This document shows, piece after piece, positions 1 through 64,000 of a DNA stretch of 64,000 nucleotides. How positions within the stretch are numbered: the stretch's first letter is position 1; each line of letters opens with the position of its first letter. Source of the stretch: Peribacillus simplex NBRC 15720 = DSM 1321. Lineage in GTDB: Bacteria > Bacillota > Bacilli > Bacillales > DSM-1321. The DNA lies in contig NZ_CP017704.1 of NCBI RefSeq assembly GCF_002243645.1, forward strand, positions 2,622,001 through 2,686,000, in the 5' to 3' direction. A program made the translations under genes and the position numbers. The notes beneath the pieces are model-generated. The model saw only the letters and a list, made by a program, of their open reading frames with translations, was not told the DNA's origin and searched no databases.

Positions 1-12
1 AGTTATGAAGAA

Positions 13-576
13 ATGCTGAAGGACAGTAATCAACAGCTTTCATTTGTCAAAGTTGAATTTGAGAGGGATATAGATACACTGCATAAATGGATGCATGAAG
101 ATCATGTAATACCCTACTGGAATTTGAATTTCACAAAAGAAAAATTCGCTGTTCATTTAAAAAAGGCATTGGCTGATACACATCAAACACTCTATTTAGG
201 CTGCCTGGACTCAATTCCCATGAGCTATTGGGAATCGTATTGGGTAAAAGGCGATATCATCGAAGATTATTATGAATCCGAAGAGGGAGACCAAGGCATT
301 CATTTACTCATTGGTGATCCGGATTATCTAGGAAAAGGACTGGCTTTGCCGTTTTTACGTGCAATGGTGAAATACCAACTACTTTCTGCAAAAACAAAAA
401 AAGTGATGGCTGAACCGGATATTCGAAATGCAAAGATGATTTACTTATTTGAAAAGTGCGGGTTTACCCCAATTAAAGAAATTGAGCTCCCTGATAAAAC
501 AGCATTGCTAATGTCATGTACACGGGAGAATTTCGAGAGGAAGTGGAAGTATGGAGAAGCAACAATCTATCTATGA
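13..576 (+). CDS. GNAT N-acyltransferase of hydroxamate siderophore synthesis (RhbD/IucB-like)
   Basis: The protein (187 aa from this ATG) resembles the siderophore acyltransferases that acetylate an N-hydroxylated diamine with acetyl-CoA in the cytoplasm. Visible family signatures are the N-terminal HxWMHxxHVxPYW segment (residues 24-36), the central SYWExYWVKGD block, and the C-terminal GKGLALPFLRA and EPDIRNAKMIYLFEKCGF segments that form the GNAT acetyl-CoA fold. Length is close to the usual 190 aa. The frame stays open to base 1, so the true start may lie outside the window. Its 3' end overlaps the next gene by 26 bp. Gene order acyltransferase-monooxygenase-synthetase matches rhbD-rhbE-rhbF, implying a schizokinen/rhizobactin-like citrate hydroxamate. 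Function by family and context; product identity is inference. Confidence 0.85.
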   Translation: MLKDSNQQLSFVKVEFERDIDTLHKWMHEDHVIPYWNLNFTKEKFAVHLKKALADTHQTLYLGCLDSIPMSYWESYWVKGDIIEDYYESEEGDQGIHLLIGDPDYLGKGLALPFLRAMVKYQLLSAKTKKVMAEPDIRNAKMIYLFEKCGFTPIKEIELPDKTALLMSCTRENFERKWKYGEATIYL

Positions 577-1879
577 CCTGGTAGGGATAGGGATAGGTCC
601 CTTCAATCTTGGACTTGCGGCCCTTTTGGAGAAAACCCCGGAGTTGAATGCCGTCTTTTTTGAGAAAAAGCAGGAATTTAATTGGCATGAAGGGATGCTG
701 TTGGAAGGGACAACTCTGCAGGTACCGTTCTTTGCCGATCTGGTTAGCATGGCAGATGTGACAAGCCCATATAGTTACCTGAATTATTTACAGCAGCATG
801 ATCGGCTTTATCATTTCTACTTCCTTGAAAAATTCTTGATTCCACGAAAAGAATATAACGACTATTGCCGCTGGGCTGCCCATCAACTTGATAGCTGCCG
901 TTTTGGAAAAGCGGTGGAGGCGGTTGAATATATAGGGGATCAAGATGAACCCTGCTATCAAATCAGTGTAAGGGATGCACAAACACAAAAGATCGATGTC
1001 TATTATAGCCGTCATGTAGTCATGGGAATTGGCAGCGCCCCGACTGTTCCATCGGCCTTTCATCCATATATGGGAGAGAGCATCCTGCATTCGGCCGATT
1101 ATTTACGGAATAAAGAAAATGTCTTAAAGAAAAAATCCGTAACGGTTGTCGGATCTGGACAGAGTGCAGCCGAAGTCTTTCTGGATTTGCTTAATGAGCA
1201 GGAGGAGTATGGCTACCAGCTAAACTGGTATACAAGATCCAAGGGATTTTTCCCTATGGAATACTCAAAACTCGGGTTAGAATACTTCACTCCAGATTAC
1301 CTTGATTTCTTTTATCGGCTGCCACAGGAAAAGAAGGATGAAATTTTGCCGAAACAGGATTTATTGTATAAAGGGATCAGTGCTACGACAATTGCAGCAA
1401 TTTTTGACAAGATGTATGAAAAATCGATTGGAAATGCCGAACTTTCCATTGAACTTCGGGCCATGACGGAAGTTGCGGCAGTTACCCCCGCTGAAAATGG
1501 CTGGAGATTGAAATGCCGACAGTGGGTCGAAGATAGCGAATTTGATGTGGACACAGAGGCGATTGTTTTTGGAACGGGCTATAAATCAACCCTTCCGGCA
1601 TTCCTTGAAACCATGGAAGACCATTTAGTCCGCGATGACTTGGGGCGTCTTGCAATAACGAAAGATTATCGGGTAGGAACGGCCATCTCTACACCGAATC
1701 ACCTTTTTATTCAAAATGGCGAGATGCATACACATGGTGTGGGTGCTCCGGATCTAGGCTTAGGGGCATTCCGAAATTCGATTATCATCAATCAATTGGC
1801 AGGTAAAGAAGTTTATCCATCCGAGCCAAAGGGTGCATTTCAGTCATTCCGTGTAAAATCACCCGTCATGGCTTACTAA
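551..1879 (+). CDS. L-lysine/diamine N6-monooxygenase (IucD/RhbE family)
   Basis: A 442-aa flavin-dependent N-hydroxylating monooxygenase. It uses FAD, NADPH and O2 to hydroxylate the terminal amine of lysine, ornithine or 1,3-diaminopropane in siderophore assembly. The FAD-binding glycine motif GIGIGPFNLG is at residues 12-21, and the NADPH-binding VVGSGQSAAE lies near residue 200. The C-terminal FGTGYKS and HGVGAPDLGLGAFRN motifs are typical. The start at 551 is preceded by GAGGAAG. It overlaps the acyltransferase gene and is 21 bp from the synthetase gene, so the three are one operon. The substrate is not readable from the sequence; operon order suggests diaminopropane as in rhizobactin 1021 or schizokinen. 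Confidence 0.9.
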   Translation: MEKQQSIYDLVGIGIGPFNLGLAALLEKTPELNAVFFEKKQEFNWHEGMLLEGTTLQVPFFADLVSMADVTSPYSYLNYLQQHDRLYHFYFLEKFLIPRKEYNDYCRWAAHQLDSCRFGKAVEAVEYIGDQDEPCYQISVRDAQTQKIDVYYSRHVVMGIGSAPTVPSAFHPYMGESILHSADYLRNKENVLKKKSVTVVGSGQSAAEVFLDLLNEQEEYGYQLNWYTRSKGFFPMEYSKLGLEYFTPDYLDFFYRLPQEKKDEILPKQDLLYKGISATTIAAIFDKMYEKSIGNAELSIELRAMTEVAAVTPAENGWRLKCRQWVEDSEFDVDTEAIVFGTGYKSTLPAFLETMEDHLVRDDLGRLAITKDYRVGTAISTPNHLFIQNGEMHTHGVGAPDLGLGAFRNSIIINQLAGKEVYPSEPKGAFQSFRVKSPVMAY

Positions 1880-1900
1880 GAGAAGGGAAGGGAGAATTAT

Positions 1901-3712
1901 ATGCAGTTCATAAATGAAGTGGAACAGGCGGTTTCAGAAAAAAATTGGTACATAGTAAACCAAAACCTGCTGGCCAAGATGATTTCTGAGTACATGTATG
2001 AAGATATGATCCATCCAGCTGTTCTGAACGAAAATGCAACAGGAAACCTATATGAGTTAAAGATAAATGAGGGGAAATCTTATCAATTTTTGGCGTCTTC
2101 ACGCCTTTTTGACAGCTATGAAGTACAAGCCGAGTCGATCCAGGTATGTGAAACGGAAGGTTTTACACAAGCCAATGATGCCATTCAATTCATTCTAGAC
2201 ATCCAGCCGTTAATTGGGATGACTGCCGAAACAACAGGACATTTAATCAAAGAATTCCATCATACGCTGCTTGCGGATCTCCAATTGCTATCCAAACCTG
2301 AACAAGATGCGGATGATTTAGTCGAACTGGATTATGCATTACTTGAAGGAGAAATGAGCGGTCACCCTTGGATTGCTTATAACAAGGGAAGAATCGGATT
2401 CGGTTATGATGATTATTTGAAGTTCGCTCCAGAAAACCAGAAGGAAGTTCAGTTATCTTGGATTGCCGTCCATAAAACGAGGGGTGAGTTCAATTCAATC
2501 GAAACGTTATCCTATAAGCAATTGATGGAGAATGAACTGGATGGGGAAACCCAAAAATCATTTGCAAAAAGATTGACGGAAAAAGGGCTGAACGCAGAAA
2601 ACTATTACTACCTCCCAGTCCATGAATGGCAGTGGAAGAATGTAATCATCCAGAACTTTACCGATGACTTGGCTAAAGGGCTGATCGTAGCTTTGGGAAA
2701 TGGTCCTGATGAGTATCTGCCGCAACAATCCATTCGGACATTTGTTAATGTATCGAAAAAGGATAAACACCACGTAAAGCTGCCGATGAGCATTTTAAAT
2801 ACGCTAGTCTACCGTGGATTACCAGCGGAGCGCACGGTCATTGCCCCAAAAATCACAACGTATATAAAGAACATTTATGAAAATGATTCATTCTTGAAAG
2901 AACAATGCAAAGTAGTGCTTCCTGGTGAAGTGGCCAGTTTAAATGTTGATCACCCCTATTATTCCAAGCTAGAGAATGTACCCTATCAATATTTAGAGAT
3001 GCTGGGTGGTATTTGGAGAGAAAGCATTTACAGTTATATGGAAGAAGACGAAAAGCCCGTTACGCTTGCGTCCCTTTTACATGTGGACAGCAAAGGGAAA
3101 CCATATGTGGAAAGCCTTATTGAAAAATCAGGATTGACTGCAGAAGCCTGGACAGCTCAATTATTCGACGTCATTCTATCACCATTACTACATTTTATCT
3201 ATCAATACGGATTGGTCTTCTCGCCGCATGGTCAAAATACCATTTTAGTCTTGAAGGATTACAAGCCTCACCGTTTGGCCATCAAGGATTTTGTAGATGA
3301 TGTAAACGTCAGTGATCAGCCGCTTCCTGAATTAAGTAACCTACCTGACGATTTAAGAAAAGTACTAAGAAGTGAGACTCCCGAGGGGCTGGTTCAATTC
3401 ATTTTCACGGGACTTTTCATCTGTCATTTCCGATACTTGTCAACACTTCTGATGAAGAGGTCCCTTTTGGATGAGAATGCTTTTTGGGAAGGCGTCGCTC
3501 AAACAATCCTTACACATCAGAAAAAATTCCCGATGTTACAGGATCGTTTCGATACATTCAATTTCTTTGCACCAAAATTAACGAAACTTTGCCTGAATAG
3601 AAATCGGATGCTTCAATATGGATATAGCGATGGTGAAGACCGGCCGCATGCATCTGAGTTTGGGCATGTGAATAATGCCCTTTATGAAAAGTTACCTGCA
3701 AAAACGCTTTAA
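1901..3712 (+). CDS. IucA/IucC-family NIS siderophore synthetase (RhbF-like)
   Basis: A 603-aa NRPS-independent siderophore synthetase. This family adenylates a carboxylate, usually citrate or a citryl amide, and condenses it with a hydroxylated amine. Family hallmarks are GHPWIAYNKGRIGF (about residue 155), LPVHEWQW (about 240) and SPHGQNT (about 440) followed by RLAIKDFVDD, with the C-terminal FerR-like region after it. Length is typical. An AGGGAAGGGAG ribosome binding site precedes the ATG. It is the last gene of the siderophore operon and is followed by two hairpins. Earlier genes (rhbA, B, C equivalents, transport) would lie to the left of the window. Confidence 0.92.
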   Translation: MQFINEVEQAVSEKNWYIVNQNLLAKMISEYMYEDMIHPAVLNENATGNLYELKINEGKSYQFLASSRLFDSYEVQAESIQVCETEGFTQANDAIQFILDIQPLIGMTAETTGHLIKEFHHTLLADLQLLSKPEQDADDLVELDYALLEGEMSGHPWIAYNKGRIGFGYDDYLKFAPENQKEVQLSWIAVHKTRGEFNSIETLSYKQLMENELDGETQKSFAKRLTEKGLNAENYYYLPVHEWQWKNVIIQNFTDDLAKGLIVALGNGPDEYLPQQSIRTFVNVSKKDKHHVKLPMSILNTLVYRGLPAERTVIAPKITTYIKNIYENDSFLKEQCKVVLPGEVASLNVDHPYYSKLENVPYQYLEMLGGIWRESIYSYMEEDEKPVTLASLLHVDSKGKPYVESLIEKSGLTAEAWTAQLFDVILSPLLHFIYQYGLVFSPHGQNTILVLKDYKPHRLAIKDFVDDVNVSDQPLPELSNLPDDLRKVLRSETPEGLVQFIFTGLFICHFRYLSTLLMKRSLLDENAFWEGVAQTILTHQKKFPMLQDRFDTFNFFAPKLTKLCLNRNRMLQYGYSDGEDRPHASEFGHVNNALYEKLPAKTL

Positions 3713-3717
3713 AGTTA

Positions 3718-3794
3718 AACTGGCTCAGACTTTTGAGCCAGTTTCAGACAGTAGTCAAACTCCATGAAAATCGAGTTTGTCTACTGTTTTTTTT
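3718..3794 (+). terminator. Double hairpin terminator of siderophore operon
   Basis: The first hairpin has perfect 10-bp arms (3718-3727 and 3734-3743). A second, 14-bp stem with one mismatch (3749-3762 with 3773-3786) runs straight into eight T residues (3787-3794), a classical intrinsic terminator. Confidence 0.88.
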
Positions 3795-3812
3795 ATGGCT
3801 TTTACAATTAGA

Positions 3813-3936
3813 CCGTTGATTTCCGCTCCAGGCACTCGCTTTCCACGGGCGGTCAGCCCTCAGCTTGCGCCTGAGGGGTCTCCCCTAGACACGCTTTTCC
3901 CGCAGGAGTCTCGTACACCCGTTCCAATCAACTTTG
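3813..3936. repeat. Bacillaceae-type structured intergenic repeat
   Basis: About 120 bp, much more GC-rich than its surroundings, bounded by GTTGATTTCCGCTCC on the left and GTTCCAATCAAC on the right, which are imperfect inverted ends (GTTGATT/AATCAAC). Internal segments such as CTCGCTTTCC and CCCGCAGGAGTC match my recollection of a dispersed MITE-like or structured repeat common between genes in Bacillaceae. No database comparison was possible. A 61-codon open frame across it has no ribosome binding site and is not a gene. Confidence 0.65.
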
Positions 3937-4027
3937 TTAAAAAATTTATAGAGCGATTATAGTTAACAAAAGGATTATTTTATCCTTTTTGGTCCAAATT
4001 TCTCGAAAATTATCTTTGGAATAGGGC

Positions 4028-4074
4028 TTGCCGTTCATATAAATTGGTGATAAGCTATTGTGTAAACGGTTACA
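4028..4074 (+). promoter_or_regulatory. rbs promoter with cre/LacI-type operator
   Basis: TTGCCG (4028-4033), a 17-bp spacer and an extended -10 TGATAAGCT (TAAGCT at 4051-4056) form a plausible sigma-A promoter. Just downstream, TGTGTAAACGGTTACACA (4059-4076) is a near-perfect dyad; 4060-4074 fits the CcpA cre consensus with one mismatch. It could serve CcpA, RbsR or both. Confidence 0.65.
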
Positions 4075-4096
4075 CAAAATTATTGAGGGTGATATA

Positions 4097-5083
4097 TTGG
4101 CAACTATTCGGGATGTTGCAAAGGAAGCTGGGGTTTCTGTGGCAACGGTTTCCAGAGTTATGAATGGCAGTGGTTATGCCCATGAGGACACAAAAAAGGT
4201 GGTCATGGCAGCTGTTGAAAAATTAAATTATAAACCGAATGAAGTGGCAAGATCCCTCTACAAACGTAAATCCAAATTGGTTGGTTTGATTTTGCCGGAC
4301 ATTACGAATCCCTTCTTCCCAGAAATGGCAAGAGGTGTCGAGGATTATCTGCAGCAATTTGGGTATCGGTTAATTTTTGGAAATAGTGATGAAAAGAGAG
4401 ATAAAGAAATAGAATATATTGACACTTTTCTGCAAAATAATGTAGTGGGCATGATTGCTTCAACTAGTGAAGAAGCCAATGAAAATTTCGATAATCTGGA
4501 TATTCCAGTTGTCCTTCTAGACCGTACAGCAGAGAAATTACCAGCTGTTTATTCCGATCAAAAGACAGGCGGTAAGCTGGCAGCACGCGTATTGCTGGAT
4601 AGAGGCAGTACGAATATAGTCCTCATTAGGGGGCCAGTCGAAATAAAACCTGTATATGAACGGTACATGGCAGCATTGGAAGAATTGAAACAAGCAAAAG
4701 TGAACGTGCAAGTCATGGATTCATCCCTAACTCTTCAGGGCGGCCAAACTTGCGTGAAGCAGCTGTTCGAGCAATATCCGGAAACGGATGGAATCATCGC
4801 TTGTAATGATATTGTTGCAGCCGCTGCACTTCAAGAGATTTTAAAACGGGGAAAACGGATACCGGAAGACATACAATTGATCGGCTATGATGATATCGCC
4901 TTCACAGCGTTATTGCACCCGCCGTTATCTACAATTCGGCAGCCAGCCTATGAGATGGGGGCACAAGCGGCGGAAATGCTAATTAAAAGGATCAATCAAG
5001 AAAAAATGGAAGTAACACATAAAAAGCTCCCTGTTTCTTTTGTGGAGAGACAAACAACGAGAAGGAAGGCGGAGAAGACATGA
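4097..5083 (+). CDS. rbsR: LacI-family ribose operon repressor RbsR
   Basis: A 328-aa LacI/GalR regulator. The N-terminal ATIRDVAKEAGVSVATVSRV is the DNA-binding helix-turn-helix, followed by the hinge helix (NEVARSLYKRKS) and a periplasmic-binding-protein-like effector domain (LVGLILPDITNPFF onward, ending LSTIRQPAYEMG). I place the start at TTG 4097, after GAGGGTGAT, because LacI proteins begin at this point and the upstream ATG (4058) lies inside the operator dyad. The stop overlaps the ribokinase start (ATGA). It probably represses the operon in the absence of ribose. Confidence 0.9.
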   Translation: MATIRDVAKEAGVSVATVSRVMNGSGYAHEDTKKVVMAAVEKLNYKPNEVARSLYKRKSKLVGLILPDITNPFFPEMARGVEDYLQQFGYRLIFGNSDEKRDKEIEYIDTFLQNNVVGMIASTSEEANENFDNLDIPVVLLDRTAEKLPAVYSDQKTGGKLAARVLLDRGSTNIVLIRGPVEIKPVYERYMAALEELKQAKVNVQVMDSSLTLQGGQTCVKQLFEQYPETDGIIACNDIVAAAALQEILKRGKRIPEDIQLIGYDDIAFTALLHPPLSTIRQPAYEMGAQAAEMLIKRINQEKMEVTHKKLPVSFVERQTTRRKAEKT

Positions 5084-5964
5084 TTAGAATTACAGTAGTG
5101 GGAAGTTCTTCAATGGACTTAGTGGTGACATCAGCTAAGCGGCCAATGGCTGGGGAAACGGTTTTAGGAGAGTCCTTTATCACGGTTCCTGGAGGAAAGG
5201 GAGCCAATCAGGCTGTTGCAGCGGCACGTCTTGGTGCAGAAGTGTCGATGGTTGGATGTGTAGGAGATGATGTTTATGGAGAGATCATCTTAGAAAACCT
5301 GAAAAAAAATCATGTAAATACGGAGTGTGTGGAACCGGTTACAGGTTTCGCTTCCGGGACAGCACACATTACCCTTTCGGAAGGTGATAACAGCATTATT
5401 GTCGTAAAAGGTGCGAATGATTTCATTACTCCTGAATATGTACAAAAGGCGAAAAAGGTGATAGAGGAATCGGATATTGTGATGGTTCAGCAGGAAATAC
5501 CTGAGGAAACGGTGGAATATCTGGCAGAATTATGCAACACGCTTCAAAAGAGATTACTATTGAACCCAGCTCCCGCCCGCAAGCTAAGCGAGACTGTCAT
5601 TCAACAGGCATCATTCCTTACTCCGAATGAACATGAATTCGAGATACTATTCAATGGGAGAGATAGGACGAAAGTCTTGACTGAGCATCCCAATAAATTA
5701 TTCATTACCGAAGGAAAAAATGGCGTCCGTTATTTTGACGGACATGAAGAAAAGGTTGTTCCAAGCTTTGAAGTGGAAGCGGTGGATACAACAGGCGCAG
5801 GGGATACATTCAATGCTGCCTTTGCCGTGGCTGTTGCAGAAGGAAAAAGTTTTGACGAATGTTTGTTATTCGCGAACCGGGCAGCCTCCATTTCCGTGAC
5901 GAAGTTAGGCGCCCAAGGTGGCATGCCGCAAAGGATAGAGGTAGAGAGGGGCTTTGAAGCATGA
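5080..5964 (+). CDS. rbsK: Ribokinase
   Basis: A 294-aa PfkB-family sugar kinase that phosphorylates D-ribose to ribose 5-phosphate with ATP. The N-terminal [15 protein letters not shown] substrate motif and the C-terminal [16 protein letters not shown] anion-hole/catalytic-base signature are both intact, and the sugar-lid region is present. It overlaps rbsR by 4 bp and rbsD by 4 bp, indicating translational coupling in the ribose operon. Confidence 0.95.
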
Positions 5965-6353
5965 AACGTCAAGGAATCATTAATAGTTCAATAGCCAAGG
6001 TCCTGGTTGACCTTGGTCATACCGATTATATTGTCGTAGGTGATGCCGGGCTGCCGGTGCCACCTGGAGTTTGCAAGATAGATTTAGCATTGACGCCTGG
6101 AACACCATCATTTCAAGATGTCGTCCGGGCGATTCACGAAGATATGGTTGTTGAAAAAGTTATCGCTGCCACAGAAGTGAAGGTTAAAAACCCGGAACAG
6201 CATCAATATATGGAGCAGCAATTCGGAGCAGCGATTGAATATGTTTCCCATGAGGATTTTAAAAGGCTGACAAGTAACGCGAAAGCAATAATCCGGACCG
6301 GGGAGACGACGCCATATTCAAATTGCATATTGCAGTCTGGAGTATTCTTTTAA
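5961..6353 (+). CDS. rbsD: D-ribose pyranase
   Basis: A 130-aa cytoplasmic enzyme interconverting beta-pyran and beta-furan forms of D-ribose so that ribokinase can use the furanose. Family features are [20 protein letters not shown] with the catalytic His20, the GDAGLPVP segment and the C-terminal [14 protein letters not shown] motif. Full length. Coupled to rbsK through an ATGA overlap. Confidence 0.95.
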
Positions 6354-6362
6354 AGAAATGAG

Positions 6363-7853
6363 ATGATGAGCATGCAAATCGAAATGCACAATATTTATAA
6401 AGCATTTGGTCAAAACAAGGTATTGGAAGGTGTTCATTTTTCTTTAGAGGCTGGGGAAGTGCATGCACTAATGGGAGAAAATGGTGCGGGAAAATCAACC
6501 TTGATGAACATTTTGACAGGGCTGCATAAACAAGATCAAGGAACGATTGAGATTAACGGTAAAGAAACCTCATTCAAGGATTCAAAGGAAGCGGAGGAGG
6601 CGGGAATGGCCTTTATCCGTCAGGAATTGAATATTTGGCCAGAAATGACCGTGCTGGAGAATCTATTTATCGGCAGGGAAATGGTGAATGCCTTCGGTGT
6701 CCTGAAGACGAAACAAATGAAAGCGCGTGCAAACGAGATTTTTAAAACACTTAATATTTCCCTTCCTTTTGATAAGGAAGCCGGATTTTGTTCTGTCGGG
6801 GAACAGCAAATGATTGAAATTGCCAAGGCGCTCATGACGGATGCCGAAGTCATCATCATGGACGAGCCCACAGCCGCTTTAACTGATAGGGAAATAGAGA
6901 AGCTCTTTGAAGTGATGAAGGGGCTTACCAAAAAGGGTGTATCGCTTGTTTATATTTCTCACCGAATGGAAGAAATATTCGCCATTTGTGACAGAATCAC
7001 CGTAATGCGTGACGGAAAAACAGTCGATACGAAAAGAATTGCAGATACAAATTTCGATGAAGTCGTTCAAAAAATGGTCGGGCGGGAGCTGGAGGATCGT
7101 TTTCCTCATCGTGAAGCGAATCCTGGCGACATAGTCCTTGATGTAAAAGGTTTAACTAAAAAGGGGCTTTTTGAAGATATCCATTTCGCGGTTCGGCAAG
7201 GTGAGATTGTCGGTGTAGCCGGATTGATGGGAGCAGGCAGAACAGAAATAATGCGCGCCCTTTTTGGTGTCGACCAAATAGACAGCGGTGAAATTACCAT
7301 TGAAGGCAAGAAAGTTTCCATACGAAAACCAACGGATGCAGTTCGACACGGCCTGGCTTTCATTACGGAAAATCGTAAAGAAGAGGGGTTAATCCTGGAC
7401 TTTTCTGTAAGGGAAAATATCGGCTTGCCGAATCTCAAGAGTTTTGCTCCTAACGGAATCGTAAAAACGGAAGATGAGATGAACTTTGCCGAAATGATGA
7501 TTAAGCGACTTCACGTAAAGACTTCTTCTGCTGAAACGGTCATCGGCAATCTATCCGGAGGAAATCAACAAAAGGTGGTAATAGCCAAATGGATCGGCAC
7601 TTCCCCTAAAGTTTTAATTATGGATGAACCGACCAGAGGCATAGATGTTGGTGCAAAACGTGAAATTTACGAGTTGATGAATGAATTGACGGAGCGAGGC
7701 ATCGCCATCATCATGGTTTCGTCAGAACTTCCGGAAATCATTGGAATGAGTGATAGAATCCTTGTGGTTCACGAAGGTGAGATTGCTGGGGAATTGTTAA
7801 AGCAGGAAGCGACGCAAGAAAAAATTATGGCATTGGCGACAGGAGGGAACTAG
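6363..7853 (+). CDS. rbsA: Ribose ABC importer ATP-binding protein
   Basis: A 496-aa protein with two fused ABC ATPase domains, as in all RbsA/MglA proteins. The first Walker A is GENGAGKST (38-46); the second is the degenerate GLMGAGRTE. Signature motifs are SVGEQQM in half one and LSGGNQQK in half two, with MDEPTAALT and MDEPTRGID Walker B segments. It energises ribose import through RbsC. The start is ambiguous between ATG 6363, 6366 and 6372; the last (MQIEMHN) fits homologue length best, and no strong ribosome binding site decides it. Confidence 0.93.
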
Positions 7854-7854
7854 G

Positions 7855-8799
7855 ATGAAACTTGAGGCTACAGGGAAAAGCGGGATTTGGCAGAAATTTG
7901 GTCCGTTACTCGCCTTGGTACTTTTATTTATCGTAATAACCGTTTTAAATCCATCATTCATGGAACCGAATAATATATTGAATTTATTGCGTCAAACCTC
8001 CATCAATGCACTTATTGCATTTGGAATGACCTTTATCATATTGACAGGTGGCATCGACTTGTCCGTCGGTTCCATTTTAGCTCTATCCAGCGCACTTATG
8101 GCTGGTATGATGGTCTCGGGATTAGATCCGATTTTAGCAATATTAGTAGGGATTCTACTAGGTGCAATAATGGGTGTAATCAATGGGATTCTCGTTTCAA
8201 AAGGAAAAATGGCGCCTTTCATCGTGACACTGGCCACCATGACAATTTTCCGGGGATTAACGCTTGTGTATACGGATGGAAAGCCGATTACTGGAATTGG
8301 CGATTCTGTAATGTTCCAGATGCTGGGGAGAGGTTACTTCCTGGGAGTGCCAGTACCGGCCGTTGTGATGGTCATCGCTTTCTTCATCCTATGGTTCCTG
8401 CTTCATAAAACATCCTTTGGCCGTAAAACATATGCCATTGGCGGAAATGAAAAGGCTTCCCGTATTTCGGGGATTAAAGTTGACCGAGTCAAGGTGGCCA
8501 TATATGGTCTGGCTGGTACGATGGCAGCAATCGCTGGTGCCATTTTAACATCCCGTCTGAATTCGGCACAGCCGACGGCAGGCCAATCCTATGAAATGGA
8601 TGCCATTGCAGCAGTGGTGCTAGGCGGAACGAGCCTTTCAGGCGGTAAAGGGCGGTTGTTCGGTACGCTGGTGGGTGTCTTGATCATCGGTACCTTGAAT
8701 AACGGCATGAATTTACTTGGTGTATCCTCTTTCTACCAGCAAGTGGTAAAAGGTGCAGTTATATTAATCGCGGTCTTACTTGACCGTAAAAAATCATAA
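7855..8799 (+). CDS. rbsC: Ribose ABC importer permease
   Basis: A 314-aa polytopic membrane protein of the BPD_transp_2 family forming the ribose channel. It has many hydrophobic helices, the TGGIDLSVGSI signature near residue 65 and the GGTSLSGGKGRLFGTLVG coupling loop near residue 265. The start is 1 bp after the rbsA stop codon, with GGAGGG as ribosome binding site inside the rbsA end. Confidence 0.94.
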   Translation: MKLEATGKSGIWQKFGPLLALVLLFIVITVLNPSFMEPNNILNLLRQTSINALIAFGMTFIILTGGIDLSVGSILALSSALMAGMMVSGLDPILAILVGILLGAIMGVINGILVSKGKMAPFIVTLATMTIFRGLTLVYTDGKPITGIGDSVMFQMLGRGYFLGVPVPAVVMVIAFFILWFLLHKTSFGRKTYAIGGNEKASRISGIKVDRVKVAIYGLAGTMAAIAGAILTSRLNSAQPTAGQSYEMDAIAAVVLGGTSLSGGKGRLFGTLVGVLIIGTLNNGMNLLGVSSFYQQVVKGAVILIAVLLDRKKS

Positions 8800-8814
8800 G
8801 AAGAGGTGTAATCA

Positions 8815-9735
8815 ATGAAAAAAATAGTATCGATCATCATGGTTCTTTCTTTAATGGTCTTAGCTGCCTGTTCAATGGATTCTGGTCTAAAAGATGATAA
8901 AAAAGAAAAGAAAGACTCCATGAAAGACGTGAAAGTCGGAGTCAGCATCTCTACTTTAAACAACCCATTCTTCGTTTCCTTAAAAGATGGTATTGAAAAA
9001 GAAGCAAAAGAAAAAGGCATGAAAGTCACAGTTGTTGACGCCCAGGATGATACGGCAAAACAAATTAGCGGAATTGAAGATTTAATTCTTCAAAAGGTTG
9101 ATGTCCTTCTTGTGAATCCTACTGATTCTACGGCAATATCTTCAGCCGTTCAATCAGCAAATGAAGCGGGCATTCCCGTTATCACGATTGACCGCTCTTC
9201 AGACGAAGGCGACATTGAAACGTTCATCGCTTCCGACAATGTGGCTGGCGGGGAAATGGCTGCAGAATATCTAGTTAAAGAGCTTGGCGAAAAAGCGAAA
9301 GTAGTGGAACTTGAAGGGGTATCCGGGGCATCTGCAACTCGTGAACGCGGGAAAGGTTTCCACAATATTGCGGACAAGCAATTAGATGTCCTGACAAGCC
9401 AAACGGCGGAATTCGACCGGACAAAAGGGCTTAACGTCATGGAAAATATCCTGCAAGGCAATAAAGACGTCCAAGCAGTATTCGCCCATAATGATGAAAT
9501 GGCACTTGGGGCCATTGAAGCAATCAAGGCAGCAGGAAAAGACATCATCGTAGTTGGTTTTGACGGAAATGATGATGCATTGAAAGCAGTTGAAAACGGT
9601 GAACTAAAAGCTACAATCGCCCAACAACCGGCACTTATCGGTGTAGAAGCGGTTAATGCGGCTGAAAAAATCTTAAAAGGCGACAAAGTGGATGACACAA
9701 TATCCGTTCCATTGAAATTGGTCACTAAAGAATGA
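8815..9735 (+). CDS. rbsB: Ribose-binding lipoprotein
   Basis: A 306-aa substrate-binding lipoprotein with a type II signal peptide and lipobox LAAC (Cys19), followed by a lysine/aspartate-rich linker and a type I periplasmic-binding fold (VGVSISTLNNPFF onward, with VGFDGNDDALKAVENGELKATIAQQP near the end). It delivers ribose to RbsC/RbsA at the outer face of the membrane. Last gene of the rbsRKDACB operon, followed by a strong terminator. Confidence 0.95.
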   Translation: MKKIVSIIMVLSLMVLAACSMDSGLKDDKKEKKDSMKDVKVGVSISTLNNPFFVSLKDGIEKEAKEKGMKVTVVDAQDDTAKQISGIEDLILQKVDVLLVNPTDSTAISSAVQSANEAGIPVITIDRSSDEGDIETFIASDNVAGGEMAAEYLVKELGEKAKVVELEGVSGASATRERGKGFHNIADKQLDVLTSQTAEFDRTKGLNVMENILQGNKDVQAVFAHNDEMALGAIEAIKAAGKDIIVVGFDGNDDALKAVENGELKATIAQQPALIGVEAVNAAEKILKGDKVDDTISVPLKLVTKE

Positions 9736-9746
9736 TTGTCTCTCAA

Positions 9747-9789
9747 ACAAAAAGAGTGCCGGGACTTTTCCGGCACTCTTTTTGTAGTA
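9747..9789 (+). terminator. rbs operon terminator
   Basis: Perfect 16-bp stem (9747-9762 with 9770-9785), A-rich on the left arm and T-rich on the right, so it could work in both directions. It lies 12 bp after the rbsB stop codon. Confidence 0.9.
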
Positions 9790-9889
9790 TTAAAAAAATG
9801 TTTTAATCTCATTGATGTTATCTGAGTATGGATATTCAGCTTAAATTGATATGAATAAGAGAGTAAAGGAAAGTGAGTTCACTCTTTTA

Positions 9890-9913
9890 AGGCGGCCCAT
9901 GTCGGAACCGCCT
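9890..9913 (-). terminator. Weak hairpin after gdhA
   Basis: A 6-bp GC stem (AGGCGG/CCGCCT) just after the gdhA stop codon on the minus strand. The following T-tract is poor, so terminator function is tentative. Confidence 0.4.
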
Positions 9914-9930
9914 CTTAAATCAACTGATTG

Positions 9931-11328
<1,398 letters not shown>

Positions 11329-11470
11329 TTAGATAAAGTCATAAAATATTAAATAGGGTAAGTCTATCGGTTTTTATATGATACTTTCATGATATAATTT
11401 AAAAGTGAAACGAACAATCTGAATATTAGATAAATAACATGCTGTTTTGATATGAAAGAGGGAGCTTAGA

Positions 11471-12373
11471 TTGGAATTAAGGCAAATTGAATATTTCATT
11501 GAAGTGGCAAAGCGTGAACATATGACGGAAGCAGCAGTGGACTTGCATGTTGCCCAGTCTGCTGTCAGTCGCCAAATTTACAATTTAGAAGAAGAGCTGG
11601 GCGTGCCCTTATTTATCAGGGATGGCCGAAAGATTAGATTGACACCTATAGGACATACATTTTTATCTCATATGGAACAAGCTATGGATATAATCGATCG
11701 TGCCAAGCGTGAGATGGCTGAAAGCCTGGATCCAGAAAAAGGGACAATCCGCATTGGCTTTCCCAGCAGTTTAGCTTCTTATATATTGCCAAGGGTCATT
11801 TCCGACTTCAGGGAAAGTTATCCGCAGGCAAAATTCACATTGAAACAAGGTTCATATCGCTACCTGATAGATTCTGTGATAAAAGGTAACATAAACATGG
11901 CCTTGATTGGCCCACTGCCGGTGAATGAAAAGAAAATCAAAGGTGAAACGCTATTTATTGAAAACTTAGTTGCCCTTTTACCAGAAAGCCATCCTTTGTC
12001 ATTGAAGAAATCATTATCCTTAAATGAGCTTCAAGGAAACCCGTTCATCGTATATCCAAAGGGATATGTTTTAAGGGATCTCGTTATGAAAGCTTGCAAA
12101 CTGCATGGCTTTGAACCGGAAGTGGCATTCGAAGGAAAGGATACAGATGCTATAAAAGGCTTGGTGGCAGCAGGTCTGGGAATAACCTTGATTCCTGAGA
12201 TTTCCTTGATTGATAGCTTGCCTCGTTTTACGGTTAAATTGCCGCTGGAGGACCCATCTGTAACCAGGGCAGTAGGGGTCATCGTTCCGACTGATAGGGA
12301 ACTGATGCCAACGGAGAAATTGTTTTACCAATTTTTGAGGAATACTTTTGCAAAATTGGAAAGTTTTCAATAG
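11471..12373 (+). CDS. LysR-family regulator, GltC-like
   Basis: A 300-aa LysR-type regulator that starts at TTG behind GAGGGAG. The N-terminal winged HTH is MELRQIEYFIEVAKREHMTE, AQSAVSRQI, and it is followed by the effector-binding domain (IRIGFPSSLASYILP). The sequence closely resembles B. subtilis GltC from memory (MELRQ..YF.EVA.REH, LDP..GT..IGFP.SLAS..LP, RFTVK). GltC activates glutamate synthase genes and senses 2-oxoglutarate/glutamate through RocG. Here it is divergent from a glutamate dehydrogenase gene, suggesting it may control gdhA. A TATAAT at 11393-11398 is the likely -10. Confidence 0.85.
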   Translation: MELRQIEYFIEVAKREHMTEAAVDLHVAQSAVSRQIYNLEEELGVPLFIRDGRKIRLTPIGHTFLSHMEQAMDIIDRAKREMAESLDPEKGTIRIGFPSSLASYILPRVISDFRESYPQAKFTLKQGSYRYLIDSVIKGNINMALIGPLPVNEKKIKGETLFIENLVALLPESHPLSLKKSLSLNELQGNPFIVYPKGYVLRDLVMKACKLHGFEPEVAFEGKDTDAIKGLVAAGLGITLIPEISLIDSLPRFTVKLPLEDPSVTRAVGVIVPTDRELMPTEKLFYQFLRNTFAKLESFQ

Positions 12374-12420
12374 AAATGAGATGGGTGTCTATTAGAAAAG
12401 TCATAAATCCAGCTAGTGAG

Positions 12421-12448
12421 AGAATCCTTGAATCGGGTTCTTTTTTTT
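12421..12448 (+). terminator. Terminator after gltC-like gene
   Basis: 7-bp stem (12421-12427 with 12435-12441, one G-T pair) followed by seven to eight T residues. Confidence 0.8.
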
Positions 12449-12563
12449 GGTCCGTAAATGTATCGAGTTATCTCCATACAGTACATCTTTAATAAGGATA
12501 ACTTATTTTGAAATAATACTATATTTGTTTTAAATGTATAAGAATGTGTTAACCCTTTATTTT

Positions 12564-12578
12564 TTGAAAACGCTTTTA
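12564..12578 (+). promoter_or_regulatory. cre-like site upstream of PTS-IIC-like gene
   Basis: TTGAAAACGCTTTTA matches the CcpA cre consensus at 14 of 15 positions. It lies about 195 bp before the PTS-type gene, compatible with carbon catabolite control. Not tested. Confidence 0.4.
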
Positions 12579-12633
12579 TTTTATTAGAATAAAAATATCA
12601 CTTACATTATCAGAAAATTCATGTTATTATACG

Positions 12634-12663
12634 AACAGACATTAACAGACATTAACAGACATT
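12634..12663. repeat. Three tandem copies of a 10-bp repeat
   Basis: AACAGACATT occurs three times head to tail with exact 10-bp period. It is in the 398-bp gap (12374-12771) before the PTS-type gene, which otherwise holds a terminator and a cre-like site. One-helical-turn spacing suggests a protein binding array. Confidence 0.8.
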
Positions 12664-12771
12664 CAGGTAGTGGTACGATATACTTAATAGGCTTTTTAAA
12701 TGAAGACCTTTATTTTTTTTTCGATTTTCCTAAATTGAATATTCTGATAATTAACAAGGAGTGGAGATAAA

Positions 12772-13794
12772 GTGAGCAGGAAAGAATACATCAGCGATCG
12801 AATGTACAAGGCATCAACAGGGATAGCCAACGCTGTTTTGGTTACATTAGGGATCGGGTTATTGTTTGAATCCATAGGGGGATATTTAGGTTGGGAGGTC
12901 TTCCTGGCAATAGGCGGGGCCGCAAAGGTCTTGTTAGCACCAGCTTTAGGAGCAGGTATCGCATATCAGCTAGGAGGAAATTCATTAATTATCTTTAGCG
13001 CCATGGCTTCAAGTGCTGTTGGAGGTGCTGCCATTCACAGAACTGCTGAGGGTGCCTTCACGATTGTTACGGGTCAGCCACTAAGTGCTGTCTTGGCGGC
13101 AGTAATTGCAACATATATAGGTAAGCGCCTAATCGGCAAAACGAAGTTGGACATCATGGCCATCCCAATGGGAGCAGTTCTTGTCGGTGGAGTTTCGGGA
13201 TATGGCCTGGCTCTTGTCACCACTCCGCTCCTAACATGGATAAGCAGTCAAACCACCGCTGCGGTCGAGGGTTCTCCCTTAATCGGTTCCATGGTCATAG
13301 CCTTGGTATGGAGCATTTTATTGATGACACCGGCGTCTTCCGCTGCACTGGCGATCGCCCTGCAATTAGATCCCGTTTCCAGTGCTGCAGCTCTAATCGG
13401 ATGTACCGTTCAGTTTGTCGGGTTCACTGTCATGTCTTATAAAGATAATGATATGGGCGGGTTCCTGGCACAGATGGTCGTTACGCCAAAAGTTCAATTT
13501 CCTAACTTAATCAAAAAACCATTATATGTAATTCCGCCTTTTGTGGCGGCAGTCATCTGTGCGCCTATCGCTACCTTGGCATTCAATTTTCAAGTACCGT
13601 ATGAGCTTGGAGGTATGGGGTTAAGTTCAATGATTGCCCCGATTGCCATCATAACAGGTCAGGGGTTGTACACGTTCTTGGTTTATGTCGCAGTGGGTAT
13701 GGTATTGCCAGCTGTGATCACACTTGCCTTACATCGGGTACTGAAGATGATGGGTAAAGTTAAACCAGGCGATCTTCATTTGGAAGTTTCATAA
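12772..13794 (+). CDS. PTS-IIC-like integral membrane protein (PTS_EIIC_2 type)
   Basis: A 340-aa polytopic membrane protein with about 9-10 hydrophobic segments, rich in Gly/Ala/Ser. Segments such as GAGIAYQLGGNSLIIFSAMA, VLVGGVSGYGLALVTTPLL and MTPASSAALAIAL match the PTS_EIIC_2 family. Start is GTG behind AAGGAG. There is no EIIA or EIIB gene nearby and no fused EIIB domain, so either it uses a distant phosphocarrier or is not a sugar PTS. Monocistronic, with its own terminator and a cre-like site upstream. Substrate unknown. Confidence 0.75.
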   Translation: MSRKEYISDRMYKASTGIANAVLVTLGIGLLFESIGGYLGWEVFLAIGGAAKVLLAPALGAGIAYQLGGNSLIIFSAMASSAVGGAAIHRTAEGAFTIVTGQPLSAVLAAVIATYIGKRLIGKTKLDIMAIPMGAVLVGGVSGYGLALVTTPLLTWISSQTTAAVEGSPLIGSMVIALVWSILLMTPASSAALAIALQLDPVSSAAALIGCTVQFVGFTVMSYKDNDMGGFLAQMVVTPKVQFPNLIKKPLYVIPPFVAAVICAPIATLAFNFQVPYELGGMGLSSMIAPIAIITGQGLYTFLVYVAVGMVLPAVITLALHRVLKMMGKVKPGDLHLEVS

Positions 13795-13810
13795 TCAAAG
13801 TTTTCTTAGA

Positions 13811-13847
13811 AACCAGCCTGGTTAAGGAACCGGGCTGGTTTTTATTT
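13811..13847 (+). terminator. Terminator after PTS-IIC-like gene
   Basis: 13-bp stem (13811-13823 with 13828-13840, one mismatch/GU) with a 4-nt loop and a T-rich tail. Confidence 0.88.
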
Positions 13848-13904
13848 ATAAAGGGAATAGGGTAAAATGGGGAGGATAGCATTTGCATAGATAGGATGAT
13901 ATAT

Positions 13905-15104
13905 ATGGGAAAAGAAATAGATATAAAAGTGAAAGCTAAGTTCGTGAGTAAAATCGGCAAGGGTTTTCCCTTGATTGTTAAAGAGTCGATAGCCAACCTT
14001 AATGACCTTCAGGAAGAGGGGTCCTTAGTGCGTTTGGTGGATGAAAACAACCGCTTTCTAGCAAAAGGATATTATGGTAAACAGAATAAGGGCTACGGCT
14101 GGGTATTGACCCGAAGAGAAAATGAAAAGATCGATCAAACCTTCTTTAACGGCAAAATCCAGGCAGCATATGAATTTCGAAAGTCTTTTTTTGAAGATGG
14201 GGAGACTACAGCTTTCCGCTTGTTTAATGGGGAAGGTGATGGAATAGGCGGTTTAATCATTGATCATTATGATGGTCACTATGTCATTAGCTGGTATAGC
14301 AAAGGGATATATTCCTTTAAAGACTACATCATTAAGGCGTTGCAAGAAACGGTCGAGGTCAAATCGATTTATCAGAAGAAACGCTTTGATACAAAGGGGC
14401 AGTATGTGGATGAAGACGATTTTGTCATGGGTGAACAGCCTGCATTTCCGCTTCTTGTAAAGGAGAATGGAGTCCATTTCGCTGTTTATCTGAATGATGG
14501 GGCAATGGTCGGTGTCTTCCTTGATCAACGCGATGTCAGAAGGAAAATACGGGATGAATACGCAAAAGGGAAAACGGTGTTGAATATGTTCTCCTATACG
14601 GGGGCATTCTCCGTGTTTGCCGCTTTAGGCGGTGCTGTTAAAACAACGAGTGTCGACCTGGCGAATCGCAGTTTACCAAAGACGATTGAGCAGTTCAGTG
14701 TGAATGGAATAGATCCCGAAGCTCACAATATCGTAGTGATGGATGTTTTTAAGTATTTTAAATATGCAGTGAAGAAGGCTTTGAAATTTGAAATGGTCAT
14801 CCTTGATCCGCCCAGCTTTGCCAAATCGAAGAAGTTTACTTTCAGTGCCGGAAAAGACTACACGAATCTATTGAAGGATACCATTTCCATTACGGAAGAC
14901 AATGGGGTCATTATCGCCTCAACTAATTGCAGTACGTTCGACATGAAAAAATTCAAGAACTTCATTGATGTCGCCTTCAAGGAAATGAATGGAAAATATG
15001 AGATCATGGAACAATTCTCATTGCCGACTGATTTTAAAACAATTCCGGAGTATAGGGAAGGGGACTATTTAAAAGTAGTCTTCATAAAGAAAATTAAAGG
15101 ATAA
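13905..15104 (+). CDS. Class I rRNA methyltransferase, RlmI/YwbD-like
   Basis: A 399-aa SAM-dependent methyltransferase with an N-terminal PUA-like domain (KAKFVSKIGKGFPLIVKESI, RLVDENNRFLAKGYYG) and a C-terminal Rossmann domain. The SAM motif is TVLNMFSYTGAFSVFAALGG, and LDPPSFAKSKK is the catalytic DPPS motif. The family (RlmI in E. coli) makes m5C in 23S rRNA; the exact target here is inferred. AGGATGAT precedes the ATG at 13905; the in-frame ATG at 13896 lies inside that ribosome binding site and is less likely. Confidence 0.88.
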   Translation: MGKEIDIKVKAKFVSKIGKGFPLIVKESIANLNDLQEEGSLVRLVDENNRFLAKGYYGKQNKGYGWVLTRRENEKIDQTFFNGKIQAAYEFRKSFFEDGETTAFRLFNGEGDGIGGLIIDHYDGHYVISWYSKGIYSFKDYIIKALQETVEVKSIYQKKRFDTKGQYVDEDDFVMGEQPAFPLLVKENGVHFAVYLNDGAMVGVFLDQRDVRRKIRDEYAKGKTVLNMFSYTGAFSVFAALGGAVKTTSVDLANRSLPKTIEQFSVNGIDPEAHNIVVMDVFKYFKYAVKKALKFEMVILDPPSFAKSKKFTFSAGKDYTNLLKDTISITEDNGVIIASTNCSTFDMKKFKNFIDVAFKEMNGKYEIMEQFSLPTDFKTIPEYREGDYLKVVFIKKIKG

Positions 15105-15109
15105 AAAAA

Positions 15110-15148
15110 GGCGTCCACAGTTCAAGCAGAGCTGTGGATGCCTTTTTT
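15110..15148 (+). terminator. Terminator after RlmI-like gene
   Basis: 11-bp stem (15110-15120 with 15132-15142, one GU) and six T residues. Confidence 0.9.
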
Positions 15149-15189
15149 ATAATGAAAATGTTTCATGTGGAACGATTGGACATTCAGAT

Positions 15190-15861
15190 TCACTGGATAG
15201 GCCGTTCACTTTTCAAACCTTTCGATAAATGAAAAGAAGGTTTCATGCGAATGCTGTTAGCGATGCAAAACTGGGCTGCATAGTAGGTAAGCATGATAAG
15301 TGGACCAGAAAAGGCAACATCATCAATAAATTTGTTCCAAGATAAAATGGAGTCGGAAATCACGAACAAGACCCCGCCGATGATTGCGGCCGCATTTCCG
15401 GTCATAAATGCCGCCCAGCCCATGAGGGAGATGACCGTTACATAACAGATTACAGGGATGATGAGGTTATGTTCACCTTTTTCAATTAAAGAACGTACAA
15501 TTTCACGGCCAATCCAAGTGGAATAAATGCTAATCGGAAGAATCGTCGCAAAGCGAAGCCATGAAAAGGTCCACAGTCTAAAGAATGCCGAAATATAGAA
15601 AAGGTGGCCGATCAAGAAGGCGGAAAGCCCGATGACGAACCAGATCAACAAACCATCTCCAAGCATGCAAAAGAATAAACCAAGAAGTATTAAGGATAGG
15701 TAACGATCCCGTCTTCCCACTTTTGTGCAGGCGTAGAGCAAAATCAATAACATGGGGATGACCTTGAATATGATTTTAATGATTAAAGGCTCTTCCGGTA
15801 TAAAAAAAATATATAATAGTCCCGTGATAAGGATTGCGGCAGGCAAGCATTTCATTAACAT
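15190..15861 (-). CDS. YhhN/TMEM86-family membrane protein (lysoplasmalogenase-like)
   Basis: A 223-aa polytopic protein with about seven to eight hydrophobic helices. The conserved KxxPM (KVIPMLLILLYA), FFCMLGDGLL and the late GxVLFVISDSILSWNKF motif identify the YhhN family. Eukaryotic relatives hydrolyse the vinyl-ether bond of lysoplasmalogens; the bacterial role is largely unknown. GGAGGGAATTGA precedes the ATG. Monocistronic. Confidence 0.8.
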   Translation of the reverse strand: MLMKCLPAAILITGLLYIFFIPEEPLIIKIIFKVIPMLLILLYACTKVGRRDRYLSLILLGLFFCMLGDGLLIWFVIGLSAFLIGHLFYISAFFRLWTFSWLRFATILPISIYSTWIGREIVRSLIEKGEHNLIIPVICYVTVISLMGWAAFMTGNAAAIIGGVLFVISDSILSWNKFIDDVAFSGPLIMLTYYAAQFCIANSIRMKPSFHLSKGLKSERPIQ

Positions 15862-15950
15862 TCAATTCCCTCCTTCAATCTTTAATTCTATGTAAGGGGA
15901 AGGAACCCCTTGTCGATTAAAGATCTGTTTGAAAAAAAGTCGTGAAAATG

Positions 15951-15984
15951 AAAAAACTGGCTCCTGTTTTAACCAGGAGCCAGT
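15951..15984 (-). terminator. Terminator of the dicarboxylate symporter gene
   Basis: Perfect 11-bp stem ACTGGCTCCTG/CAGGAGCCAGT with a T-run on the minus strand, 12 bp past the stop codon. Confidence 0.9.
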
Positions 15985-15996
15985 CAGTTATAAGAA

Positions 15997-17265
15997 TCAT
16001 ACGGCCGAATCTTCTTTAACGAATGCTTGTTTTAACCAGTTTTTTCCCTCAACAAGCCTTGTGACAAGCATGGCACAAACCGTGTTTCCCGTTGAGTTAA
16101 GCAGTGTAGCGGGAGCATCGATAATCGTGGATATAACAGCAATGATCGGCAGGACTTCAACAGGGAAGCCGAATACACTAAGAATCAACATTTCCCCAAT
16201 CATGCCGCCACCAGGAATGGCACCCATAACAGCCCCAACCAAAAAGGCAACTGCAAGTATACTTAAAATGCTTGAAATGCTTGTCATATCCTTTCCGAAT
16301 AAGCTGAATAGGAAAACGATTTTCATTATCCCGCCAAATACAGAACCATCTTTATGCATGTTGGCTCCAAGTGGGATGACAGTCTCCGCTATATCCTTTG
16401 GCACACCCATTTTCTTGACCGATTCCAGGTTGACTGGAATGGACGCGGCACTTGAACAAGTTGCGATGGCTGTAATGGAGGGTGCCAGGGCATTTTTCCA
16501 AAAAAGTTTAACGCCATCTTTCCCCCCTGCGATAAAGGCATACAAAGTGAAGAAGCCGAAATAATAAATCAATGCCAAGACAAGGTAAAGACTGAAAGTG
16601 CGGGCATAGCCTTCTAAAATCTGAGGCCCCAGCTGACCGATTATCGTCGCAAAATAAGCACCAAGTCCAATTGGGGCATAGTACATGACGATTTTGACGA
16701 CCTTCATCATGACAGCTGTACCCGCTGTCAAAAACTCAGTAATCGGTCTTGCTTTCTCACCGACCAGTGCAGTGGAAAGTCCGATTAATACTGAGAAAAC
16801 GATAAGCTGAAGCATATTGCTTCTGGAGAACAGTTCTGGAAAGTCGGAAACGCTTACAGTGTTGACCAGTTGACTGAAGAAAGAAACTTCTTCGATGGTC
16901 TCTTCAGAGGAACTGTTTTCCATCAGTTCTTTAATGGCTGTAGTATCTGTGCCTTCCAAGGGATTGACGATGGTTGTCCCAATAAAACCAATGACGGCAG
17001 CTAAAGCGGCTGTTGTCAGGAAAACGAGAACGATACTTCCCATGATTTTTCCGAGACGCTGCATTCCGCTCATATTGGCAATCGCTGAAGCAATGCTGAA
17101 AAATACCAATGGCACGATGATCGTGAACATCAGATTTAAGAATAAGTCCCCTAGCGGCTGTAAAACCGAGGTTTTCTCCCCGAAGACAACGCCCGCTATC
17201 CCACCGATAATAATGGCAGTGAGCAGTATTAAAGAGGATCGATAGTTTTTGATAAAGCTCTTCAT
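15997..17265 (-). CDS. Dicarboxylate/amino acid:cation symporter (DAACS family)
   Basis: A 422-aa secondary transporter of the GltP/GltT/DctA/SstT family that imports glutamate, aspartate, serine or C4-dicarboxylates with H+ or Na+. Visible are N-terminal helices, the serine-rich re-entrant loop (TAIATCSSAASIPVNLE), NMHKDGSVFGG in TM7, GAIPGGGMIGEML in HP2 and DAPATLLNSTGNTV in TM8. Substrate cannot be fixed by eye. Monocistronic; AAAGGACGG precedes the start. Confidence 0.88.
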   Translation of the reverse strand: MKSFIKNYRSSLILLTAIIIGGIAGVVFGEKTSVLQPLGDLFLNLMFTIIVPLVFFSIASAIANMSGMQRLGKIMGSIVLVFLTTAALAAVIGFIGTTIVNPLEGTDTTAIKELMENSSSEETIEEVSFFSQLVNTVSVSDFPELFSRSNMLQLIVFSVLIGLSTALVGEKARPITEFLTAGTAVMMKVVKIVMYYAPIGLGAYFATIIGQLGPQILEGYARTFSLYLVLALIYYFGFFTLYAFIAGGKDGVKLFWKNALAPSITAIATCSSAASIPVNLESVKKMGVPKDIAETVIPLGANMHKDGSVFGGIMKIVFLFSLFGKDMTSISSILSILAVAFLVGAVMGAIPGGGMIGEMLILSVFGFPVEVLPIIAVISTIIDAPATLLNSTGNTVCAMLVTRLVEGKNWLKQAFVKEDSAV

Positions 17266-17432
17266 TAAAATTCCGTCCTTTCAGGATGAAGATATCAATA
17301 AAAATATACTTCATTATCAACTCTAAAAAGAGGTTTGACAATATTTTTTTTATAGGGAGGAATGTTAAAAGAAGAAACGCAATAAATAATAATAGGGAAT
17401 GGGTTGTGAAAATATCGTGAAGGAGGGGTAGA

Positions 17433-18239
17433 ATGGCATTTGTTGAGGTGGAAGAAGGCGTTCGGCTGTTTTATGAAGAAAAGGGCCAGGGGAGACCGAT
17501 TATTTTTATCCATGGTGTGTGGATGAGCAGCCGGTTCTTTAGAAGGCAGCTTCCGTACTTTTCAGAAAAATATAGAACGATCTTACTTGATTTAAGAAGC
17601 CATGGCCAGTCAAATCATGTGCATTATGGAAACACGGTCTCCGTTTATGCAAAAGATCTTCATGCATTCATTGGTGAGCTAGGATTAAGGGATGTCATAC
17701 TTGTAGGCTGGTCCATGGGGGCATTTGTCGTCTGGGATTATCTTAAGCAATTCGGAGAGGGAAATATTCATTCAACTGTGATTGTGGATGAATTGGCCTC
17801 TGATTTTAAGTGGCCCGATTTTAATATTGGTGCATTTGATATGGAGACATTGATTGCCTTCATGACTGAAATTCAAACGAATCGTACCCCATTTTTGAAA
17901 AGCTTCCTTACTTCCATGTTCAACAATGAATTATCTGCAGAGGATGCAAGCTGGATGCTTGGGGAAGTGACCAAAATGCCGGAATCCATTGCTAGTAGCA
18001 TTCTATTTGACCAATCGATTGTGGACTATCGTGAATTCTTGCCAGAAATCAATATTCCGACACTTCTCTGTTTTGGAAGGCATGAAAAAGTCATTCCTGT
18101 AGCTGCAGGGGAACATTTGCACAAAAACATTCCGAATTCCAAACTAGTAATCTTTGAAGATAGTTGCCATTGTCCATTTATGGAAGAAAGCGATTTGTTT
18201 AATGAAACAGTGGATTGCTTTATTCAAAAGGGAGTATAG
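17433..18239 (+). CDS. Alpha/beta hydrolase
   Basis: A 268-aa alpha/beta-fold hydrolase. Oxyanion HGVW (27-30), nucleophile elbow GWSMGA (Ser94), an acidic residue near FGRHEKVIP and the catalytic His in DSCHCPFMEE (about 246) make a complete triad. A non-haem chloroperoxidase or esterase type is likely; the substrate is unknown. AAGGAGG ribosome binding site. Single gene with its own terminator. Confidence 0.85.
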   Translation: MAFVEVEEGVRLFYEEKGQGRPIIFIHGVWMSSRFFRRQLPYFSEKYRTILLDLRSHGQSNHVHYGNTVSVYAKDLHAFIGELGLRDVILVGWSMGAFVVWDYLKQFGEGNIHSTVIVDELASDFKWPDFNIGAFDMETLIAFMTEIQTNRTPFLKSFLTSMFNNELSAEDASWMLGEVTKMPESIASSILFDQSIVDYREFLPEINIPTLLCFGRHEKVIPVAAGEHLHKNIPNSKLVIFEDSCHCPFMEESDLFNETVDCFIQKGV

Positions 18240-18254
18240 TCGTACAGGATATGA

Positions 18255-18294
18255 AAAAGGGGATGCAGGGTTCGTGCCCGCATTCCTTTTCTTT
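18255..18294 (+). terminator. Terminator after alpha/beta hydrolase gene
   Basis: Imperfect long hairpin with AAAAGG/CCTTTT and GGG/CCC pairing, then a T-rich tail. Confidence 0.7.
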
Positions 18295-18522
18295 ATGGTT
18301 ATTAATGAATTTTTCTACTAACTAAACGGTTTCGGCAAGAAATAAAGGGAATACTGGTACTAAGGAAGTCAGTAGTGCAGGTTAATGGAATTGATAAATT
18401 AAATAGGTAATATTTTTATATCCTTTTCACAGGAATTGGGCTATTATGAGGTGGATTTAAATTGGTATGATCTTTATCTGTTATTGAGAGAAACTCATGC
18501 AGGAAGTGATGGAGAGGATAAA

Positions 18523-19278
18523 ATGGATGATCGTTTACCATACAATGAAATTATAGATGTATGTTTACTTGCGGGAAAAATCATGCTTCAGAACGGAGCG
18601 GAAACTTCGCGGGTGGAAGATACGATGGTAAGAATCGCTGCAGCGTTTGGATGCGGTGAGTCACATAGTTTTTCGACCCCTACAGGAATTATTTTTTCGC
18701 TGGATGGTATGCACCCAGCTTCAAAATTAATTCGAGTTTCCCAACGATCTACAGATTTACATAAGGTGACGCTGGTTAACAGTATATCCCGAAGCATTTC
18801 CAGCAAGGAAATGACACCGGAGGAAGCTTATCTAAGGTTAAAACAAATCGAAAAGGCCGGGATGGGGTATCCCATGTGGGTACAGGTCTTTGCTGCGTTT
18901 ATAGCAAGCGGCTGCTTTTTAATCATGTTCCAAGGACAGTGGAATGATTTCATCTGGTCCTGTATAGCTGGAGGAATGGGATTCACTTGCCTGCTTTATT
19001 TGCACTGGTTACTGGAAGTTCGCTTTTTTGCTGAATTCATCGCCTCTTTAGTCGTAGGTTTAGTAGCTATGTTCTTTGTCCAGATTGGAGTTGGAAGTCA
19101 TTTGGACACGATAATCATTGGAGCGGTGATGCCGCTTGTGCCAGGGCTGTTAATTACGAATGCTGCCAGGGATTTAATTGCAGGACATTTGGTTTCGGGT
19201 CTATCCAAGGGGGCGGATGCAGGTTTAACTGCTTTAGCCATTGGGGCAGGAATATCGGCTGCATTTGTTTTCTTATGA
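18523..19278 (+). CDS. Threonine/serine exporter ThrE-type N-terminal subunit (YjjP-like)
   Basis: 251 aa from the ATG at 18523, which follows GGAGAGGATAAA; an earlier in-frame ATG at 18436 lacks a ribosome binding site. The soluble N-terminal half contains LLAGKIMLQNGAETSRVEDTM and FSTPTGIIFS, the ThrE signature, and about five membrane helices follow. The YjjP and YjjB halves together correspond to one full ThrE exporter. The partner gene follows after 16 bp. Substrate assignment is by family only. Confidence 0.85.
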   Translation: MDDRLPYNEIIDVCLLAGKIMLQNGAETSRVEDTMVRIAAAFGCGESHSFSTPTGIIFSLDGMHPASKLIRVSQRSTDLHKVTLVNSISRSISSKEMTPEEAYLRLKQIEKAGMGYPMWVQVFAAFIASGCFLIMFQGQWNDFIWSCIAGGMGFTCLLYLHWLLEVRFFAEFIASLVVGLVAMFFVQIGVGSHLDTIIIGAVMPLVPGLLITNAARDLIAGHLVSGLSKGADAGLTALAIGAGISAAFVFL

Positions 19279-19294
19279 TTTTAGGGGAGGAAGA

Positions 19295-19744
19295 ATGATG
19301 ATTGCACAGCTTATTACAAGTTTCATTGCCTCAGCCGCCTTTGGAGTCATCTTCAATGTACCAAAAAATTCATTGTTTCAATGTGGTTTCGTAGGGATGT
19401 TAGGATGGATATTATACTTTGTTTTGGTTGAAAATGAGATAAACAGCATCATTGCAACCTTATCGGCTGCATTTATCGTTGCTGTTATCAGCCAGTATTT
19501 TGCTAAAAGGTATAAAACGCCGATCACGATTTTCAATGTATCGGGAATCATCCCCCTCGTGCCTGGAGGTTTGTCGTATGATGCGATGAAGCATTTTGTT
19601 GGAAATGATTTTTATGTCGCCGTTCAGTTGGCCGCCAAGGTCTTTATGCTGGCTGGTGCCATTGCGATGGGGCTGATCTTTGCAGAAGTTATGAATCAGT
19701 TAGTAACTAAGTACAATAAAAGGAAGTTAAGATTGAGAAGTTAG
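19295..19744 (+). CDS. Threonine/serine exporter ThrE-type C-terminal subunit (YjjB-like)
   Basis: 149 aa starting at ATG 19295 behind GGGGAGGAAG. It has four to five membrane helices, with NVPKNSLFQCGFVGMLGW and the late SGIIPLVPGGLSYDAMKHF motif typical of the YjjB/ThrE_2 family. It is expected to form a two-component transporter with the preceding protein, since both are translated from one transcript that ends at the terminator just downstream. Confidence 0.85.
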   Translation: MMIAQLITSFIASAAFGVIFNVPKNSLFQCGFVGMLGWILYFVLVENEINSIIATLSAAFIVAVISQYFAKRYKTPITIFNVSGIIPLVPGGLSYDAMKHFVGNDFYVAVQLAAKVFMLAGAIAMGLIFAEVMNQLVTKYNKRKLRLRS

Positions 19745-19786
19745 AGGGATTATATTAAAACCCTCCTGATAAATATGTTTCTAAAT

Positions 19787-19838
19787 AAAGAGAAAGGAGA
19801 GCAGGTCGAACACCCTGATCTCCTTTCTCTTTTTAATA
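19787..19838. terminator. Bidirectional terminator between exporter pair and SSS symporter
   Basis: Long stem of about 18 pairs (AAAGAGAAAGGAGA...TCTCCTTTCTCTTT). A-run on one side and T-run on the other, so it can end both converging transcripts. Confidence 0.88.
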
Positions 19839-19862
19839 TTTTAAAATAATAATAAATCTAGC

Positions 19863-21401
19863 TTATATAGGATCTTTCATCCCAGTGTTAGCAGTAACCA
19901 AAATTTCGTCGAATTTTTTGGCATCAGCTTTCTTGCTTGACAGAAGTGTTCCGACAATTGCTGCGATAAAACCAATTGGGATGGAGATGATGCCTGGATT
20001 GGCAAGCGGGAATAATGGCTCCCCAACGAATATTGCCGCTCCCTCTACCGGTGACCAGACATTGGGACTTAGGAACACAAGCAATAAAGAACTGACCAGT
20101 CCAACTATCATGCCCGTGACAGCCCCAGCTGTGTTAAAACGTTTCCAGAATACCGTGAAGACAATGATGGGCAGATTGGCACTGGCAGCGACGGCAAAGG
20201 CAAGTGAAACAAGGAAGGCGACATTCATGTTTTGGGCAAACAAGGCAAGGATGATGGAGAGGACGGATACTCCGATGGATGCCCAACGAGCAGCAACGAC
20301 TTGTTCCTTGTCAGTGGCTTGACCTTTCCGGATGATGTGGCCATAGAAGTCATGGGCAAAAGCAGAGGCAGCCGATAGAACGAGACCTGCTACAACCGCT
20401 AAAATGGTAGCAAAGGCAACTGCAGAGACAAAGGCGAACAAGAAGTCACCCCCAATGGCTTCGGCAAGCAGCGGAGCAGCCATATTGCCGGCCGCATTCG
20501 CCGCTATGATTTTGTCGTATCCAACAAAAGCTGCCGCTCCAAAGCCGAGGAATATGGTCATTATATAAAAGATGCCAATTATCCAAGTGGCATATACTAC
20601 GGACTTTCGGGCTGTGATGGCGTCTTTCACCGTAAAGAAACGGATGAGAATGTGAGGAAGTCCAGCTGTACCGAGTACAAGCGCTAAATTAAGAGATAAA
20701 GTATCCAAAGGATCCTTAAATTTGTTACCTGGATTGAGGAAATCCCCGCCCAAAGGAGTGGCTGTTTTCATCTGCTTGAACATTTCGATCACGCTAAAGT
20801 CGAATTTCGCCAACACGATGATGGAGATGATGAATGTACCTGCCATCAATAAAACGGCTTTAACGATTTGGACCCAACTGGTGGCCGTCATACCGCCAAA
20901 TACGACGTAGACGGTCATTAAAATACCTACAATGATGACGGAGTAAAGATAATCAATTCCAAGTAAGAGTTTTATAAGGGCACCTGCACCGACTAATTGG
21001 GCGATCATATAAAAGGTTGAAATGGAAATGGTGTTAAGGGCAGCAACCCCGCGTACTTTCTTTTCATTGAAACGGGCAGCGATCATGTCCGCCAATGTAT
21101 ACTTGCCAAGGTTACGGAGCGGTTCGGCCACGATATAAAGAACGACCAGATATGCAACCAGAAAACCTATGCTATAGAAAAAACCATCAAATCCAGAGAG
21201 TGCGACCATGCCGGCTATCCCCAAAAATGAGGCGGCGGACATATAATCTCCCGCAATGGCCCAGCCATTCTGCCAGCCAGTAAGGCTGCTGTCCGCCGTA
21301 TAAAAGTCCGCGGTCGTTTTGGTGCGCCGTGAAGCAAAATAGGTAATGACCAATGTTAGCCCGACAATGATTAGGAATAATATAAAAGCAAGTATATTCA
21401 T
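19863..21401 (-). CDS. Sodium:solute symporter, ActP/MctC-like (acetate/monocarboxylate)
   Basis: A 512-aa SSS-family transporter with about 13 hydrophobic helices. The N-terminal FYTADSSLTGWQNGWAIAGDYMSAASFLG and GLPHILIRFFTVKDA segments are the ActP signature. It imports acetate or related short monocarboxylates with a cation; exact substrate unproven. It follows the DUF485 gene by 14 bp on the same strand, the standard yjcH-actP arrangement. Confidence 0.88.
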   Translation of the reverse strand: MNILAFILFLIIVGLTLVITYFASRRTKTTADFYTADSSLTGWQNGWAIAGDYMSAASFLGIAGMVALSGFDGFFYSIGFLVAYLVVLYIVAEPLRNLGKYTLADMIAARFNEKKVRGVAALNTISISTFYMIAQLVGAGALIKLLLGIDYLYSVIIVGILMTVYVVFGGMTATSWVQIVKAVLLMAGTFIISIIVLAKFDFSVIEMFKQMKTATPLGGDFLNPGNKFKDPLDTLSLNLALVLGTAGLPHILIRFFTVKDAITARKSVVYATWIIGIFYIMTIFLGFGAAAFVGYDKIIAANAAGNMAAPLLAEAIGGDFLFAFVSAVAFATILAVVAGLVLSAASAFAHDFYGHIIRKGQATDKEQVVAARWASIGVSVLSIILALFAQNMNVAFLVSLAFAVAASANLPIIVFTVFWKRFNTAGAVTGMIVGLVSSLLLVFLSPNVWSPVEGAAIFVGEPLFPLANPGIISIPIGFIAAIVGTLLSSKKADAKKFDEILVTANTGMKDPI

Positions 21402-21415
21402 TATGAATTCACCTT

Positions 21416-21754
21416 TTATCCTTTCGCTTCTTTAACGATTTTTTCTACTAATCGGTCAAATGTCGCAGCTTTTTTGGAATAGAGGATACATAATGTCCAG
21501 GTCATGATAAATTGAGCGAAGGCAAAAATCCAGGCCCAGCTGATTGTCCCGAAAGCATAGGAGTTAAGAACTTTAGAATAGGAAGTTAGTATGGGTAAGG
21601 TGAAATAAAAGACCATGAAAAAGATGGATAGCGGGACGATGAAATTGCGTTTTTTCCTTAAGAGTTCTTGAAAAGATTGTGATTGGACAATCTTGGTGTA
21701 TTCCGTGGAAGCGCTTACCTTGTTTTCTTTAGCGATTGAATCGTTTGATGCCAA
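21416..21754 (-). CDS. DUF485 membrane protein (YjcH-like), partner of the SSS symporter
   Basis: A 112-aa small membrane protein with two hydrophobic helices (FIVPLSIFFMVFYFTLPIL, TISWAWIFAFAQFIMTWTL) and the short RKKRNF...VEKIVKEA flanks of DUF485. Start is TTG, preceded by AAGGGGG. It is the first gene of a two-gene operon and is presumed to support the transporter. A cre-like site lies within its first 50 coding bases. Confidence 0.85.
   Translation of the reverse strand: MASNDSIAKENKVSASTEYTKIVQSQSFQELLRKKRNFIVPLSIFFMVFYFTLPILTSYSKVLNSYAFGTISWAWIFAFAQFIMTWTLCILYSKKAATFDRLVEKIVKEAKG
21706..21719 (-). promoter_or_regulatory. cre-like site inside the DUF485 gene start
   Basis: TGGAAGCGCTTACC is a good core cre match; only the outer weak positions differ. 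Located 36-49 bases into the coding region, where bound CcpA could act as a roadblock on the acetate transporter operon. Confidence 0.4.
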
Positions 21755-21956
21755 GTTGGTTCCCCCTTCATCATTATTGATTTGGATTTCATTACCAATT
21801 TCCGATAACAGTATCAGTATATATTTTTCAGAATATATTGTAAATTTAAATGCTAAATTTAAATCTTTTTTCGTTCGACATAGTTTTAATTTTTACACAC
21901 AAGCAAAAGGAGTGTGCTGTATAAACGAAAGAACATGGAAATCAAACACTTGGCCA

Positions 21957-21988
21957 TTAAGGAAAAGTTAAGCTTCTTTCACGATACT
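21957..21988 (+). promoter_or_regulatory. Direct-repeat activator box and -10 of exporter operon
   Basis: TTAAGGAAAAGTTAAG (21957-21972) is a TTAAG-N6-TTAAG direct repeat. Exactly 10 bp later is GATACT (21983-21988), a -10-like hexamer, with no -35. The same layout occurs at 26938-26969. This is the arrangement expected for an OmpR-family activator, probably the regulator at 24962. Confidence 0.7.
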
Positions 21989-22020
21989 GGTTTCAACGAA
22001 GGAAATCTGAAAGGAGAAAA

Positions 22021-22992
22021 ATGATGAAAAAGTTGATAATGATAGGTACGGTTTTAGTGCTGGCGATTGGGGGATGCGTTTGGTTTTTCATGAAGGACAA
22101 TGCTGAGCCTGTAATTGCAAAGTCGGTGACGGCTACAGTTGAAAAAGGAGATCTTGAAGTTCAAATAAGCGGTTCCGGATCGGTCGCCGCAATCAATAGT
22201 GAGGACATCACTTCCTCTGTAACGGATGAAGTGGATGAAGTCCTTGTAGCGAAGAATGAATTGGTTGAGAAAGATGATGAACTCATTACCTTCACGGATG
22301 GAAGTGACCCGATAACGGCCCCATTCGATGGAACCGTGACAACATTGGATGTAGAAGAAGGGGATCGTGTATCAAGCAGTGAAGTGGTGGCACATGTTAC
22401 GGATTATAAAAAATTGAAAACCACGATCAGTGTTGATGAATTGGATGTTCCAAGTGTTAAAAAAGGACAAACAGTTGAAATTAAAGCCAGTGCTTTTGAA
22501 GATGAAACGTTTACAGGAAAAGTGACCAGTGTAGCAAAGGAAGGTACATATGAGAATGGAGTTTCTTCGTTCGATGTCACAATCAAAATTGAAAAACCCG
22601 GAGATATAAAAATTGGGATGTCGACTGAAGTAAGCATTTTGACGAATAGTGTAAAAGATGCTTTATATGTTCCGATTGAAGCAGTCCAAATTGACGGTGA
22701 AGAGAAATATGTGAATATACAACAATCCGGAACAACTGAAGGTGCTGCTAGTACAAAGACAGTGGTGGAGACTGGGATCAGCAATGATAGGTATATTGAA
22801 ATAACTTCGGGTGTTGAAGAAGGCCAGTTTGTTTCCTTGCCTATTACCATCAATGAAAGCTCCACTGGCAGTGGCGGCGAAGGAATGAGGGGAGGCCAAG
22901 GAGGCGAAGTAAGAATGCAGAGCGGCAGCGGAATGCCGAGCGGCGGGATGCCAAGCAGTGGCGGAATGCCAAGTGGCAAGGGAGGTCAGTAA
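22021..22992 (+). CDS. Efflux periplasmic-adaptor/HlyD-like protein (YknX/MacA-like)
   Basis: A 323-aa membrane-anchored adaptor with an N-terminal hydrophobic segment (residues 4-23), a split lipoyl domain (TATVEKGDLEVQISGSGSV; ITAPFDGTVTTLDVEEGDRV) and a beta-barrel region (VPSVKKGQTVEIKASAF; DIKIGMSTEV). It lacks the long helical hairpin of Gram-negative MacA. After residue 285 there is a Gly/Met/Ser/Pro-rich tail with repeated GGMPS motifs. It should join the ATPase and permease encoded next to form a tripartite exporter. AAAGGAG precedes the ATG; an adjacent second ATG is equally possible. Confidence 0.88.
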   Translation: MMKKLIMIGTVLVLAIGGCVWFFMKDNAEPVIAKSVTATVEKGDLEVQISGSGSVAAINSEDITSSVTDEVDEVLVAKNELVEKDDELITFTDGSDPITAPFDGTVTTLDVEEGDRVSSSEVVAHVTDYKKLKTTISVDELDVPSVKKGQTVEIKASAFEDETFTGKVTSVAKEGTYENGVSSFDVTIKIEKPGDIKIGMSTEVSILTNSVKDALYVPIEAVQIDGEEKYVNIQQSGTTEGAASTKTVVETGISNDRYIEITSGVEEGQFVSLPITINESSTGSGGEGMRGGQGGEVRMQSGSGMPSGGMPSSGGMPSGKGGQ

Positions 22993-22993
22993 A

Positions 22994-23734
22994 ATGGCGA
23001 AACCCATCATAAAAATTAAGAACATGTCTAAATCATATGAATTAGGCGGAGAAACGGTTAAGGCACTTCAAGATGTCTGTCTTACAATCGATAAAGGCGA
23101 TTTCATTTCCATCATCGGACCTTCTGGATCAGGGAAATCGACGTTCATGAATATGATTGGCTGCCTTGACAAGCCTGACATAGGTGAATATCTTCTTGAT
23201 GGAAAAGAAGTGGAAAAGATGAAGGATAATGAGTTAGCCGCCATTCGTAATATTAAAATAGGATTTATCTTTCAAAATTTCAACCTGTTGGCAAAACTGA
23301 CAGCGTTGGAGAATGTCGAACTTCCCCTGGTTTATAGAGGGGCAAGCGTGAAGGAAAGAAGAGAAGTGGCCAATGCGTGTCTTGATATGGTTGGCCTGAG
23401 TGACCGGAAGAATCATTTGCCGACCCAACTGTCGGGTGGACAGCAGCAAAGAGTTGCGATTGCAAGGGCACTTGCCGGTAACCCTCCCGTTTTATTGGCG
23501 GATGAGCCGACGGGGGCTCTGGATAGTAAAACGAGTAAAGAAGTGCTGCAGATGCTGAAAGAATTGAACGAAAAGGGACAAACAATCATTCTTATAACCC
23601 ATGACTTGGAAGTGGCAAAAGAAGCAACTCGTGTCGTTCGGATACAGGATGGTCAGCTATTTGAAAACGGAGGTGATTGGATTGAACTTGAGCGAATCAA
23701 TGAAGATGGCTATACGCAGTATCAAAACCAATAA
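22994..23734 (+). CDS. ABC exporter ATP-binding protein (YknY/MacB-type)
   Basis: 246 aa from the ATG at 22994 behind GGGAGG, 1 bp after the adaptor stop codon. The Walker [10 protein letters not shown] (42-50), Q-loop FQNFNLL, signature LSGGQQQR, Walker B LLADEPTGALD and the switch His are complete. It belongs to the LolD/MacB/YknY group of ATPases that pair with four-helix MacB-type permeases. Its 3' end overlaps the permease gene by 53 bp. Confidence 0.93.
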   Translation: MAKPIIKIKNMSKSYELGGETVKALQDVCLTIDKGDFISIIGPSGSGKSTFMNMIGCLDKPDIGEYLLDGKEVEKMKDNELAAIRNIKIGFIFQNFNLLAKLTALENVELPLVYRGASVKERREVANACLDMVGLSDRKNHLPTQLSGGQQQRVAIARALAGNPPVLLADEPTGALDSKTSKEVLQMLKELNEKGQTIILITHDLEVAKEATRVVRIQDGQLFENGGDWIELERINEDGYTQYQNQ

Positions 23735-24851
23735 AGTCAGAGCATTTTTAACCATGCTCGGGATCATTATTGGAGTTGCTTCCGTAATCGTTCTGGTTTC
23801 GATTGGGCAGGGTTCCTCACAGTCCGTTCAGGATGAGATCAATAGCCTGGGAACGAACCTGATAACGGTAAGTGTCACGGATACCGACTCCGTGGAGCTG
23901 ACGGATGATACAATTGAACAGTTTAAAGATCTGAACGGGATATCGGAAGTGGCGCCTGTGGTCACTGGGCGCGTTTATGCAAAAAACGGGGAAGCTACAG
24001 CGCAGGTTTCAATGACCGGTGCAACTTCCTCCTACTTATCGGTTAGGGATTTAGAGCTCAGTCAGGGCCGGTTCTTGACGGATATGGAAACGGAATTACG
24101 CTCCAAGGTCGTTGTCCTGGGATCGGATACAGCCAACACGCTTTTTGAAAATCAAAAAGCTGTGGACCAGAACGTTCTTATCGGTGGCGTTTCCTATCGA
24201 GTGATCGGTGTGCTGAAATCGGTAGGCACCTCAATGGGATCGAGCGGGGATGATGTAATCATTGCACCGATCACCACTGCCGAACGGGCTACAGGCAGCA
24301 CGACAATCGGAACCGTATATTTAAAAGCGGAGAACGAGAATATCATAGATAGGGCGATGTATCAGGTACAAGGTACGATGACCACATCATTCCCAGAACA
24401 GAGTGATAACTATTCGGTCTCCAATCAAGAAGATTTGATGGATACAATGAGCTCTGTGTCGGATACGTTCACACTCATGCTTGGCGGAATTGCCAGTATT
24501 TCGTTACTAGTAGGCGGAATTGGAATCATGAATATCATGTTGGTTTCTGTATCAGAGAGGACGAAGGAAATCGGGATTAGAAAAGCAATTGGGGCAAATC
24601 GGAAATCGATTCTTCTCCAGTTTTTAATTGAAGCGATGGTCTTGAGCTGCTTAGGGGGATTGTTGGGAGTTGGAATTGGATTGGGAATCGCAAAATTGAT
24701 TTCAGTTTTTTCAAGTTTAACGATTAGTTATTCATGGTCGGTGACATTGTTTGCCTTCTTATTCTCCATTTTAATCGGGATAATGTTTGGCGTATTTCCT
24801 GCCAATAAGGCATCCAGGTTAAATCCAATCCAAGCACTGCGTCACGAATGA
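23682..24851 (+). CDS. MacB-type ABC permease (YknZ-like)
   Basis: 389 aa from TTG 23682, chosen because a full-strength GGAGGTGAT lies 8 bases upstream and the protein then begins LNLSESMKMAIRSIKTNKVRAFLTML as in YknZ. An N-terminal helix is followed by a MacB periplasmic core domain (residues about 45-250) and three C-terminal helices of the FtsX domain (MLVSVSERTKEIGIRKAIGA loop). It works with the adaptor and ATPase to expel peptides, toxins or other amphipaths; substrate unknown. Confidence 0.9.
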   Translation: MNLSESMKMAIRSIKTNKVRAFLTMLGIIIGVASVIVLVSIGQGSSQSVQDEINSLGTNLITVSVTDTDSVELTDDTIEQFKDLNGISEVAPVVTGRVYAKNGEATAQVSMTGATSSYLSVRDLELSQGRFLTDMETELRSKVVVLGSDTANTLFENQKAVDQNVLIGGVSYRVIGVLKSVGTSMGSSGDDVIIAPITTAERATGSTTIGTVYLKAENENIIDRAMYQVQGTMTTSFPEQSDNYSVSNQEDLMDTMSSVSDTFTLMLGGIASISLLVGGIGIMNIMLVSVSERTKEIGIRKAIGANRKSILLQFLIEAMVLSCLGGLLGVGIGLGIAKLISVFSSLTISYSWSVTLFAFLFSILIGIMFGVFPANKASRLNPIQALRHE

Positions 24852-24865
24852 ACATTCAATTTGAA

Positions 24866-24898
24866 AGAAAGCAGGCGATTAAAAGCCCGCTTTCTTTT
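24866..24898 (+). terminator. Terminator of exporter operon
   Basis: 11-bp stem with one mismatch (24866-24875 region with 24885-24895) and a short T-run. Confidence 0.75.
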
Positions 24899-24961
24899 GC
24901 ATATGAAAAAGGATAAAATCAACATATATATCACAATTGAGGCGGTTGGGAGGTACCTTGC

Positions 24962-25633
24962 ATGAAGGTTTTGGTGGTAGAAGATAATGTTTCATTATTA
25001 GAATCGATCCGACAAATTCTGACGGATGAATATGAAGTCGATACAGCAGATAATGGGGAAGATGGGCTATTCATGGCTCAGCAAAGTATATACGATATCA
25101 TCATTTTGGATGTAATGCTTCCGGGAATCGATGGATTTGAAATCGTACGGAAAATCAGGGAAGCAAAAATCGATACAAGTGTCTTGTTTTTGACGGCAAA
25201 AGATGCGCTTGAGGATCGTGTCAGAGGATTGGAAATGGGTGGCGATGATTATTTAGTCAAGCCGTTTCAGGCACCGGAACTTAAGGCCAGGATTCGTGCC
25301 TTGCTTCGAAGGAGTGGCATTATATCGCTTGAGCAGCATGTGAAATACCGTGATATTGAACTGTTGGAAAAAGAAAAGGATATTTTGGTTGATGGAAAGG
25401 TCATTAAAATGACCTTGAAACAGTTTGAATTACTGGAGTATTTAATTCAAAATAATGGAAAAATATTGACCCGTGAGCAGATTTTCGACCGCATTTGGGG
25501 GTTTGATTCAGATACGACGATTGCCATTGTGGAAGTGTTCATCCATCACCTTAGAAAAAAATTGGAACCGTTCCATTATCATAAGGATATTCAAACCGTT
25601 CGGGGTATTGGTTATATGCTAAAACAACCATAA
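24962..25633 (+). CDS. Response regulator, OmpR/PhoB family
   Basis: A 223-aa two-component regulator. The receiver domain has acidic residues at Glu7/Asp8, phospho-acceptor Asp50, Thr78 and Lys100. The C-terminal winged helix follows (about 125-223; LTREQIFDRIWGFDSD, VFIHHLRKKLEP, VRGIGYML). The kinase gene starts 10 bp later. It lies between the exporter operon and a small membrane protein gene, both of which have identical direct-repeat promoter boxes, so they are its likely targets. Confidence 0.93.
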   Translation: MKVLVVEDNVSLLESIRQILTDEYEVDTADNGEDGLFMAQQSIYDIIILDVMLPGIDGFEIVRKIREAKIDTSVLFLTAKDALEDRVRGLEMGGDDYLVKPFQAPELKARIRALLRRSGIISLEQHVKYRDIELLEKEKDILVDGKVIKMTLKQFELLEYLIQNNGKILTREQIFDRIWGFDSDTTIAIVEVFIHHLRKKLEPFHYHKDIQTVRGIGYMLKQP

Positions 25634-25643
25634 GGGGATCATT

Positions 25644-26882
25644 ATGTTCCAAAAAACACGGCTTCAACTAACATTATTGAATTCTATCGTCTTTATTGTC
25701 TTAATAGCCATATTAAGCAGAACGATTTATTTCTATACCGAAAATCAGATCTATATGGATGTCAATGATTCACTTAAAAAGGATTACAGGGATTTCAATA
25801 ATGGAGGCATGCCAGGCGGGCGTCCGCAAGGTGAGTTTCTTTTAGGACCTGGGCCAAGCGTCATCGTTTGGGGACCGGATGAGACGATCATTGAGCCAAG
25901 ACTGAGTGTAGACAATTTTATTAAGGTTAATGAATCGGAATTTTACCCTGAAAGATTTGATGAGATTGAAGAAATATCGGTAAATGGGCAGACGTATCGT
26001 GCACTTTCCACCAAGGTCGATACAGAGTATGGAGAGATGACGGTACAATTCATCAGGAATGTGGATACAGAAAAAGAAATGCTCGATCGATTGCTGCTGA
26101 TATTGTTTGTTGGTGGAGGAATTGGAAGTCTAGTGGCTGTAGGCGCAGGCTATCTTCTGGCAGGACGGGCCCTGATCCCAGTCAAGAAATCCTGGGATCA
26201 GCAGCAGCAGTTTGTCTCGGATGCTTCGCATGAAATTCGAACGCCGCTTGCTGTCATTCAATCGCGGGCTGATTTGCTATTTCAATCACCTTCAGCGACA
26301 ATCGAGGAAAAAGCCGTTGATATATCCATCATTTCGAAAGAAGTCCGGCGATTGAATAAGCTTGTTAACGGACTTTTGACCTTAACCAGAACGGATTCGA
26401 ATCAAATGGAGGTTAAGAAATCGAACTTTTTCCTTGATGACTTACTTATGGATATCGTGGAACAGTATACGGATATAGCTTCTTTTCAAGAGAAATCAAT
26501 CATTAGCCATGCTCCCGAACAGGTGGTATTTCATGGGGATAAAGAGAGAATTCATCAGCTATTGGTGATCTTGGTGGATAATGCCATGAAATTTACCGAG
26601 GAAGGCGGGGAGATTTCCCTATCCTGCATCAAGAATTCTTCATCCGTCATTCTTACCGTAGAGGATAATGGAAAAGGCATTCCGCAGGAAGATCTCCCCT
26701 TGATTTTTAACCGTTTTTATCAAGTGGAGCAATCCCGTTCAGCAAATGAAGGCTCCGGCTTAGGTCTGTCCATTGCCAAATGGATTGTGAACACACATCA
26801 AGGGAACATCAAGGTTACGAGTGAACAGAATGAACGCACCCGTTTTGAAATCACTTTTCCGAGAAATCAAAGGAAAACTTAA
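25644..26882 (+). CDS. Sensor histidine kinase
   Basis: A 412-aa membrane kinase: TM1 about 9-30, an extracytoplasmic domain (about 31-148) containing a Gly/Met/Pro-rich stretch GGMPGGRPQG (54-63), TM2 about 149-173, and a HisKA domain with phospho-acceptor His196 (DASHEIRTPL). The HATPase domain has N box VDNAMKF, G1 DNGKGIP and G2 GSGLGLS. No HAMP domain is obvious. Partner of the preceding regulator. The signal is unknown; similarity of its loop to the adaptor tail hints at sensing linked to the exporter. Confidence 0.92.
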   Translation: MFQKTRLQLTLLNSIVFIVLIAILSRTIYFYTENQIYMDVNDSLKKDYRDFNNGGMPGGRPQGEFLLGPGPSVIVWGPDETIIEPRLSVDNFIKVNESEFYPERFDEIEEISVNGQTYRALSTKVDTEYGEMTVQFIRNVDTEKEMLDRLLLILFVGGGIGSLVAVGAGYLLAGRALIPVKKSWDQQQQFVSDASHEIRTPLAVIQSRADLLFQSPSATIEEKAVDISIISKEVRRLNKLVNGLLTLTRTDSNQMEVKKSNFFLDDLLMDIVEQYTDIASFQEKSIISHAPEQVVFHGDKERIHQLLVILVDNAMKFTEEGGEISLSCIKNSSSVILTVEDNGKGIPQEDLPLIFNRFYQVEQSRSANEGSGLGLSIAKWIVNTHQGNIKVTSEQNERTRFEITFPRNQRKT

Positions 26883-26908
26883 TCCACCTTTAGATGCCGT
26901 CCAATATC

Positions 26909-26969
26909 AAAAAGACCCTTACTTTTTTCCTTGTTGCTTAAGGAAAAATTAAGGGTCTTTTTAGATAAT
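26909..26969 (+). promoter_or_regulatory. Overlapping terminator and direct-repeat promoter box
   Basis: A 13-bp terminator stem (26909-26921 with 26950-26962) with an inner stem TTTTTTCC/GGAAAAAT ends the two-component operon. Its right arm contains TTAAGGAAAAATTAAG (26938-26953), the same TTAAG-N6-TTAAG box as at 21957, again followed after 10 bp by a -10-like GATAAT (26964-26969). One stretch thus ends one transcript and probably starts the next. Confidence 0.75.
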
Positions 26970-27005
26970 CATCTTATAAATACTTTTATTTTCGGAGGAG
27001 AATCA

Positions 27006-27458
27006 ATGATGAAAAGAATTGGTAAGTTACACTTTTTGGTTGGAATATTGGCTTCGGTCCTCTTAATGGCTCAAGCAGTAATCGGGATCATGATGTTTGT
27101 GGATGGTAGCGGCAGTGAACCCATGAATGGACAGGCGATGATGGGGCAGCCTGCCGACCGCAACACAACAGAATCGGATGATACGGAAGAATCGGCTAAA
27201 AGCAGTACGGCGACCGATGATTCAACTACGGAAACGGCGTCTAATGATACGCAGGGCAATATGGGGAGCGGGCCTAATGGTTCTGGAACTCCAGGAGAGA
27301 TGCCAAGCGGTGGCGGTTTCCAAGGCAGAGACTCTTTTGCAGGAAAATTTATCGGCTTTTACCAAGGGGCAGGTGGCTTGGCTGCATCCATCATCATCTT
27401 TGTAATCGGAGGCGTTGGATTAGTGACATCGGTGATATCCAGAAAAACAGCAGCCTAA
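27006..27458 (+). CDS. Small membrane protein with Gly/Met/Pro-rich external loop
   Basis: 150 aa from ATG 27006 behind GGAGGAG; the longer open frame from 26931 would begin inside a terminator. Two hydrophobic helices (about 8-30 and 120-142) flank an external loop rich in Ser, Thr, Asp, Asn, then Gly/Pro/Met (GNMGSGPNGSGTPGEMPSGG). No family recognised. The loop resembles the tail of the exporter adaptor and the sensor loop of the kinase, and its promoter box matches that of the exporter operon. It may be an accessory or modulator of the exporter (compare YknW, which is not evidently homologous); this is inference. Confidence 0.7.
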   Translation: MMKRIGKLHFLVGILASVLLMAQAVIGIMMFVDGSGSEPMNGQAMMGQPADRNTTESDDTEESAKSSTATDDSTTETASNDTQGNMGSGPNGSGTPGEMPSGGGFQGRDSFAGKFIGFYQGAGGLAASIIIFVIGGVGLVTSVISRKTAA

Positions 27459-27483
27459 AAAGTCGATACTATTTGAAGAAAGA

Positions 27484-27516
27484 GAAGGTTCCTTTTGAAG
27501 GGGAACCTTCTTTTTT
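27484..27516 (+). terminator. Terminator after small membrane protein gene
   Basis: Perfect 9-bp stem GAAGGTTCC/GGAACCTTC followed by six T residues. Confidence 0.9.
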
Positions 27517-27571
27517 AATTCACGAAACCTAATATTGTCACTAATTGTTATTTTAAAAAGGGAAATAATAA

Positions 27572-27654
27572 TTGCACTTAAAAAAATATTAGTTTAATAT
27601 ATACTTCTGGAGAGGTACGTACATGTATTTTGGATGAAAGAGAAAACGTTTGCA
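27572..27654 (+). promoter_or_regulatory. Nucleoside transporter promoter and cre-like site
   Basis: TTGCAC (27572-27577), 17-bp spacer, TAATAT (27595-27600). About 40 bp downstream, GAGAAAACGTTTGCA (27640-27654) fits the cre consensus with two mismatches. No purine riboswitch core was recognised in this leader. Confidence 0.5.
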
Positions 27655-27723
27655 TAAATTTTTTGAGGGTAACCTACTATTAATGCACGATCATTAAATT
27701 CACCCTTAGTGGAGGCAGAATAT

Positions 27724-28908
27724 ATGAAATTTCTGATTGCAATTTTAGGACTGCTCATTGTTTTTGGACTAGCTTTATTAGTCAGCAGTGACCGGAAGAA
27801 AGTTAAAATTAAACCGATCATCCTCATGTTGATCATGCAGCTTATTTTAACTTATCTATTATTAAATACGAAGTTCGGTTTAGTGATCATCAATTCGATT
27901 GCCGATGGGTTCGGAAAACTTTTAGAATGGGCAAATGAAGGAATCACCTTTGTGTTTGGCGGGATTGTAAACGAAGGAGCATCACCCTTCTTTTTAAATG
28001 TCCTTCTTCCTATCGTATTCATCTCGGCATTAATCGGGATTTTACAGCACTTCAAGATCCTTCCGTTCATCATGAAGTGGATTGGATTCCTGCTAAGTAA
28101 AGTGAATGGGATGGGTAAATTGGAATCTTACAATGCGGTAGCATCAGCAATAGTGGGCCAATCCGAGGTTTTCATAACCTTGAAAAAACAACTCGGTGCC
28201 ATTCCGCCATCTCGCATGTATACGCTTTGTGCGTCAGCCATGTCAACCGTATCGATGTCGATTGTCGGTGCTTATATGACCATGATTGAACCAAAGTATG
28301 TTGTGACGGCTATTGTTATTAACATGTTTGGTGGATTTATCATTGCATCCATTATTAACCCTTATACGGTAACGGATGAAGATGATATTCTCCCTGTTGA
28401 AGAAGGGGCAGAGAAGCAGTCGTTTTTCGAAATGCTTGGGGAATATATCATGGATGGATTTAAGGTTGCTATCACTGTAGCCGCGATGTTAATTGGTTTC
28501 GTTGCACTAATTGCAGGAATCAACAGCTTATTCGATATGATCATCGGCATCAGTTTCCAAGACATCTTGGGGTATATTTTTGCCCCGTTTGCCTTTATCA
28601 TGGGGATACCGATTTCAGAAACCGTGACTGCAGGCGGAATCATGGCGACAAAGCTAGTAACCAATGAATTCGTTGCCATGCTGAGCTTAGGGGACGCATC
28701 AGCAGCCTTGAGCGATAGGACGATAGGGATCGTTTCGGTTTTCTTGGTTTCATTCGCTAATTTCTCATCTATTGGAATCATTGCCGGTGCAGTCAAAGGG
28801 CTTCATGAAAAACAGGGAAATGTTGTGGCCCGTTTCGGCTTGAAGCTGCTATATGGTGCGACTCTTGTCAGCATCCTATCAGCGATCATCGTTAGTGTGA
28901 TACTTTAA
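27724..28908 (+). CDS. Concentrative nucleoside transporter (NupC/NupG family)
   Basis: 394 aa from ATG 27724, preceded by GGAGG; the GTG at 27709 is upstream of that site. The N-terminal helices are followed by the core motifs [30 protein letters not shown] and [25 protein letters not shown], which identify the CNT family. It imports nucleosides with a proton or sodium ion. Purine versus pyrimidine preference cannot be read by eye. Monocistronic. Confidence 0.9.
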
Positions 28909-28929
28909 TTAATGGATCTAACACAAAAG

Positions 28930-28962
28930 GGCACTTGGGTTTACTCCTAAGTGCCTCTTTTA
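28930..28962 (+). terminator. Terminator of nucleoside transporter gene
   Basis: GGCACTT/AAGTGCC stem then TCTTTTATA, with an A-rich 5' flank. Confidence 0.8.
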
Positions 28963-28998
28963 TATTTGTACAGCAAAGATAGAAAGCAATTTTTGAAT

Positions 28999-29028
28999 TT
29001 GAAGGTGATTGGCTTGCTGGTATATAAT
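28999..29028 (+). promoter_or_regulatory. msrAB promoter
   Basis: TTGAAG (28999-29004), 18-bp spacer, TATAAT (29023-29028), 36 bp before the start codon. Confidence 0.65.
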
Positions 29029-29063
29029 ACATAAAATGACAGGCATGAAAGGGGAGTTTAAGG

Positions 29064-30023
29064 ATGACGATGGATGGAAAAGAAACGGCTATCTTTGCAG
29101 GAGGCTGTTTTTGGTGCATGGTTGCCCCCTTTGATGAAATGGATGGTATTATTTCAGTGACATCAGGCTATACAGGCGGTAATTTTGCCGCGCCTAGTTA
29201 TAAACAAGTGATTACCGGGTCGACCGATCATGTTGAAGCGGTGCAAGTGGTGTTCGATCCATCAATCATTTCCTATAAAACGTTATTAGAGATATTCTGG
29301 CGCCAAATCGATCCTACGGATGACGATGGACAGTTCTCGGATAGGGGAAAGCAATATAAGGCAGCCATTTTCTATCTTAATGAACGTCAGAAACAGGAGG
29401 CGGAACAATCGAAGAAAGATTTAATGATGAGCGGGCGGTTTAAGAAGCCTATTGTTACGGGTATTCTACCCTCGGGGAAATTTTACGAGGCTGAGGAATA
29501 TCATCAAGAATTCTATCGGAAGAATCAATTTCGCTATGCATTGTATCGTAAAGGCTCAGGACGGGATGCTTTCATTAAAGAAAATTGGCCTAAGGATAAT
29601 GCACACCTTAGAAAGACCTTAACGGAGAGTCAGTTTCATGTCACCCAGGAAAATGGCACGGAGCCGCCTTTCGATAATGCCTATTGGGATTACTTTGAAG
29701 AAGGAATCTATGTGGATGTCGTTTCTGGGGAGCCTCTATTCAGTTCACGGGATAAGTATGATAGTGGTTGTGGGTGGCCAAGCTTCACGAAGCCCATCAT
29801 GTCGGCAAGTGTCAATGAGAAAATGGATCTCAGCCACCGAATGACCCGGACCGAGGTGCGCAGCAGGGACGCCGATTCACATCTTGGACATGTTTTTCCT
29901 GATGGCCCAAGTCCTAAAGGCACGAGATATTGCATAAATTCTTCTGCCCTTCGATTCATTCCTAGAAATGAAATGGAGAGAGAGGGATATGGAGACTTAT
30001 TAGTACTTTTTAAAATGAAATAA
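29064..30023 (+). CDS. msrAB: Bifunctional peptide-methionine (S/R)-S-oxide reductase MsrA/MsrB
   Basis: A 319-aa fusion. The N-terminal MsrA domain carries GCFWC with the catalytic Cys15 and the GYTGG motif. The C-terminal MsrB domain carries [34 protein letters not shown] and catalytic Cys290 in [11 protein letters not shown]. Together they repair S- and R-methionine sulfoxide in oxidised proteins. B. subtilis has the two as separate genes, whereas fused forms occur in several Firmicutes. The RsbR paralogue gene follows 22 bp later and may be cotranscribed. Confidence 0.95.
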
Positions 30024-30045
30024 CTAGTGAGATAGGGGAACACAA

Positions 30046-30900
30046 ATGGATAAAATAGATGAAAATTTATATCGATATATCCTTGATAATTCATCCAAGA
30101 TTACGGAAAACTGGCTGGCTTTAAGGGAAAAGCAGTCTGGATCCATCTATTCAATGGATTCTAATGAGGAAATCGAAAAGCTTCTTAGAGAACAGAATAC
30201 ATTGACCATCAAGACAGTGACCAGTGCTTTACTTGAAGATAAAACGGCTTTTATTGACACGATGGAGCAGTGGGCCACACTTGTCGCGAAGAGCAGGGTT
30301 GAATCGGACACTCCTATTTACGAAGTGTTGGAAGCGCTTAATAAGGTTCGGGAAACATATTGGGCCTTCATTACAGATTATATGCTAAAGGATACGGGGA
30401 TAACGAAGGAGACAATCATCCGGTGGAGCCGGCTTATTAATCGTGCATTCGATCAATTGAACCGTGAGTTCACTGAGCAGTATTATCTTTTGACAAAAGA
30501 GCGTTTACTAGCTCAACAGGACCTGATTAATGAACTGGGCGCACCTGTCATTCCCATTGTTGATGCCATTGCGGTATTGCCGTTAATCGGTGAAATCGAT
30601 ACCTATCGGGCAAAAGAAATTTTGAATGCGACTCCAAGCAAATGCATTAGCAAAAATGTCACTCACTTATTCATCGATTTATCGGGAGTCTCCCTTTTAG
30701 ATACGATGGTTGCCCAACAGATCTATCAATTGATAAGTACCCTGAACCTGTTAGGCATTCAATCGACCATTTCCGGGATTCGTCCTGAAGTGGCCCAGAC
30801 ATCGATTCAGTTAGGTCTTGATTTTAGTCAGGTTTCGACACATAGTACTCTTAAACAGGCCCTTTCCAAGCAAGGGATCAAACTTTACGAGAAAAAATGA
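30046..30900 (+). CDS. RsbR-paralogue stressosome protein (N-terminal sensor, C-terminal STAS)
   Basis: A 284-aa protein with a helical RsbR-type N-terminal sensor (about 1-150), a linker helix and a STAS domain (about 165-280). The two RsbT-phosphorylated threonines are kept: Thr186 in IGEIDTYRAK and Thr220 in SGVSLLDTMVAQQI. GIRPEVAQTSIQLGL is typical of RsbRA-D. Such paralogues co-assemble with RsbS and RsbT into the stressosome feeding sigma-B. No rsbS or rsbT is adjacent. The location behind msrAB suggests a link to oxidative stress, which is inference. Confidence 0.88.
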   Translation: MDKIDENLYRYILDNSSKITENWLALREKQSGSIYSMDSNEEIEKLLREQNTLTIKTVTSALLEDKTAFIDTMEQWATLVAKSRVESDTPIYEVLEALNKVRETYWAFITDYMLKDTGITKETIIRWSRLINRAFDQLNREFTEQYYLLTKERLLAQQDLINELGAPVIPIVDAIAVLPLIGEIDTYRAKEILNATPSKCISKNVTHLFIDLSGVSLLDTMVAQQIYQLISTLNLLGIQSTISGIRPEVAQTSIQLGLDFSQVSTHSTLKQALSKQGIKLYEKK

Positions 30901-30920
30901 CATAAGGGTGCAATGAATGA

Positions 30921-30956
30921 AAAAGAACCAGATTCCGCTAGGAATCTGGTTCTTTT
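30921..30956. terminator. Bidirectional terminator between RsbR paralogue and glnS
   Basis: Perfect 16-bp stem with a GCTA loop; flanked by A-run and T-run, serving both convergent genes. Confidence 0.92.
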
Positions 30957-30964
30957 TCGTGATT

Positions 30965-32617
30965 CTATAACTTGAATGAACTTTTCAACCCAACGATTTG
31001 GTTGAAGACCAAGTGATCGGCCGCAGTGAGTTTTGAATCAACATTATAATAGCCATGCCTGAAGAATTGGAATTTATCCTGAGGCTTAACATCTTTCATG
31101 TTAGGCTCGACAAATCCTTGTAAAATTTCTACAGAATCAGGGTTTACCCGGTCCAAGAATGATTTTTCTTCCTCTTCATCATTTTCCTTATCCAAGATTA
31201 AAGGCTGGTAGTTGCGGAATTCTGCTGAAACGGCTTGTGAAGCTTCGACCCAGTGCAATGTACCTTTTACTTTACGGCCAGTGAAGCCCGATCCGCTTTT
31301 CGTTTCAATGTCGTATGTGCAGCGAAGTTCAATGACGTTACCGGCTTCGTCTTTTATCACTTCTTCACATTTAATGAAATAAGCATGTTTCAAACGGACT
31401 TCATTGCCCGGGAAAAGTCGGAAATACTTTTTCGGCGGGTTTTCCATGAAATCGTCCTGTTCGATATATATTTCACGTGAAAACGGGATTTGGCGTGTGC
31501 CCATTTCCGGAACTTCCGGATTGACCTCAGCATCCAGCCATTCTATCTCGCCTTCCGGATAGTTGGTGATGACCACTTTAAGCGGGTTTAAGATAGCCAT
31601 AGTCCGTGGAGCCTTCAGCTTTAAGTCTTCCCGTACGAAATGATCAAGCATTTGAGAGTCTACGACACCACTTGTTTTTGCGACACCTATCTCTTGGCAG
31701 AATGCACGAATCGCTTCGGGTGTATACCCGCGTCTCCGCAAGCCTGAAACAGTAGGCATCCGTGGGTCGTCCCAGCCGTCCACGAAGCCCTCATCGACAA
31801 GCTGCTTCAGTTTTCGCTTGCTCATTACTGTATTGGTCAGGTTAAGACGGCCAAATTCATATTGTTTTGGTTTGCTTTCCATTTCACAATTTTCAACGAT
31901 CCAGTCATAAAGAGGGCGTTGATCTTCGAATTCAAGCGTACAAATGGAGTGTGTGACTCCCTCGATGGCATCTTCAATTGGGTGGGCAAAGGCATACATT
32001 GGGTAGATGCACCATTTGTTGCCGGTATTATGGTGTTCAGTATGGGAGATACGGTATATGACGGGATCACGCAAATTAATGTTAGGTGAGCTCATATCGA
32101 TTTTTGCACGCAAAACTTTTGCGCCGTTCCCGAATTCGCCGCTGCGCATCTTTTCAAACAGTTCAAGATTTTCCTCGGCGGTTCTATTGCGGTAGGGGCT
32201 ATCTTTTCCCGGCTCAGTCAGCGTCCCGCGATATTCACGGATTTGGTCGGCATTAAGGTCGTCCACATATGCCAGTCCTTTATTGATGAGCAGCACAGCT
32301 CTTTTATACATTTCATCAAAATAGTCGGAAGCGAAGAAAAGGTTATCCCAGTCGTAACCGAGCCATTTTACATCTTCCTTAATGGAGTTGACAAACTCAA
32401 TATCCTCTTTCAATGGATTCGTATCATCGAAACGAAGGTTAGTTTTCCCATTGAAATCATCAGCCACCCCAAAATTCAAAATGATTGATTTGGCATGCCC
32501 GATATGTAAATATCCGTTCGGCTCAGGAGGGAAGCGAGTGATGACATGATCATGTTTTCCGGACTCTAGATCATCTTTTATAATATTTTTAATAAAATTC
32601 GAAGAGTTATTTTCCAA
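30965..32617 (-). CDS. glnS: Glutaminyl-tRNA synthetase
   Basis: A 550-aa class I synthetase charging tRNA-Gln directly with glutamine. [15 protein letters not shown] with HIGH at 38-41, the second motif MSKRK at 265-269, [39 protein letters not shown] and the C-terminal anticodon-binding beta barrels are all present. The start is TTG with AAAGAGG upstream. Unusual in the Bacillus group, most of which make Gln-tRNA through GluRS and GatCAB. Distinguished from GluRS by the EDQRPLYDW motif and the beta-barrel C-terminus. Confidence 0.93.
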
Positions 32618-32844
32618 CTGAATTCGACCTCTTTCATTTATATACTTCTTTTAATTTTACCTGTATATATACCATAAATACAGATATTTTTCCATGTTTG
32701 AGCCGGAATCAGGGTTTATCTGAAACAATTCATCAAGTATTTAGTTTGTACAATCAGAGTGAAAATATCCCTGAAACTTTGAACATGTAATTTAGGGAAC
32801 TACCTAACTGGATATTAAAGAAACCAATAAATCGTTTTTCATTC

Positions 32845-32880
32845 AAAAAAAGCAATACAGGAATTCACGCCTGTATTGCT
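32845..32880 (-). terminator. Terminator of amino-acid ABC operon
   Basis: Perfect 11-bp stem AGCAATACAGG/CCTGTATTGCT with a T-run on the minus strand. The rest of 32618-32844 is the glnS leader, in which I see no T-box or other known element. Confidence 0.88.
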
Positions 32881-32916
32881 TATAATCTCGCTAGCAGACA
32901 GATTTTAGAATTAAAA

Positions 32917-33657
32917 TCAAAAAACTGTCGTTTGCAAAAATTCTTTTGTCCGCTCTTCTTTTGGATTGGTGAAGAATTCTTTTGGCGGGCCGCTTTCGAC
33001 AACCCTCCCATTATGCATGAAGACAATCCAATCCCCAACTTCACGTGCAAAGCTCATTTCATGTGTAACGACTACCATTGTCATCCCTTCCAAGGCAAGT
33101 TCCTTCATCGTGGCAAGAACCTCCCCGACAAGTTCGGGATCAAGAGCCGAGGTAGGCTCATCAAAGAGTAGGATATCTGGCTTCATGGCAAGGGCACGGG
33201 CTATGGCAACACGCTGTTTCTGCCCACCTGAGAGCTTGCTTGGATAGACATCCGCTTTATCTGATAAGCCGACTTTGGCAAGCAATGCATTTGCTTCTTC
33301 AATCGCCTGAGCCTTAGGGACCTTTTTGACGTGAGTCGGTGCTTCGATGACATTTTCCAGTACTGTCATATGCGGGAAGAGGTAGAAATGCTGAAAAACC
33401 ATTCCGACTTTCTCACGGATTTTATTAATATCATGGGTACCCGGATTGACTTCCGTTCCTTCAATGAGGATTTGCCCGCTGTCTTTCTTCTCTAAATAAT
33501 TCAAACAGCGGAGCAGGGTGCTTTTTCCGGAACCGCTTGGTCCGATCAGACAGACTACATCGCTATCCAGTACCTTCATATCAATATCTTTGAGTACATG
33601 CAGGTCTCCATATGATTTATTTAAATTCCTAATGCGAATCATTTCTTTTTGTTCCAT
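32917..33657 (-). CDS. Polar amino-acid ABC transporter ATP-binding protein (GlnQ-like)
   Basis: A 246-aa ABC ATPase. Walker [10 protein letters not shown] at 39-47, Q-loop [16 protein letters not shown], signature LSGGQKQR, Walker [14 protein letters not shown] and switch [11 protein letters not shown] place it in the polar amino-acid uptake group. Third gene of a binding protein-permease-ATPase operon transcribed leftwards. Substrate (glutamine, arginine, cystine or other) is not resolvable from sequence alone. Confidence 0.9.
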
Positions 33658-33668
33658 TTCAATTCCCC

Positions 33669-34334
33669 CTATCGATCACTAATGGAAAGTTTCTTTTCGA
33701 ATAAATTGACGATAATGGTCAGGAATGCCACTAGAATCAAGTAATAGACCGCTACAATCAATAAATAAGTCATTTCATCGAAATTATTCGAACCTAATGT
33801 AGTCGCCACGTTAAACAGCTCATTCATGGATATGAAGGCGGCCAGTGATGAATCCTTCAGCCCGATGATGAATTGGTTGCCTAGCGGCGGCAATGCGCGA
33901 CGGAAGGCTTGAGGTAGGATGATCCTTCTTAATGCGAGCGAATTGCTCATGCCTAGGGAGCGTCCGGCTTCCATTTGGCCTTTGTCGATGGATTGGATCG
34001 TACCACGTAAAATTTCAGAGATATAAGCTCCATTATGGAAGGCCAGGGCAAGTGACGCCGCCCAGAAGTCCGGCAGTAAGAAGAGATTGCTGATACCGAA
34101 ATAGAGTATGAATATCTGTACGATAAGCGGTGTTCCCCGCACAAGGAATACATATGTATCTGAAATCCATGCAAGAATTTTTATATTGGATATTTTTAAA
34201 AGTGCAAATAGCAACCCGATGACGATTCCTACTAATATGGAGACTACCGTCAGTTCCAATGTGAGGAGCATGGCTCGGATGAATACGTCCGAGGAGCTAA
34301 ATAATGTATCAAAAAAATGTGAAAAACTTGGCAA
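33669..34334 (-). CDS. Polar amino-acid ABC transporter permease
   Basis: A 221-aa membrane permease with about five helices. The HEQ-type coupling segment ([34 protein letters not shown]) and the N-terminal [15 protein letters not shown] are diagnostic of the His/Glu/Gln/Arg permease family. Start is TTG with AAAGGGAG. It probably forms a homodimer, as only one permease gene is present. Confidence 0.9.
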
Positions 34335-34360
34335 TGTAATGACTCCCTTTCTATCAATCT

Positions 34361-35140
34361 TTATTCAGGCTTGGTTGTGATGTCCTCACCAAAGTATTTT
34401 TTGCTGATTTCCGCAAGTGTTCCATCTTCCCGGAGGTTTTCAAGTGCTTCGTTGATGCGTGCAAGCAGCTGAGGGTTGTCGTTAGGCAGTACGATGGCCT
34501 GCTCGCTTCGTTCGATCAATTGCCGTCCTTCGATGTCGAAACCTTCCTTGGTCGCTTCCTTGCCGGTTACGAAGTCTGTAATGACGGCATCATGACGTCC
34601 TCCGCTCAATGCTTTCAGGGCGGTGATATCACTGTCATAGGTTTTTACATTGGTTGTATATTTTTCTGCTGTGGTTGCGTATGTGGAGCCTTTAGAAGCC
34701 GCAACTTCCTTTCCCTTTAAATCTTCTACCGTTTTAATATCACTATCTGAGCGGACGAAAATTTGTGGGCCTGAGTAGTAATAAGGGGTCGAGAAGGCAA
34801 CATGTTTACTTCGTTGTTCATTAATTGTATGACTGGCAACCGCGGCATCTGCCCGACCGGTTTTGACACCTTCCACGATACCTTTGAATTTTATCCTTTT
34901 AGGTACTGGCTCTAGGCCCAGTTCCTTTGCAATTGCATCGCCGACTTCAATATCGAATCCTGTTACGGTCATGTCATCATTGACATAACTGAATGGCTTG
35001 AATTCGCCTGAGGCAGCGAAAACAAACTGGTCCTTATTGATCAGCTTACTCCCATCCTCTAGCTGGTCCTTTTCAGCACAGCCGGACAGAAGTCCAAGAA
35101 CAACCAGAATGGATACAATGAATGTAACTGATGATTTCAT
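34361..35140 (-). CDS. Amino-acid ABC transporter substrate-binding lipoprotein
   Basis: 259 aa from ATG at 35140 with AGGGGGA upstream; the open frame extends another 40 codons but the signal peptide starts here. Signal peptide with lipobox LLSGC, then the SBP_bac_3 fold (FVFAASGEFKPFSYVNDDMTVTGFDIEVGDAIAKELG, LKGKEVAASKGSTYATTAEKY, AVITDFVTG). It captures the amino acid for the neighbouring permease and ATPase. Confidence 0.92.
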   Translation of the reverse strand: MKSSVTFIVSILVVLGLLSGCAEKDQLEDGSKLINKDQFVFAASGEFKPFSYVNDDMTVTGFDIEVGDAIAKELGLEPVPKRIKFKGIVEGVKTGRADAAVASHTINEQRSKHVAFSTPYYYSGPQIFVRSDSDIKTVEDLKGKEVAASKGSTYATTAEKYTTNVKTYDSDITALKALSGGRHDAVITDFVTGKEATKEGFDIEGRQLIERSEQAIVLPNDNPQLLARINEALENLREDGTLAEISKKYFGEDITTKPE

Positions 35141-36191
35141 GATAATTTCATTTCCCCCTTTGAAAAAAACTAATAGAATGGTCTTTACCCTTATGAGGTA
35201 GTGAATAACCTCATTAACTAGGGAAAATAAAACTGAAATAAAAAAGGGTGTCCAGATCATGCCGACATTTCATTCAAGAATCCCCCTTTACTATGCATTT
35301 CATAAAGGTTCTCGACCTTTACCTTCATTTCCTTTAAATTCACCAGTTATTTATTGGAAGAATGATAGTGCCTATTAATAGAGGATGAGAATTAATGGTA
35401 TCTTTTCATTCTCATATCTAGGTCACTTCTATTTTTTTAGCTTGACTAAAACGTTAGTAAAAGATATTTGAGAATCCTTATTTATTAAGCAAAACAATCC
35501 AATATAAAAAAGTCGACCGTGATCAGGCCGACTTTCCCGCGATTAAACCCTTTTACTATGAAATATGAATAGAGGATAGTATTGATTCAAAGGGGACTTC
35601 ATTTGATTTTGCAAGCGTTACTAAAGTAGAAACTAATGACTCTTGAAATAAAAGAAAAACACACATCTTCCTAATGAACTATATGATCAGAAGAGTTTCC
35701 CAAATTATACCCTCATTTATATCATCCTTTTCTCTTTATTTACTCAAAAATGAAGCCCATTGTTCCAATGTTGGAACGTTAAACAATTTACTTTTATATA
35801 CAATTAAATTATTACAATTCAAAGGAGGAACTATATTGATTTAATAAAGAGTAGTTAAATGCTACCCCAGTACTACACATTTTTCGAAATCACGTAATAT
35901 TGTTGATTAACATTTCAGTAAGTCATCACGTTTATGCGAGTGTCAACTCCTTAAATTCCAACTTAATGGTTCAGCAAGCTGAACAATCCCATTCCGAAAT
36001 CTTTTAAAATAACTTTTAAAAAAAGGATTAAAAGCAAACTACAGACCTGTAACTGCACTTTCAACGCTATTTTAATCGCTGATAAAAATTTCACTTTAGG
36101 AGCTAAAAAACAATGTAGTCGCACTTCTTTTTTACTAGTACTATGGGTCTGTTATTTTATAGACAAACTAAAAAATATAAGGGGAACAACA
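35141..36191. other. 1.05-kb gene-poor AT-rich intergenic stretch
   Basis: No convincing gene. It holds ATGAGAAT/ATTCTCAT inverted arms (35385-35392, 35408-35415), a minus-strand terminator-like hairpin (35508-35535), a 36-codon minus-strand frame (35556-35666) just upstream of that terminator which might be the tail of a lost gene, and two 16-bp perfect 7-2-7 dyads GTTCCAATGTTGGAAC (35762-35777) and GTTCAGCAAGCTGAAC (35969-35984). A GGAGG at 35823 leads only to a two-codon frame. Confidence 0.6.
35508..35540 (-). terminator. Orphan terminator-like hairpin
   Basis: On the minus strand AAAGTCGGCC/GGTCGACTTT (one GU) is followed by a T-run. It lies 370 bp before the amino-acid binding protein start, so it ends some upstream minus-strand transcript (short remnant frame or unannotated RNA). 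Confidence 0.55.
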
Positions 36192-36913
36192 ATGAAGTTT
36201 ATTAGTTTAAAAGTCTTAAGTTTAATTAGTATTTTATCATTAAGTTTTACTGGCTTTAGCACAAGTAGTTATGCAGAAAGTAATTCCACAGTAACAAACA
36301 TGGATCATCTTCCTTATAATCTTATTGAAGATGTGGAAGTAATGGATTATCAAGTACAAGAAAATAACATTGTTACTGAAACAGAAGATTTCACTTCAAA
36401 TATTAATCTTGATAAAAATGAAATTACATATACTGATTCAGAAGATAATTCAGTCGCTATCTCGATAGACGACCCAGATTTAAAATTTGTTGAGAATGTT
36501 GATGGTACAATCGTTTATGAAAATGAAGAAGAAGGATACTCAGTCGATAGTCAGATACTAGATGGTGGATTTAGACAGATGTTCAGAATTGAATCTGAGT
36601 CTTCTCCTAAAACCTTTAAAATTGATTTGAAATTAGACGAAGATAGTAAATTAGTAGAGAAAAATGGACTTTACTTTGTGGAAAATAGCGAGGGTGAAAT
36701 TATCTTTAACATTGGTAAAGCATGGGCTACAGATAGTGAAGGAAACTTCATTTAAATCCCATGTATCAAGTTCAAGAGAAGGAAGAATTAAAGATCAATT
36801 CATTTGTCATGCTGTAAATCCATTAACAATTTACAAATCACCTTGGAACTTAGAACCTTGGCGTCCTGATTTATCGCTTTCATCAACTTATTACAATAAA
36901 TGCAATCCAACGT
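36192..36913 (+). pseudogene. Secreted hypothetical protein, frameshifted near the C-terminal domain
   Basis: Frame one (36192-36755) encodes 187 aa with a Sec signal peptide (cleavage likely near SSYAES) and an acidic, beta-rich body. It stops at TAA 36753. The other forward frame continues without a break to TAA at 36913-36915 with a plausible C-terminal domain containing QFICHAVNP, WNLEPWRPD and a final KCNPT, whose two Cys may pair. Removing a single T at 36750-36753 (ATT TAA to ATT AAA) joins them into one 239-aa protein. A recent frameshift or a sequencing error is likely. Function unknown. GGGGAACAACA precedes the ATG. Confidence 0.6.
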
Positions 36914-36959
36914 AAGGTGTTTACATCAAGTATAAATTTAAGTAAGAGGATGATTTCAC

Positions 36960-37280
36960 ATGTTTAATAGTTCCAATCAAGCAATATATGAGCCAGATTA
37001 TATTTCTCTACTGTTACTACTTTTAGGAATTGTTTATTTGATCTATTTCGGATTAACTATCGTTAAAATCAAATTAAATACACTAACTATTAGTACCCTT
37101 GCTATTTCCCTTCTAACTTATTTACTTGTTGGATTTTATATGGCAGGCTCTGGCTTTTATATTGATGAGGAAACCCCGAACAACCTAGTATTTGAGAAAT
37201 ACGGATTTCCGGATTTAATTTTATTAGCTTTCCCATATATATTTTTATCTTTAGCAGCAAGTTTAGGTGAAAAAAAATAA
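36960..37280 (+). CDS. Small hypothetical membrane protein
   Basis: A 106-aa protein with three hydrophobic segments (about 14-37, 42-64 and 84-101). A short loop, YIDEETPNNLVFEKYGFP, lies between the second and third. AGAGGATGA precedes the ATG. No family recognised. It follows the frameshifted secreted protein gene by 45 bp and may have been coexpressed with it, but no function can be given. Confidence 0.65.
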   Translation: MFNSSNQAIYEPDYISLLLLLLGIVYLIYFGLTIVKIKLNTLTISTLAISLLTYLLVGFYMAGSGFYIDEETPNNLVFEKYGFPDLILLAFPYIFLSLAASLGEKK

Positions 37281-37346
37281 ATAATAAATAAAAAAGCACA
37301 GATATACCTCGTTTCAAAATCATATTAGTCATTTATGAAATTACTA

Positions 37347-37373
37347 CCCCCCTGTAAGAAAAGGGGGGCTTTT
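37347..37373 (+). terminator. Terminator-like G/C hairpin
   Basis: CCCCCCT/AGGGGGG stem with 8-nt loop and CTTTT after it, downstream of the small membrane protein gene. Confidence 0.6.
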
Positions 37374-37475
37374 AGACCTTCATTCACTTGATTTACTAAG
37401 GTTCCCAAGATATGTCTACGCTTCTGCGCTCCGTCGCTATAGAATTTATAGGAGGGGAAGAAGCTGAAAGGAAGA

Positions 37476-37701
37476 ATGCTTCCGCTTTCTATCATACTAA
37501 TCGTTTATGCATTGGCGATAACGATTTTATTGTGTACGGGTCCTTTTGATGAGCCTATTTTGGATGCAATTTTTGTTTTTATTTTCGACCCCAACATTTA
37601 CATATATTGCAATTAAAAATAAATCCCGATTCTCATTTATTATGGTAAGAATTTGTTCTATCGTAATACTATTTTCTTTATTAATTCATTTTGTTTCTTA
37701 A
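37476..37701 (+). pseudogene. Small two-to-three-helix membrane protein, frameshifted
   Basis: The ATG follows AAAGGAAG. The first frame reads MLPLSIILIVYALAITILLC and GPFDEPILDAIFVF, then ends within 46 codons. The next frame continues STPTFTYIAIKNKSRFSF and a hydrophobic helix to a stop at 37699. Dropping one T from the run of five in GTTTTTATT (37572-37581 region) restores a single 74-aa membrane protein. The remaining gap to 37859 holds little but a TATAAT (about 37826) that may serve purU. Confidence 0.4.
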
Positions 37702-37859
37702 ATTCAACTATATGTAATTGTGCATCGTTGAAAGTAGTGAAGGATTTCAGACAAGGACCATGGTGGCCGCCAACAAAATCTCGTATTGGTTGACTGACTT
37801 TAATTTTGCCTATGAATTGAAGTATAATATAGCAAAATAGAAGAAGGGCAGTTGGGAAA

Positions 37860-38762
37860 ATGGTGAGCAACTTTGTGCAAGAGCAGTTACAGGAATTTCG
37901 CGAAAAAAATCAAGATAGAGGCCGCTTAATTATAAAATGTCCGGACCAGCCAGGGATTGTTTCGACAGTTACGGCCTTTCTTAAAGAATATGATGCAAAT
38001 ATTGTTGAATTGAGTCAGTATTCGATGAATCCTGAGGGCGGTACCTTTTTCACCAGGATCGAGTTCGATTGTCCAGGATTGAATGACAAGGCAGCGGATA
38101 TGCAACTTGCATTCCAGGAAGTTTCGACAGCATTCTCGATGCAATGGACATTTAATCATGTGAGTAATCTGAAGAGGACGGCAATCTTCGTTTCGAAAGA
38201 ACCGCATTGCCTTCTGGAATTGCTATGGGAGTGGCAAAGTGGGGATTTATTGGCTGATATTTCACTGGTCATCAGTAATCATGAGGATACGAGGCAAATT
38301 GTCGAATCGATGGGCATCCCGTTTTATTACATTCCTGCAAATAAGGATATACGTAAGGAAGTGGAGACAAAACAGCTTGGACTTCTGGAAGAATTCAAAG
38401 TGGATCTTATTGTATTAGCTAGGTATATGCAGATATTGACGCCGGACTTCGTAGCGGCCCATCCGAACAGAATCATCAATATACATCATTCATTTTTACC
38501 TGCATTCATTGGTGCCCGTCCTTATGAAAGAGCTTATGACAGAGGTGTTAAGCTGATTGGGGCGACTTCCCATTATGTGACGAATGATTTGGATGAAGGT
38601 CCGATCATCGAGCAGGATATTGAACGTGTGGACCATCGTGATTCTGCTGGGGATATGAAGAAAGTCGGTCGTTCAGCTGAACGCAGGGTGCTGGCACGTG
38701 CTGTTAAATGGCATTTGGAGGACCGCGTCCTTGTTCATGAAAATAAAACGGTAGTCTTTTAA
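37860..38762 (+). CDS. purU: Formyltetrahydrofolate deformylase
   Basis: A 300-aa enzyme hydrolysing 10-formyl-THF to THF and formate, balancing one-carbon pools and purine synthesis. An N-terminal ACT domain (about 20-95, RLIIKCPDQPGIVSTVTAFL) precedes a formyltransferase-fold domain with the catalytic Asn/His/Asp set in RIINIHHSFLPAFIGARPYE and TNDLDEGPIIEQD. The N-terminal ACT domain separates it from PurN. Monocistronic with a strong terminator. Confidence 0.95.
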   Translation: MVSNFVQEQLQEFREKNQDRGRLIIKCPDQPGIVSTVTAFLKEYDANIVELSQYSMNPEGGTFFTRIEFDCPGLNDKAADMQLAFQEVSTAFSMQWTFNHVSNLKRTAIFVSKEPHCLLELLWEWQSGDLLADISLVISNHEDTRQIVESMGIPFYYIPANKDIRKEVETKQLGLLEEFKVDLIVLARYMQILTPDFVAAHPNRIINIHHSFLPAFIGARPYERAYDRGVKLIGATSHYVTNDLDEGPIIEQDIERVDHRDSAGDMKKVGRSAERRVLARAVKWHLEDRVLVHENKTVVF

Positions 38763-38766
38763 TGTG

Positions 38767-38801
38767 AAAAACCCCCCTTTGGATTGCCAAGGGGGTTTTT
38801 T
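38767..38801 (+). terminator. purU terminator
   Basis: 13-bp A/C-rich to G/T-rich stem (38767-38779 with 38789-38801) ending in TTTTTT; may also act on the convergent SIMPL gene. Confidence 0.9.
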
Positions 38802-38819
38802 GGATGAAATGAGTGAGTG

Positions 38820-39479
38820 CTAGTACGTGTACTCCACCCTTACTGAGGCAGTGATGTTCAATTCACCAGGCTGAATCGGGGTAGAAGCCATTTTTGAAAA
38901 GGTACTTGTTTGGTAAAGCATTGGAGTTGCCGTTTCAGATAACTCTTCAACCTTATTAGGGACTGGGTTCAATGAGATTCCTAGCGTTCGAGCCATGGAA
39001 AGTGCTTTTTCGTATGCATTTTTTAAAGCGAGAGAAAGTGCCTGGTTATAGTATGCATCTGGATTGGATAAGGAGAAGCGGATGCTGGTGATTGAATTGG
39101 CGCCGCTTCTGACGGCAGTGTCGATTATGCTGCCTATTTTCTCGATGTCGGTCGTTTGGGCCTGGATGATGTGCTGGACTTTGTAGTTCTTGAACAATTC
39201 CTTTCCGTCAATATAATCATATTGTGGATCGATTCTGTAATCACTCGTTTTCAATCGATCTTCGGGAATGCCTGCGGATTTAAGTGCTGCGATGACATTT
39301 GCGATTGCTTGGGAATTGGCTTGCTGGGCCTTTTGCGGGTCCACATCCTCTGTTATGACTCCAAGGGTGATTGTGGCTTGATCGGGAGCGGCCTGAAGCG
39401 TCTCTGAGCCGGAAACTTTCAATGTATGTTCATCGTTTCGGTAATAATCCCTATTGGGTGCATTGTATTCTTGATTCAT
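38820..39479 (-). CDS. SIMPL-domain protein (DUF541)
   Basis: A 219-aa protein of the SIMPL/DUF541 family: TLKVSGSETLQAAPDQATITLGVITEDVDPQKAQQANSQA, then IPEDRLKTSDYRIDPQYDY and the C-terminal ITASVRVEYTY. Members occur in the periplasm (E. coli YggE) or cytoplasm; no signal peptide is visible here. E. coli YggE is linked to oxidative stress tolerance, but the molecular role is unknown. Single gene. Confidence 0.85.
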   Translation of the reverse strand: MNQEYNAPNRDYYRNDEHTLKVSGSETLQAAPDQATITLGVITEDVDPQKAQQANSQAIANVIAALKSAGIPEDRLKTSDYRIDPQYDYIDGKELFKNYKVQHIIQAQTTDIEKIGSIIDTAVRSGANSITSIRFSLSNPDAYYNQALSLALKNAYEKALSMARTLGISLNPVPNKVEELSETATPMLYQTSTFSKMASTPIQPGELNITASVRVEYTY

Positions 39480-39590
39480 TTTGACACCAGCCTTTTAAAA
39501 GAGATAATCTTACCCCTATTGTACGAATTATGAATGGGAAACATGATTGAAATATCCCCATTGTCATTAATTCGGTCGAATAATCACAAA

Positions 39591-39614
39591 AAAACACTCG
39601 GCCTGGACCGAGTG
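39591..39614 (-). terminator. Terminator of ywbE
   Basis: CACTCGG/CCGAGTG stem and a seven-T run on the minus strand. Confidence 0.85.
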
Positions 39615-39618
39615 CACA

Positions 39619-39813
39619 TTACTTATGAATGACTTGAACCCTGCCAACCTGGCCATCAGTCAATCTTACTTTAATTCCATGTGGGTGAGTGCTGGAGTTG
39701 GTTAGAATATCCTTTACAGTGCCGCTTGTCAGTTTTCCGCTGCGTTGATCTGCTTTCAGTACAATGTCCACAGAGGTACCTGGGGTAATATCTTTCCGAT
39801 TTTTACCGTTCAT
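39619..39813 (-). CDS. YwbE-family small protein (DUF2196)
   Basis: 64 aa from the ATG at 39813, which has AAAGGA 10 bases upstream; an ATG 12 codons earlier lacks a site. The sequence DITPGTSVDIVLKADQRSGK, TVKDILTNSSTHPHGIKVRL and GQVGRVQ is characteristic of YwbE. Conserved in Firmicutes, function unknown, predicted beta-rich cytoplasmic protein. Confidence 0.88.
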   Translation of the reverse strand: MNGKNRKDITPGTSVDIVLKADQRSGKLTSGTVKDILTNSSTHPHGIKVRLTDGQVGRVQVIHK

Positions 39814-39924
39814 GTTCAATTCAATCCTTTTAGAGTTATTTGCAACCATTCAATCATGCAGTAACTTCAGTATAAGGAAAACGGCGGTCCCAGTCGACTA
39901 TTAGATAAAATCACAAATTGACCA

Positions 39925-41445
39925 TTAGCGTATTTTTTTCAATGGTTCGACAGCAGGGCCATTTAAAACTTCACCAACGATAGAGTAGCGGGAGCCGTGG
40001 CATGGACAGTCCCAGGTACGGTCGCCGCTATTCCAGGCAACTTCGCATCCCATGTGAGTACATGTGGAGTCGACAATATGAAGCTGGCCATCATGATCAC
40101 GGTAACACCCAGCTTTGTCTCCATTCACCTTCACGATTGCTCCTTCATCATTTCCTAAGTCTTCCGGCGTTTTATGAATGACGGCCAATTTACCTTTGAT
40201 CAGATGCTTCGCCACATCAGCATTATCTTGGACCATATTTTTCACGCCTTTTAGACGGGCAGGGTCATATAATTCCGCATACCGGTTATCTCTTTGTAAA
40301 ATCCGGTCAGTTAAGATCTTGGCGGCAATCGATCCATTCGTCATTCCCCATTTAGCATAGCCGGTAGCTATCAGGACGTTTTGATGGTTGGCTGTCACTG
40401 GACCGACGAAGGGGATATTATCCGGTGTCACGATATCCTGTGCCGACCAGCGATAGGGGATGTCCTTCACATCGAAATACTGGGAACTGAAGTCCTTCAG
40501 TGCTTCATAATGCTCGATCATCGAGATTCCCTGGCCTGTTTTATGGCCATCTCCGCCAACAAGTATAAGTTTTTCCCCATTGTCCAATTCCGTATAGCGA
40601 AGGGAGCGGGTAGGGCTGTCTGCACTGTAAAACATCCCGCCTGGATATTCCTGTTCAGTCTTGATACCAAGCACATAGGACCTATTTACATGAACACGGG
40701 CAAAGTATAAGCCCGTTTCATCGTTAAAGGGGAAGTGGGAGGCAACGATTACCTGATTGCTTTTGATTGAATGTCCAGTATCCGTCAGAACGGTCGGCGG
40801 ATCGCCGTCTTCAATCTTCATTGCTGTTGTCCGTTCATAAATGGTGCCTCCACTTTCGAGAATTGTCGAAATGAGAGCAGTTAAGTATTTTAACGGGTGA
40901 AACTGTGCTTGATCTTTCATTATCACAGCAGCTTTACAAGGAATGGAGAAAGGGATATTCTCTGCATAATCCCCCCGAATGCCGAGTTTTTGATAGGCTT
41001 TCAGTTCATTTTGAATTTTGCTTTTATATTCATCCGTATTTGCGTAGACATAGGCATCCTGTGCAGTCAAATTACATTCAATGGAATGTTCTTCTACCAA
41101 GTCTTTGATTAGCTTCATGCCCTCTGCATTGGCTTCATAATAAAGTTTGGCCTTCTCTTTACCATGGTCAGTGATCAACTGGTCATAAATCAAGCCATGC
41201 TGGGCCGTGATTTTTGCTGTAGTGTGTCCTGTCGTTCCAGTAAGGATTTCGCCTGCTTCAATCAGTGTGACTTTAACACCTTGTTTAGCTAGTAGATAAG
41301 CAGATGTGATTCCAGTAATTCCGCCGCCTACTATTAAGACATCAGTGGTTATATCTGTATCTAGTTTAGAAAAAGAAGGGAAAGTTAACGCACTGCGCCA
41401 ATAGGGTTCCGGAAATCGGGGAAGGTCTGTATTTTTTTCAGTCAT
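39925..41445 (-). CDS. FAD-dependent oxidoreductase with C-terminal Rieske [2Fe-2S] domain (YhfW-like)
   Basis: 506 aa from ATG 41445 behind GGAGG; an upstream in-frame ATG at 41484 is less likely. The N-terminal DAO-type FAD domain has VLIVGGGITGITSAYLLAKQG and a GTTGHTTAKITAQHG motif. The C-terminal Rieske domain has CTHMGC and CPCHGSRYS ligands. Similar to B. subtilis YhfW; substrate unknown. The 5' third and upstream region are tandemly duplicated to the right (see copy 2), so this is the intact copy. Confidence 0.9.
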   Translation of the reverse strand: MTEKNTDLPRFPEPYWRSALTFPSFSKLDTDITTDVLIVGGGITGITSAYLLAKQGVKVTLIEAGEILTGTTGHTTAKITAQHGLIYDQLITDHGKEKAKLYYEANAEGMKLIKDLVEEHSIECNLTAQDAYVYANTDEYKSKIQNELKAYQKLGIRGDYAENIPFSIPCKAAVIMKDQAQFHPLKYLTALISTILESGGTIYERTTAMKIEDGDPPTVLTDTGHSIKSNQVIVASHFPFNDETGLYFARVHVNRSYVLGIKTEQEYPGGMFYSADSPTRSLRYTELDNGEKLILVGGDGHKTGQGISMIEHYEALKDFSSQYFDVKDIPYRWSAQDIVTPDNIPFVGPVTANHQNVLIATGYAKWGMTNGSIAAKILTDRILQRDNRYAELYDPARLKGVKNMVQDNADVAKHLIKGKLAVIHKTPEDLGNDEGAIVKVNGDKAGCYRDHDGQLHIVDSTCTHMGCEVAWNSGDRTWDCPCHGSRYSIVGEVLNGPAVEPLKKIR

Positions 41446-41731
41446 TTGAATACCTCCATACAGTTCAGTTAGTGAATCGTCCATTTATTACCATACCCAA
41501 ATCCGCTATTTATACGCTAATTTTTGTAAGAAGAAATATTAAAAAAATACATTATTTGGTTTGTTTACAAATACGTATACATGTAAACAAAAATAGATAT
41601 ATTGTACACAAATAAGTATACATGTTTACAATCACGTACACATGGCTATATATAAGGTGTATACACATTTGTTCCTATTGTAAACAATTCGACAAATATA
41701 GCTACAACTAATGAAGGATTGACTAACGTGG
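40850..41731. repeat. Tandem duplication, copy 1 (intact yhfW-like 5' part plus intergenic region)
   Basis: From inside the oxidoreductase gene, through its promoter region and the first 20-bp repeat array, to the parM -35 TTGACT (41719-41724). The same order of sequence recurs about 864-891 bp to the right. Copy 1 loses homology right after the -35 spacer, so it has no parM -10. Confidence 0.85.
41563..41643. repeat. Four tandem 20/21-bp repeats, parC-like array 1 (diverged)
   Basis: Units at 41563-41582, 41583-41603, 41604-41623 and 41624-41643, approximating GTTTACAAATACGTATACAT. Each contains ACGTATACAT or a close variant. They are more diverged from each other than in array 2, as expected for a relic or secondary centromere. 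Confidence 0.8.
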
Positions 41732-41737
41732 AAACTT

Positions 41738-42297
41738 TTTCAGCTTCCAGAATCGTGGAGAGGAGGGCCGTTAAATATTTTAAAGGGGTGAAATTGTGCT
41801 TGGATCATGGAAGATTTACAAGGAAAGGAGAAAGGGATTTCTTCTGCATAATCCCCGCGAATGGCTAGTTTCGATAGGCTTTTAGTTCTTTTGGAATTTT
41901 ACTTTTATATTCATCCGTATTTGCGTAGACATAAGCATCCTGTGCAGTCAAATTACATTCAATGGAATGTTCTTCTACCAAGTCTTTGACAAGCTCATTC
42001 CTTCTGCATTGGCTACATAATATAGTTTGGCCTTCTCTTCACCATGTTTTAGTGAACAAACAAATCGTAAATCAGGCCATGCTGTGGTGTGTCCCATTGT
42101 TCCGTTAAGGATTTCGCCAGCCTCTATCAGTGTAACTTTAATACCTTGTTTAGCTGAGTAATCCCTGTAATTCCGCCGCCTACAATTAAGACGTCAGTGG
42201 TTATATCTGTATCTAGTTTAGAAAATGAAGGGGAATTTAACGAACTGCGACAATAGGGTTTCCGAATTTGGGAAGTTTCTGTATTTTTCTCAGTCAT
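41738..42297 (-). pseudogene. Decayed 5' fragment of the YhfW-like oxidoreductase gene
   Basis: Minus-strand remnant beginning MTEKNTETSQIRKPYCRSS and keeping FSKLDTDITTDVLIVGGGIT, then broken by several frameshifts and deletions. It matches the first roughly 190 codons of the intact gene at 41445. A 76-codon open frame (42127-42357) is merely the surviving N-terminus. Confidence 0.88.
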
Positions 42298-42415
42298 TTG
42301 AATACCTCTATACAGTTCATTAGTGAATCGACCATTTATTACCATAACCAAATTCACTAATTATAAGCTTATTTTTGTAGGGGGAAAGATCAATTAAAAA
42401 TACAATATATGGTTT

Positions 42416-42496
42416 GTGTACAAACACGTATACGTGTAAACAAAAAAAGATGCATTGTGCACAATTACGTATACATGTGTACAAACACGTATACGT
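42416..42496. repeat. Four tandem 20/21-bp repeats, parC-like centromere array 2
   Basis: Units at 42416-42435, 42436-42456, 42457-42476 and 42477-42496. Units 1 and 4 are identical, GTGTACAAACACGTATACGT; units 1 and 4 contain the perfect palindrome ACGTATACGT, and unit 3 differs slightly. Four tandem 20-bp repeats upstream of parMR is the architecture described for the pSK41 centromere, where ParR binds. The array lies 87 bp upstream of the parM -35. Confidence 0.8.
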
Positions 42497-42582
42497 AGCT
42501 ATATATAAGGTGTATACATATTTGTTCCTATTGTAAACAATTTGAAAACAATTCGACAAATATAGCTATTACTAATGAAGCA

Positions 42583-42611
42583 TTGACTATCGTGGGAACT
42601 TTTTCTATCCT
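42583..42611 (+). promoter_or_regulatory. Promoter of parM-parR-like operon
   Basis: TTGACT (42583-42588), exactly 17-bp spacer, TATCCT (42606-42611), 52 bp before the start codon. The corresponding -35 in copy 1 has lost its -10. Confidence 0.7.
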
Positions 42612-42663
42612 TAAAGGGAATGCTTCACTAATTTTTTTTCTATAAAAAAGGGGATGTTTTTAG

Positions 42664-43857
42664 ATGAGTTCTAGAATCGCAGCAGTAGACGTAGGAAATG
42701 ATGCTATCAAAGCTATTTTTGGAAAGCTAGAGTCTGAACTATATATACCAAATGTCATTGCAAAAGACATAGAGGACCGTCCGGTCATTGGGATTGAGGA
42801 ACTTAATGAAAAAAACCCATTGGAAGGGATTCATATTAGGGTCCATTCACCGGCTCTGCAAGACAATAATGCGATTTATCGCGTTGGGAACTTGGCGACA
42901 AAAAGTGATAATCCTACAGAACTGGATTTAGGAAGCAGTAAATCGGAAGAAGATCAAACATTAGTCATGCTTTTTGCGGCTCTTGCATTAGACGCTGCCA
43001 AGTTGGGGGACAACGATACATTCAAAAAAGTGAATAACGTTGTGGAAGCCAACTATACGCTTGGAACAGGGTTGCCACTTCGGGAGGTTAAAGAAGGGAA
43101 AGACGTCGGTTACCGCTCGAAATTACTTGGTTCAGTCCACCAGGTGGAATTTTTAATTACTCCTAAATACCAAGGCATGAAGGTTAATATCAAATTCGAT
43201 GAAGTGAAAGTCTATCCAGAGGGCTTCGCTGCATACATAAATTTGGTCATGGATAAAGATTTGAATATCATTAACCGTGAATTAATAGATAGAAGAATAC
43301 TCATTCAGGATATCGGTGGATTATCGACGGATATCGCTGTCATTAAAAATCGTAAAGTTGACGATGACAAAGCGCAAGGATTCAACTTAGGAGTAGCTGA
43401 GGCCCTTGAATCGATTCGTGAAGAAATCAGGAAGAAACATGGTGTCGAGCTGGATAGCAGGCGCGACGTCGTTGAAATCATCACGAAGAAAAATGATCGC
43501 AATCATATTATGGTTCGCGGAAGCAGGACAAGCGTCCATGATATCGTCGACCGCATTTTAGGTGAACTGGCCAAAAAGCAATATCGTCACCTGCGCAACG
43601 TATGGCAAAAAAATTCCCAAACGGAAATCTGCTATTTTGTAGGCGGGGGATCGATTGTCCTGAAAGATTACTTGAAAACATTGAATCAAAATTTTGATGG
43701 CTACAATATAGACTTTTTCGAAGATGAACGGGAAAGCGTTTGGATGATGGCAAACGCCTATTATAAATTGATTTCGGATTATAATCGCCGGAATTCAAAG
43801 GAACAGAATCAGTCCCAGCAAAAGAAGAAAGAACAAAGAACGGGTTCTATTAAATAG
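42664..43857 (+). CDS. ParM/StbA-family actin-like segregation ATPase
   Basis: A 397-aa actin-fold protein. Phosphate-1 loop AAVDVGNDAIKAIFG with Asp9, phosphate-2 IQDIGGLSTDIAVI with Asp216, and the adenosine motif FVGGGSIVL (325-333) are in the right order and spacing for ParM/Alp proteins rather than MreB or DnaK. It should polymerise with ATP or GTP and push centromere-bound DNA apart. The charged C-terminal tail (QSQQKKKEQ) is unusual. AAGGGG precedes the ATG. First gene of an operon with the DNA-binding partner 8 bp downstream. Confidence 0.88.
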   Translation: MSSRIAAVDVGNDAIKAIFGKLESELYIPNVIAKDIEDRPVIGIEELNEKNPLEGIHIRVHSPALQDNNAIYRVGNLATKSDNPTELDLGSSKSEEDQTLVMLFAALALDAAKLGDNDTFKKVNNVVEANYTLGTGLPLREVKEGKDVGYRSKLLGSVHQVEFLITPKYQGMKVNIKFDEVKVYPEGFAAYINLVMDKDLNIINRELIDRRILIQDIGGLSTDIAVIKNRKVDDDKAQGFNLGVAEALESIREEIRKKHGVELDSRRDVVEIITKKNDRNHIMVRGSRTSVHDIVDRILGELAKKQYRHLRNVWQKNSQTEICYFVGGGSIVLKDYLKTLNQNFDGYNIDFFEDERESVWMMANAYYKLISDYNRRNSKEQNQSQQKKKEQRTGSIK

Positions 43858-43865
43858 GTGAGAGA

Positions 43866-44405
43866 ATGAAAAAAACAGCTTCTTCTGAAATTAAAAGAGG
43901 ACAAGCCATCACTTTTCGTATCCCTTCAGATGTATCAGATTATACGTTAAGACAGCTGCAGAAATTGAAGGAAACGGAAAGAAGGAATTTTTCCAGTAAA
44001 ATTGCCGAGTATGTTCTCGATGGAGTCGGGCAATCCACCCATCAGGATCGGGAAATGATTGCCCTGCCCATGCCGAACAAGCTAAGCAAATCTCAGCGTG
44101 ATTGGCTCAAGCATTCCCACTCAGAAGCTATGCTTGGAACGATTATGTACAACCTTTTATCCGATCCTTTACGCGCTACCGCCTTGCTTGCCTCTTTGAA
44201 CAGTAATGGATCGAATGAGGAATATATGCAGGTTGAGCTTGAAGAAAAGGAAGTGGAGGAGGTCAAGGAAGACTTACCTAAGAAAGATCTGGATGACTTT
44301 GATTGGAATTTGGATGAACCCTCACAACAAGAGGAAGAAACCGAACCGGAAGAGGAAAATCTTGACGATCTCCTGGGTGATTTTCTTGATCAAATGAACC
44401 AGTAA
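43866..44405 (+). CDS. ParR-like ribbon-helix-helix adaptor with acidic tail
   Basis: A 179-aa protein. Residues about 14-55 (ITFRIPSDVSDYTLRQLQ, FSSKIAEYVLDGV) look like a ribbon-helix-helix DNA-binding domain. A linker helix region follows, and the last 60 residues are strongly acidic (EEKEVEEVKED, EEETEPEEENLDDLLGDFL). ParR proteins have this layout, using the C-terminus to contact ParM. No sequence-level family match is certain; position directly after the ParM-like gene and downstream of the iterated repeats supports the role. GTGAGAG precedes the ATG. Confidence 0.75.
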   Translation: MKKTASSEIKRGQAITFRIPSDVSDYTLRQLQKLKETERRNFSSKIAEYVLDGVGQSTHQDREMIALPMPNKLSKSQRDWLKHSHSEAMLGTIMYNLLSDPLRATALLASLNSNGSNEEYMQVELEEKEVEEVKEDLPKKDLDDFDWNLDEPSQQEEETEPEEENLDDLLGDFLDQMNQ

Positions 44406-44413
44406 ATATGTAC

Positions 44414-44452
44414 GAGGATATCTGACGACAAGTTGGATATCCTCCTTTTTCT
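44414..44452 (+). terminator. Terminator of parM-parR-like operon
   Basis: Perfect 9-bp stem GAGGATATC/GATATCCTC followed by CTTTTTC. Confidence 0.88.
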
Positions 44453-44512
44453 TTTGCGGGGGCTATAAGAATGATACATACCCCGTTAAATTAGACATAA
44501 AAAAGAAGCTGC

Positions 44513-44551
44513 AGCCTTTTCCCAGTAAACAAACGGGGAAAGGCTTTTTCT
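44513..44551 (+). terminator. Second hairpin terminator in the 44.4-44.9 kb gap
   Basis: AGCCTTTTCCC/GGGGAAAGGCT stem (one mismatch) plus TTTTCTTTT. The remaining gap to 44922 shows no recognised gene; it would carry the promoter of the beta-helix gene. Confidence 0.75.
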
Positions 44552-44922
44552 TTTGAATGACAGATGTCCCCCTCGTAATCGCCGGACACATTCCTTATAA
44601 AGCACTCATCAGCCGGCCATTCACTTTTCAATAGCCACGCAAGAAGGTTTGTTTTCCCCAATCACAATCCGATTTACCCCTTTATTCCATATTCGATTGA
44701 AGGTTTTTTTGATGGAAAAATTGTCGAATTAGCCGTGCGTTTAAGCAACTGTTTCAAGATTAACACATGTTATTTTGATTTTGAGAAATGCACATCTCAC
44801 ATCCCATGTAACATTAGATATGCACCCCTCCTTTCTAGGTCGACTATGGTGTCCTTGTGATCGGCCACTGGAATATGTAAAACAACTGTCGAAAAATGAA
44901 TAAAAGACATGGGAGTTTTCAG

Positions 44923-46644
44923 ATGAAACAATTATATGAAATAACAGGAATATTTACCGTGTTTATCGTGGCATTCTTCTCCTTCCAGTCAACTGCCGTC
45001 GGGGCAAACGAGGTCTGCGGTCCCACAACGGGAACCGCGATTCAATTATTGGACAATAAAGGGAAGTTAAAACAAACGCTGTCACTAGACGCGAACTATT
45101 CCGCCACAACGATCCGGACGATCCTTAATAATGCCATTACGAGGGTTTCAGCCTATCCGCAAGATCAATCGAATGGGAAAAGGGGAACGGTCCGTTTGTC
45201 AAAAGGCCAGTTCACGGCGAGTGCCTTTATTGCGATGAAAGAAGGGGTCATTTTAGAAGGGACGGTGGAGAATGAAAGACCCGTCACCAAAATGTGTACC
45301 CATCCCTCAAGCGATTCTGTCACCATTAAAATCATGGTGGGCCATACTGGTGTCAAAAACCTGATACTCGATGGAAAACGACGGACGGAGGATCCCCAAA
45401 CTGGGGAACCGAGGAACTATTATGAGGCAAGGAACAGGGGCATTGAGGTTACGGCAATCGATCAATCCAAATCCACTTCGGATTTGGTGTCGGTCTATTC
45501 GACTGTGAATGATTTGCAGAGGCTTCAAAATATCCTGATCGAAGATGTTCAAATCACTGGGTATGAGGGGTATGGCATTTACTTAGAACATGTGAATGGA
45601 GTCACGATTAAAGGGTCTGATTCAAGGAAAAGAAACAAAATGATCATAAAAGATATTGGTTATGCAGGCATCGGCGGGTATTCTGCGAGTAACGTGACTG
45701 TAAGGCATGCGACAGTGAGAGATCTTGGGCCTGGGGCGACGGTGGGCAATACCAAACAAAGCTATGGTATCGCCTTTAGCCACCGGAAAGACAATGCGGG
45801 AGATGCAATGATTCAATCAAAGTTCCCGCGAAGTGACACAATCGCAGTGGATGGGAATGTGGTGGCGAATAACCCTGGATGGGAAGGGATTGACACCCAT
45901 TCAGGCCATAATGTTTCCTTCACGAATAATGTCATCTTAAACACGCGTTTTCCAATCATTGTCGGCGGAATGGATTACAGGGGAGGGGATATCTCAGCTT
46001 ATCCACCCGGCAATATTACGATTGTGGGGAATAGAATCAATGGTGAATCTTTTAATGATTATGCGTATTACGATATAGATAAAAATGCAACAGTCAGCGA
46101 ACGAGGCATTACGGTCAACGGAACGCAATTTCATGATCTTAATGAAACAGAGATGGGATTCCTGCAAACGGTCGTGATTAGAGGCAATTATGTGAATAAT
46201 GTCCGGGCTAATGTTGAGGAATGGGGAGGCATCAGTATTCATGTGACCAAAAATGCCCTTATTGAAAGCAATATCATTGAAAATAGCTTCAACAATGGTA
46301 TCGCGATTCTTAGTTCCAACAAGTTCACCAAGCTCCAAGGAAACATCATAAACCAAATTCATAAATCCGATGGAAAGTTTATACCAGCGGGCATTGGTAT
46401 CAGAGGGTCTCATAATAATGGCAACCCTACAAATGACTATGCCATTACCTCTTTGAACATGAAAAATAACGTCATTGAAAGGGAGAACATATTTACCGAA
46501 GTTGAGCATGAAATCCATGTACAAGACAAAACGGTTTACAACCGCCTGGATGACTGGATTGTCATCTCGGCCTTCCTTGACTGGAACAAACCTAATGTGA
46601 AGAAAAAAATCATGCAAGATGGTGAAACCCATCTGATGTACTAA
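44923..46644 (+). CDS. Secreted right-handed parallel beta-helix protein
   Basis: 573 aa from ATG 44923 behind GGGAG. N-terminal signal peptide (hydrophobic IFTVFIVAFFSFQ, cleavage near VGANE). The body has repeated short strands with N/G turns (NVTVRHATVRDLGPG, NVSFTNNVILNTRFPI, NITIVGNRINGES, NALIESNIIENSFNNGIAIL), the pattern of pectate-lyase/PbH1 coils. Such proteins cleave or modify polysaccharides. It lies directly upstream of the polysaccharide cluster on the same strand; a role in processing that polymer is inference. Catalytic residues were not identified. Confidence 0.8.
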   Translation: MKQLYEITGIFTVFIVAFFSFQSTAVGANEVCGPTTGTAIQLLDNKGKLKQTLSLDANYSATTIRTILNNAITRVSAYPQDQSNGKRGTVRLSKGQFTASAFIAMKEGVILEGTVENERPVTKMCTHPSSDSVTIKIMVGHTGVKNLILDGKRRTEDPQTGEPRNYYEARNRGIEVTAIDQSKSTSDLVSVYSTVNDLQRLQNILIEDVQITGYEGYGIYLEHVNGVTIKGSDSRKRNKMIIKDIGYAGIGGYSASNVTVRHATVRDLGPGATVGNTKQSYGIAFSHRKDNAGDAMIQSKFPRSDTIAVDGNVVANNPGWEGIDTHSGHNVSFTNNVILNTRFPIIVGGMDYRGGDISAYPPGNITIVGNRINGESFNDYAYYDIDKNATVSERGITVNGTQFHDLNETEMGFLQTVVIRGNYVNNVRANVEEWGGISIHVTKNALIESNIIENSFNNGIAILSSNKFTKLQGNIINQIHKSDGKFIPAGIGIRGSHNNGNPTNDYAITSLNMKNNVIERENIFTEVEHEIHVQDKTVYNRLDDWIVISAFLDWNKPNVKKKIMQDGETHLMY

Positions 46645-46831
46645 AAAGCAAGGGTAAGGAATGGCTGTACAAAATTCTAGTGGGTTTCAAAGTTAAAACG
46701 GCCCATTCTAAAGAAGGGACAGGTCTCACCTTATTTAAGTGTTACATTTGTTTTCTGGGGCTAATGCAATAGGCAAAGTATTCATCTGTAAGTTAAATTG
46801 AATCACATTGGGTAAAAGAGGAAGTGAAAAA

Positions 46832-48004
46832 GTGAAGATTCTTTATTTGCATCAATATTTCAATACCAATAAAGGCAGTACCCGATCTTATGAAATAGCT
46901 AAATTTTTAGTCTCTAAAAATAATAAAGTCACCATCATCACCGGCAATTCCATAGATTCGCGTGAGGGAATTAAGATCATATCAACCAAAACTAAATATA
47001 AACAAGAATATAGTTACCTAAAAAGATTATTATCGTTTATTCATTATATGTATAAGAGTTTTTTTATTGGGGTGAAGGAGAAAGGGGTAGACGTAGTTTA
47101 TGCTTCCTCGACTCCTTTGACAATTGGATTGATAGGTATGCTTCTTGCGAAGGTAAAGCGCAGCGAATTTGTGTTTGAAGTAAGGGATTTATGGCCAGAT
47201 ATACCTATTGAGCTGGGAATCATAAGACATGAATGGTTAAAGAGAATTTTATTGAAGCTAGAAAGCATGATTTATTCTTCAGCTGATAAAATCATCGTGC
47301 TTTCGCCTGGGATGAAAGAAGATTTATTGAAAAAAGGAGTTAAACCGGAAAAAATTTCGACGGTTACTAACTTTGCGGATATAGACTATTTTTCACGGAT
47401 TTGTTCCGAGGATAAAGAAAAAGCACTGGATAAATTAGGGTTAAAAGCGAAGTTTATCTGTTTATATGCGGGTACATTAGGATTTATCAATAATATCGAT
47501 TATATTTTACAGCTTGCTGAAAAGACGGATGACCCAGATATTATCTATCTAATTGTAGGGGATGGAAAGGAAAAAGAGCGCTTAATTCAAGTGAAAGAGA
47601 GCAAAAAATTAAACAATGTTATTTTCTTAGATCAGGTATCTAAAAAAGAAGCGTGCTTATTAATGGCCGTATCTCATATAGGTCTGTGTTTTGTACGGAA
47701 TCATGAAATATTGGATAGGAATAGTCAAAATAAACTTTTTGATTTTTGGGCAGCCGGAAAACCAACATTAATAAACTATAAAGGCTGGCAACATGGGGTT
47801 ATGACAAAATATGATGCAGGTCACGGTTTTGAATATAGTGAACTATCAAAGATGATAGAGTATGTAAAATCAATTAAAAGTGACAAACAAATGTATCTGA
47901 AAATACAAGAAAATATAAAGAAGTTAACCTTAAATTATGAGAAAACAAAATTGATTTCAAAACTAGAGAGAACACTGTCGAAATTGGTTGTTAATAATCA
48001 TTGA
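46832..48004 (+). CDS. Family 4 glycosyltransferase
   Basis: 390 aa from GTG 46832 (AGAGGAAG upstream). GT-B fold: N-terminal ILYLHQYFNTNKGSTRSYEIAKFL, with FEVRDLWPD; C-terminal donor domain with LYAGTLGFINNIDYILQLAE and NKLFDFWAAGKPTLINYKGW, where the classical EX7E is modified. It resembles WcaI/WbuB-like transferases. First gene of a nine-gene polysaccharide cluster (46.8-55.8 kb). Sugar specificity unknown. The cluster is more AT-rich than flanking genes. Confidence 0.85.
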   Translation: MKILYLHQYFNTNKGSTRSYEIAKFLVSKNNKVTIITGNSIDSREGIKIISTKTKYKQEYSYLKRLLSFIHYMYKSFFIGVKEKGVDVVYASSTPLTIGLIGMLLAKVKRSEFVFEVRDLWPDIPIELGIIRHEWLKRILLKLESMIYSSADKIIVLSPGMKEDLLKKGVKPEKISTVTNFADIDYFSRICSEDKEKALDKLGLKAKFICLYAGTLGFINNIDYILQLAEKTDDPDIIYLIVGDGKEKERLIQVKESKKLNNVIFLDQVSKKEACLLMAVSHIGLCFVRNHEILDRNSQNKLFDFWAAGKPTLINYKGWQHGVMTKYDAGHGFEYSELSKMIEYVKSIKSDKQMYLKIQENIKKLTLNYEKTKLISKLERTLSKLVVNNH

Positions 48005-48116
48005 ATATTTAAGTGTTTCTCTTGAACGATGGGTCGGTCATTCAGAATTATATATTGTCTGCTTCTCACTTTACTTGTAATGAAAGATCTAATTTTGGAA
48101 TAAAGGATGGAGTTCC

Positions 48117-49241
48117 ATGGAGAATATCGTAAATACGAAGCCAGTGATAACAGGTTGGGTAAAACGGGAATACCTTAAGAACATTGAGCACATTTTGGAT
48201 TCTGGCAGGTTAATTTTAGGTGAGTATACTCGGAAATTTGAAGAAAGCGTCAGACAATACAGTGATTCTAAGTATGCTGTCGCACTTTCTAGTGCCACGG
48301 CAGCCATTGAAATTATTTTAAAGTACCTAGATGTTGAAGACAAAGAAGTGATCATGCCAAGCAATACGTTTATTTCTCCAGTATATGCGGTGAAAAATGC
48401 GAAAGGAAGAGTCGTTCTTTGTGACATTAATTTAGAGGATTTCAATTTGGATTTAAATAGTCTGAAGAACGCCGTGACTCCTAAAACGAAAGTTGTCCTA
48501 ATTACGTATATTGCCGGAAAGATCCCTGATAACATCTTTGAAATTAAAGAGTTTTGTGATGCGAATGATCTTTATCTAATCGAAGATGCTTCACATGCTT
48601 TTGGTGCCACTATAAATGGAAATAAAGCCGGTACAATTGGATTTGCTGGGGTGTTTTCGATGTACCCTACTAAAATTGTTACAAGTGCCACAGGCGGTGT
48701 CATTACATCGGATGATATAGATTTAATCAAATACTGTGAGTTGTTAAGGCACCATGGGAATGAAAATGGTGCAGTCAATCAAGTATTATCCGGTGACATG
48801 CTTCTTAGTGAATTTAATGCATTGCTTGGTTATCTGCAAGTTCAGGAAGCTTATGGGATGATCCAGGTCAGGCAGGAAATCTTCCATTTTTATAAAGAGA
48901 ATTTAAAAGATATTTTTCAAGAACACGGTCTTTACTTCCAAGCTTCATCTGACCACAATGAATCTTCATTTTATAAAATTATCGTCATGTCTAAAAGCAA
49001 AGAGCAATGCGAAACATTTAAAAAGCATTTAAAAGAGTATCATATAAGCACCGGGCATTGTTATGGGGTCCCATTACATTTACAGCCCACATTGCTAGAG
49101 GAATATCCCCTTGCATCTTTCCCGAATGCCGATAGATTTCGTGAATCTCATTTCACGCTACCTTGTCACTTGGATTTGTCTGATGAGGATCTGAAATACA
49201 TTGTAGCGAAATGTAAACAGGTAGTGGAACATGGCGATTAA
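48117..49241 (+). CDS. DegT/DnrJ/EryC1/StrS-family sugar aminotransferase
   Basis: A 374-aa PLP enzyme of the nucleotide-sugar aminotransferase family. It has ALSSATAAIEIIL, the EDASHAFGA motif with Asp157 for the pyridine nitrogen and catalytic Lys186 in MYPTKIVTS. It probably transfers an amino group from glutamate to a keto sugar nucleotide. It overlaps the next gene, an oxidoreductase, by 11 bp; the two could oxidise and aminate one sugar. GGATGGAG ribosome binding site. Confidence 0.9.
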   Translation: MENIVNTKPVITGWVKREYLKNIEHILDSGRLILGEYTRKFEESVRQYSDSKYAVALSSATAAIEIILKYLDVEDKEVIMPSNTFISPVYAVKNAKGRVVLCDINLEDFNLDLNSLKNAVTPKTKVVLITYIAGKIPDNIFEIKEFCDANDLYLIEDASHAFGATINGNKAGTIGFAGVFSMYPTKIVTSATGGVITSDDIDLIKYCELLRHHGNENGAVNQVLSGDMLLSEFNALLGYLQVQEAYGMIQVRQEIFHFYKENLKDIFQEHGLYFQASSDHNESSFYKIIVMSKSKEQCETFKKHLKEYHISTGHCYGVPLHLQPTLLEEYPLASFPNADRFRESHFTLPCHLDLSDEDLKYIVAKCKQVVEHGD

Positions 49242-50211
49242 AAATAGGATTGGAGTGGTGGGGTCAGGTCCAATAAGTTGTGCAATGATCGATGCCATTA
49301 ATGAAAGTTCAAATGGAGAGGTAATAGGAATTTGGGGAAGAAGATTCCATCTTGCTAAAGAGCTCGCTAAAGAAAAAGGAGTTTCTAAAGTTTATGGATC
49401 CCTGAATGAAGTTTTTGAAGATGATGAGATAGATACTGTTTATATAGCCACTCCAAATGCCTCCCATTATGAACCAGCGATGGCAGCCATTGAGCATGGA
49501 AAGAACGTTGTTGTGGAGAAAACGGCATTTATGACAATCGATCAAGCCAATCGAGTTTTCCATGCTGCAGAAAAACAAAATGTTTTTGTATTTGAGGCAG
49601 TAAGATCCATTTATGAACCTAACTTTCAAATTTTAAAGAATGCTATTAAAAAGTTAGGGAAAATTCATGGGGCAACCCTAAAGTATCAAAACTATTCTAA
49701 GCAGTATTCGGCCCTATTAAAAGGGGGAAAAGCTCCACTTTTCGATGAAAATCATGGTGGCGGCACATTAAGAACAATTGGAATTTATCCTATTTATATT
49801 GCCATTCAATTATTTGGTGTTCCCGTTAAAAGTTTTTATTTTAAACAACTGATCGTAAAAAACATTGATTTAGGCGGCACGTGCATTTTTGAATATAAAG
49901 ATTATAAAATAACCATGTTGATTTCAAAAATTAACTTAACGAATGATTCAATATCGGAAATTTACGGAGAGAATGGAACATTGCGTTTTCACTCGTTATA
50001 CGATATTCGAACGATTAGTTACCGCAGTATCATTAATGACATTGAAGAAACGATAAGTGAACCTATTAGTGATAATAGTTTGCTTTATGAAATCACTGAA
50101 TTTTCGGAATGTATTTTAATGAAAAATCGAACAGCGTACAGGGAACAAAAGAACATTACACTTAAAGCGATATCTATCATTGAACAAGCTTTAAATGGAG
50201 GAACATTATGA
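49231..50211 (+). CDS. Gfo/Idh/MocA-family sugar oxidoreductase
   Basis: A 326-aa NAD(P)-dependent dehydrogenase. N-terminal Rossmann motif GVVGSGPISCAMIDAI, DTVYIATPNASHYEPAMAAI, the EKTAF segment with the family catalytic lysine, and a C-terminal alpha/beta domain with GGTLRTIGIYPIYIA. Likely supplies a 3-keto sugar to the aminotransferase. ATGA-type 4-bp overlap with the next gene. Confidence 0.88.
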   Translation: MAIKNRIGVVGSGPISCAMIDAINESSNGEVIGIWGRRFHLAKELAKEKGVSKVYGSLNEVFEDDEIDTVYIATPNASHYEPAMAAIEHGKNVVVEKTAFMTIDQANRVFHAAEKQNVFVFEAVRSIYEPNFQILKNAIKKLGKIHGATLKYQNYSKQYSALLKGGKAPLFDENHGGGTLRTIGIYPIYIAIQLFGVPVKSFYFKQLIVKNIDLGGTCIFEYKDYKITMLISKINLTNDSISEIYGENGTLRFHSLYDIRTISYRSIINDIEETISEPISDNSLLYEITEFSECILMKNRTAYREQKNITLKAISIIEQALNGGTL

Positions 50212-50834
50212 AAAAAATATTGCTAATAACAGCACACCCAGATGATGCGGAAATTAGTATGGGCGGTACCATTCGTAAGCTATTGAACCAAGGACATTAC
50301 ATTATCAACATCATATTTTCCATCCCTTCGAATATCAAGGTCAGGAAACAAGAGGCAATGGAGTCATCAAAGAATTTCGGATATGAGGTACGGTTTTCTA
50401 TGTACTGTGAGGGTAATAACGTTGAGGATATTCCTCTTCATAAATTAATAAAAGAGCTCGACAATATCATTGAAAAGATGAATCCAGACGAAGTCTACAC
50501 ACATTGGATGAATGACAGTCATCAAGATCATCAAAAATTATCAAAGGTCGTAAGAAGCTGTTTTAGGAAAAAACAATTTACCCTATATGAATTCGAACAA
50601 ATTAATCAAAATAATAACATCGCTGCCAATCAATTTCACCCGAATATTTATAGTGATATTACAGAGTTCATGGAAGATAAAAAACGTATGATTACCTTGT
50701 TTCAATCACAGCTGACTGGTTATATGGGTCATTATTTAGTGAATGCAGAGCATATCGGCAGTTGGAGGGGTTCCCAAGTGAATTGTAAATACGCGGAGAC
50801 ATTCCTATTAGTTTTTTCGAAAGGGGTTTTGTAG
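50208..50834 (+). CDS. PIG-L family deacetylase
   Basis: A 208-aa zinc-dependent N-deacetylase of the LmbE/PIG-L type: AHPDDAEISMGG supplies His-Asp-Asp ligands and HWMNDSHQDHQK the second HxDH site. It removes acetyl from an N-acetyl sugar, here probably within the polysaccharide precursor pathway. Tightly packed between the oxidoreductase and WbqC genes (4-bp overlap and 0-bp gap). Confidence 0.9.
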   Translation: MKKILLITAHPDDAEISMGGTIRKLLNQGHYIINIIFSIPSNIKVRKQEAMESSKNFGYEVRFSMYCEGNNVEDIPLHKLIKELDNIIEKMNPDEVYTHWMNDSHQDHQKLSKVVRSCFRKKQFTLYEFEQINQNNNIAANQFHPNIYSDITEFMEDKKRMITLFQSQLTGYMGHYLVNAEHIGSWRGSQVNCKYAETFLLVFSKGVL

Positions 50835-51545
50835 GTGGGAAGAAAGAAGATAGTCGCAATTCACCAGCCTAATTTCCTGCCTTGGATTAGTTTGATTCAT
50901 AAGGTTTTCCAATCGGATGTTTTTATATATTTGTCGGATGTAAAATACTCTTCAAGTAATTTTCAAAATAAAACATATATTCTAGGTGCTGATGGAAAAG
51001 AGTCAAGGCTAACTGTACCAGTTCAAAAAAAGCCTGAAATGTTACATGAAAAATTAATCAGTTATCATTCCCCAAATCAAAAATGGAAAAGGAATCATTT
51101 GAAACAAATCTCGGAAGTTTATAAAAAAGCCCGGCACTTTCAAGATTTTTTCCCGCTGTTGGAAGAAGCATATCAAAAAGAACATGCTTTATTAGTCGAT
51201 TTAAATATTCATTTAATTGAATTGATCTTAAATTACTTAAACTATGAAGGAGAAACACACCTTTCCACTGATTTTAATACATCCTTTGGAAAAACACAGA
51301 GATTAGTCAGCTTACTTAAGCAAACCGGTGGTACATGCTATTTAAGCGGGAAAAGCGGTAAGGATTATTTGGAAGAAGAATTGTTTCGTAAAGAAGGAAT
51401 TGATCTCATCTATCAAAATTTCATTCATCCTGTCTATTATGTGAAAAATGAAAAAGAATGCGTAAAAAATTTATCGATTCTTGACTGGATCATGCACTAT
51501 CCGGCGGATCAAATAAAAGAAACATTAACTGAACGGATCAATTAG
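50835..51545 (+). CDS. WbqC-family protein
   Basis: 236 aa starting at GTG directly after the previous stop codon. VAIHQPNFLPWISLIHKVFQ, FIYLSDVKYSSSNFQNK and the late LSGKSGKDYLEEELF are signatures of WbqC, a family found in O-antigen and capsule loci and thought to help make acylated amino sugars. Context with an aminotransferase and deacetylase fits. Function not biochemically clear. Confidence 0.88.
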   Translation: MGRKKIVAIHQPNFLPWISLIHKVFQSDVFIYLSDVKYSSSNFQNKTYILGADGKESRLTVPVQKKPEMLHEKLISYHSPNQKWKRNHLKQISEVYKKARHFQDFFPLLEEAYQKEHALLVDLNIHLIELILNYLNYEGETHLSTDFNTSFGKTQRLVSLLKQTGGTCYLSGKSGKDYLEEELFRKEGIDLIYQNFIHPVYYVKNEKECVKNLSILDWIMHYPADQIKETLTERIN

Positions 51546-51584
51546 GCTAATCTGAAAACGTAAATGAGTATATAAAATAGAGAT

Positions 51585-52880
51585 GTGGCGTGGTTTGAAA
51601 ATATGAAAATAAAAAATGAATTTATAAATAAAATCCTTTTATTATTAACAGGTAATTCAATTGCACAGCTTATTCTATTTGCAAGTTCGCCCATACTGAC
51701 AAGAATATATAAACCAGAAGATTTTGGTGTGTTTTCAACCTATACGTCCCTTTTGGCCATTCTCATGTCATTTTCATCTCTTTGTTTAGAAAAGGCGATT
51801 CCTTTAGAAAAAAACCATAAGAATACGGTTCACTTGATGTACATTAGCATGTTTACGATTGCCGTTGTTTGTATGCTGAATATTATTTTAAGCCTTTTTA
51901 ATCTGTCGTTATTTCATCTTTACGGGATTAAGACAACTATTAGTAATGACCTTTTGCTTTCAAGCGGTCTATTTTTTGCAGGTATATACCAAATGTTGCT
52001 TTACTGGTTGGTGAAAGAAGATAAGTTTAAAGGTATAACTCATTCTAAACTGCTTCAATCGATTAGCAATGTAATAAGCCAGTTCTCGCTTACATCCATT
52101 AATCATCTTTCACCAGGAATGGGTTTAACTGCAGGAGATATAATTGGACGGGGAATTACGCTTGTGTACATTTGGCGATTTTTCTTAAAGCAGATGCATT
52201 GGCCGAAAGTGAACTATAGAAGAATTGGGTATTTGTTTAAAAAGTATGAGGATTTCGCTAAATACTCCACGTGGTCAACACTATTAAGTTCTTTATCCAT
52301 GCAAATCATATTTTTGTTATTAATGCGCCTATACGGACCTGAAGTGACAGGTTATTTTTCCATGGCCTCAAAAACGGTAGGTCTGCCCATTACGATGGTG
52401 GGAGCGAGTATTTCACCAGTATTCTACGCCGAAGCGTTAAAAAGCATTACAAATGATCCTCGAAGAGTTTTGAAATTATATAGAAGCATCCTTGCTAAGT
52501 TAGCGATGGCAGGTATACCGTCACTGATACTGCTTGCTTGGATCGCCCCAGGGCTCTTCAGCTTTGTTTTTGGTGAAGAGTGGCGTGTTTCCGGTGAATA
52601 TGTGACGTTGATGTCATTTATGTTTATAGGTCAAGTGATTGTCATACCAGTTTCCCAAATATTGTATTTGATCAAAAAACAACGGACTCAGCTTTTATGG
52701 GATGTTTCAAGGCTGTTACTGTCATCTATTGGAGTATTAGTCATTTTCATTTCAGGGGGTTCAGCTGAAACAGCCATTTTATACTTTAGCATTTGTATGG
52801 GGGCCAGCTACTACTTTTTTGCTCTCCTTGGCTATAGGGCGATACATTCCATAGATCGAGAGGATAACCTAAAAAAATGA
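51585..52880 (+). CDS. Polysaccharide flippase (Wzx-like)
   Basis: A 431-aa membrane protein with about 12-14 helices of the MOP/MVF superfamily: LLLTGNSIAQLILFASSPILTRIYKPEDFGVFSTYTSL at the N-terminus and TGYFSMASKTVGLPITMVG centrally. It flips undecaprenyl-linked repeat units across the membrane. Start is uncertain: GTG 51585 (weak AGAG) or ATG 51603. Overlaps the polymerase gene by 4 bp. Confidence 0.88.
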   Translation: MAWFENMKIKNEFINKILLLLTGNSIAQLILFASSPILTRIYKPEDFGVFSTYTSLLAILMSFSSLCLEKAIPLEKNHKNTVHLMYISMFTIAVVCMLNIILSLFNLSLFHLYGIKTTISNDLLLSSGLFFAGIYQMLLYWLVKEDKFKGITHSKLLQSISNVISQFSLTSINHLSPGMGLTAGDIIGRGITLVYIWRFFLKQMHWPKVNYRRIGYLFKKYEDFAKYSTWSTLLSSLSMQIIFLLLMRLYGPEVTGYFSMASKTVGLPITMVGASISPVFYAEALKSITNDPRRVLKLYRSILAKLAMAGIPSLILLAWIAPGLFSFVFGEEWRVSGEYVTLMSFMFIGQVIVIPVSQILYLIKKQRTQLLWDVSRLLLSSIGVLVIFISGGSAETAILYFSICMGASYYFFALLGYRAIHSIDREDNLKK

Positions 52881-54160
52881 AGCTGATTCAACTGGGTCTG
52901 GTAGGAATATACGTCTGGTTACTGGATATATCCTACGTTTACTTTATTTCCCCTGAATATGCTTATATGGGGTTTATATATCGACAACATCCAAGTGTAG
53001 TCATGATAGCAATTTCCATGTTTTTTATTATATTGCCAGCCATATTCATAAAAAAGGAACTGGATAAGCCGTCGGAACTCGTTTTCTGGATTTTGTATTT
53101 TATTGTCTATATACCGGTAGTATGGGTTCCGAACTATTTATTTACGCTGCAGCCTGATTTTATATATACGAATGTTCTTTTGTTTTTTTGTTTACTTATC
53201 ATTGGAAATGTAAATAGATTGCCAGCCATGAAGGTTAACCCTCCTAATGTTAATCTAGGTCTATTAAAAATCATTTTCGTTATAACATTATTGAATTTTT
53301 TTCTTTACATCTTCAAGGTTTCGGGCGGAATTAGTCTAAAGCCTCCTATAAATTCTGAGGATATCTATGATAAGCGAATGACCTTTCGAACAAAACTAAC
53401 CCCTCTTGCAGGCTATATTATACAGTGGCTTGCAAAAGTATGTAATCCATTAATCGTGACCATTGGTTTATGCAAAAAAAAATATATCTATGTGGTTATC
53501 GGACTAGGGCTGCAATACCTTTTGTACACCGTCAATGGCTTGAAATCCACCCTTTTATCGACTGGATTATTAATCATTGTATTCATTGCTTTTCGGAAGA
53601 AGGGAAGGAATTTCTCCATTCTTTTTTGTGTAAGTCTTTGCTCGCTGTTAGGTATCAGCATTTTTCTGGATTTTATCCTTGATCAGGCATATTTATCTAA
53701 TTTGTTTGCCAGAAGGATGATCATCACACCGGGCTTGCTGACAACCTATTATGTAGATTTCTTTTCAACTCATCCAAAAGCCTTGCTGTCGTATGGTATT
53801 TTTGAAAAATTCATAGATCCTGTTTATGACAAGAGTCCGCCATACATTATCGGTACAGAGTACTTTGGCCGACCTGAAATGGCAGCCAATGCCAATATGT
53901 TCGCCGATGCTTTTGCTAATTTCGGTTATATTGGATTCTTGGTCTATACTGTGATCTTAGCAGCGATATTATGGCTATATGATAGCCTGACGCAAAATGA
54001 AAAGTGGCAAGGTGTTGGCATAATCCTGTTTGTTGTACCTGCATGGTGTTTAGCGGATACTGCGCTTACAACAACGTTTGTGACAGGCGGGATGGTTTTT
54101 ACTTTCGTTATCATGTATTTATTGTTAGGGTCAGATTTACAAAAGGGAGATAACAGATGA
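52877..54160 (+). CDS. Polysaccharide polymerase (Wzy-like)
   Basis: A 427-aa membrane protein with about 11 helices and a large external loop (about residues 270-335, TPGLLTTYYVDFFSTHPKALLSYG, EMAANANMFADAFANFGYIG). This topology and the ANAN-FADAFANFG segment are typical of O-antigen polymerases (EpsG/Wzy type), which are weakly conserved in sequence. Position between flippase and glycosyltransferase genes supports the call. Confidence 0.8.
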   Translation: MKLIQLGLVGIYVWLLDISYVYFISPEYAYMGFIYRQHPSVVMIAISMFFIILPAIFIKKELDKPSELVFWILYFIVYIPVVWVPNYLFTLQPDFIYTNVLLFFCLLIIGNVNRLPAMKVNPPNVNLGLLKIIFVITLLNFFLYIFKVSGGISLKPPINSEDIYDKRMTFRTKLTPLAGYIIQWLAKVCNPLIVTIGLCKKKYIYVVIGLGLQYLLYTVNGLKSTLLSTGLLIIVFIAFRKKGRNFSILFCVSLCSLLGISIFLDFILDQAYLSNLFARRMIITPGLLTTYYVDFFSTHPKALLSYGIFEKFIDPVYDKSPPYIIGTEYFGRPEMAANANMFADAFANFGYIGFLVYTVILAAILWLYDSLTQNEKWQGVGIILFVVPAWCLADTALTTTFVTGGMVFTFVIMYLLLGSDLQKGDNR

Positions 54161-55269
54161 AGTTATTTTATAATATTAGTTCGGTGCACCCATGGAATGA
54201 TACAAGGATTTATTTTCGCCAAGCCTTTTCTTTTGGAGAAACAGGAATGTACAAGGTGAAGCATATAGCGATTGAAAATAACCTGATCCCTGATAATATC
54301 CCTGCCAATATAGAAGTTGAACTGTTGGCTAAGCGATCCAGAAAAGGGCGTATGTTAAATTGGATTGCTCTTTACCGGAAAATTAAGAAAGATAAACCTG
54401 GTGTGATTCAGTTTCATGATCCGGAGCTGCTGATTTTAATGAACATCATAAGAAGGATTCCCCGTTATCATCCAGTTATTGTTTATGACATGCATGAAAA
54501 TGTACCAAAAGTCCTTATGAGAAAAAAAATCCCCAAAATTGCATTGAGTATGTATCGTTATTTGGAGAGACAATTGCTAAGGACATGCAACGGGGTCGTG
54601 TTTGCTGAAATGACGTATAAAGATGACTATCGATTCTTAACTTGTCCAACAATGGATGTTTATAATTACCCGAAAATTCCTTTAATGAAAGAAAGTAAAG
54701 AAAAAGAAGATGTTTTCACCTTTATCTACCTAGGAAGCATCTCTGATATACGTGGCGGGGAAACCATGCTGCTTCTCGCATTAAGATTAGTAGAATTAAA
54801 GAAAAAATTTCACATGAGGATCATTGGAACGGGCCGTGAAGTATACATCGAAAAATTGAAAACATTCATCCTTGACAACGGCTTAGAAGATTATATCAGT
54901 CTAGAGGGTGTAATGGCCTTTGATAAAGCATTCGAATCAATCCAGAAAGCACATGCAGGCATGGCATTTTTAGTTCCTGATCCTAATTTCATGGGTGGTA
55001 AAACAACAAAGTGTTTTGAATATATGGCTGCTGGCATTCCATTTATGGTTTCTGATTTTCTTATTCAAGATGTACTGGATAAATGGCGCTGTGGAGTGTC
55101 TGTCGATGTAGCAAACATGGATGAAATGGTTCAAAGTGCTGTTCATTTGATGGAATCCCCTGAGGAAGCCGCAAAAATGGGTGAACTGGGGAAGGCCGCA
55201 TATAGACAAGAATATAATTGGGAGAATGAAGAGGAAAAGCTGCGATCACTGTTCGATAAATTAAAATAA
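54157..55269 (+). CDS. Glycosyltransferase family 4-like
   Basis: A 370-aa GT-B-type transferase. It has VIQFHDPELLILMNIIRR and VYDMHENVPKVLMRKKIP in the acceptor half. TFIYLGSISDIRGGETMLLLALRLVELKKKFHMRIIGTG and GGKTTKCFEYMAAGIPFMVSDF form the donor-binding half. ATGA overlap with the polymerase gene. Second transferase of the cluster; donor unknown. Confidence 0.85.
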   Translation: MKLFYNISSVHPWNDTRIYFRQAFSFGETGMYKVKHIAIENNLIPDNIPANIEVELLAKRSRKGRMLNWIALYRKIKKDKPGVIQFHDPELLILMNIIRRIPRYHPVIVYDMHENVPKVLMRKKIPKIALSMYRYLERQLLRTCNGVVFAEMTYKDDYRFLTCPTMDVYNYPKIPLMKESKEKEDVFTFIYLGSISDIRGGETMLLLALRLVELKKKFHMRIIGTGREVYIEKLKTFILDNGLEDYISLEGVMAFDKAFESIQKAHAGMAFLVPDPNFMGGKTTKCFEYMAAGIPFMVSDFLIQDVLDKWRCGVSVDVANMDEMVQSAVHLMESPEEAAKMGELGKAAYRQEYNWENEEEKLRSLFDKLK

Positions 55270-55288
55270 TGTTCTTAGGAGGCATATC

Positions 55289-55825
55289 ATGGGTTTATTT
55301 AAATGGTTCAATAAATTGGCATTTATTAAAAACTGGGGGAGACTGGGCGGAATCCATGGAATAATCGTCATGTTTGTTTACCGGATAGGCAATATAATTT
55401 ACTATAAAGTGAACATTCCAATCTTAAAACAGGTATTATGGATTATGTACCGCATGGTAGATTTGTTAATCATAAGACTTTTCCTGAATTGCGAGTTTCC
55501 CGGGCAATGTCAAATTGGAAAGGATTTACGTCTGCCTCATGGAGCTAAAGGCGTTCTTATCAACCCATATTGCAAAATAGGGGATCATGTTACGATTATG
55601 CATCAAGTATCGCTCGGACAAAATAAAGAAAGTAAAAAAGCACCTATCGTTTGTGATTATGCGTATATAGGAAATGGCGCTAAAATACACGGTGGCATCC
55701 GAATTGGCACGAATTCGAAAGTGGGGGCAAATGCAGTTGTTTTGACATCCGTTCCCGATAATTGCACGGCAGTTGGAGTACCAAGTGTGATTAAAGGTAA
55801 GCAGATGGATGGCGTTATAAAATAA
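55289..55825 (+). CDS. Hexapeptide-repeat O/N-acetyltransferase (serine acetyltransferase-like)
   Basis: 178 aa. The C-terminal half is a left-handed beta helix of hexapeptide repeats (LPHGAKGVLINPYCKIGDHVTIMHQVSLG, IGNGAKIHGGIRIGTNSKVGANAVV) ending GVPSVIKGK. The shape is CysE-like, but the N-terminal region is short and helical, as in EPS-locus acetyltransferases. Probably acetylates the polymer unit. Last gene of the cluster before a strong terminator. Confidence 0.85.
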   Translation: MGLFKWFNKLAFIKNWGRLGGIHGIIVMFVYRIGNIIYYKVNIPILKQVLWIMYRMVDLLIIRLFLNCEFPGQCQIGKDLRLPHGAKGVLINPYCKIGDHVTIMHQVSLGQNKESKKAPIVCDYAYIGNGAKIHGGIRIGTNSKVGANAVVLTSVPDNCTAVGVPSVIKGKQMDGVIK

Positions 55826-55845
55826 TTGCACGTAAACAAAATAAA

Positions 55846-55885
55846 GGAGTGTTCAATTAACATGAATTGAACACTCCTTTTTATT
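55846..55885 (+). terminator. Terminator of polysaccharide cluster
   Basis: Perfect 13-bp stem (55846-55858 with 55865-55877) with TTTTTATTTT. A-rich left flank may serve the convergent NCS2 gene. Confidence 0.92.
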
Positions 55886-55911
55886 TTCCCATGGTGCCCT
55901 TTATGAGATGA

Positions 55912-57204
55912 TCAAGCTAGGAAAATAAGTTGATAAAGAAATAGAACGGCAAACATGTACACGAACGGATGAACTTCACGGAATTTGCCTCTTGCCATTT
56001 TTAAAATGGGATAGGCGATGAATCCGAGTGCTATCCCGTTGGCGATGCTTGATGTTAACGGCATGGCGACAATGACCAAAAAGGCTGGGAATGATTCATC
56101 AAAGTGTGTCCAGTCAATTTCATTAATGCTTTTAATCATCATACTTCCGACGATGATCAAGCTAGGTGCCGTGATTGCCGCTACATTTGAGACAGCACCT
56201 ATCAGTGGGCTGAAGAAGGCGGTTATTAAGAAAAGGATGGCCACTACCAACGCGGTTAAACCTGTCTTGCCACCCGCTCCTACACCAGCTGATGATTCAA
56301 CTGAAGCAGCGGTTGGGCTTGTACCGAACATGGCGCCAACAGTAGTGCCTATGGAATCTGCAAAGAAGGCACTGCCGGATTTTTCAAGCTTATTATCCTT
56401 CAGCAATCCTGCCTGACGGACAATGCCTAATAAAGCACCGGTTGTATCGAAAAGCATCACAAGCAAAATGGAGAAGACGACGCCATAAAGCCCGTAGTTA
56501 ATGACATCGGCGATAGATGTGATTGGATTGGCGACTATTATCCCTTCAGGTAATGAAGGGGTGGAAACTAGACCGTTAATTTCCAATTGTCCTGTAAAGA
56601 AACCGATTATGGCAGTCACGATCATTCCGATGAATATCGCTCCTTGCACATTGCGAACGATCAGCACGATCGTTATGACCAAACCAACCAATGTAAGTGC
56701 CACACTGGGATCCCTGAAACTTCCAAGGGTAACCAGGTTGGATTCATGCTGTGTTACGACACCCGACAAACGAAGTCCGATGAAGGTGATGAAAAGTCCG
56801 ATTCCGGCACTGATTGCATGCTTCAAGTTATTTGGGATGGCCTCGATCAATTTTGAGCGGAAAGAGGTAAGGGATAAAAGGATAAAGATAATACCGGTAA
56901 CAAAGACTGCAGAGAAGGCAACTGTGTATGAAATATCATGGGTTCCCAGTACCGAGTATGCAAAATAAGCATTCAATCCCATTGCCGGTGCTATGACAAT
57001 TGGGTAATTGGCTAAAAAGGCCATGCATAGGGTACCGATTATTATTGCGATTATGGTTGCTGTAAATGCCTGGTCGAATGGAACACCGGCATCAGAAAGG
57101 ATCATGGGGTTTACAACGATGATATAAGCCAGTGTTAAAAAGGTTGTAAGCCCCGCAAGTACTTCCGTCTTAATACTTGAATTCCGTTCTTTTAATTTAA
57201 ACAT
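55912..57204 (-). CDS. NCS2-type purine (hypoxanthine/guanine) permease, PbuO/PbuG-like
   Basis: A 430-aa transporter with about 13 helices of the AzgA subfamily: EVLAGLTTFLTLAYIIVVNP, IAPAMGLNAYFAYSVLG, DTTGALLGIVRQAGLL, TSPTAASVESSAGVGAGGKTGLTAL and the second-half core. Resembles B. subtilis PbuO most from memory. It imports purine bases with protons. The gene has its own promoter and a terminator inside the leader, suggesting attenuation. Confidence 0.9.
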   Translation of the reverse strand: MFKLKERNSSIKTEVLAGLTTFLTLAYIIVVNPMILSDAGVPFDQAFTATIIAIIIGTLCMAFLANYPIVIAPAMGLNAYFAYSVLGTHDISYTVAFSAVFVTGIIFILLSLTSFRSKLIEAIPNNLKHAISAGIGLFITFIGLRLSGVVTQHESNLVTLGSFRDPSVALTLVGLVITIVLIVRNVQGAIFIGMIVTAIIGFFTGQLEINGLVSTPSLPEGIIVANPITSIADVINYGLYGVVFSILLVMLFDTTGALLGIVRQAGLLKDNKLEKSGSAFFADSIGTTVGAMFGTSPTAASVESSAGVGAGGKTGLTALVVAILFLITAFFSPLIGAVSNVAAITAPSLIIVGSMMIKSINEIDWTHFDESFPAFLVIVAMPLTSSIANGIALGFIAYPILKMARGKFREVHPFVYMFAVLFLYQLIFLA

Positions 57205-57227
57205 GCGGTCACTCCTTTTTTATATAC

Positions 57228-57342
57228 AAAAAATCCTTGTAAAAATCTACAAGGAGGAGATGCTTACCCTTTTTCAAGTAAGTAGCTCGATATATGGATA
57301 ATAAATCTAATAAATTATATTAGAAAAATAACTAAAGTACAA
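57228..57342 (-). promoter_or_regulatory. NCS2 permease promoter and leader with intrinsic terminator (candidate riboswitch/attenuator)
   Basis: Minus strand: -35 TTGTAC (57342-57337), 17-bp spacer, -10 TATAAT (57319-57314). The roughly 100-nt leader has a first hairpin with GAG/CTC and CTTAC/GTAAG pairing (57288-57257), then a terminator CCTTGTA/TACAAGG (57254-57235) with a T-run (57233-57228). After that come AAGGAG and the ATG. The known purine-riboswitch core was not recognised. Confidence 0.6.
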
Positions 57343-57504
57343 TAGGATGAAAAATTTTAAGGTACAGGTTTTCTCGAAAATAGATAATGATATACTAACA
57401 AATAGCTTAGACTAAGGAAAATGACATAAAGTGAAGGAAGCTGTTACCATTAAAGTGGATTTACCAGTCAATTAAATGAAGAAATTCAGAAAGTAGGCCC
57501 ATAC

Positions 57505-59106
57505 ATGACAGAATTCATCGACCTTGGCGTCAGCCCGGCGATTAACATGATATTAAAGCAAATAGGAATATCCGCCCCTACCCCAATTCAGGAGAAATCG
57601 ATACCAGATATCCTTGCTGGAAGGGATGTCATCGCGAAGGCGCAGACGGGAACGGGGAAGACTTTGGCATTTTTGCTGCCAATCCTTGAAAAAGTCGATC
57701 CCGCCGCATCCCACATACAATCACTGATCGTCACGCCAACTAGAGAATTGGCTTTGCAAATCACTGCTGAATTGAAAAAATTCGCTAATGAAATCGAAGG
57801 ACTTCAAGTGCTTGCAGTTTATGGAGGACAGGATGTCGAGCAGCAAATGAAAAAGCTGACAAGAAACATTTCCGTGGTGGTCGCCACGCCAGGCAGGTTA
57901 TTAGATCATTTACGAAGAGGCACCATCGATCTATCACAAACTCAAACACTCGTGCTTGATGAAGCTGATCAAATGCTTCATATTGGATTTTTACCAGAAG
58001 TGGAAGAGATCATGGGACAGCTTCCAGAGGAGCGCCAAACGTTGCTCTTTTCAGCGACGATGCCTGAACAGGTGCATCAATTGGCTAAACGTTACATGAC
58101 TAAACCATTAACTGCCGCTGTGAAGGCTGAGCAAGTAACAGTCGAGAAAATCAGGCAGCTTGTCATCGAGACGACCGATCGTGCCAAACAGTCTTCACTA
58201 ATTAACATGATCAAAGAAGAACAGCCATACCTTGCGATTATATTTTGCCGTACAAAACGTCGCGTTTCGGTTTTGAATGATGCCCTGAAGGCAGCTGGAT
58301 TCAATTCTGAAGAACTTCACGGTGACCTTTCACAGGCAAAGCGGGAGCGTGTCATGAAAAACTTCAGAGACGCAAAGCTTCAATATTTAGTGGCAACGGA
58401 CGTGGCAGCACGAGGGCTCGATGTAGAAGGCGTGACCCATGTGTTTAATTATGATGTCCCCGAGGATGCAGAAAGTTACATCCACCGAATTGGCCGGACG
58501 GGCCGAGCGGGTGAGAATGGCTTGGCTGTAACCTTTATAGCAACGAAGGATCTTCAGCTTTTAAGCGATATTGAAAAAGGGATCTCCATGAAAATCGAAA
58601 GAAGGACGATTGAAGGAGTGAAAATGTTCCAACCTGATGAGGTGAGGCAAAAAAGGAAGCGTTATGAAGACTCTTCTGATGAGGGTACCCGCCGACCGCG
58701 TTCGGGAGGGGGAAGGAAACATCGGGAACGGATAGATACGAGAGGACCGAATCGAGGCAGTCACCGTTCTGTAAATCAAGCTGACAATCGTGAAGTCGAG
58801 AGGGAGAAACCACGGGGAGGCCGGATGGAAAACAGCCGCGGACCCAAACGTGAGGATTCACGGGGAAGCCGTTCGGAAAACGGTCGTGGACCTATACGTG
58901 AGGATTCACGGGGAGGCCGTTCGGAAAACGGCCGCGGACCAAGGCGAGAGAATCCGCGGGGTGGCAGCTCGGAAGATAGCCGTGGACCAAAGCGTGATAA
59001 TCCACGAGGAGATCAAAGAGATAGCCGTAGATCTACTAGTACACAAGGTCCAAGTAATCGCAGGGGTGGATCTGGCAGTAGCCCCAATAGAGGGAGAAAC
59101 CGGTAA
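57505..59106 (+). CDS. DEAD-box RNA helicase with repetitive Arg/Gly-rich tail
   Basis: A 533-aa ATP-dependent RNA helicase. Q motif [10 protein letters not shown], motif I AQTGTGKT (46-53), Ia PTRELA (78-83), DEAD (152-155), SAT (183-185), and [13 protein letters not shown] and [10 protein letters not shown] in the second RecA domain. After about residue 370 the protein is a disordered basic tail with four consecutive 16-residue repeats (438-501). Likely acts in ribosome assembly or mRNA turnover at low temperature, as CshA-type proteins do. The ribosome binding site is weak. Confidence 0.92.
58816..59007 (+). repeat. Four 48-bp in-frame tandem repeats in the helicase tail
   Basis: Encodes four units of the type [16 protein letters not shown] (residues 438-453, 454-469, 470-485, 486-501). 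Nucleotide identity between middle units is high, so copy number may vary between strains by slippage. Confidence 0.85.
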
Positions 59107-59121
59107 AAGGGGGCGACGGGA

Positions 59122-60030
59122 GTGGAAAAGCCTTGGTTGGCAGAATATCCAGTTTCGCTGGAGCTCGCAGGGAAATTGATCATGCTGCAGTTTCCGGAAA
59201 TTGAGTTGAAAGAGATCAAGCAACTTGGGGAGGGTTTCGATAACACGGTCATACAGATCAATGGGGAATTTGTATTCCGTTTCCCCCGCCGCCCTATTGC
59301 AGTTACGTTGATTCAGGTGGAAAATCAGCTTTTGCCATCCATTGCAGGCACTTTGCCACTTGATATCCCTGAACCGATCTTTTTTGGGAAACCAAGTACC
59401 CTGTATCCTTATCCTTTTACCGGTTATAAAATGGTAATGGGATACTTGCCTGTAGAAGGATCTTTGGCAAATAAGGTCGAATCGGCAAAAAGGTTTGCCC
59501 ATTTTTTGAAAGTCCTTCACAGTTTCCCTGTGGAAAGGGCTATGCGTTTAGGTGTACAGCCTGATGGGATGATGAGGCTTGATGTATCCTATCGAAAGAA
59601 ATTGCTAATGGAAAATGTCTCAAATCTATTAAAGCTAGGATACTTTGAACAGGCGTATGCGGTTAAGGATTTTGTTGAAGAGCTAGGAGAATTGGATGTT
59701 CAGCATCCGATTTCACTCGTTCACGGAGACATTCATATCCGGAATGTTTTACTTGATGACGAAGGCGTCCTTGCAGGTATCATTGATTGGGGAGATGTTC
59801 ATGTCGGGAATCCAGCCATTGATTTCTCCTTTTTATACAGTTATTTCCCAAAAGAGGCGCGCCGAGGCTTTTATGAAATCTATGGTCAAATCGAAAAGGA
59901 AACAGAGAGCTTAGCCCGGTTCAGAGCCATATTTATGCTTGTTACATTACTCGTTTATGGCATAGACCGCCATGATGAAGAGCTGATTGCCATTACGAGT
60001 ACCGGTTTGAAATTTGCTATAGAAGAATAA
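59122..60030 (+). CDS. Aminoglycoside phosphotransferase-family kinase
   Basis: A 302-aa small-molecule kinase starting at GTG with AGGGGG upstream. Nucleotide-binding N-lobe (LGEGFDNTVIQINGEFVFRFPRR), catalytic HGDIHIRNVL with Asp203 and Asn208, and metal-binding DWGD (222-225). The APH family covers antibiotic, choline, thiamine and sugar kinases; substrate unknown. Not evidence of resistance by itself. Followed by the fusion methyltransferase gene. Confidence 0.87.
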   Translation: MEKPWLAEYPVSLELAGKLIMLQFPEIELKEIKQLGEGFDNTVIQINGEFVFRFPRRPIAVTLIQVENQLLPSIAGTLPLDIPEPIFFGKPSTLYPYPFTGYKMVMGYLPVEGSLANKVESAKRFAHFLKVLHSFPVERAMRLGVQPDGMMRLDVSYRKKLLMENVSNLLKLGYFEQAYAVKDFVEELGELDVQHPISLVHGDIHIRNVLLDDEGVLAGIIDWGDVHVGNPAIDFSFLYSYFPKEARRGFYEIYGQIEKETESLARFRAIFMLVTLLVYGIDRHDEELIAITSTGLKFAIEE

Positions 60031-60063
60031 TTGTCATGTTCTTTTGATGTTTAGGAGGTTCAT

Positions 60064-61251
60064 ATGAAGGCAAGTTATTATCATTCAATCACATTAATGG
60101 CGAACATGTTGGATCAAGCTAATATTCCATACCAATATACAGGTCGATCTGCTCTGTTCGTGCAAGGAGTGGATATTGATCAGTATAAGAACATCGATAT
60201 TGATGTACAATGGGATGTCTTTAATGAGGCTTTAAATCTTTTTTCTGAATACTCCCCAACAAAGCCTGAAAGAAGTCCTGAGACTGCTTTCTTTCTAATG
60301 GATGTCGAGGGGGTTTCTGCCACTGTTCATTGCCGGTTTAACACGACTATTAAAACCGACCCTTATCGTTTGCCTATAAAGATGGGGGATATGGAGGTTT
60401 GGTGCAGGTCGTTATACAGTTATTTATATGACGAAGAAATGAGAAAGTACAGTATCGAGATTCATGCTTATTTATCTGCCGAGCAGCAGGGGTTCACAGC
60501 GGAAAATGAACAGGCGTGGAACCAGAACAATTATTTAGCGCTTGTCAATCGTTATGGAAATCCCGTGGAATTGGCATCAAAAATCAAGCAAAATCCAAAA
60601 TGGAGACTGCACCCTTTTTATAAATATATGGGAGATATATCCGGTGAAAAAATTACTCATTTGATGGGATCGAACGGTGTTAAAGCAGTTGCCCTCGCCA
60701 TATTGGGAGCTGAAGTGAAAGTTGTTGATTTTTCCCAGGAAAACGCCATGTTTGCAAATGAGCTGGCCAGTGGGGCAAATGTCTCCATCGAGTATATCGT
60801 TTCGGATGTCCTTTCACTATCATCCGAGCATGAATCAGGGGATCAGGATTTGGTATTAATGGAGCTCGGTGTGCTTCACTACTTAATAGATCTGCAGCCG
60901 TTATTTGAAAAAATCAAAAAGATGCTGAAACCTGGAGGCCGATTCATACTGCATGAATTTCACCCGATTTCAACAAAACTCATTACTTCAAATGGTAAAA
61001 AACATAAAATCACAGGTAACTATTTCGCTCCGGCAATCGAAAACAATGAGGTCGCTTTTTCAAAGCATATGCCTGATGAGGAAAAAGGGAGCCTTTCAAG
61101 AGTTGTACAGCGTAAATGGACAATCGGGGAACTTATAACGTCAATAGGTCAATCAGGGCTTGTTATTAAAGTACTCGAGGAAGAACCGAATCATAAAATC
61201 CATGATATTGGGCTTCCGAAAACATATACCTTGGTGGCGGAACGAGTTTAA
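60064..61251 (+). CDS. Nucleotidyltransferase-like domain fused to SAM-dependent methyltransferase
   Basis: A 395-aa two-domain protein. Residues about 5-145 resemble an AadB/MNT-type nucleotidyltransferase: TGRSALFVQGVD, then the metal-binding pair Asp45/Asp47 in NIDIDVQWD. Residues about 185-395 are a class I methyltransferase with SAM motif HLMGSNGVKAVALAILGAEVKVVDFS, LVLMELGVLHYL and LKPGGRFILHEFHP. The acceptors are unknown. The ATG follows TTTAGGAGG. An unusual domain pairing that may act in sequence on one substrate. Confidence 0.75.
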   Translation: MKASYYHSITLMANMLDQANIPYQYTGRSALFVQGVDIDQYKNIDIDVQWDVFNEALNLFSEYSPTKPERSPETAFFLMDVEGVSATVHCRFNTTIKTDPYRLPIKMGDMEVWCRSLYSYLYDEEMRKYSIEIHAYLSAEQQGFTAENEQAWNQNNYLALVNRYGNPVELASKIKQNPKWRLHPFYKYMGDISGEKITHLMGSNGVKAVALAILGAEVKVVDFSQENAMFANELASGANVSIEYIVSDVLSLSSEHESGDQDLVLMELGVLHYLIDLQPLFEKIKKMLKPGGRFILHEFHPISTKLITSNGKKHKITGNYFAPAIENNEVAFSKHMPDEEKGSLSRVVQRKWTIGELITSIGQSGLVIKVLEEEPNHKIHDIGLPKTYTLVAERV

Positions 61252-61342
61252 GGATGCAGTCAAAAGTGTTATGCATATAAAAAGGATGTCTCTATGCCTC
61301 AGATAAAAACATAAAATTTTAAACAATCAGGAGGAACCTTTT

Positions 61343-62290
61343 ATGAGTAAAATTTATATCATTCATGAAAATGAGGAATGGACTGCCCATTTAACCAAAA
61401 GAATGAATGAGTTAGAACTTCCCTATGAAGAATGGCATCTTGATCAGGGTGTGGTGGATTTAACAGAGGAACCGCCAGAGGGCGTTTTTTATAGCCGTAT
61501 GAGTGCAAGCTCACATACTCGTGGGCACCGATTTGCGCCTGAAATGACAGAATCTGTGCTAGCGTGGCTTGAACAGCATAATCGTACAGTCTTCAATGGG
61601 TCACGAGCGCTTCGTTTGGAGGTCAGCAAAGTCAATCAATATACGGCACTGACAAAGGCTGGAATTAAGACTCCGAAAACGATCGCAGCTGTAGGTAAGG
61701 AAAATATCATGAAGGCAGCAGAGAAATTAAATGTCGCTTCGTTTATCACGAAACATAACCGTGCAGGTAAAGGACTCGGTGTTCAATTATTTCACTCAGT
61801 AGAAGCATTGAAACATTATGTGGAAGGTCCAGAATTCGATGAGCCAGTTGATGGGATTACATTAATTCAGGAATACATAAAAGCGCCGGAGCCATTCATC
61901 ACCCGTTGTGAATTCGTGGGTGGCAAGTTTATTTATGCGGTAGAGGTTGATACATCCGAAGGTTTCGAGCTTTGTCCGGCAGATGCATGCCAAATTGGTG
62001 ACTTGTTCTGCCCGATCGGTGAAGAGGTAGAAGAAAAACCAAAATTTCAAATTGTGCAAGATTTTCATGATCCGATTATTGAAAAATATGAAGCGTTTTT
62101 AAAAGCGAATGAAATTTCGATTGCAGGAATTGAATTCATTCGTAACAGCGATGGTGAAATCTACACGTATGACATTAATACCAATACGAATTATAACAGT
62201 GACGCTGAGGAAGCAGCAGGCCAATATGGCATGCTTGAATTAGCGAAGTTTCTAGGATCCGAATTGGCGAAACAAAACTTGAACAAATAA
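61343..62290 (+). CDS. RimK-like ATP-grasp ligase
   Basis: A 315-aa ATP-grasp enzyme: substrate lobe with VFYSRMSASSHTRGHRFAPEM, ATP lobe with ASFITKHNRAGKGLGVQLFHSVEAL, LIQEYIKAPEPFITRCEFVGGKF and Mg-binding GEIYTYDINTNTNYN. RimK-type ligases add amino acids such as glutamate to a carboxylate. The acceptor is unknown. AGGAGG ribosome binding site; probably its own transcript with the terminator downstream. Confidence 0.85.
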   Translation: MSKIYIIHENEEWTAHLTKRMNELELPYEEWHLDQGVVDLTEEPPEGVFYSRMSASSHTRGHRFAPEMTESVLAWLEQHNRTVFNGSRALRLEVSKVNQYTALTKAGIKTPKTIAAVGKENIMKAAEKLNVASFITKHNRAGKGLGVQLFHSVEALKHYVEGPEFDEPVDGITLIQEYIKAPEPFITRCEFVGGKFIYAVEVDTSEGFELCPADACQIGDLFCPIGEEVEEKPKFQIVQDFHDPIIEKYEAFLKANEISIAGIEFIRNSDGEIYTYDINTNTNYNSDAEEAAGQYGMLELAKFLGSELAKQNLNK

Positions 62291-62309
62291 AATAATAAAA
62301 AGTGATGCT

Positions 62310-62348
62310 GACTGAAAGGGGGATTTTATAACCATTTCAGTCTTTTTT
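62310..62348 (+). terminator. Terminator of ATP-grasp gene
   Basis: 8-bp stem GACTGAAA/TTTCAGTC and six T residues. Confidence 0.8.
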
Positions 62349-62353
62349 GACAT

Positions 62354-62385
62354 AAAAAGAAGGTGCCCCGTCTCAAGCGGGCACC
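62354..62385 (-). terminator. Terminator of ABC-F gene
   Basis: GGTGCCC/GGGCACC stem with a CTTCTTTTT tail on the minus strand. Confidence 0.85.
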
Positions 62386-62401
62386 CTCTAAATAGACCAA
62401 G

Positions 62402-63952
62402 TTAATTATTGATCGACCATTCCTCAACATCCCATACTTTGGTAACCCAATCTTCATAGAAATCAGGTTCATGGCATACGAGGACAATCGTTCCTTTATA
62501 CTCTTTCAATGCACGTTTTAGTTCTTCTTTTGCAACGACATCCAAATGGTTTGTCGGCTCATCGAATAACAGCCAATTGCTTTCGGTAAGCATAAGTTTA
62601 CACAGGCGTACTTTTGATTGTTCACCACCGCTTAAATGGCTCATCGGACGTGTAATGTGCTCGTTTTTCAAACCGACACGGGCAAGAATGGCACGTACCT
62701 GGGGTTGGTCCAGATGCGGAAATGCATTCCATACTTCATCTATCGGCGTCGTATTGCCTGCTTTCACTTCCTGTTCAAAATAAGAAGAAAAAAGGAAATC
62801 GCCAAGTGATCTTTTGCCGCCTAGAGGATCAATTTTACCTAAAATCGTTTTTAAAAGAGTGGATTTACCAACTCCATTACAGCCGACCACGGCAATTTTT
62901 TCTCCCCGTTCGATGGTCATGGACAACTTCGGAAGCAATGGGCGGTCATATCCGATTTCCAAATCTTCACCTTCAAAGACATAACGGCTGCTCGCACGTG
63001 ATTCTTTAAAGTCGAATGTAGGTTTCATTGCAGTTTCTGGACGATCTATACGTTCCATGCGATTCAATTGCTTTTGACGGCTCTTTGCGCGACCGGTCGT
63101 TGAGTAGCGGGCTTTATTTTTTGCAATGAAATCTTCCTGCTTTTTAATGAATTCGCGCTGTTTTTCATATGCGTTAATATGTTGGTTTTTATTTAATTCA
63201 GCGAGCTCAAGGAATTTTTCATAAGTTGCCGTGTAACGGGTCAGTTTTGAAAATTCAAGATGGAAAATGACATCGACGACGCCGTTCATGAACTCAGTGT
63301 CATGCGAAATTAATAAGAATGCATTAGGATATTCCTTTAAGTAGCTGCTCAGCCAGCGGATATGCTCTACATCCAAGTAGTTCGTCGGTTCATCAAGGAG
63401 CAGTACTTCAGGCTGTTCCAAAAGTAACTTGGCTAGTAAAACCTTTGTCCGTTGTCCACCGCTTAGGGCAGAGACATCACGGTCCAAACCGATTGCATCC
63501 AACCCTAAACCGCGTGCCGCTTCTTCAATTTTAATATCCAGATTGTAAAAACCGCCGGCTTCCAGCTTGTCCTGAATCTCACCCATTTGTTCCAAGAGTT
63601 CTTCAAGTTCTTCTGGAGTGGCCGTCCCCATTTTCTCTGTTACTTCATTCAGTGCTTTTTCCTGCTCGAATAAAGGTAAGTATGCATCCCTTAAGACGTC
63701 GCGAATCGATTTACCTTTTGAAAGTATCGTATGTTGATCAAGATAGCCATATTCGACACCAGGTGTCCATTCCACCCGGCCATCATCATGGATAAGTTGC
63801 CCTGTAATGATATTCATCATCGTTGATTTCCCGACACCATTTGCCCCGACCAGACCAACATGTTCGCCGGCCATCAGGCGGAAGGAAACATCCTTGAATA
63901 AGGTACGGTCGCCAAAGCTGTGTGCTAATTTATCTATAGAAAGTAAGCTCAT
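62402..63952 (-). CDS. ABC-F family ATPase (translation/ribosome-associated)
   Basis: A 516-aa soluble protein with two ABC domains and no membrane segment. Walker A GANGVGKST (36-44) and GCNGVGKST; signatures LSGGQRTKV and LSGGEQSKV; Walker B LLLDEPTNYLD and LLFDEPTNHLD. The helical linker between domains (EKQREFIKKQEDFIAKNKARYSTTGRAKSRQKQL) is the P-site tRNA interaction motif region of ABC-F proteins. Most like YkpA/YbiT housekeeping members; not assignable to an antibiotic-resistance subgroup. Confidence 0.9.
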   Translation of the reverse strand: MSLLSIDKLAHSFGDRTLFKDVSFRLMAGEHVGLVGANGVGKSTMMNIITGQLIHDDGRVEWTPGVEYGYLDQHTILSKGKSIRDVLRDAYLPLFEQEKALNEVTEKMGTATPEELEELLEQMGEIQDKLEAGGFYNLDIKIEEAARGLGLDAIGLDRDVSALSGGQRTKVLLAKLLLEQPEVLLLDEPTNYLDVEHIRWLSSYLKEYPNAFLLISHDTEFMNGVVDVIFHLEFSKLTRYTATYEKFLELAELNKNQHINAYEKQREFIKKQEDFIAKNKARYSTTGRAKSRQKQLNRMERIDRPETAMKPTFDFKESRASSRYVFEGEDLEIGYDRPLLPKLSMTIERGEKIAVVGCNGVGKSTLLKTILGKIDPLGGKRSLGDFLFSSYFEQEVKAGNTTPIDEVWNAFPHLDQPQVRAILARVGLKNEHITRPMSHLSGGEQSKVRLCKLMLTESNWLLFDEPTNHLDVVAKEELKRALKEYKGTIVLVCHEPDFYEDWVTKVWDVEEWSINN

Positions 63953-64000
63953 TTATATTGAACCTCCCAATTAATTTGAAAAAATCCCTACGTTTCATCA

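Follow-up and report, generated by a model that had tools for sequence, protein, structure and literature searches.

The analysed window, a 64,000-nucleotide stretch of the Peribacillus simplex NBRC 15720 = DSM 1321 genome, holds a cassette built from the components of a plasmid partition system of type II (parMRC): arrays of short boxes, a gene for an actin-like ATPase, ParM, and a gene for a candidate adaptor, ParR (Table 1). Both open reading frames lie where the original prediction placed them, and its complete type II parts list is supported, with both proteins homologous to plasmid partition proteins. The replicon is a chromosome, a single contig of 5,645,783 bases with dnaA at 2,570,278, which excludes the alternative of a large plasmid. 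As parM starts at contig position 2,664,664, about 94 kb from dnaA, the earlier remark that no replication gene is nearby holds for the close neighbours but not at this larger scale.

Table 1. Features of the parMRC-type cassette, in window coordinates
Feature	Position	Strand	Basis or content
Second box array, candidate parC2	41563..41685	.	9 GTATAC-type boxes
First box array, candidate parC	42416..42538	.	8 GTATAC-type boxes, including the 42416-42496 repeats and boxes past the spacer
Spacer separating box blocks of the first array	42495..42510	.	By eye
Sigma-A-like promoter, TTGACT-17-TATCCT	42583..42611	+	Sequence scan
parM, 397-aa actin-like ATPase, Alp7A/ParM type	42664..43857	+	Pfam, PHROG
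parR, 179-aa adaptor	43866..44405	+	Profile homology to plasmid ParRs
Intrinsic-terminator-like hairpin past parR	44414..44444	+	Sequence scan

ParM matches the Pfam domains Alp7A_like_C (E = 2.4e-36) and ALP_N (E = 9.6e-11), both above cut-off, as well as PHROG 691, ‘partition protein’ (E = 5.2e-44), and the residues that we take to be its actin nucleotide motifs are invariant in 43 aligned sequences, in agreement with the predicted ParM-family actin with intact motifs. R1-type ParM/StbA families did not reach their curated cut-offs (ParM_N, 23.8 versus 27.4 bits; NF010498, 30 versus 417 bits). StbA_N (PF06406) had no match in this genome, but its silence carries no information because 14 of 14 control genomes were silent too. 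Among solved structures, ParM as a single-sequence query found no match, and its profile aligned weakly and only in part with Cbc-ParM and CBg-ParM (E = 0.006–0.007). The gene has a dN/dS of 0.021–0.038 in five Peribacillus pairs, with two more pairs saturated.

ParR is related to plasmid ParRs at the profile level (probability 99.8%, E = 5.8e-28). Its sequence gave only chance-like matches to solved chains, none at E ≤ 0.1, and no convincing family match was found; the Pfam family DUF5329, touched by 5 of 43 members with a best E of 0.014, was taken as chance. The structure model is of low confidence (mean pLDDT 65, pTM 0.27) and places predicted helices at residues 25–37 and 42–60 (RHH-like), 75–82, 84–99 and 101–112, followed by an acidic linker, itself a low-confidence region, and a C-terminal helix at 166–178. 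A ParR-like helix order, following the ParR topology of PMC5016525, is predicted at low confidence, with the ribbon strand not called.

The two genes are conserved together. The ParR reading frame begins 5–19 nt past parM in 79 of 80 loci, the lone exception (L062) having a broken parM frame, and in a second set ParR follows parM in all 50 loci, which span 43 genus codes and include four repeats from the first set. Apparent ParM–ParR fusions of about 600 aa were rejected, since parM, a TAG stop and parR share a frame (8 of 10 loci read). Distances among ParMs track those among ParRs (r = 0.88; none of 2,000 permutations as high), with mean identities of 84% for ParM and 60% for ParR. For the predicted promoter, both elements are present, but the scan lends them no statistical support (11 promoter-like matches in 41480–44700 versus 10.9 in shuffles, no excess); 71 of 79 loci have a TTGA somewhere between −110 and −40, a count made without a chance control.

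Upstream of parM, the four-unit 20-bp array of the original prediction is real and its units 1 and 4 are identical, but it was drawn too short and the second array was missed. Tandem Repeats Finder reports a period of 20 with 4.0 copies and 65% matches at 42415–42494; the identical 20-mers occupy 42415–42434 and 42476–42495, and unit 2 is degenerate. The repeats are composed of short palindromic boxes, GTNTAC/GTANAC, of which the 500 bp upstream of parM hold 8; 2,000 mononucleotide shuffles averaged 0.83 and never exceeded 5. The whole window holds 79, yet the densest 125-bp stretch outside both arrays has at most 2, whereas the array packs 8 into 125 bp; order-1 Markov simulation of 100 windows of 64 kb reached at most 4. 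The tandem repeat expected upstream of parM is therefore present above chance, as a putative centromere. By eye, many of 18 relatives have a TTGATATATAAGG-like sequence, similar to the spacer, in the equivalent position.

Such boxes recur in the relatives. In chromosomal loci, 4–18 exact boxes precede parM within 500 bp, mostly at −275 to −126 and ahead of the promoter-like element, where box density is 50–75 per kb versus 0.99 per kb in the control (79 loci). The commonest box spacings in these loci are 12, 8, 13, 21 and 20 bp, and 49 of the 50 loci of the second set have at least five boxes of one type. A box-model search of 16 genomes found clusters restricted to the parMR locus among the 150 candidates scored per genome; single sites elsewhere score up to 18.5 bits, within the single-match range of this genome’s own first array. 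Seven related loci are identical to the window at 0.87 of positions in first-array boxes and 0.82 in linkers, with 0.75 in the upstream flank and 0.86 in the downstream flank.

Of 397 genomes sampled from the order, 201 have a strong ParM match (E < 1e-197), mostly along genus lines; smaller genera show mixed presence, the pattern being less clean in small than in large samples. About half of the sampled order does without a strong match, so the system is dispensable there. ParM identity is at least 77% across orders of the class, and no full-length match falls between 77% and 45%. Over 80 compared loci, parM, parR and the array form the sole conserved unit, any other gene family being common to at most 24. 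In all 32 genomes with an exact distance, parM lies 36–259 kb left of dnaA while its neighbours vary; the one gene used as a position control, a neighbour that is presumably purU-like, was found in 12 of 22 exact-distance genomes and within 260 kb of dnaA in two. Shared ancestry accounts for part of the origin-proximal position. ParM is chromosome-encoded and conserved between species, and many Bacillus relatives carry the cassette as a fixed chromosomal part close to the origin of replication, which suggests that actin filaments may help to position or separate chromosomes in such bacteria.

The search of related chromosomes and plasmids suggested earlier found both proteins on either kind of replicon, with boxes ahead of parM on the chromosomes and in part of the plasmid loci. 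Plasmid-borne relatives of ParM number 54 records and are at most 44% identical to the chromosomal protein; in a tree, one branch with support 100/99 splits 24 chromosomal from 10 plasmid ParMs. The putative DNA-contact strand of ParR and the box type change together, with TAC-type boxes on the chromosome and TGC-type boxes on plasmids of Peribacillus (two), Cytobacillus (one) and Niallia (one) that have their own parMR. A strict rule that a K-T strand means TGC boxes is broken by several loci: TGC boxes number 7 and 4 in two loci with a QTIAF strand (L143 and L146) and 5 and 4 in two with other strands (L155 and L118), nine first-set loci besides L105 have 3–5 of them alongside 6–10 TAC boxes, and one plasmid (L130, strand KTFSI) has neither type. 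This co-variation supports, only indirectly, the binding of the array by ParR.

Our favoured reading, which we hold to be reasonably probable, is that a type II partition system has been domesticated in the Bacillales chromosome, with a centromere on the origin flank, and pushes or anchors sister origin regions. After the plasmid-type system became an inherited chromosomal part, ParR multimers would bind the box arrays through the ribbon strand, and these arrays, situated 94 kb to the left of dnaA and the sole box clusters detected, would serve as a centromere marking the left origin flank. ParM filaments may be captured by the C-terminal peptide of ParR, and their growth would push newly replicated left origin flanks apart, or anchor them, beside Soj/Spo0J; the array may also autoregulate parMR. 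Two ParB-family matches coexist with parMR in all 28 genomes checked, so ParMRC would add to ParABS, although their presence makes the need for a second system less evident. The wider proposition, that actin-driven segregation or anchoring of the main chromosome’s origin, with its own centromere, operates beside ParABS in much of Bacillales and is absent elsewhere, is nearly an even call, with doubt slightly the heavier.

The boxes could instead be autoregulatory operators only, with ParM forming a cytoskeletal or scaffold filament that moves no DNA. In ten plasmid relatives the boxes, where found, are few and lie around the parM promoter, so boxes of this kind could be mainly operators, and conservation is much higher in ParM than in ParR. 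We nevertheless consider this reading unlikely, given how many boxes the chromosomal loci have and that most of them lie ahead of the promoter-like element. The second array also bears on it: located inside a tandem-duplication relic, it has no detectable parM fragment behind it in this genome and retains its boxes in seven related loci (identity to the window 0.94, linkers 0.82, downstream flank 0.67), a weak argument because the upstream flank reaches the same 0.94 and exactness in the window was the criterion by which the boxes were selected. Four Cytobacillus-type loci and Metabacillus bambusae likewise have second arrays devoid of any parM fragment.

A role in sporulation, with the left origin flank captured at the cell pole ahead of asymmetric division, seems improbable. 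The invariably left-hand position of parM would suit it, as would B. subtilis, where, according to PMC4949633, the prespore-trapped segment has its centre slightly to the left of oriC and RacA sites lie mainly on that side. However, the promoter-like element resembles a sigma-A promoter, albeit from a scan not above chance. The model NF009646 (PRK13182.1-1), presumably RacA-type, matches 243 of 397 genomes, this one included, all below cut-off, and Spo0A, present in 391 of 397, is uninformative as a test of a spore link because its presence cannot discriminate.

Among the three roles first proposed, moving or anchoring the chromosome fits the evidence best, and stabilisation in trans, of a plasmid or another replicon, is a poor fit because the two Peribacillus plasmids examined have a parMR and different boxes of their own. 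We regard trans stabilisation as very improbable: relatives do occur on plasmids, but chromosomal parM presence mostly tracks genus, the four plasmids of Peribacillus, Cytobacillus and Niallia have TGC-type rather than TAC-type boxes beside their own parMR, and this assembly is one contig, from which a plasmid could be missing. A functionless remnant of a plasmid or mobile element that once integrated, to which the clear plasmid-type origin and the adjoining duplication relic might point, is hardly credible and already disfavoured by the purifying selection on parM, the identity gap and the co-conservation of array and ParR.

We know of no earlier ParMRC system with a chromosome as its normal cargo, and this one, if the wider proposition above is right, would be the first. 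The cassette occurs widely, shows strong purifying selection and is tied to the origin, and its multi-box array changes in step with its adaptor; cultured spore-formers therefore allow a direct test of the question, and one laboratory strain, Alkalihalophilus pseudofirmus OF4, carries the locus. A lineage that lacks the system offers a possible clean host for reconstitution, and the pairs of ParR strand and box form a natural data set on RHH–DNA specificity.

The closest known counterparts include plasmid systems. The P. frigoritolerans CK6 plasmid, B. methanolicus pBM69 and P. polymyxa pPPKN03045 share the gene order seen here, with ParMs of this type 42–44% identical over 93–94% of ParM length, a homologous ParR and boxes ahead of parM. 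They differ in being plasmid-borne, in their separate ParM branch and in a shorter ParR (131–151 aa in ten examined versus 179 aa), with about 3–6 boxes near the promoter where found, TGC-type in 7 of 10. The C-terminal match of ParM points likewise to a plasmid system, Alp7A (PF22128), which we take to be the pLS20 protein. ParABS (Soj–Spo0J–parS) is, like the cassette, chromosomal, origin-proximal and left of dnaA, with a motor type unrelated to actin-like ParM. The S. aureus plasmid pSK41 has 20-bp repeats ahead of its operon, a continuous array bound by an RHH adaptor (PMC9426499, PMC5016525); ParR here matches no solved chain at E ≤ 0.1. Chromosome-encoded ParMs were published in 2025 from Desulfitobacterium (Dh-cParM1), C. 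botulinum (Cb-cParM) and B. tropicus (Bt-cParM1/2); in the consulted sections of that report, Dh-cParM1 and Cb-cParM polymerise in vitro, conservation of Bt-cParM is reported for several Bacillus chromosomes, and no conserved cparC was identified among Clostridium strains (PMC12270681). Those systems resemble ours in having a genus-conserved parMR on the chromosome, whereas here the array and origin position are conserved over many genera, origin proximity not being described for cParMs in the same sections (PMC12270681). Chromosomal ParM as such is already known, Bacillus included; relative to what those sections describe, the conserved array and the position near the origin are what differs here.

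Judged from its sequence, the window locus has the anatomy of a parMRC system, in which a box array is followed by a promoter-like element, parM, parR and a terminator-like hairpin; the scan count for the promoter-like element was not above chance. Both open reading frames of the original prediction are present, and the closest named relative of the locus is L031, from Peribacillus frigoritolerans. ParM matches the Pfam families Alp7A_like_C (2.4e-36), MreB-like_C and ALP_N, each above the family cut-off, as well as PHROG 691 ('partition protein'), and the source genome, a single contig of 5,645,783 bases with the window at G000:C1:2622001-2686000, yielded one copy of parM.

Features of the parMRC-type locus (window positions)
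Feature	Position	Strand	Description
Second array	41563-41685		9 boxes
First array	42416-42538		8 boxes
parM	42664-43857	+	ORF, actin-like ParM
parR	43866-44405	+	ORF

The predicted 20-bp tandem repeats are real and are built from GTATAC-type palindromic boxes at a density far above background; they begin at 42416 as proposed, in an array that is longer than described and is accompanied by a second one. The commonest distances between neighbouring boxes (12, 8, 13, 21 and 20 bp) indicate a repeat unit of 20-21 bp in which two boxes of 8 bp are combined with a short spacer. Across 79 loci (the 80 of the first comparison minus L062), 4-18 boxes lie within 500 bp upstream of parM, with a density reaching 50-75 per kb between positions -275 and -126 from parM versus 0.99 per kb in the remaining locus sequence. 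An upstream cluster of at least three boxes occurs in 79/80 loci, the Fictibacillus locus L105 being the one without a cluster of the GTATAC type. Outside both arrays, no 125-bp stretch of the window holds more than 2 boxes, and 100 simulated windows never exceeded 4 per 125-bp stretch. A semi-conserved, TTGATATATAAGG-like spacer splits the box array at a constant position (42495-42510 and the equivalent site in relatives), and is perhaps a DNA-bending or protein site. The window also contains 48-bp tandem repeats (about 4 copies, 58804-59011) inside an ORF, 57505-59106, which is probably an RNA-helicase-like gene also found in L031.

The box model R1 matched in the roughly 1.1 kb preceding parM in 16/16 genomes, in the second array only for G023 and at only 12.1 bits for G251, below a 12.5-bit site elsewhere in that genome. 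The best locus match in the source genome (25.9 bits) lies in the second array, single matches in the first array scoring 13.2-20.7 bits. Among the 150 first-look candidates scored per genome, only single sites were found away from parM, the best at 18.5 bits (G026 and G028) and that of the source genome at 15.3 bits.

The second array has its own history. Segments 41115-41741 and 41995-42605 are 81% identical and, on the sequence evidence, are a tandem duplication that took in a neighbouring gene's start, an array and a portion of the promoter. The neighbouring gene is presumably an oxidoreductase, and decayed fragments of its duplicate persist at about 41742-42318 on the minus strand. In the source genome the stretch between the two arrays yielded no parM fragment; the related loci L035 and L037 retain a decayed one (about residues 1-105, ~0.7-1.05 kb upstream of parM), which we read as a remnant of the duplication. 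In seven related loci, identity to the window for the second array is 0.94 in boxes, 0.82 in linkers, 0.94 in the upstream flank and 0.67 in the downstream flank; the values for the first array are 0.87, 0.82, 0.75 and 0.86, respectively. On these values, the second array has outlived the parM once behind it, although the case for selection on the boxes is weakened by the equal conservation of the upstream flank and by their having been chosen as exact in the window. A second array is present in 7/9 of the closest loci (L031-L033 and L035-L038; absent from L034 and L039) and, without a parM fragment, in four Cytobacillus-type loci (L058, L059, L061 and L064; 1.25-1.5 kb upstream) and in Metabacillus bambusae (L091; 1.2-1.3 kb upstream). 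One genome carries boxes downstream of parR too, placing arrays on both sides of the operon (L123, G051:C1:3264000-3267300).

A ParR-like ORF starts 5-19 nt after parM in 79/80 genome_contigs loci; the exception, L062, has a disrupted parM frame and still holds a ParR ORF, giving 80/80. In the eight loci read at this junction (L114-L117, L119, L120, L122 and L123), the TAG stop codon of parM precedes GGTGAT, and parR lies 9 nt further in the same frame, which suggests tight translational coupling. ParR had no match at a useful level in Pfam, NCBIfam or PHROG. Its N-terminal part, middle and C-terminal peptide are conserved around a variable acidic linker, and the chromosomal profile matched one built from 7 of the 10 plasmid ParRs fetched (probability 99.8%, E 5.8e-28, 103 columns).

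Ribbon-helix-helix proteins contact bases through their strand, and the putative strand of the window ParR is QAITF (residues 13-17). We compared strands with TAC-type and TGC-type boxes counted in the upstream 340 bp of chromosomal and 160 bp of plasmid loci. The strand starts with QA, QP or QS in 78/79 chromosomal loci, and the groups average 9.2-13.8 boxes of TAC type and 0.2-2.6 of TGC type; TAC-type boxes outnumber TGC-type in each of these 78, 9 of which still have 3-5 TGC-type boxes. L105 has the strand KTIAF and 9 TGC-type plus 4 TAC-type boxes. Plasmids with a KT strand (n=7) have 3-6 TGC-type and 0-1 TAC-type boxes, and those with other strands (n=2) 4-5 TAC-type and zero TGC-type; plasmid locus L130 (KTFSI) has neither. 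A second set comprised 50 loci from 43 genus codes, of which L114, L152, L156 and L160 repeat first-set loci. Its sole KT strand, in L145, accompanies 7 boxes of each type; L143 and L146 (QTIAF) have 7 and 4 TGC-type boxes, L155 and L118 (other strands) 5 and 4, and the remaining 45 loci at most 2 each. None of these five is a repeat. The co-variation of strand and box type supports, without proving, binding of the boxes by ParR.

ParM occurs in 41/43 genomes of the family and, at E<=0.001, in 222/397 of the order; counted by eye, 201 matches are strong (E<1e-197) and 21 weak (best 9.2e-20), so that a strong match is missing from about half of the sampled order. Any match is found in 67/135 genus codes. 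The by-eye tally of the 19 codes with at least 6 sampled genomes has ParM in all genomes of eight (g1 13/13, g14 14/14, g24 14/14, g42 12/12, g49 11/11, g10 10/10, g65 9/9, g63 8/8), most of four (g31 14/15, g26 10/11, g79 7/8, g39 6/8), 1/7 of g32 and none of g46 (10), g47 (10), g18 (9), g90 (8), g16 (7) or g60 (6). Smaller genera are partly mixed (for example, g3 2/3, g13 1/2, g23 1/3, g34 1/2, g41 1/2, g55 3/4, g115 2/3 and g129 1/2). At class level, 65/299 genomes match, with full-length identities of 77-100% and then, after a gap, 45% or less; two families outside the order, f49 and f73, have ParM at 78-79%. Plasmid-collection relatives (54 records) reach 44% identity, and the phage collection gave 3 weak matches. 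In a tree of 34 proteins, one branch (100/99) parts 24 chromosomal from 10 plasmid rows, with a tool warning of long branches.

The origin-proximal position of parM is conserved. With dnaA located by PF00308 in 13 + 42 = 55 genomes, parM lies 36-259 kb to its left (median 85 kb), pointing away, in 32/32 genomes with an exact distance, a statistic inflated by common descent. Another 18 genomes, with contig sizes known roundly, fit this arrangement: dnaA sits close to the start of the contig, and parM is encoded on the minus strand in the direction of the opposite end. G302, G318, G344 and G351, with no parM position among the matches listed, and G184, with parM and dnaA on different contigs, are outside the count. 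Neighbours vary, the commonest family after parM and parR occurring in 24/80 loci. A gene 4 kb from parM, which we take to be purU-like, served as a control in 22 of these genomes, 12 of which yielded a match. Its distance from dnaA was under 260 kb in two of the 12 (G093 and G213) and, for the best match, 0.6-1.6 Mb in the remaining 10; some of these matches may be paralogues.

ParR multimers would likely assemble on the array and expose C-terminal peptides, which would probably capture ParM filaments; these, in turn, would be likely to move or anchor sister loci. With the cargo site on the chromosome immediately to the left of oriC, an effect on origin position or separation is likely. ParB-family proteins, two per genome, were present in 28/28 genomes checked, so parMR would be a second system. 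The source genome has a match below the family cut-off to NF009646 (PRK13182.1-1), presumably RacA-type, at G000:C1:4569213-4569713. Within this origin-directed reading, a role in sporulation deserves serious consideration, since the portion of PMC4949633 consulted places the centre of the DNA trapped in the B. subtilis prespore slightly left of oriC; the presence of Spo0A does not discriminate for or against it.

Chromosome-encoded ParMs have already been described in the part of PMC12270681 consulted, which states that Bt-cParM is conserved on several Bacillus chromosomes; oriC appears in its main text in a reference title only. We recognised no description of an origin-linked ParMRC among the ParM/ParR literature matches listed, which were open-licence papers. 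An AlphaFold2 model of the window ParR, of low confidence (mean pLDDT 65, pTM 0.27), has helices at 25-37, 42-60, 75-82, 84-99, 101-112 and 166-178, and the strand was not called in this monomer. Its predicted helix order is the same as that of the ParR topology given in the consulted part of PMC5016525, which comprises one strand, five helices and a ParM-binding tail.
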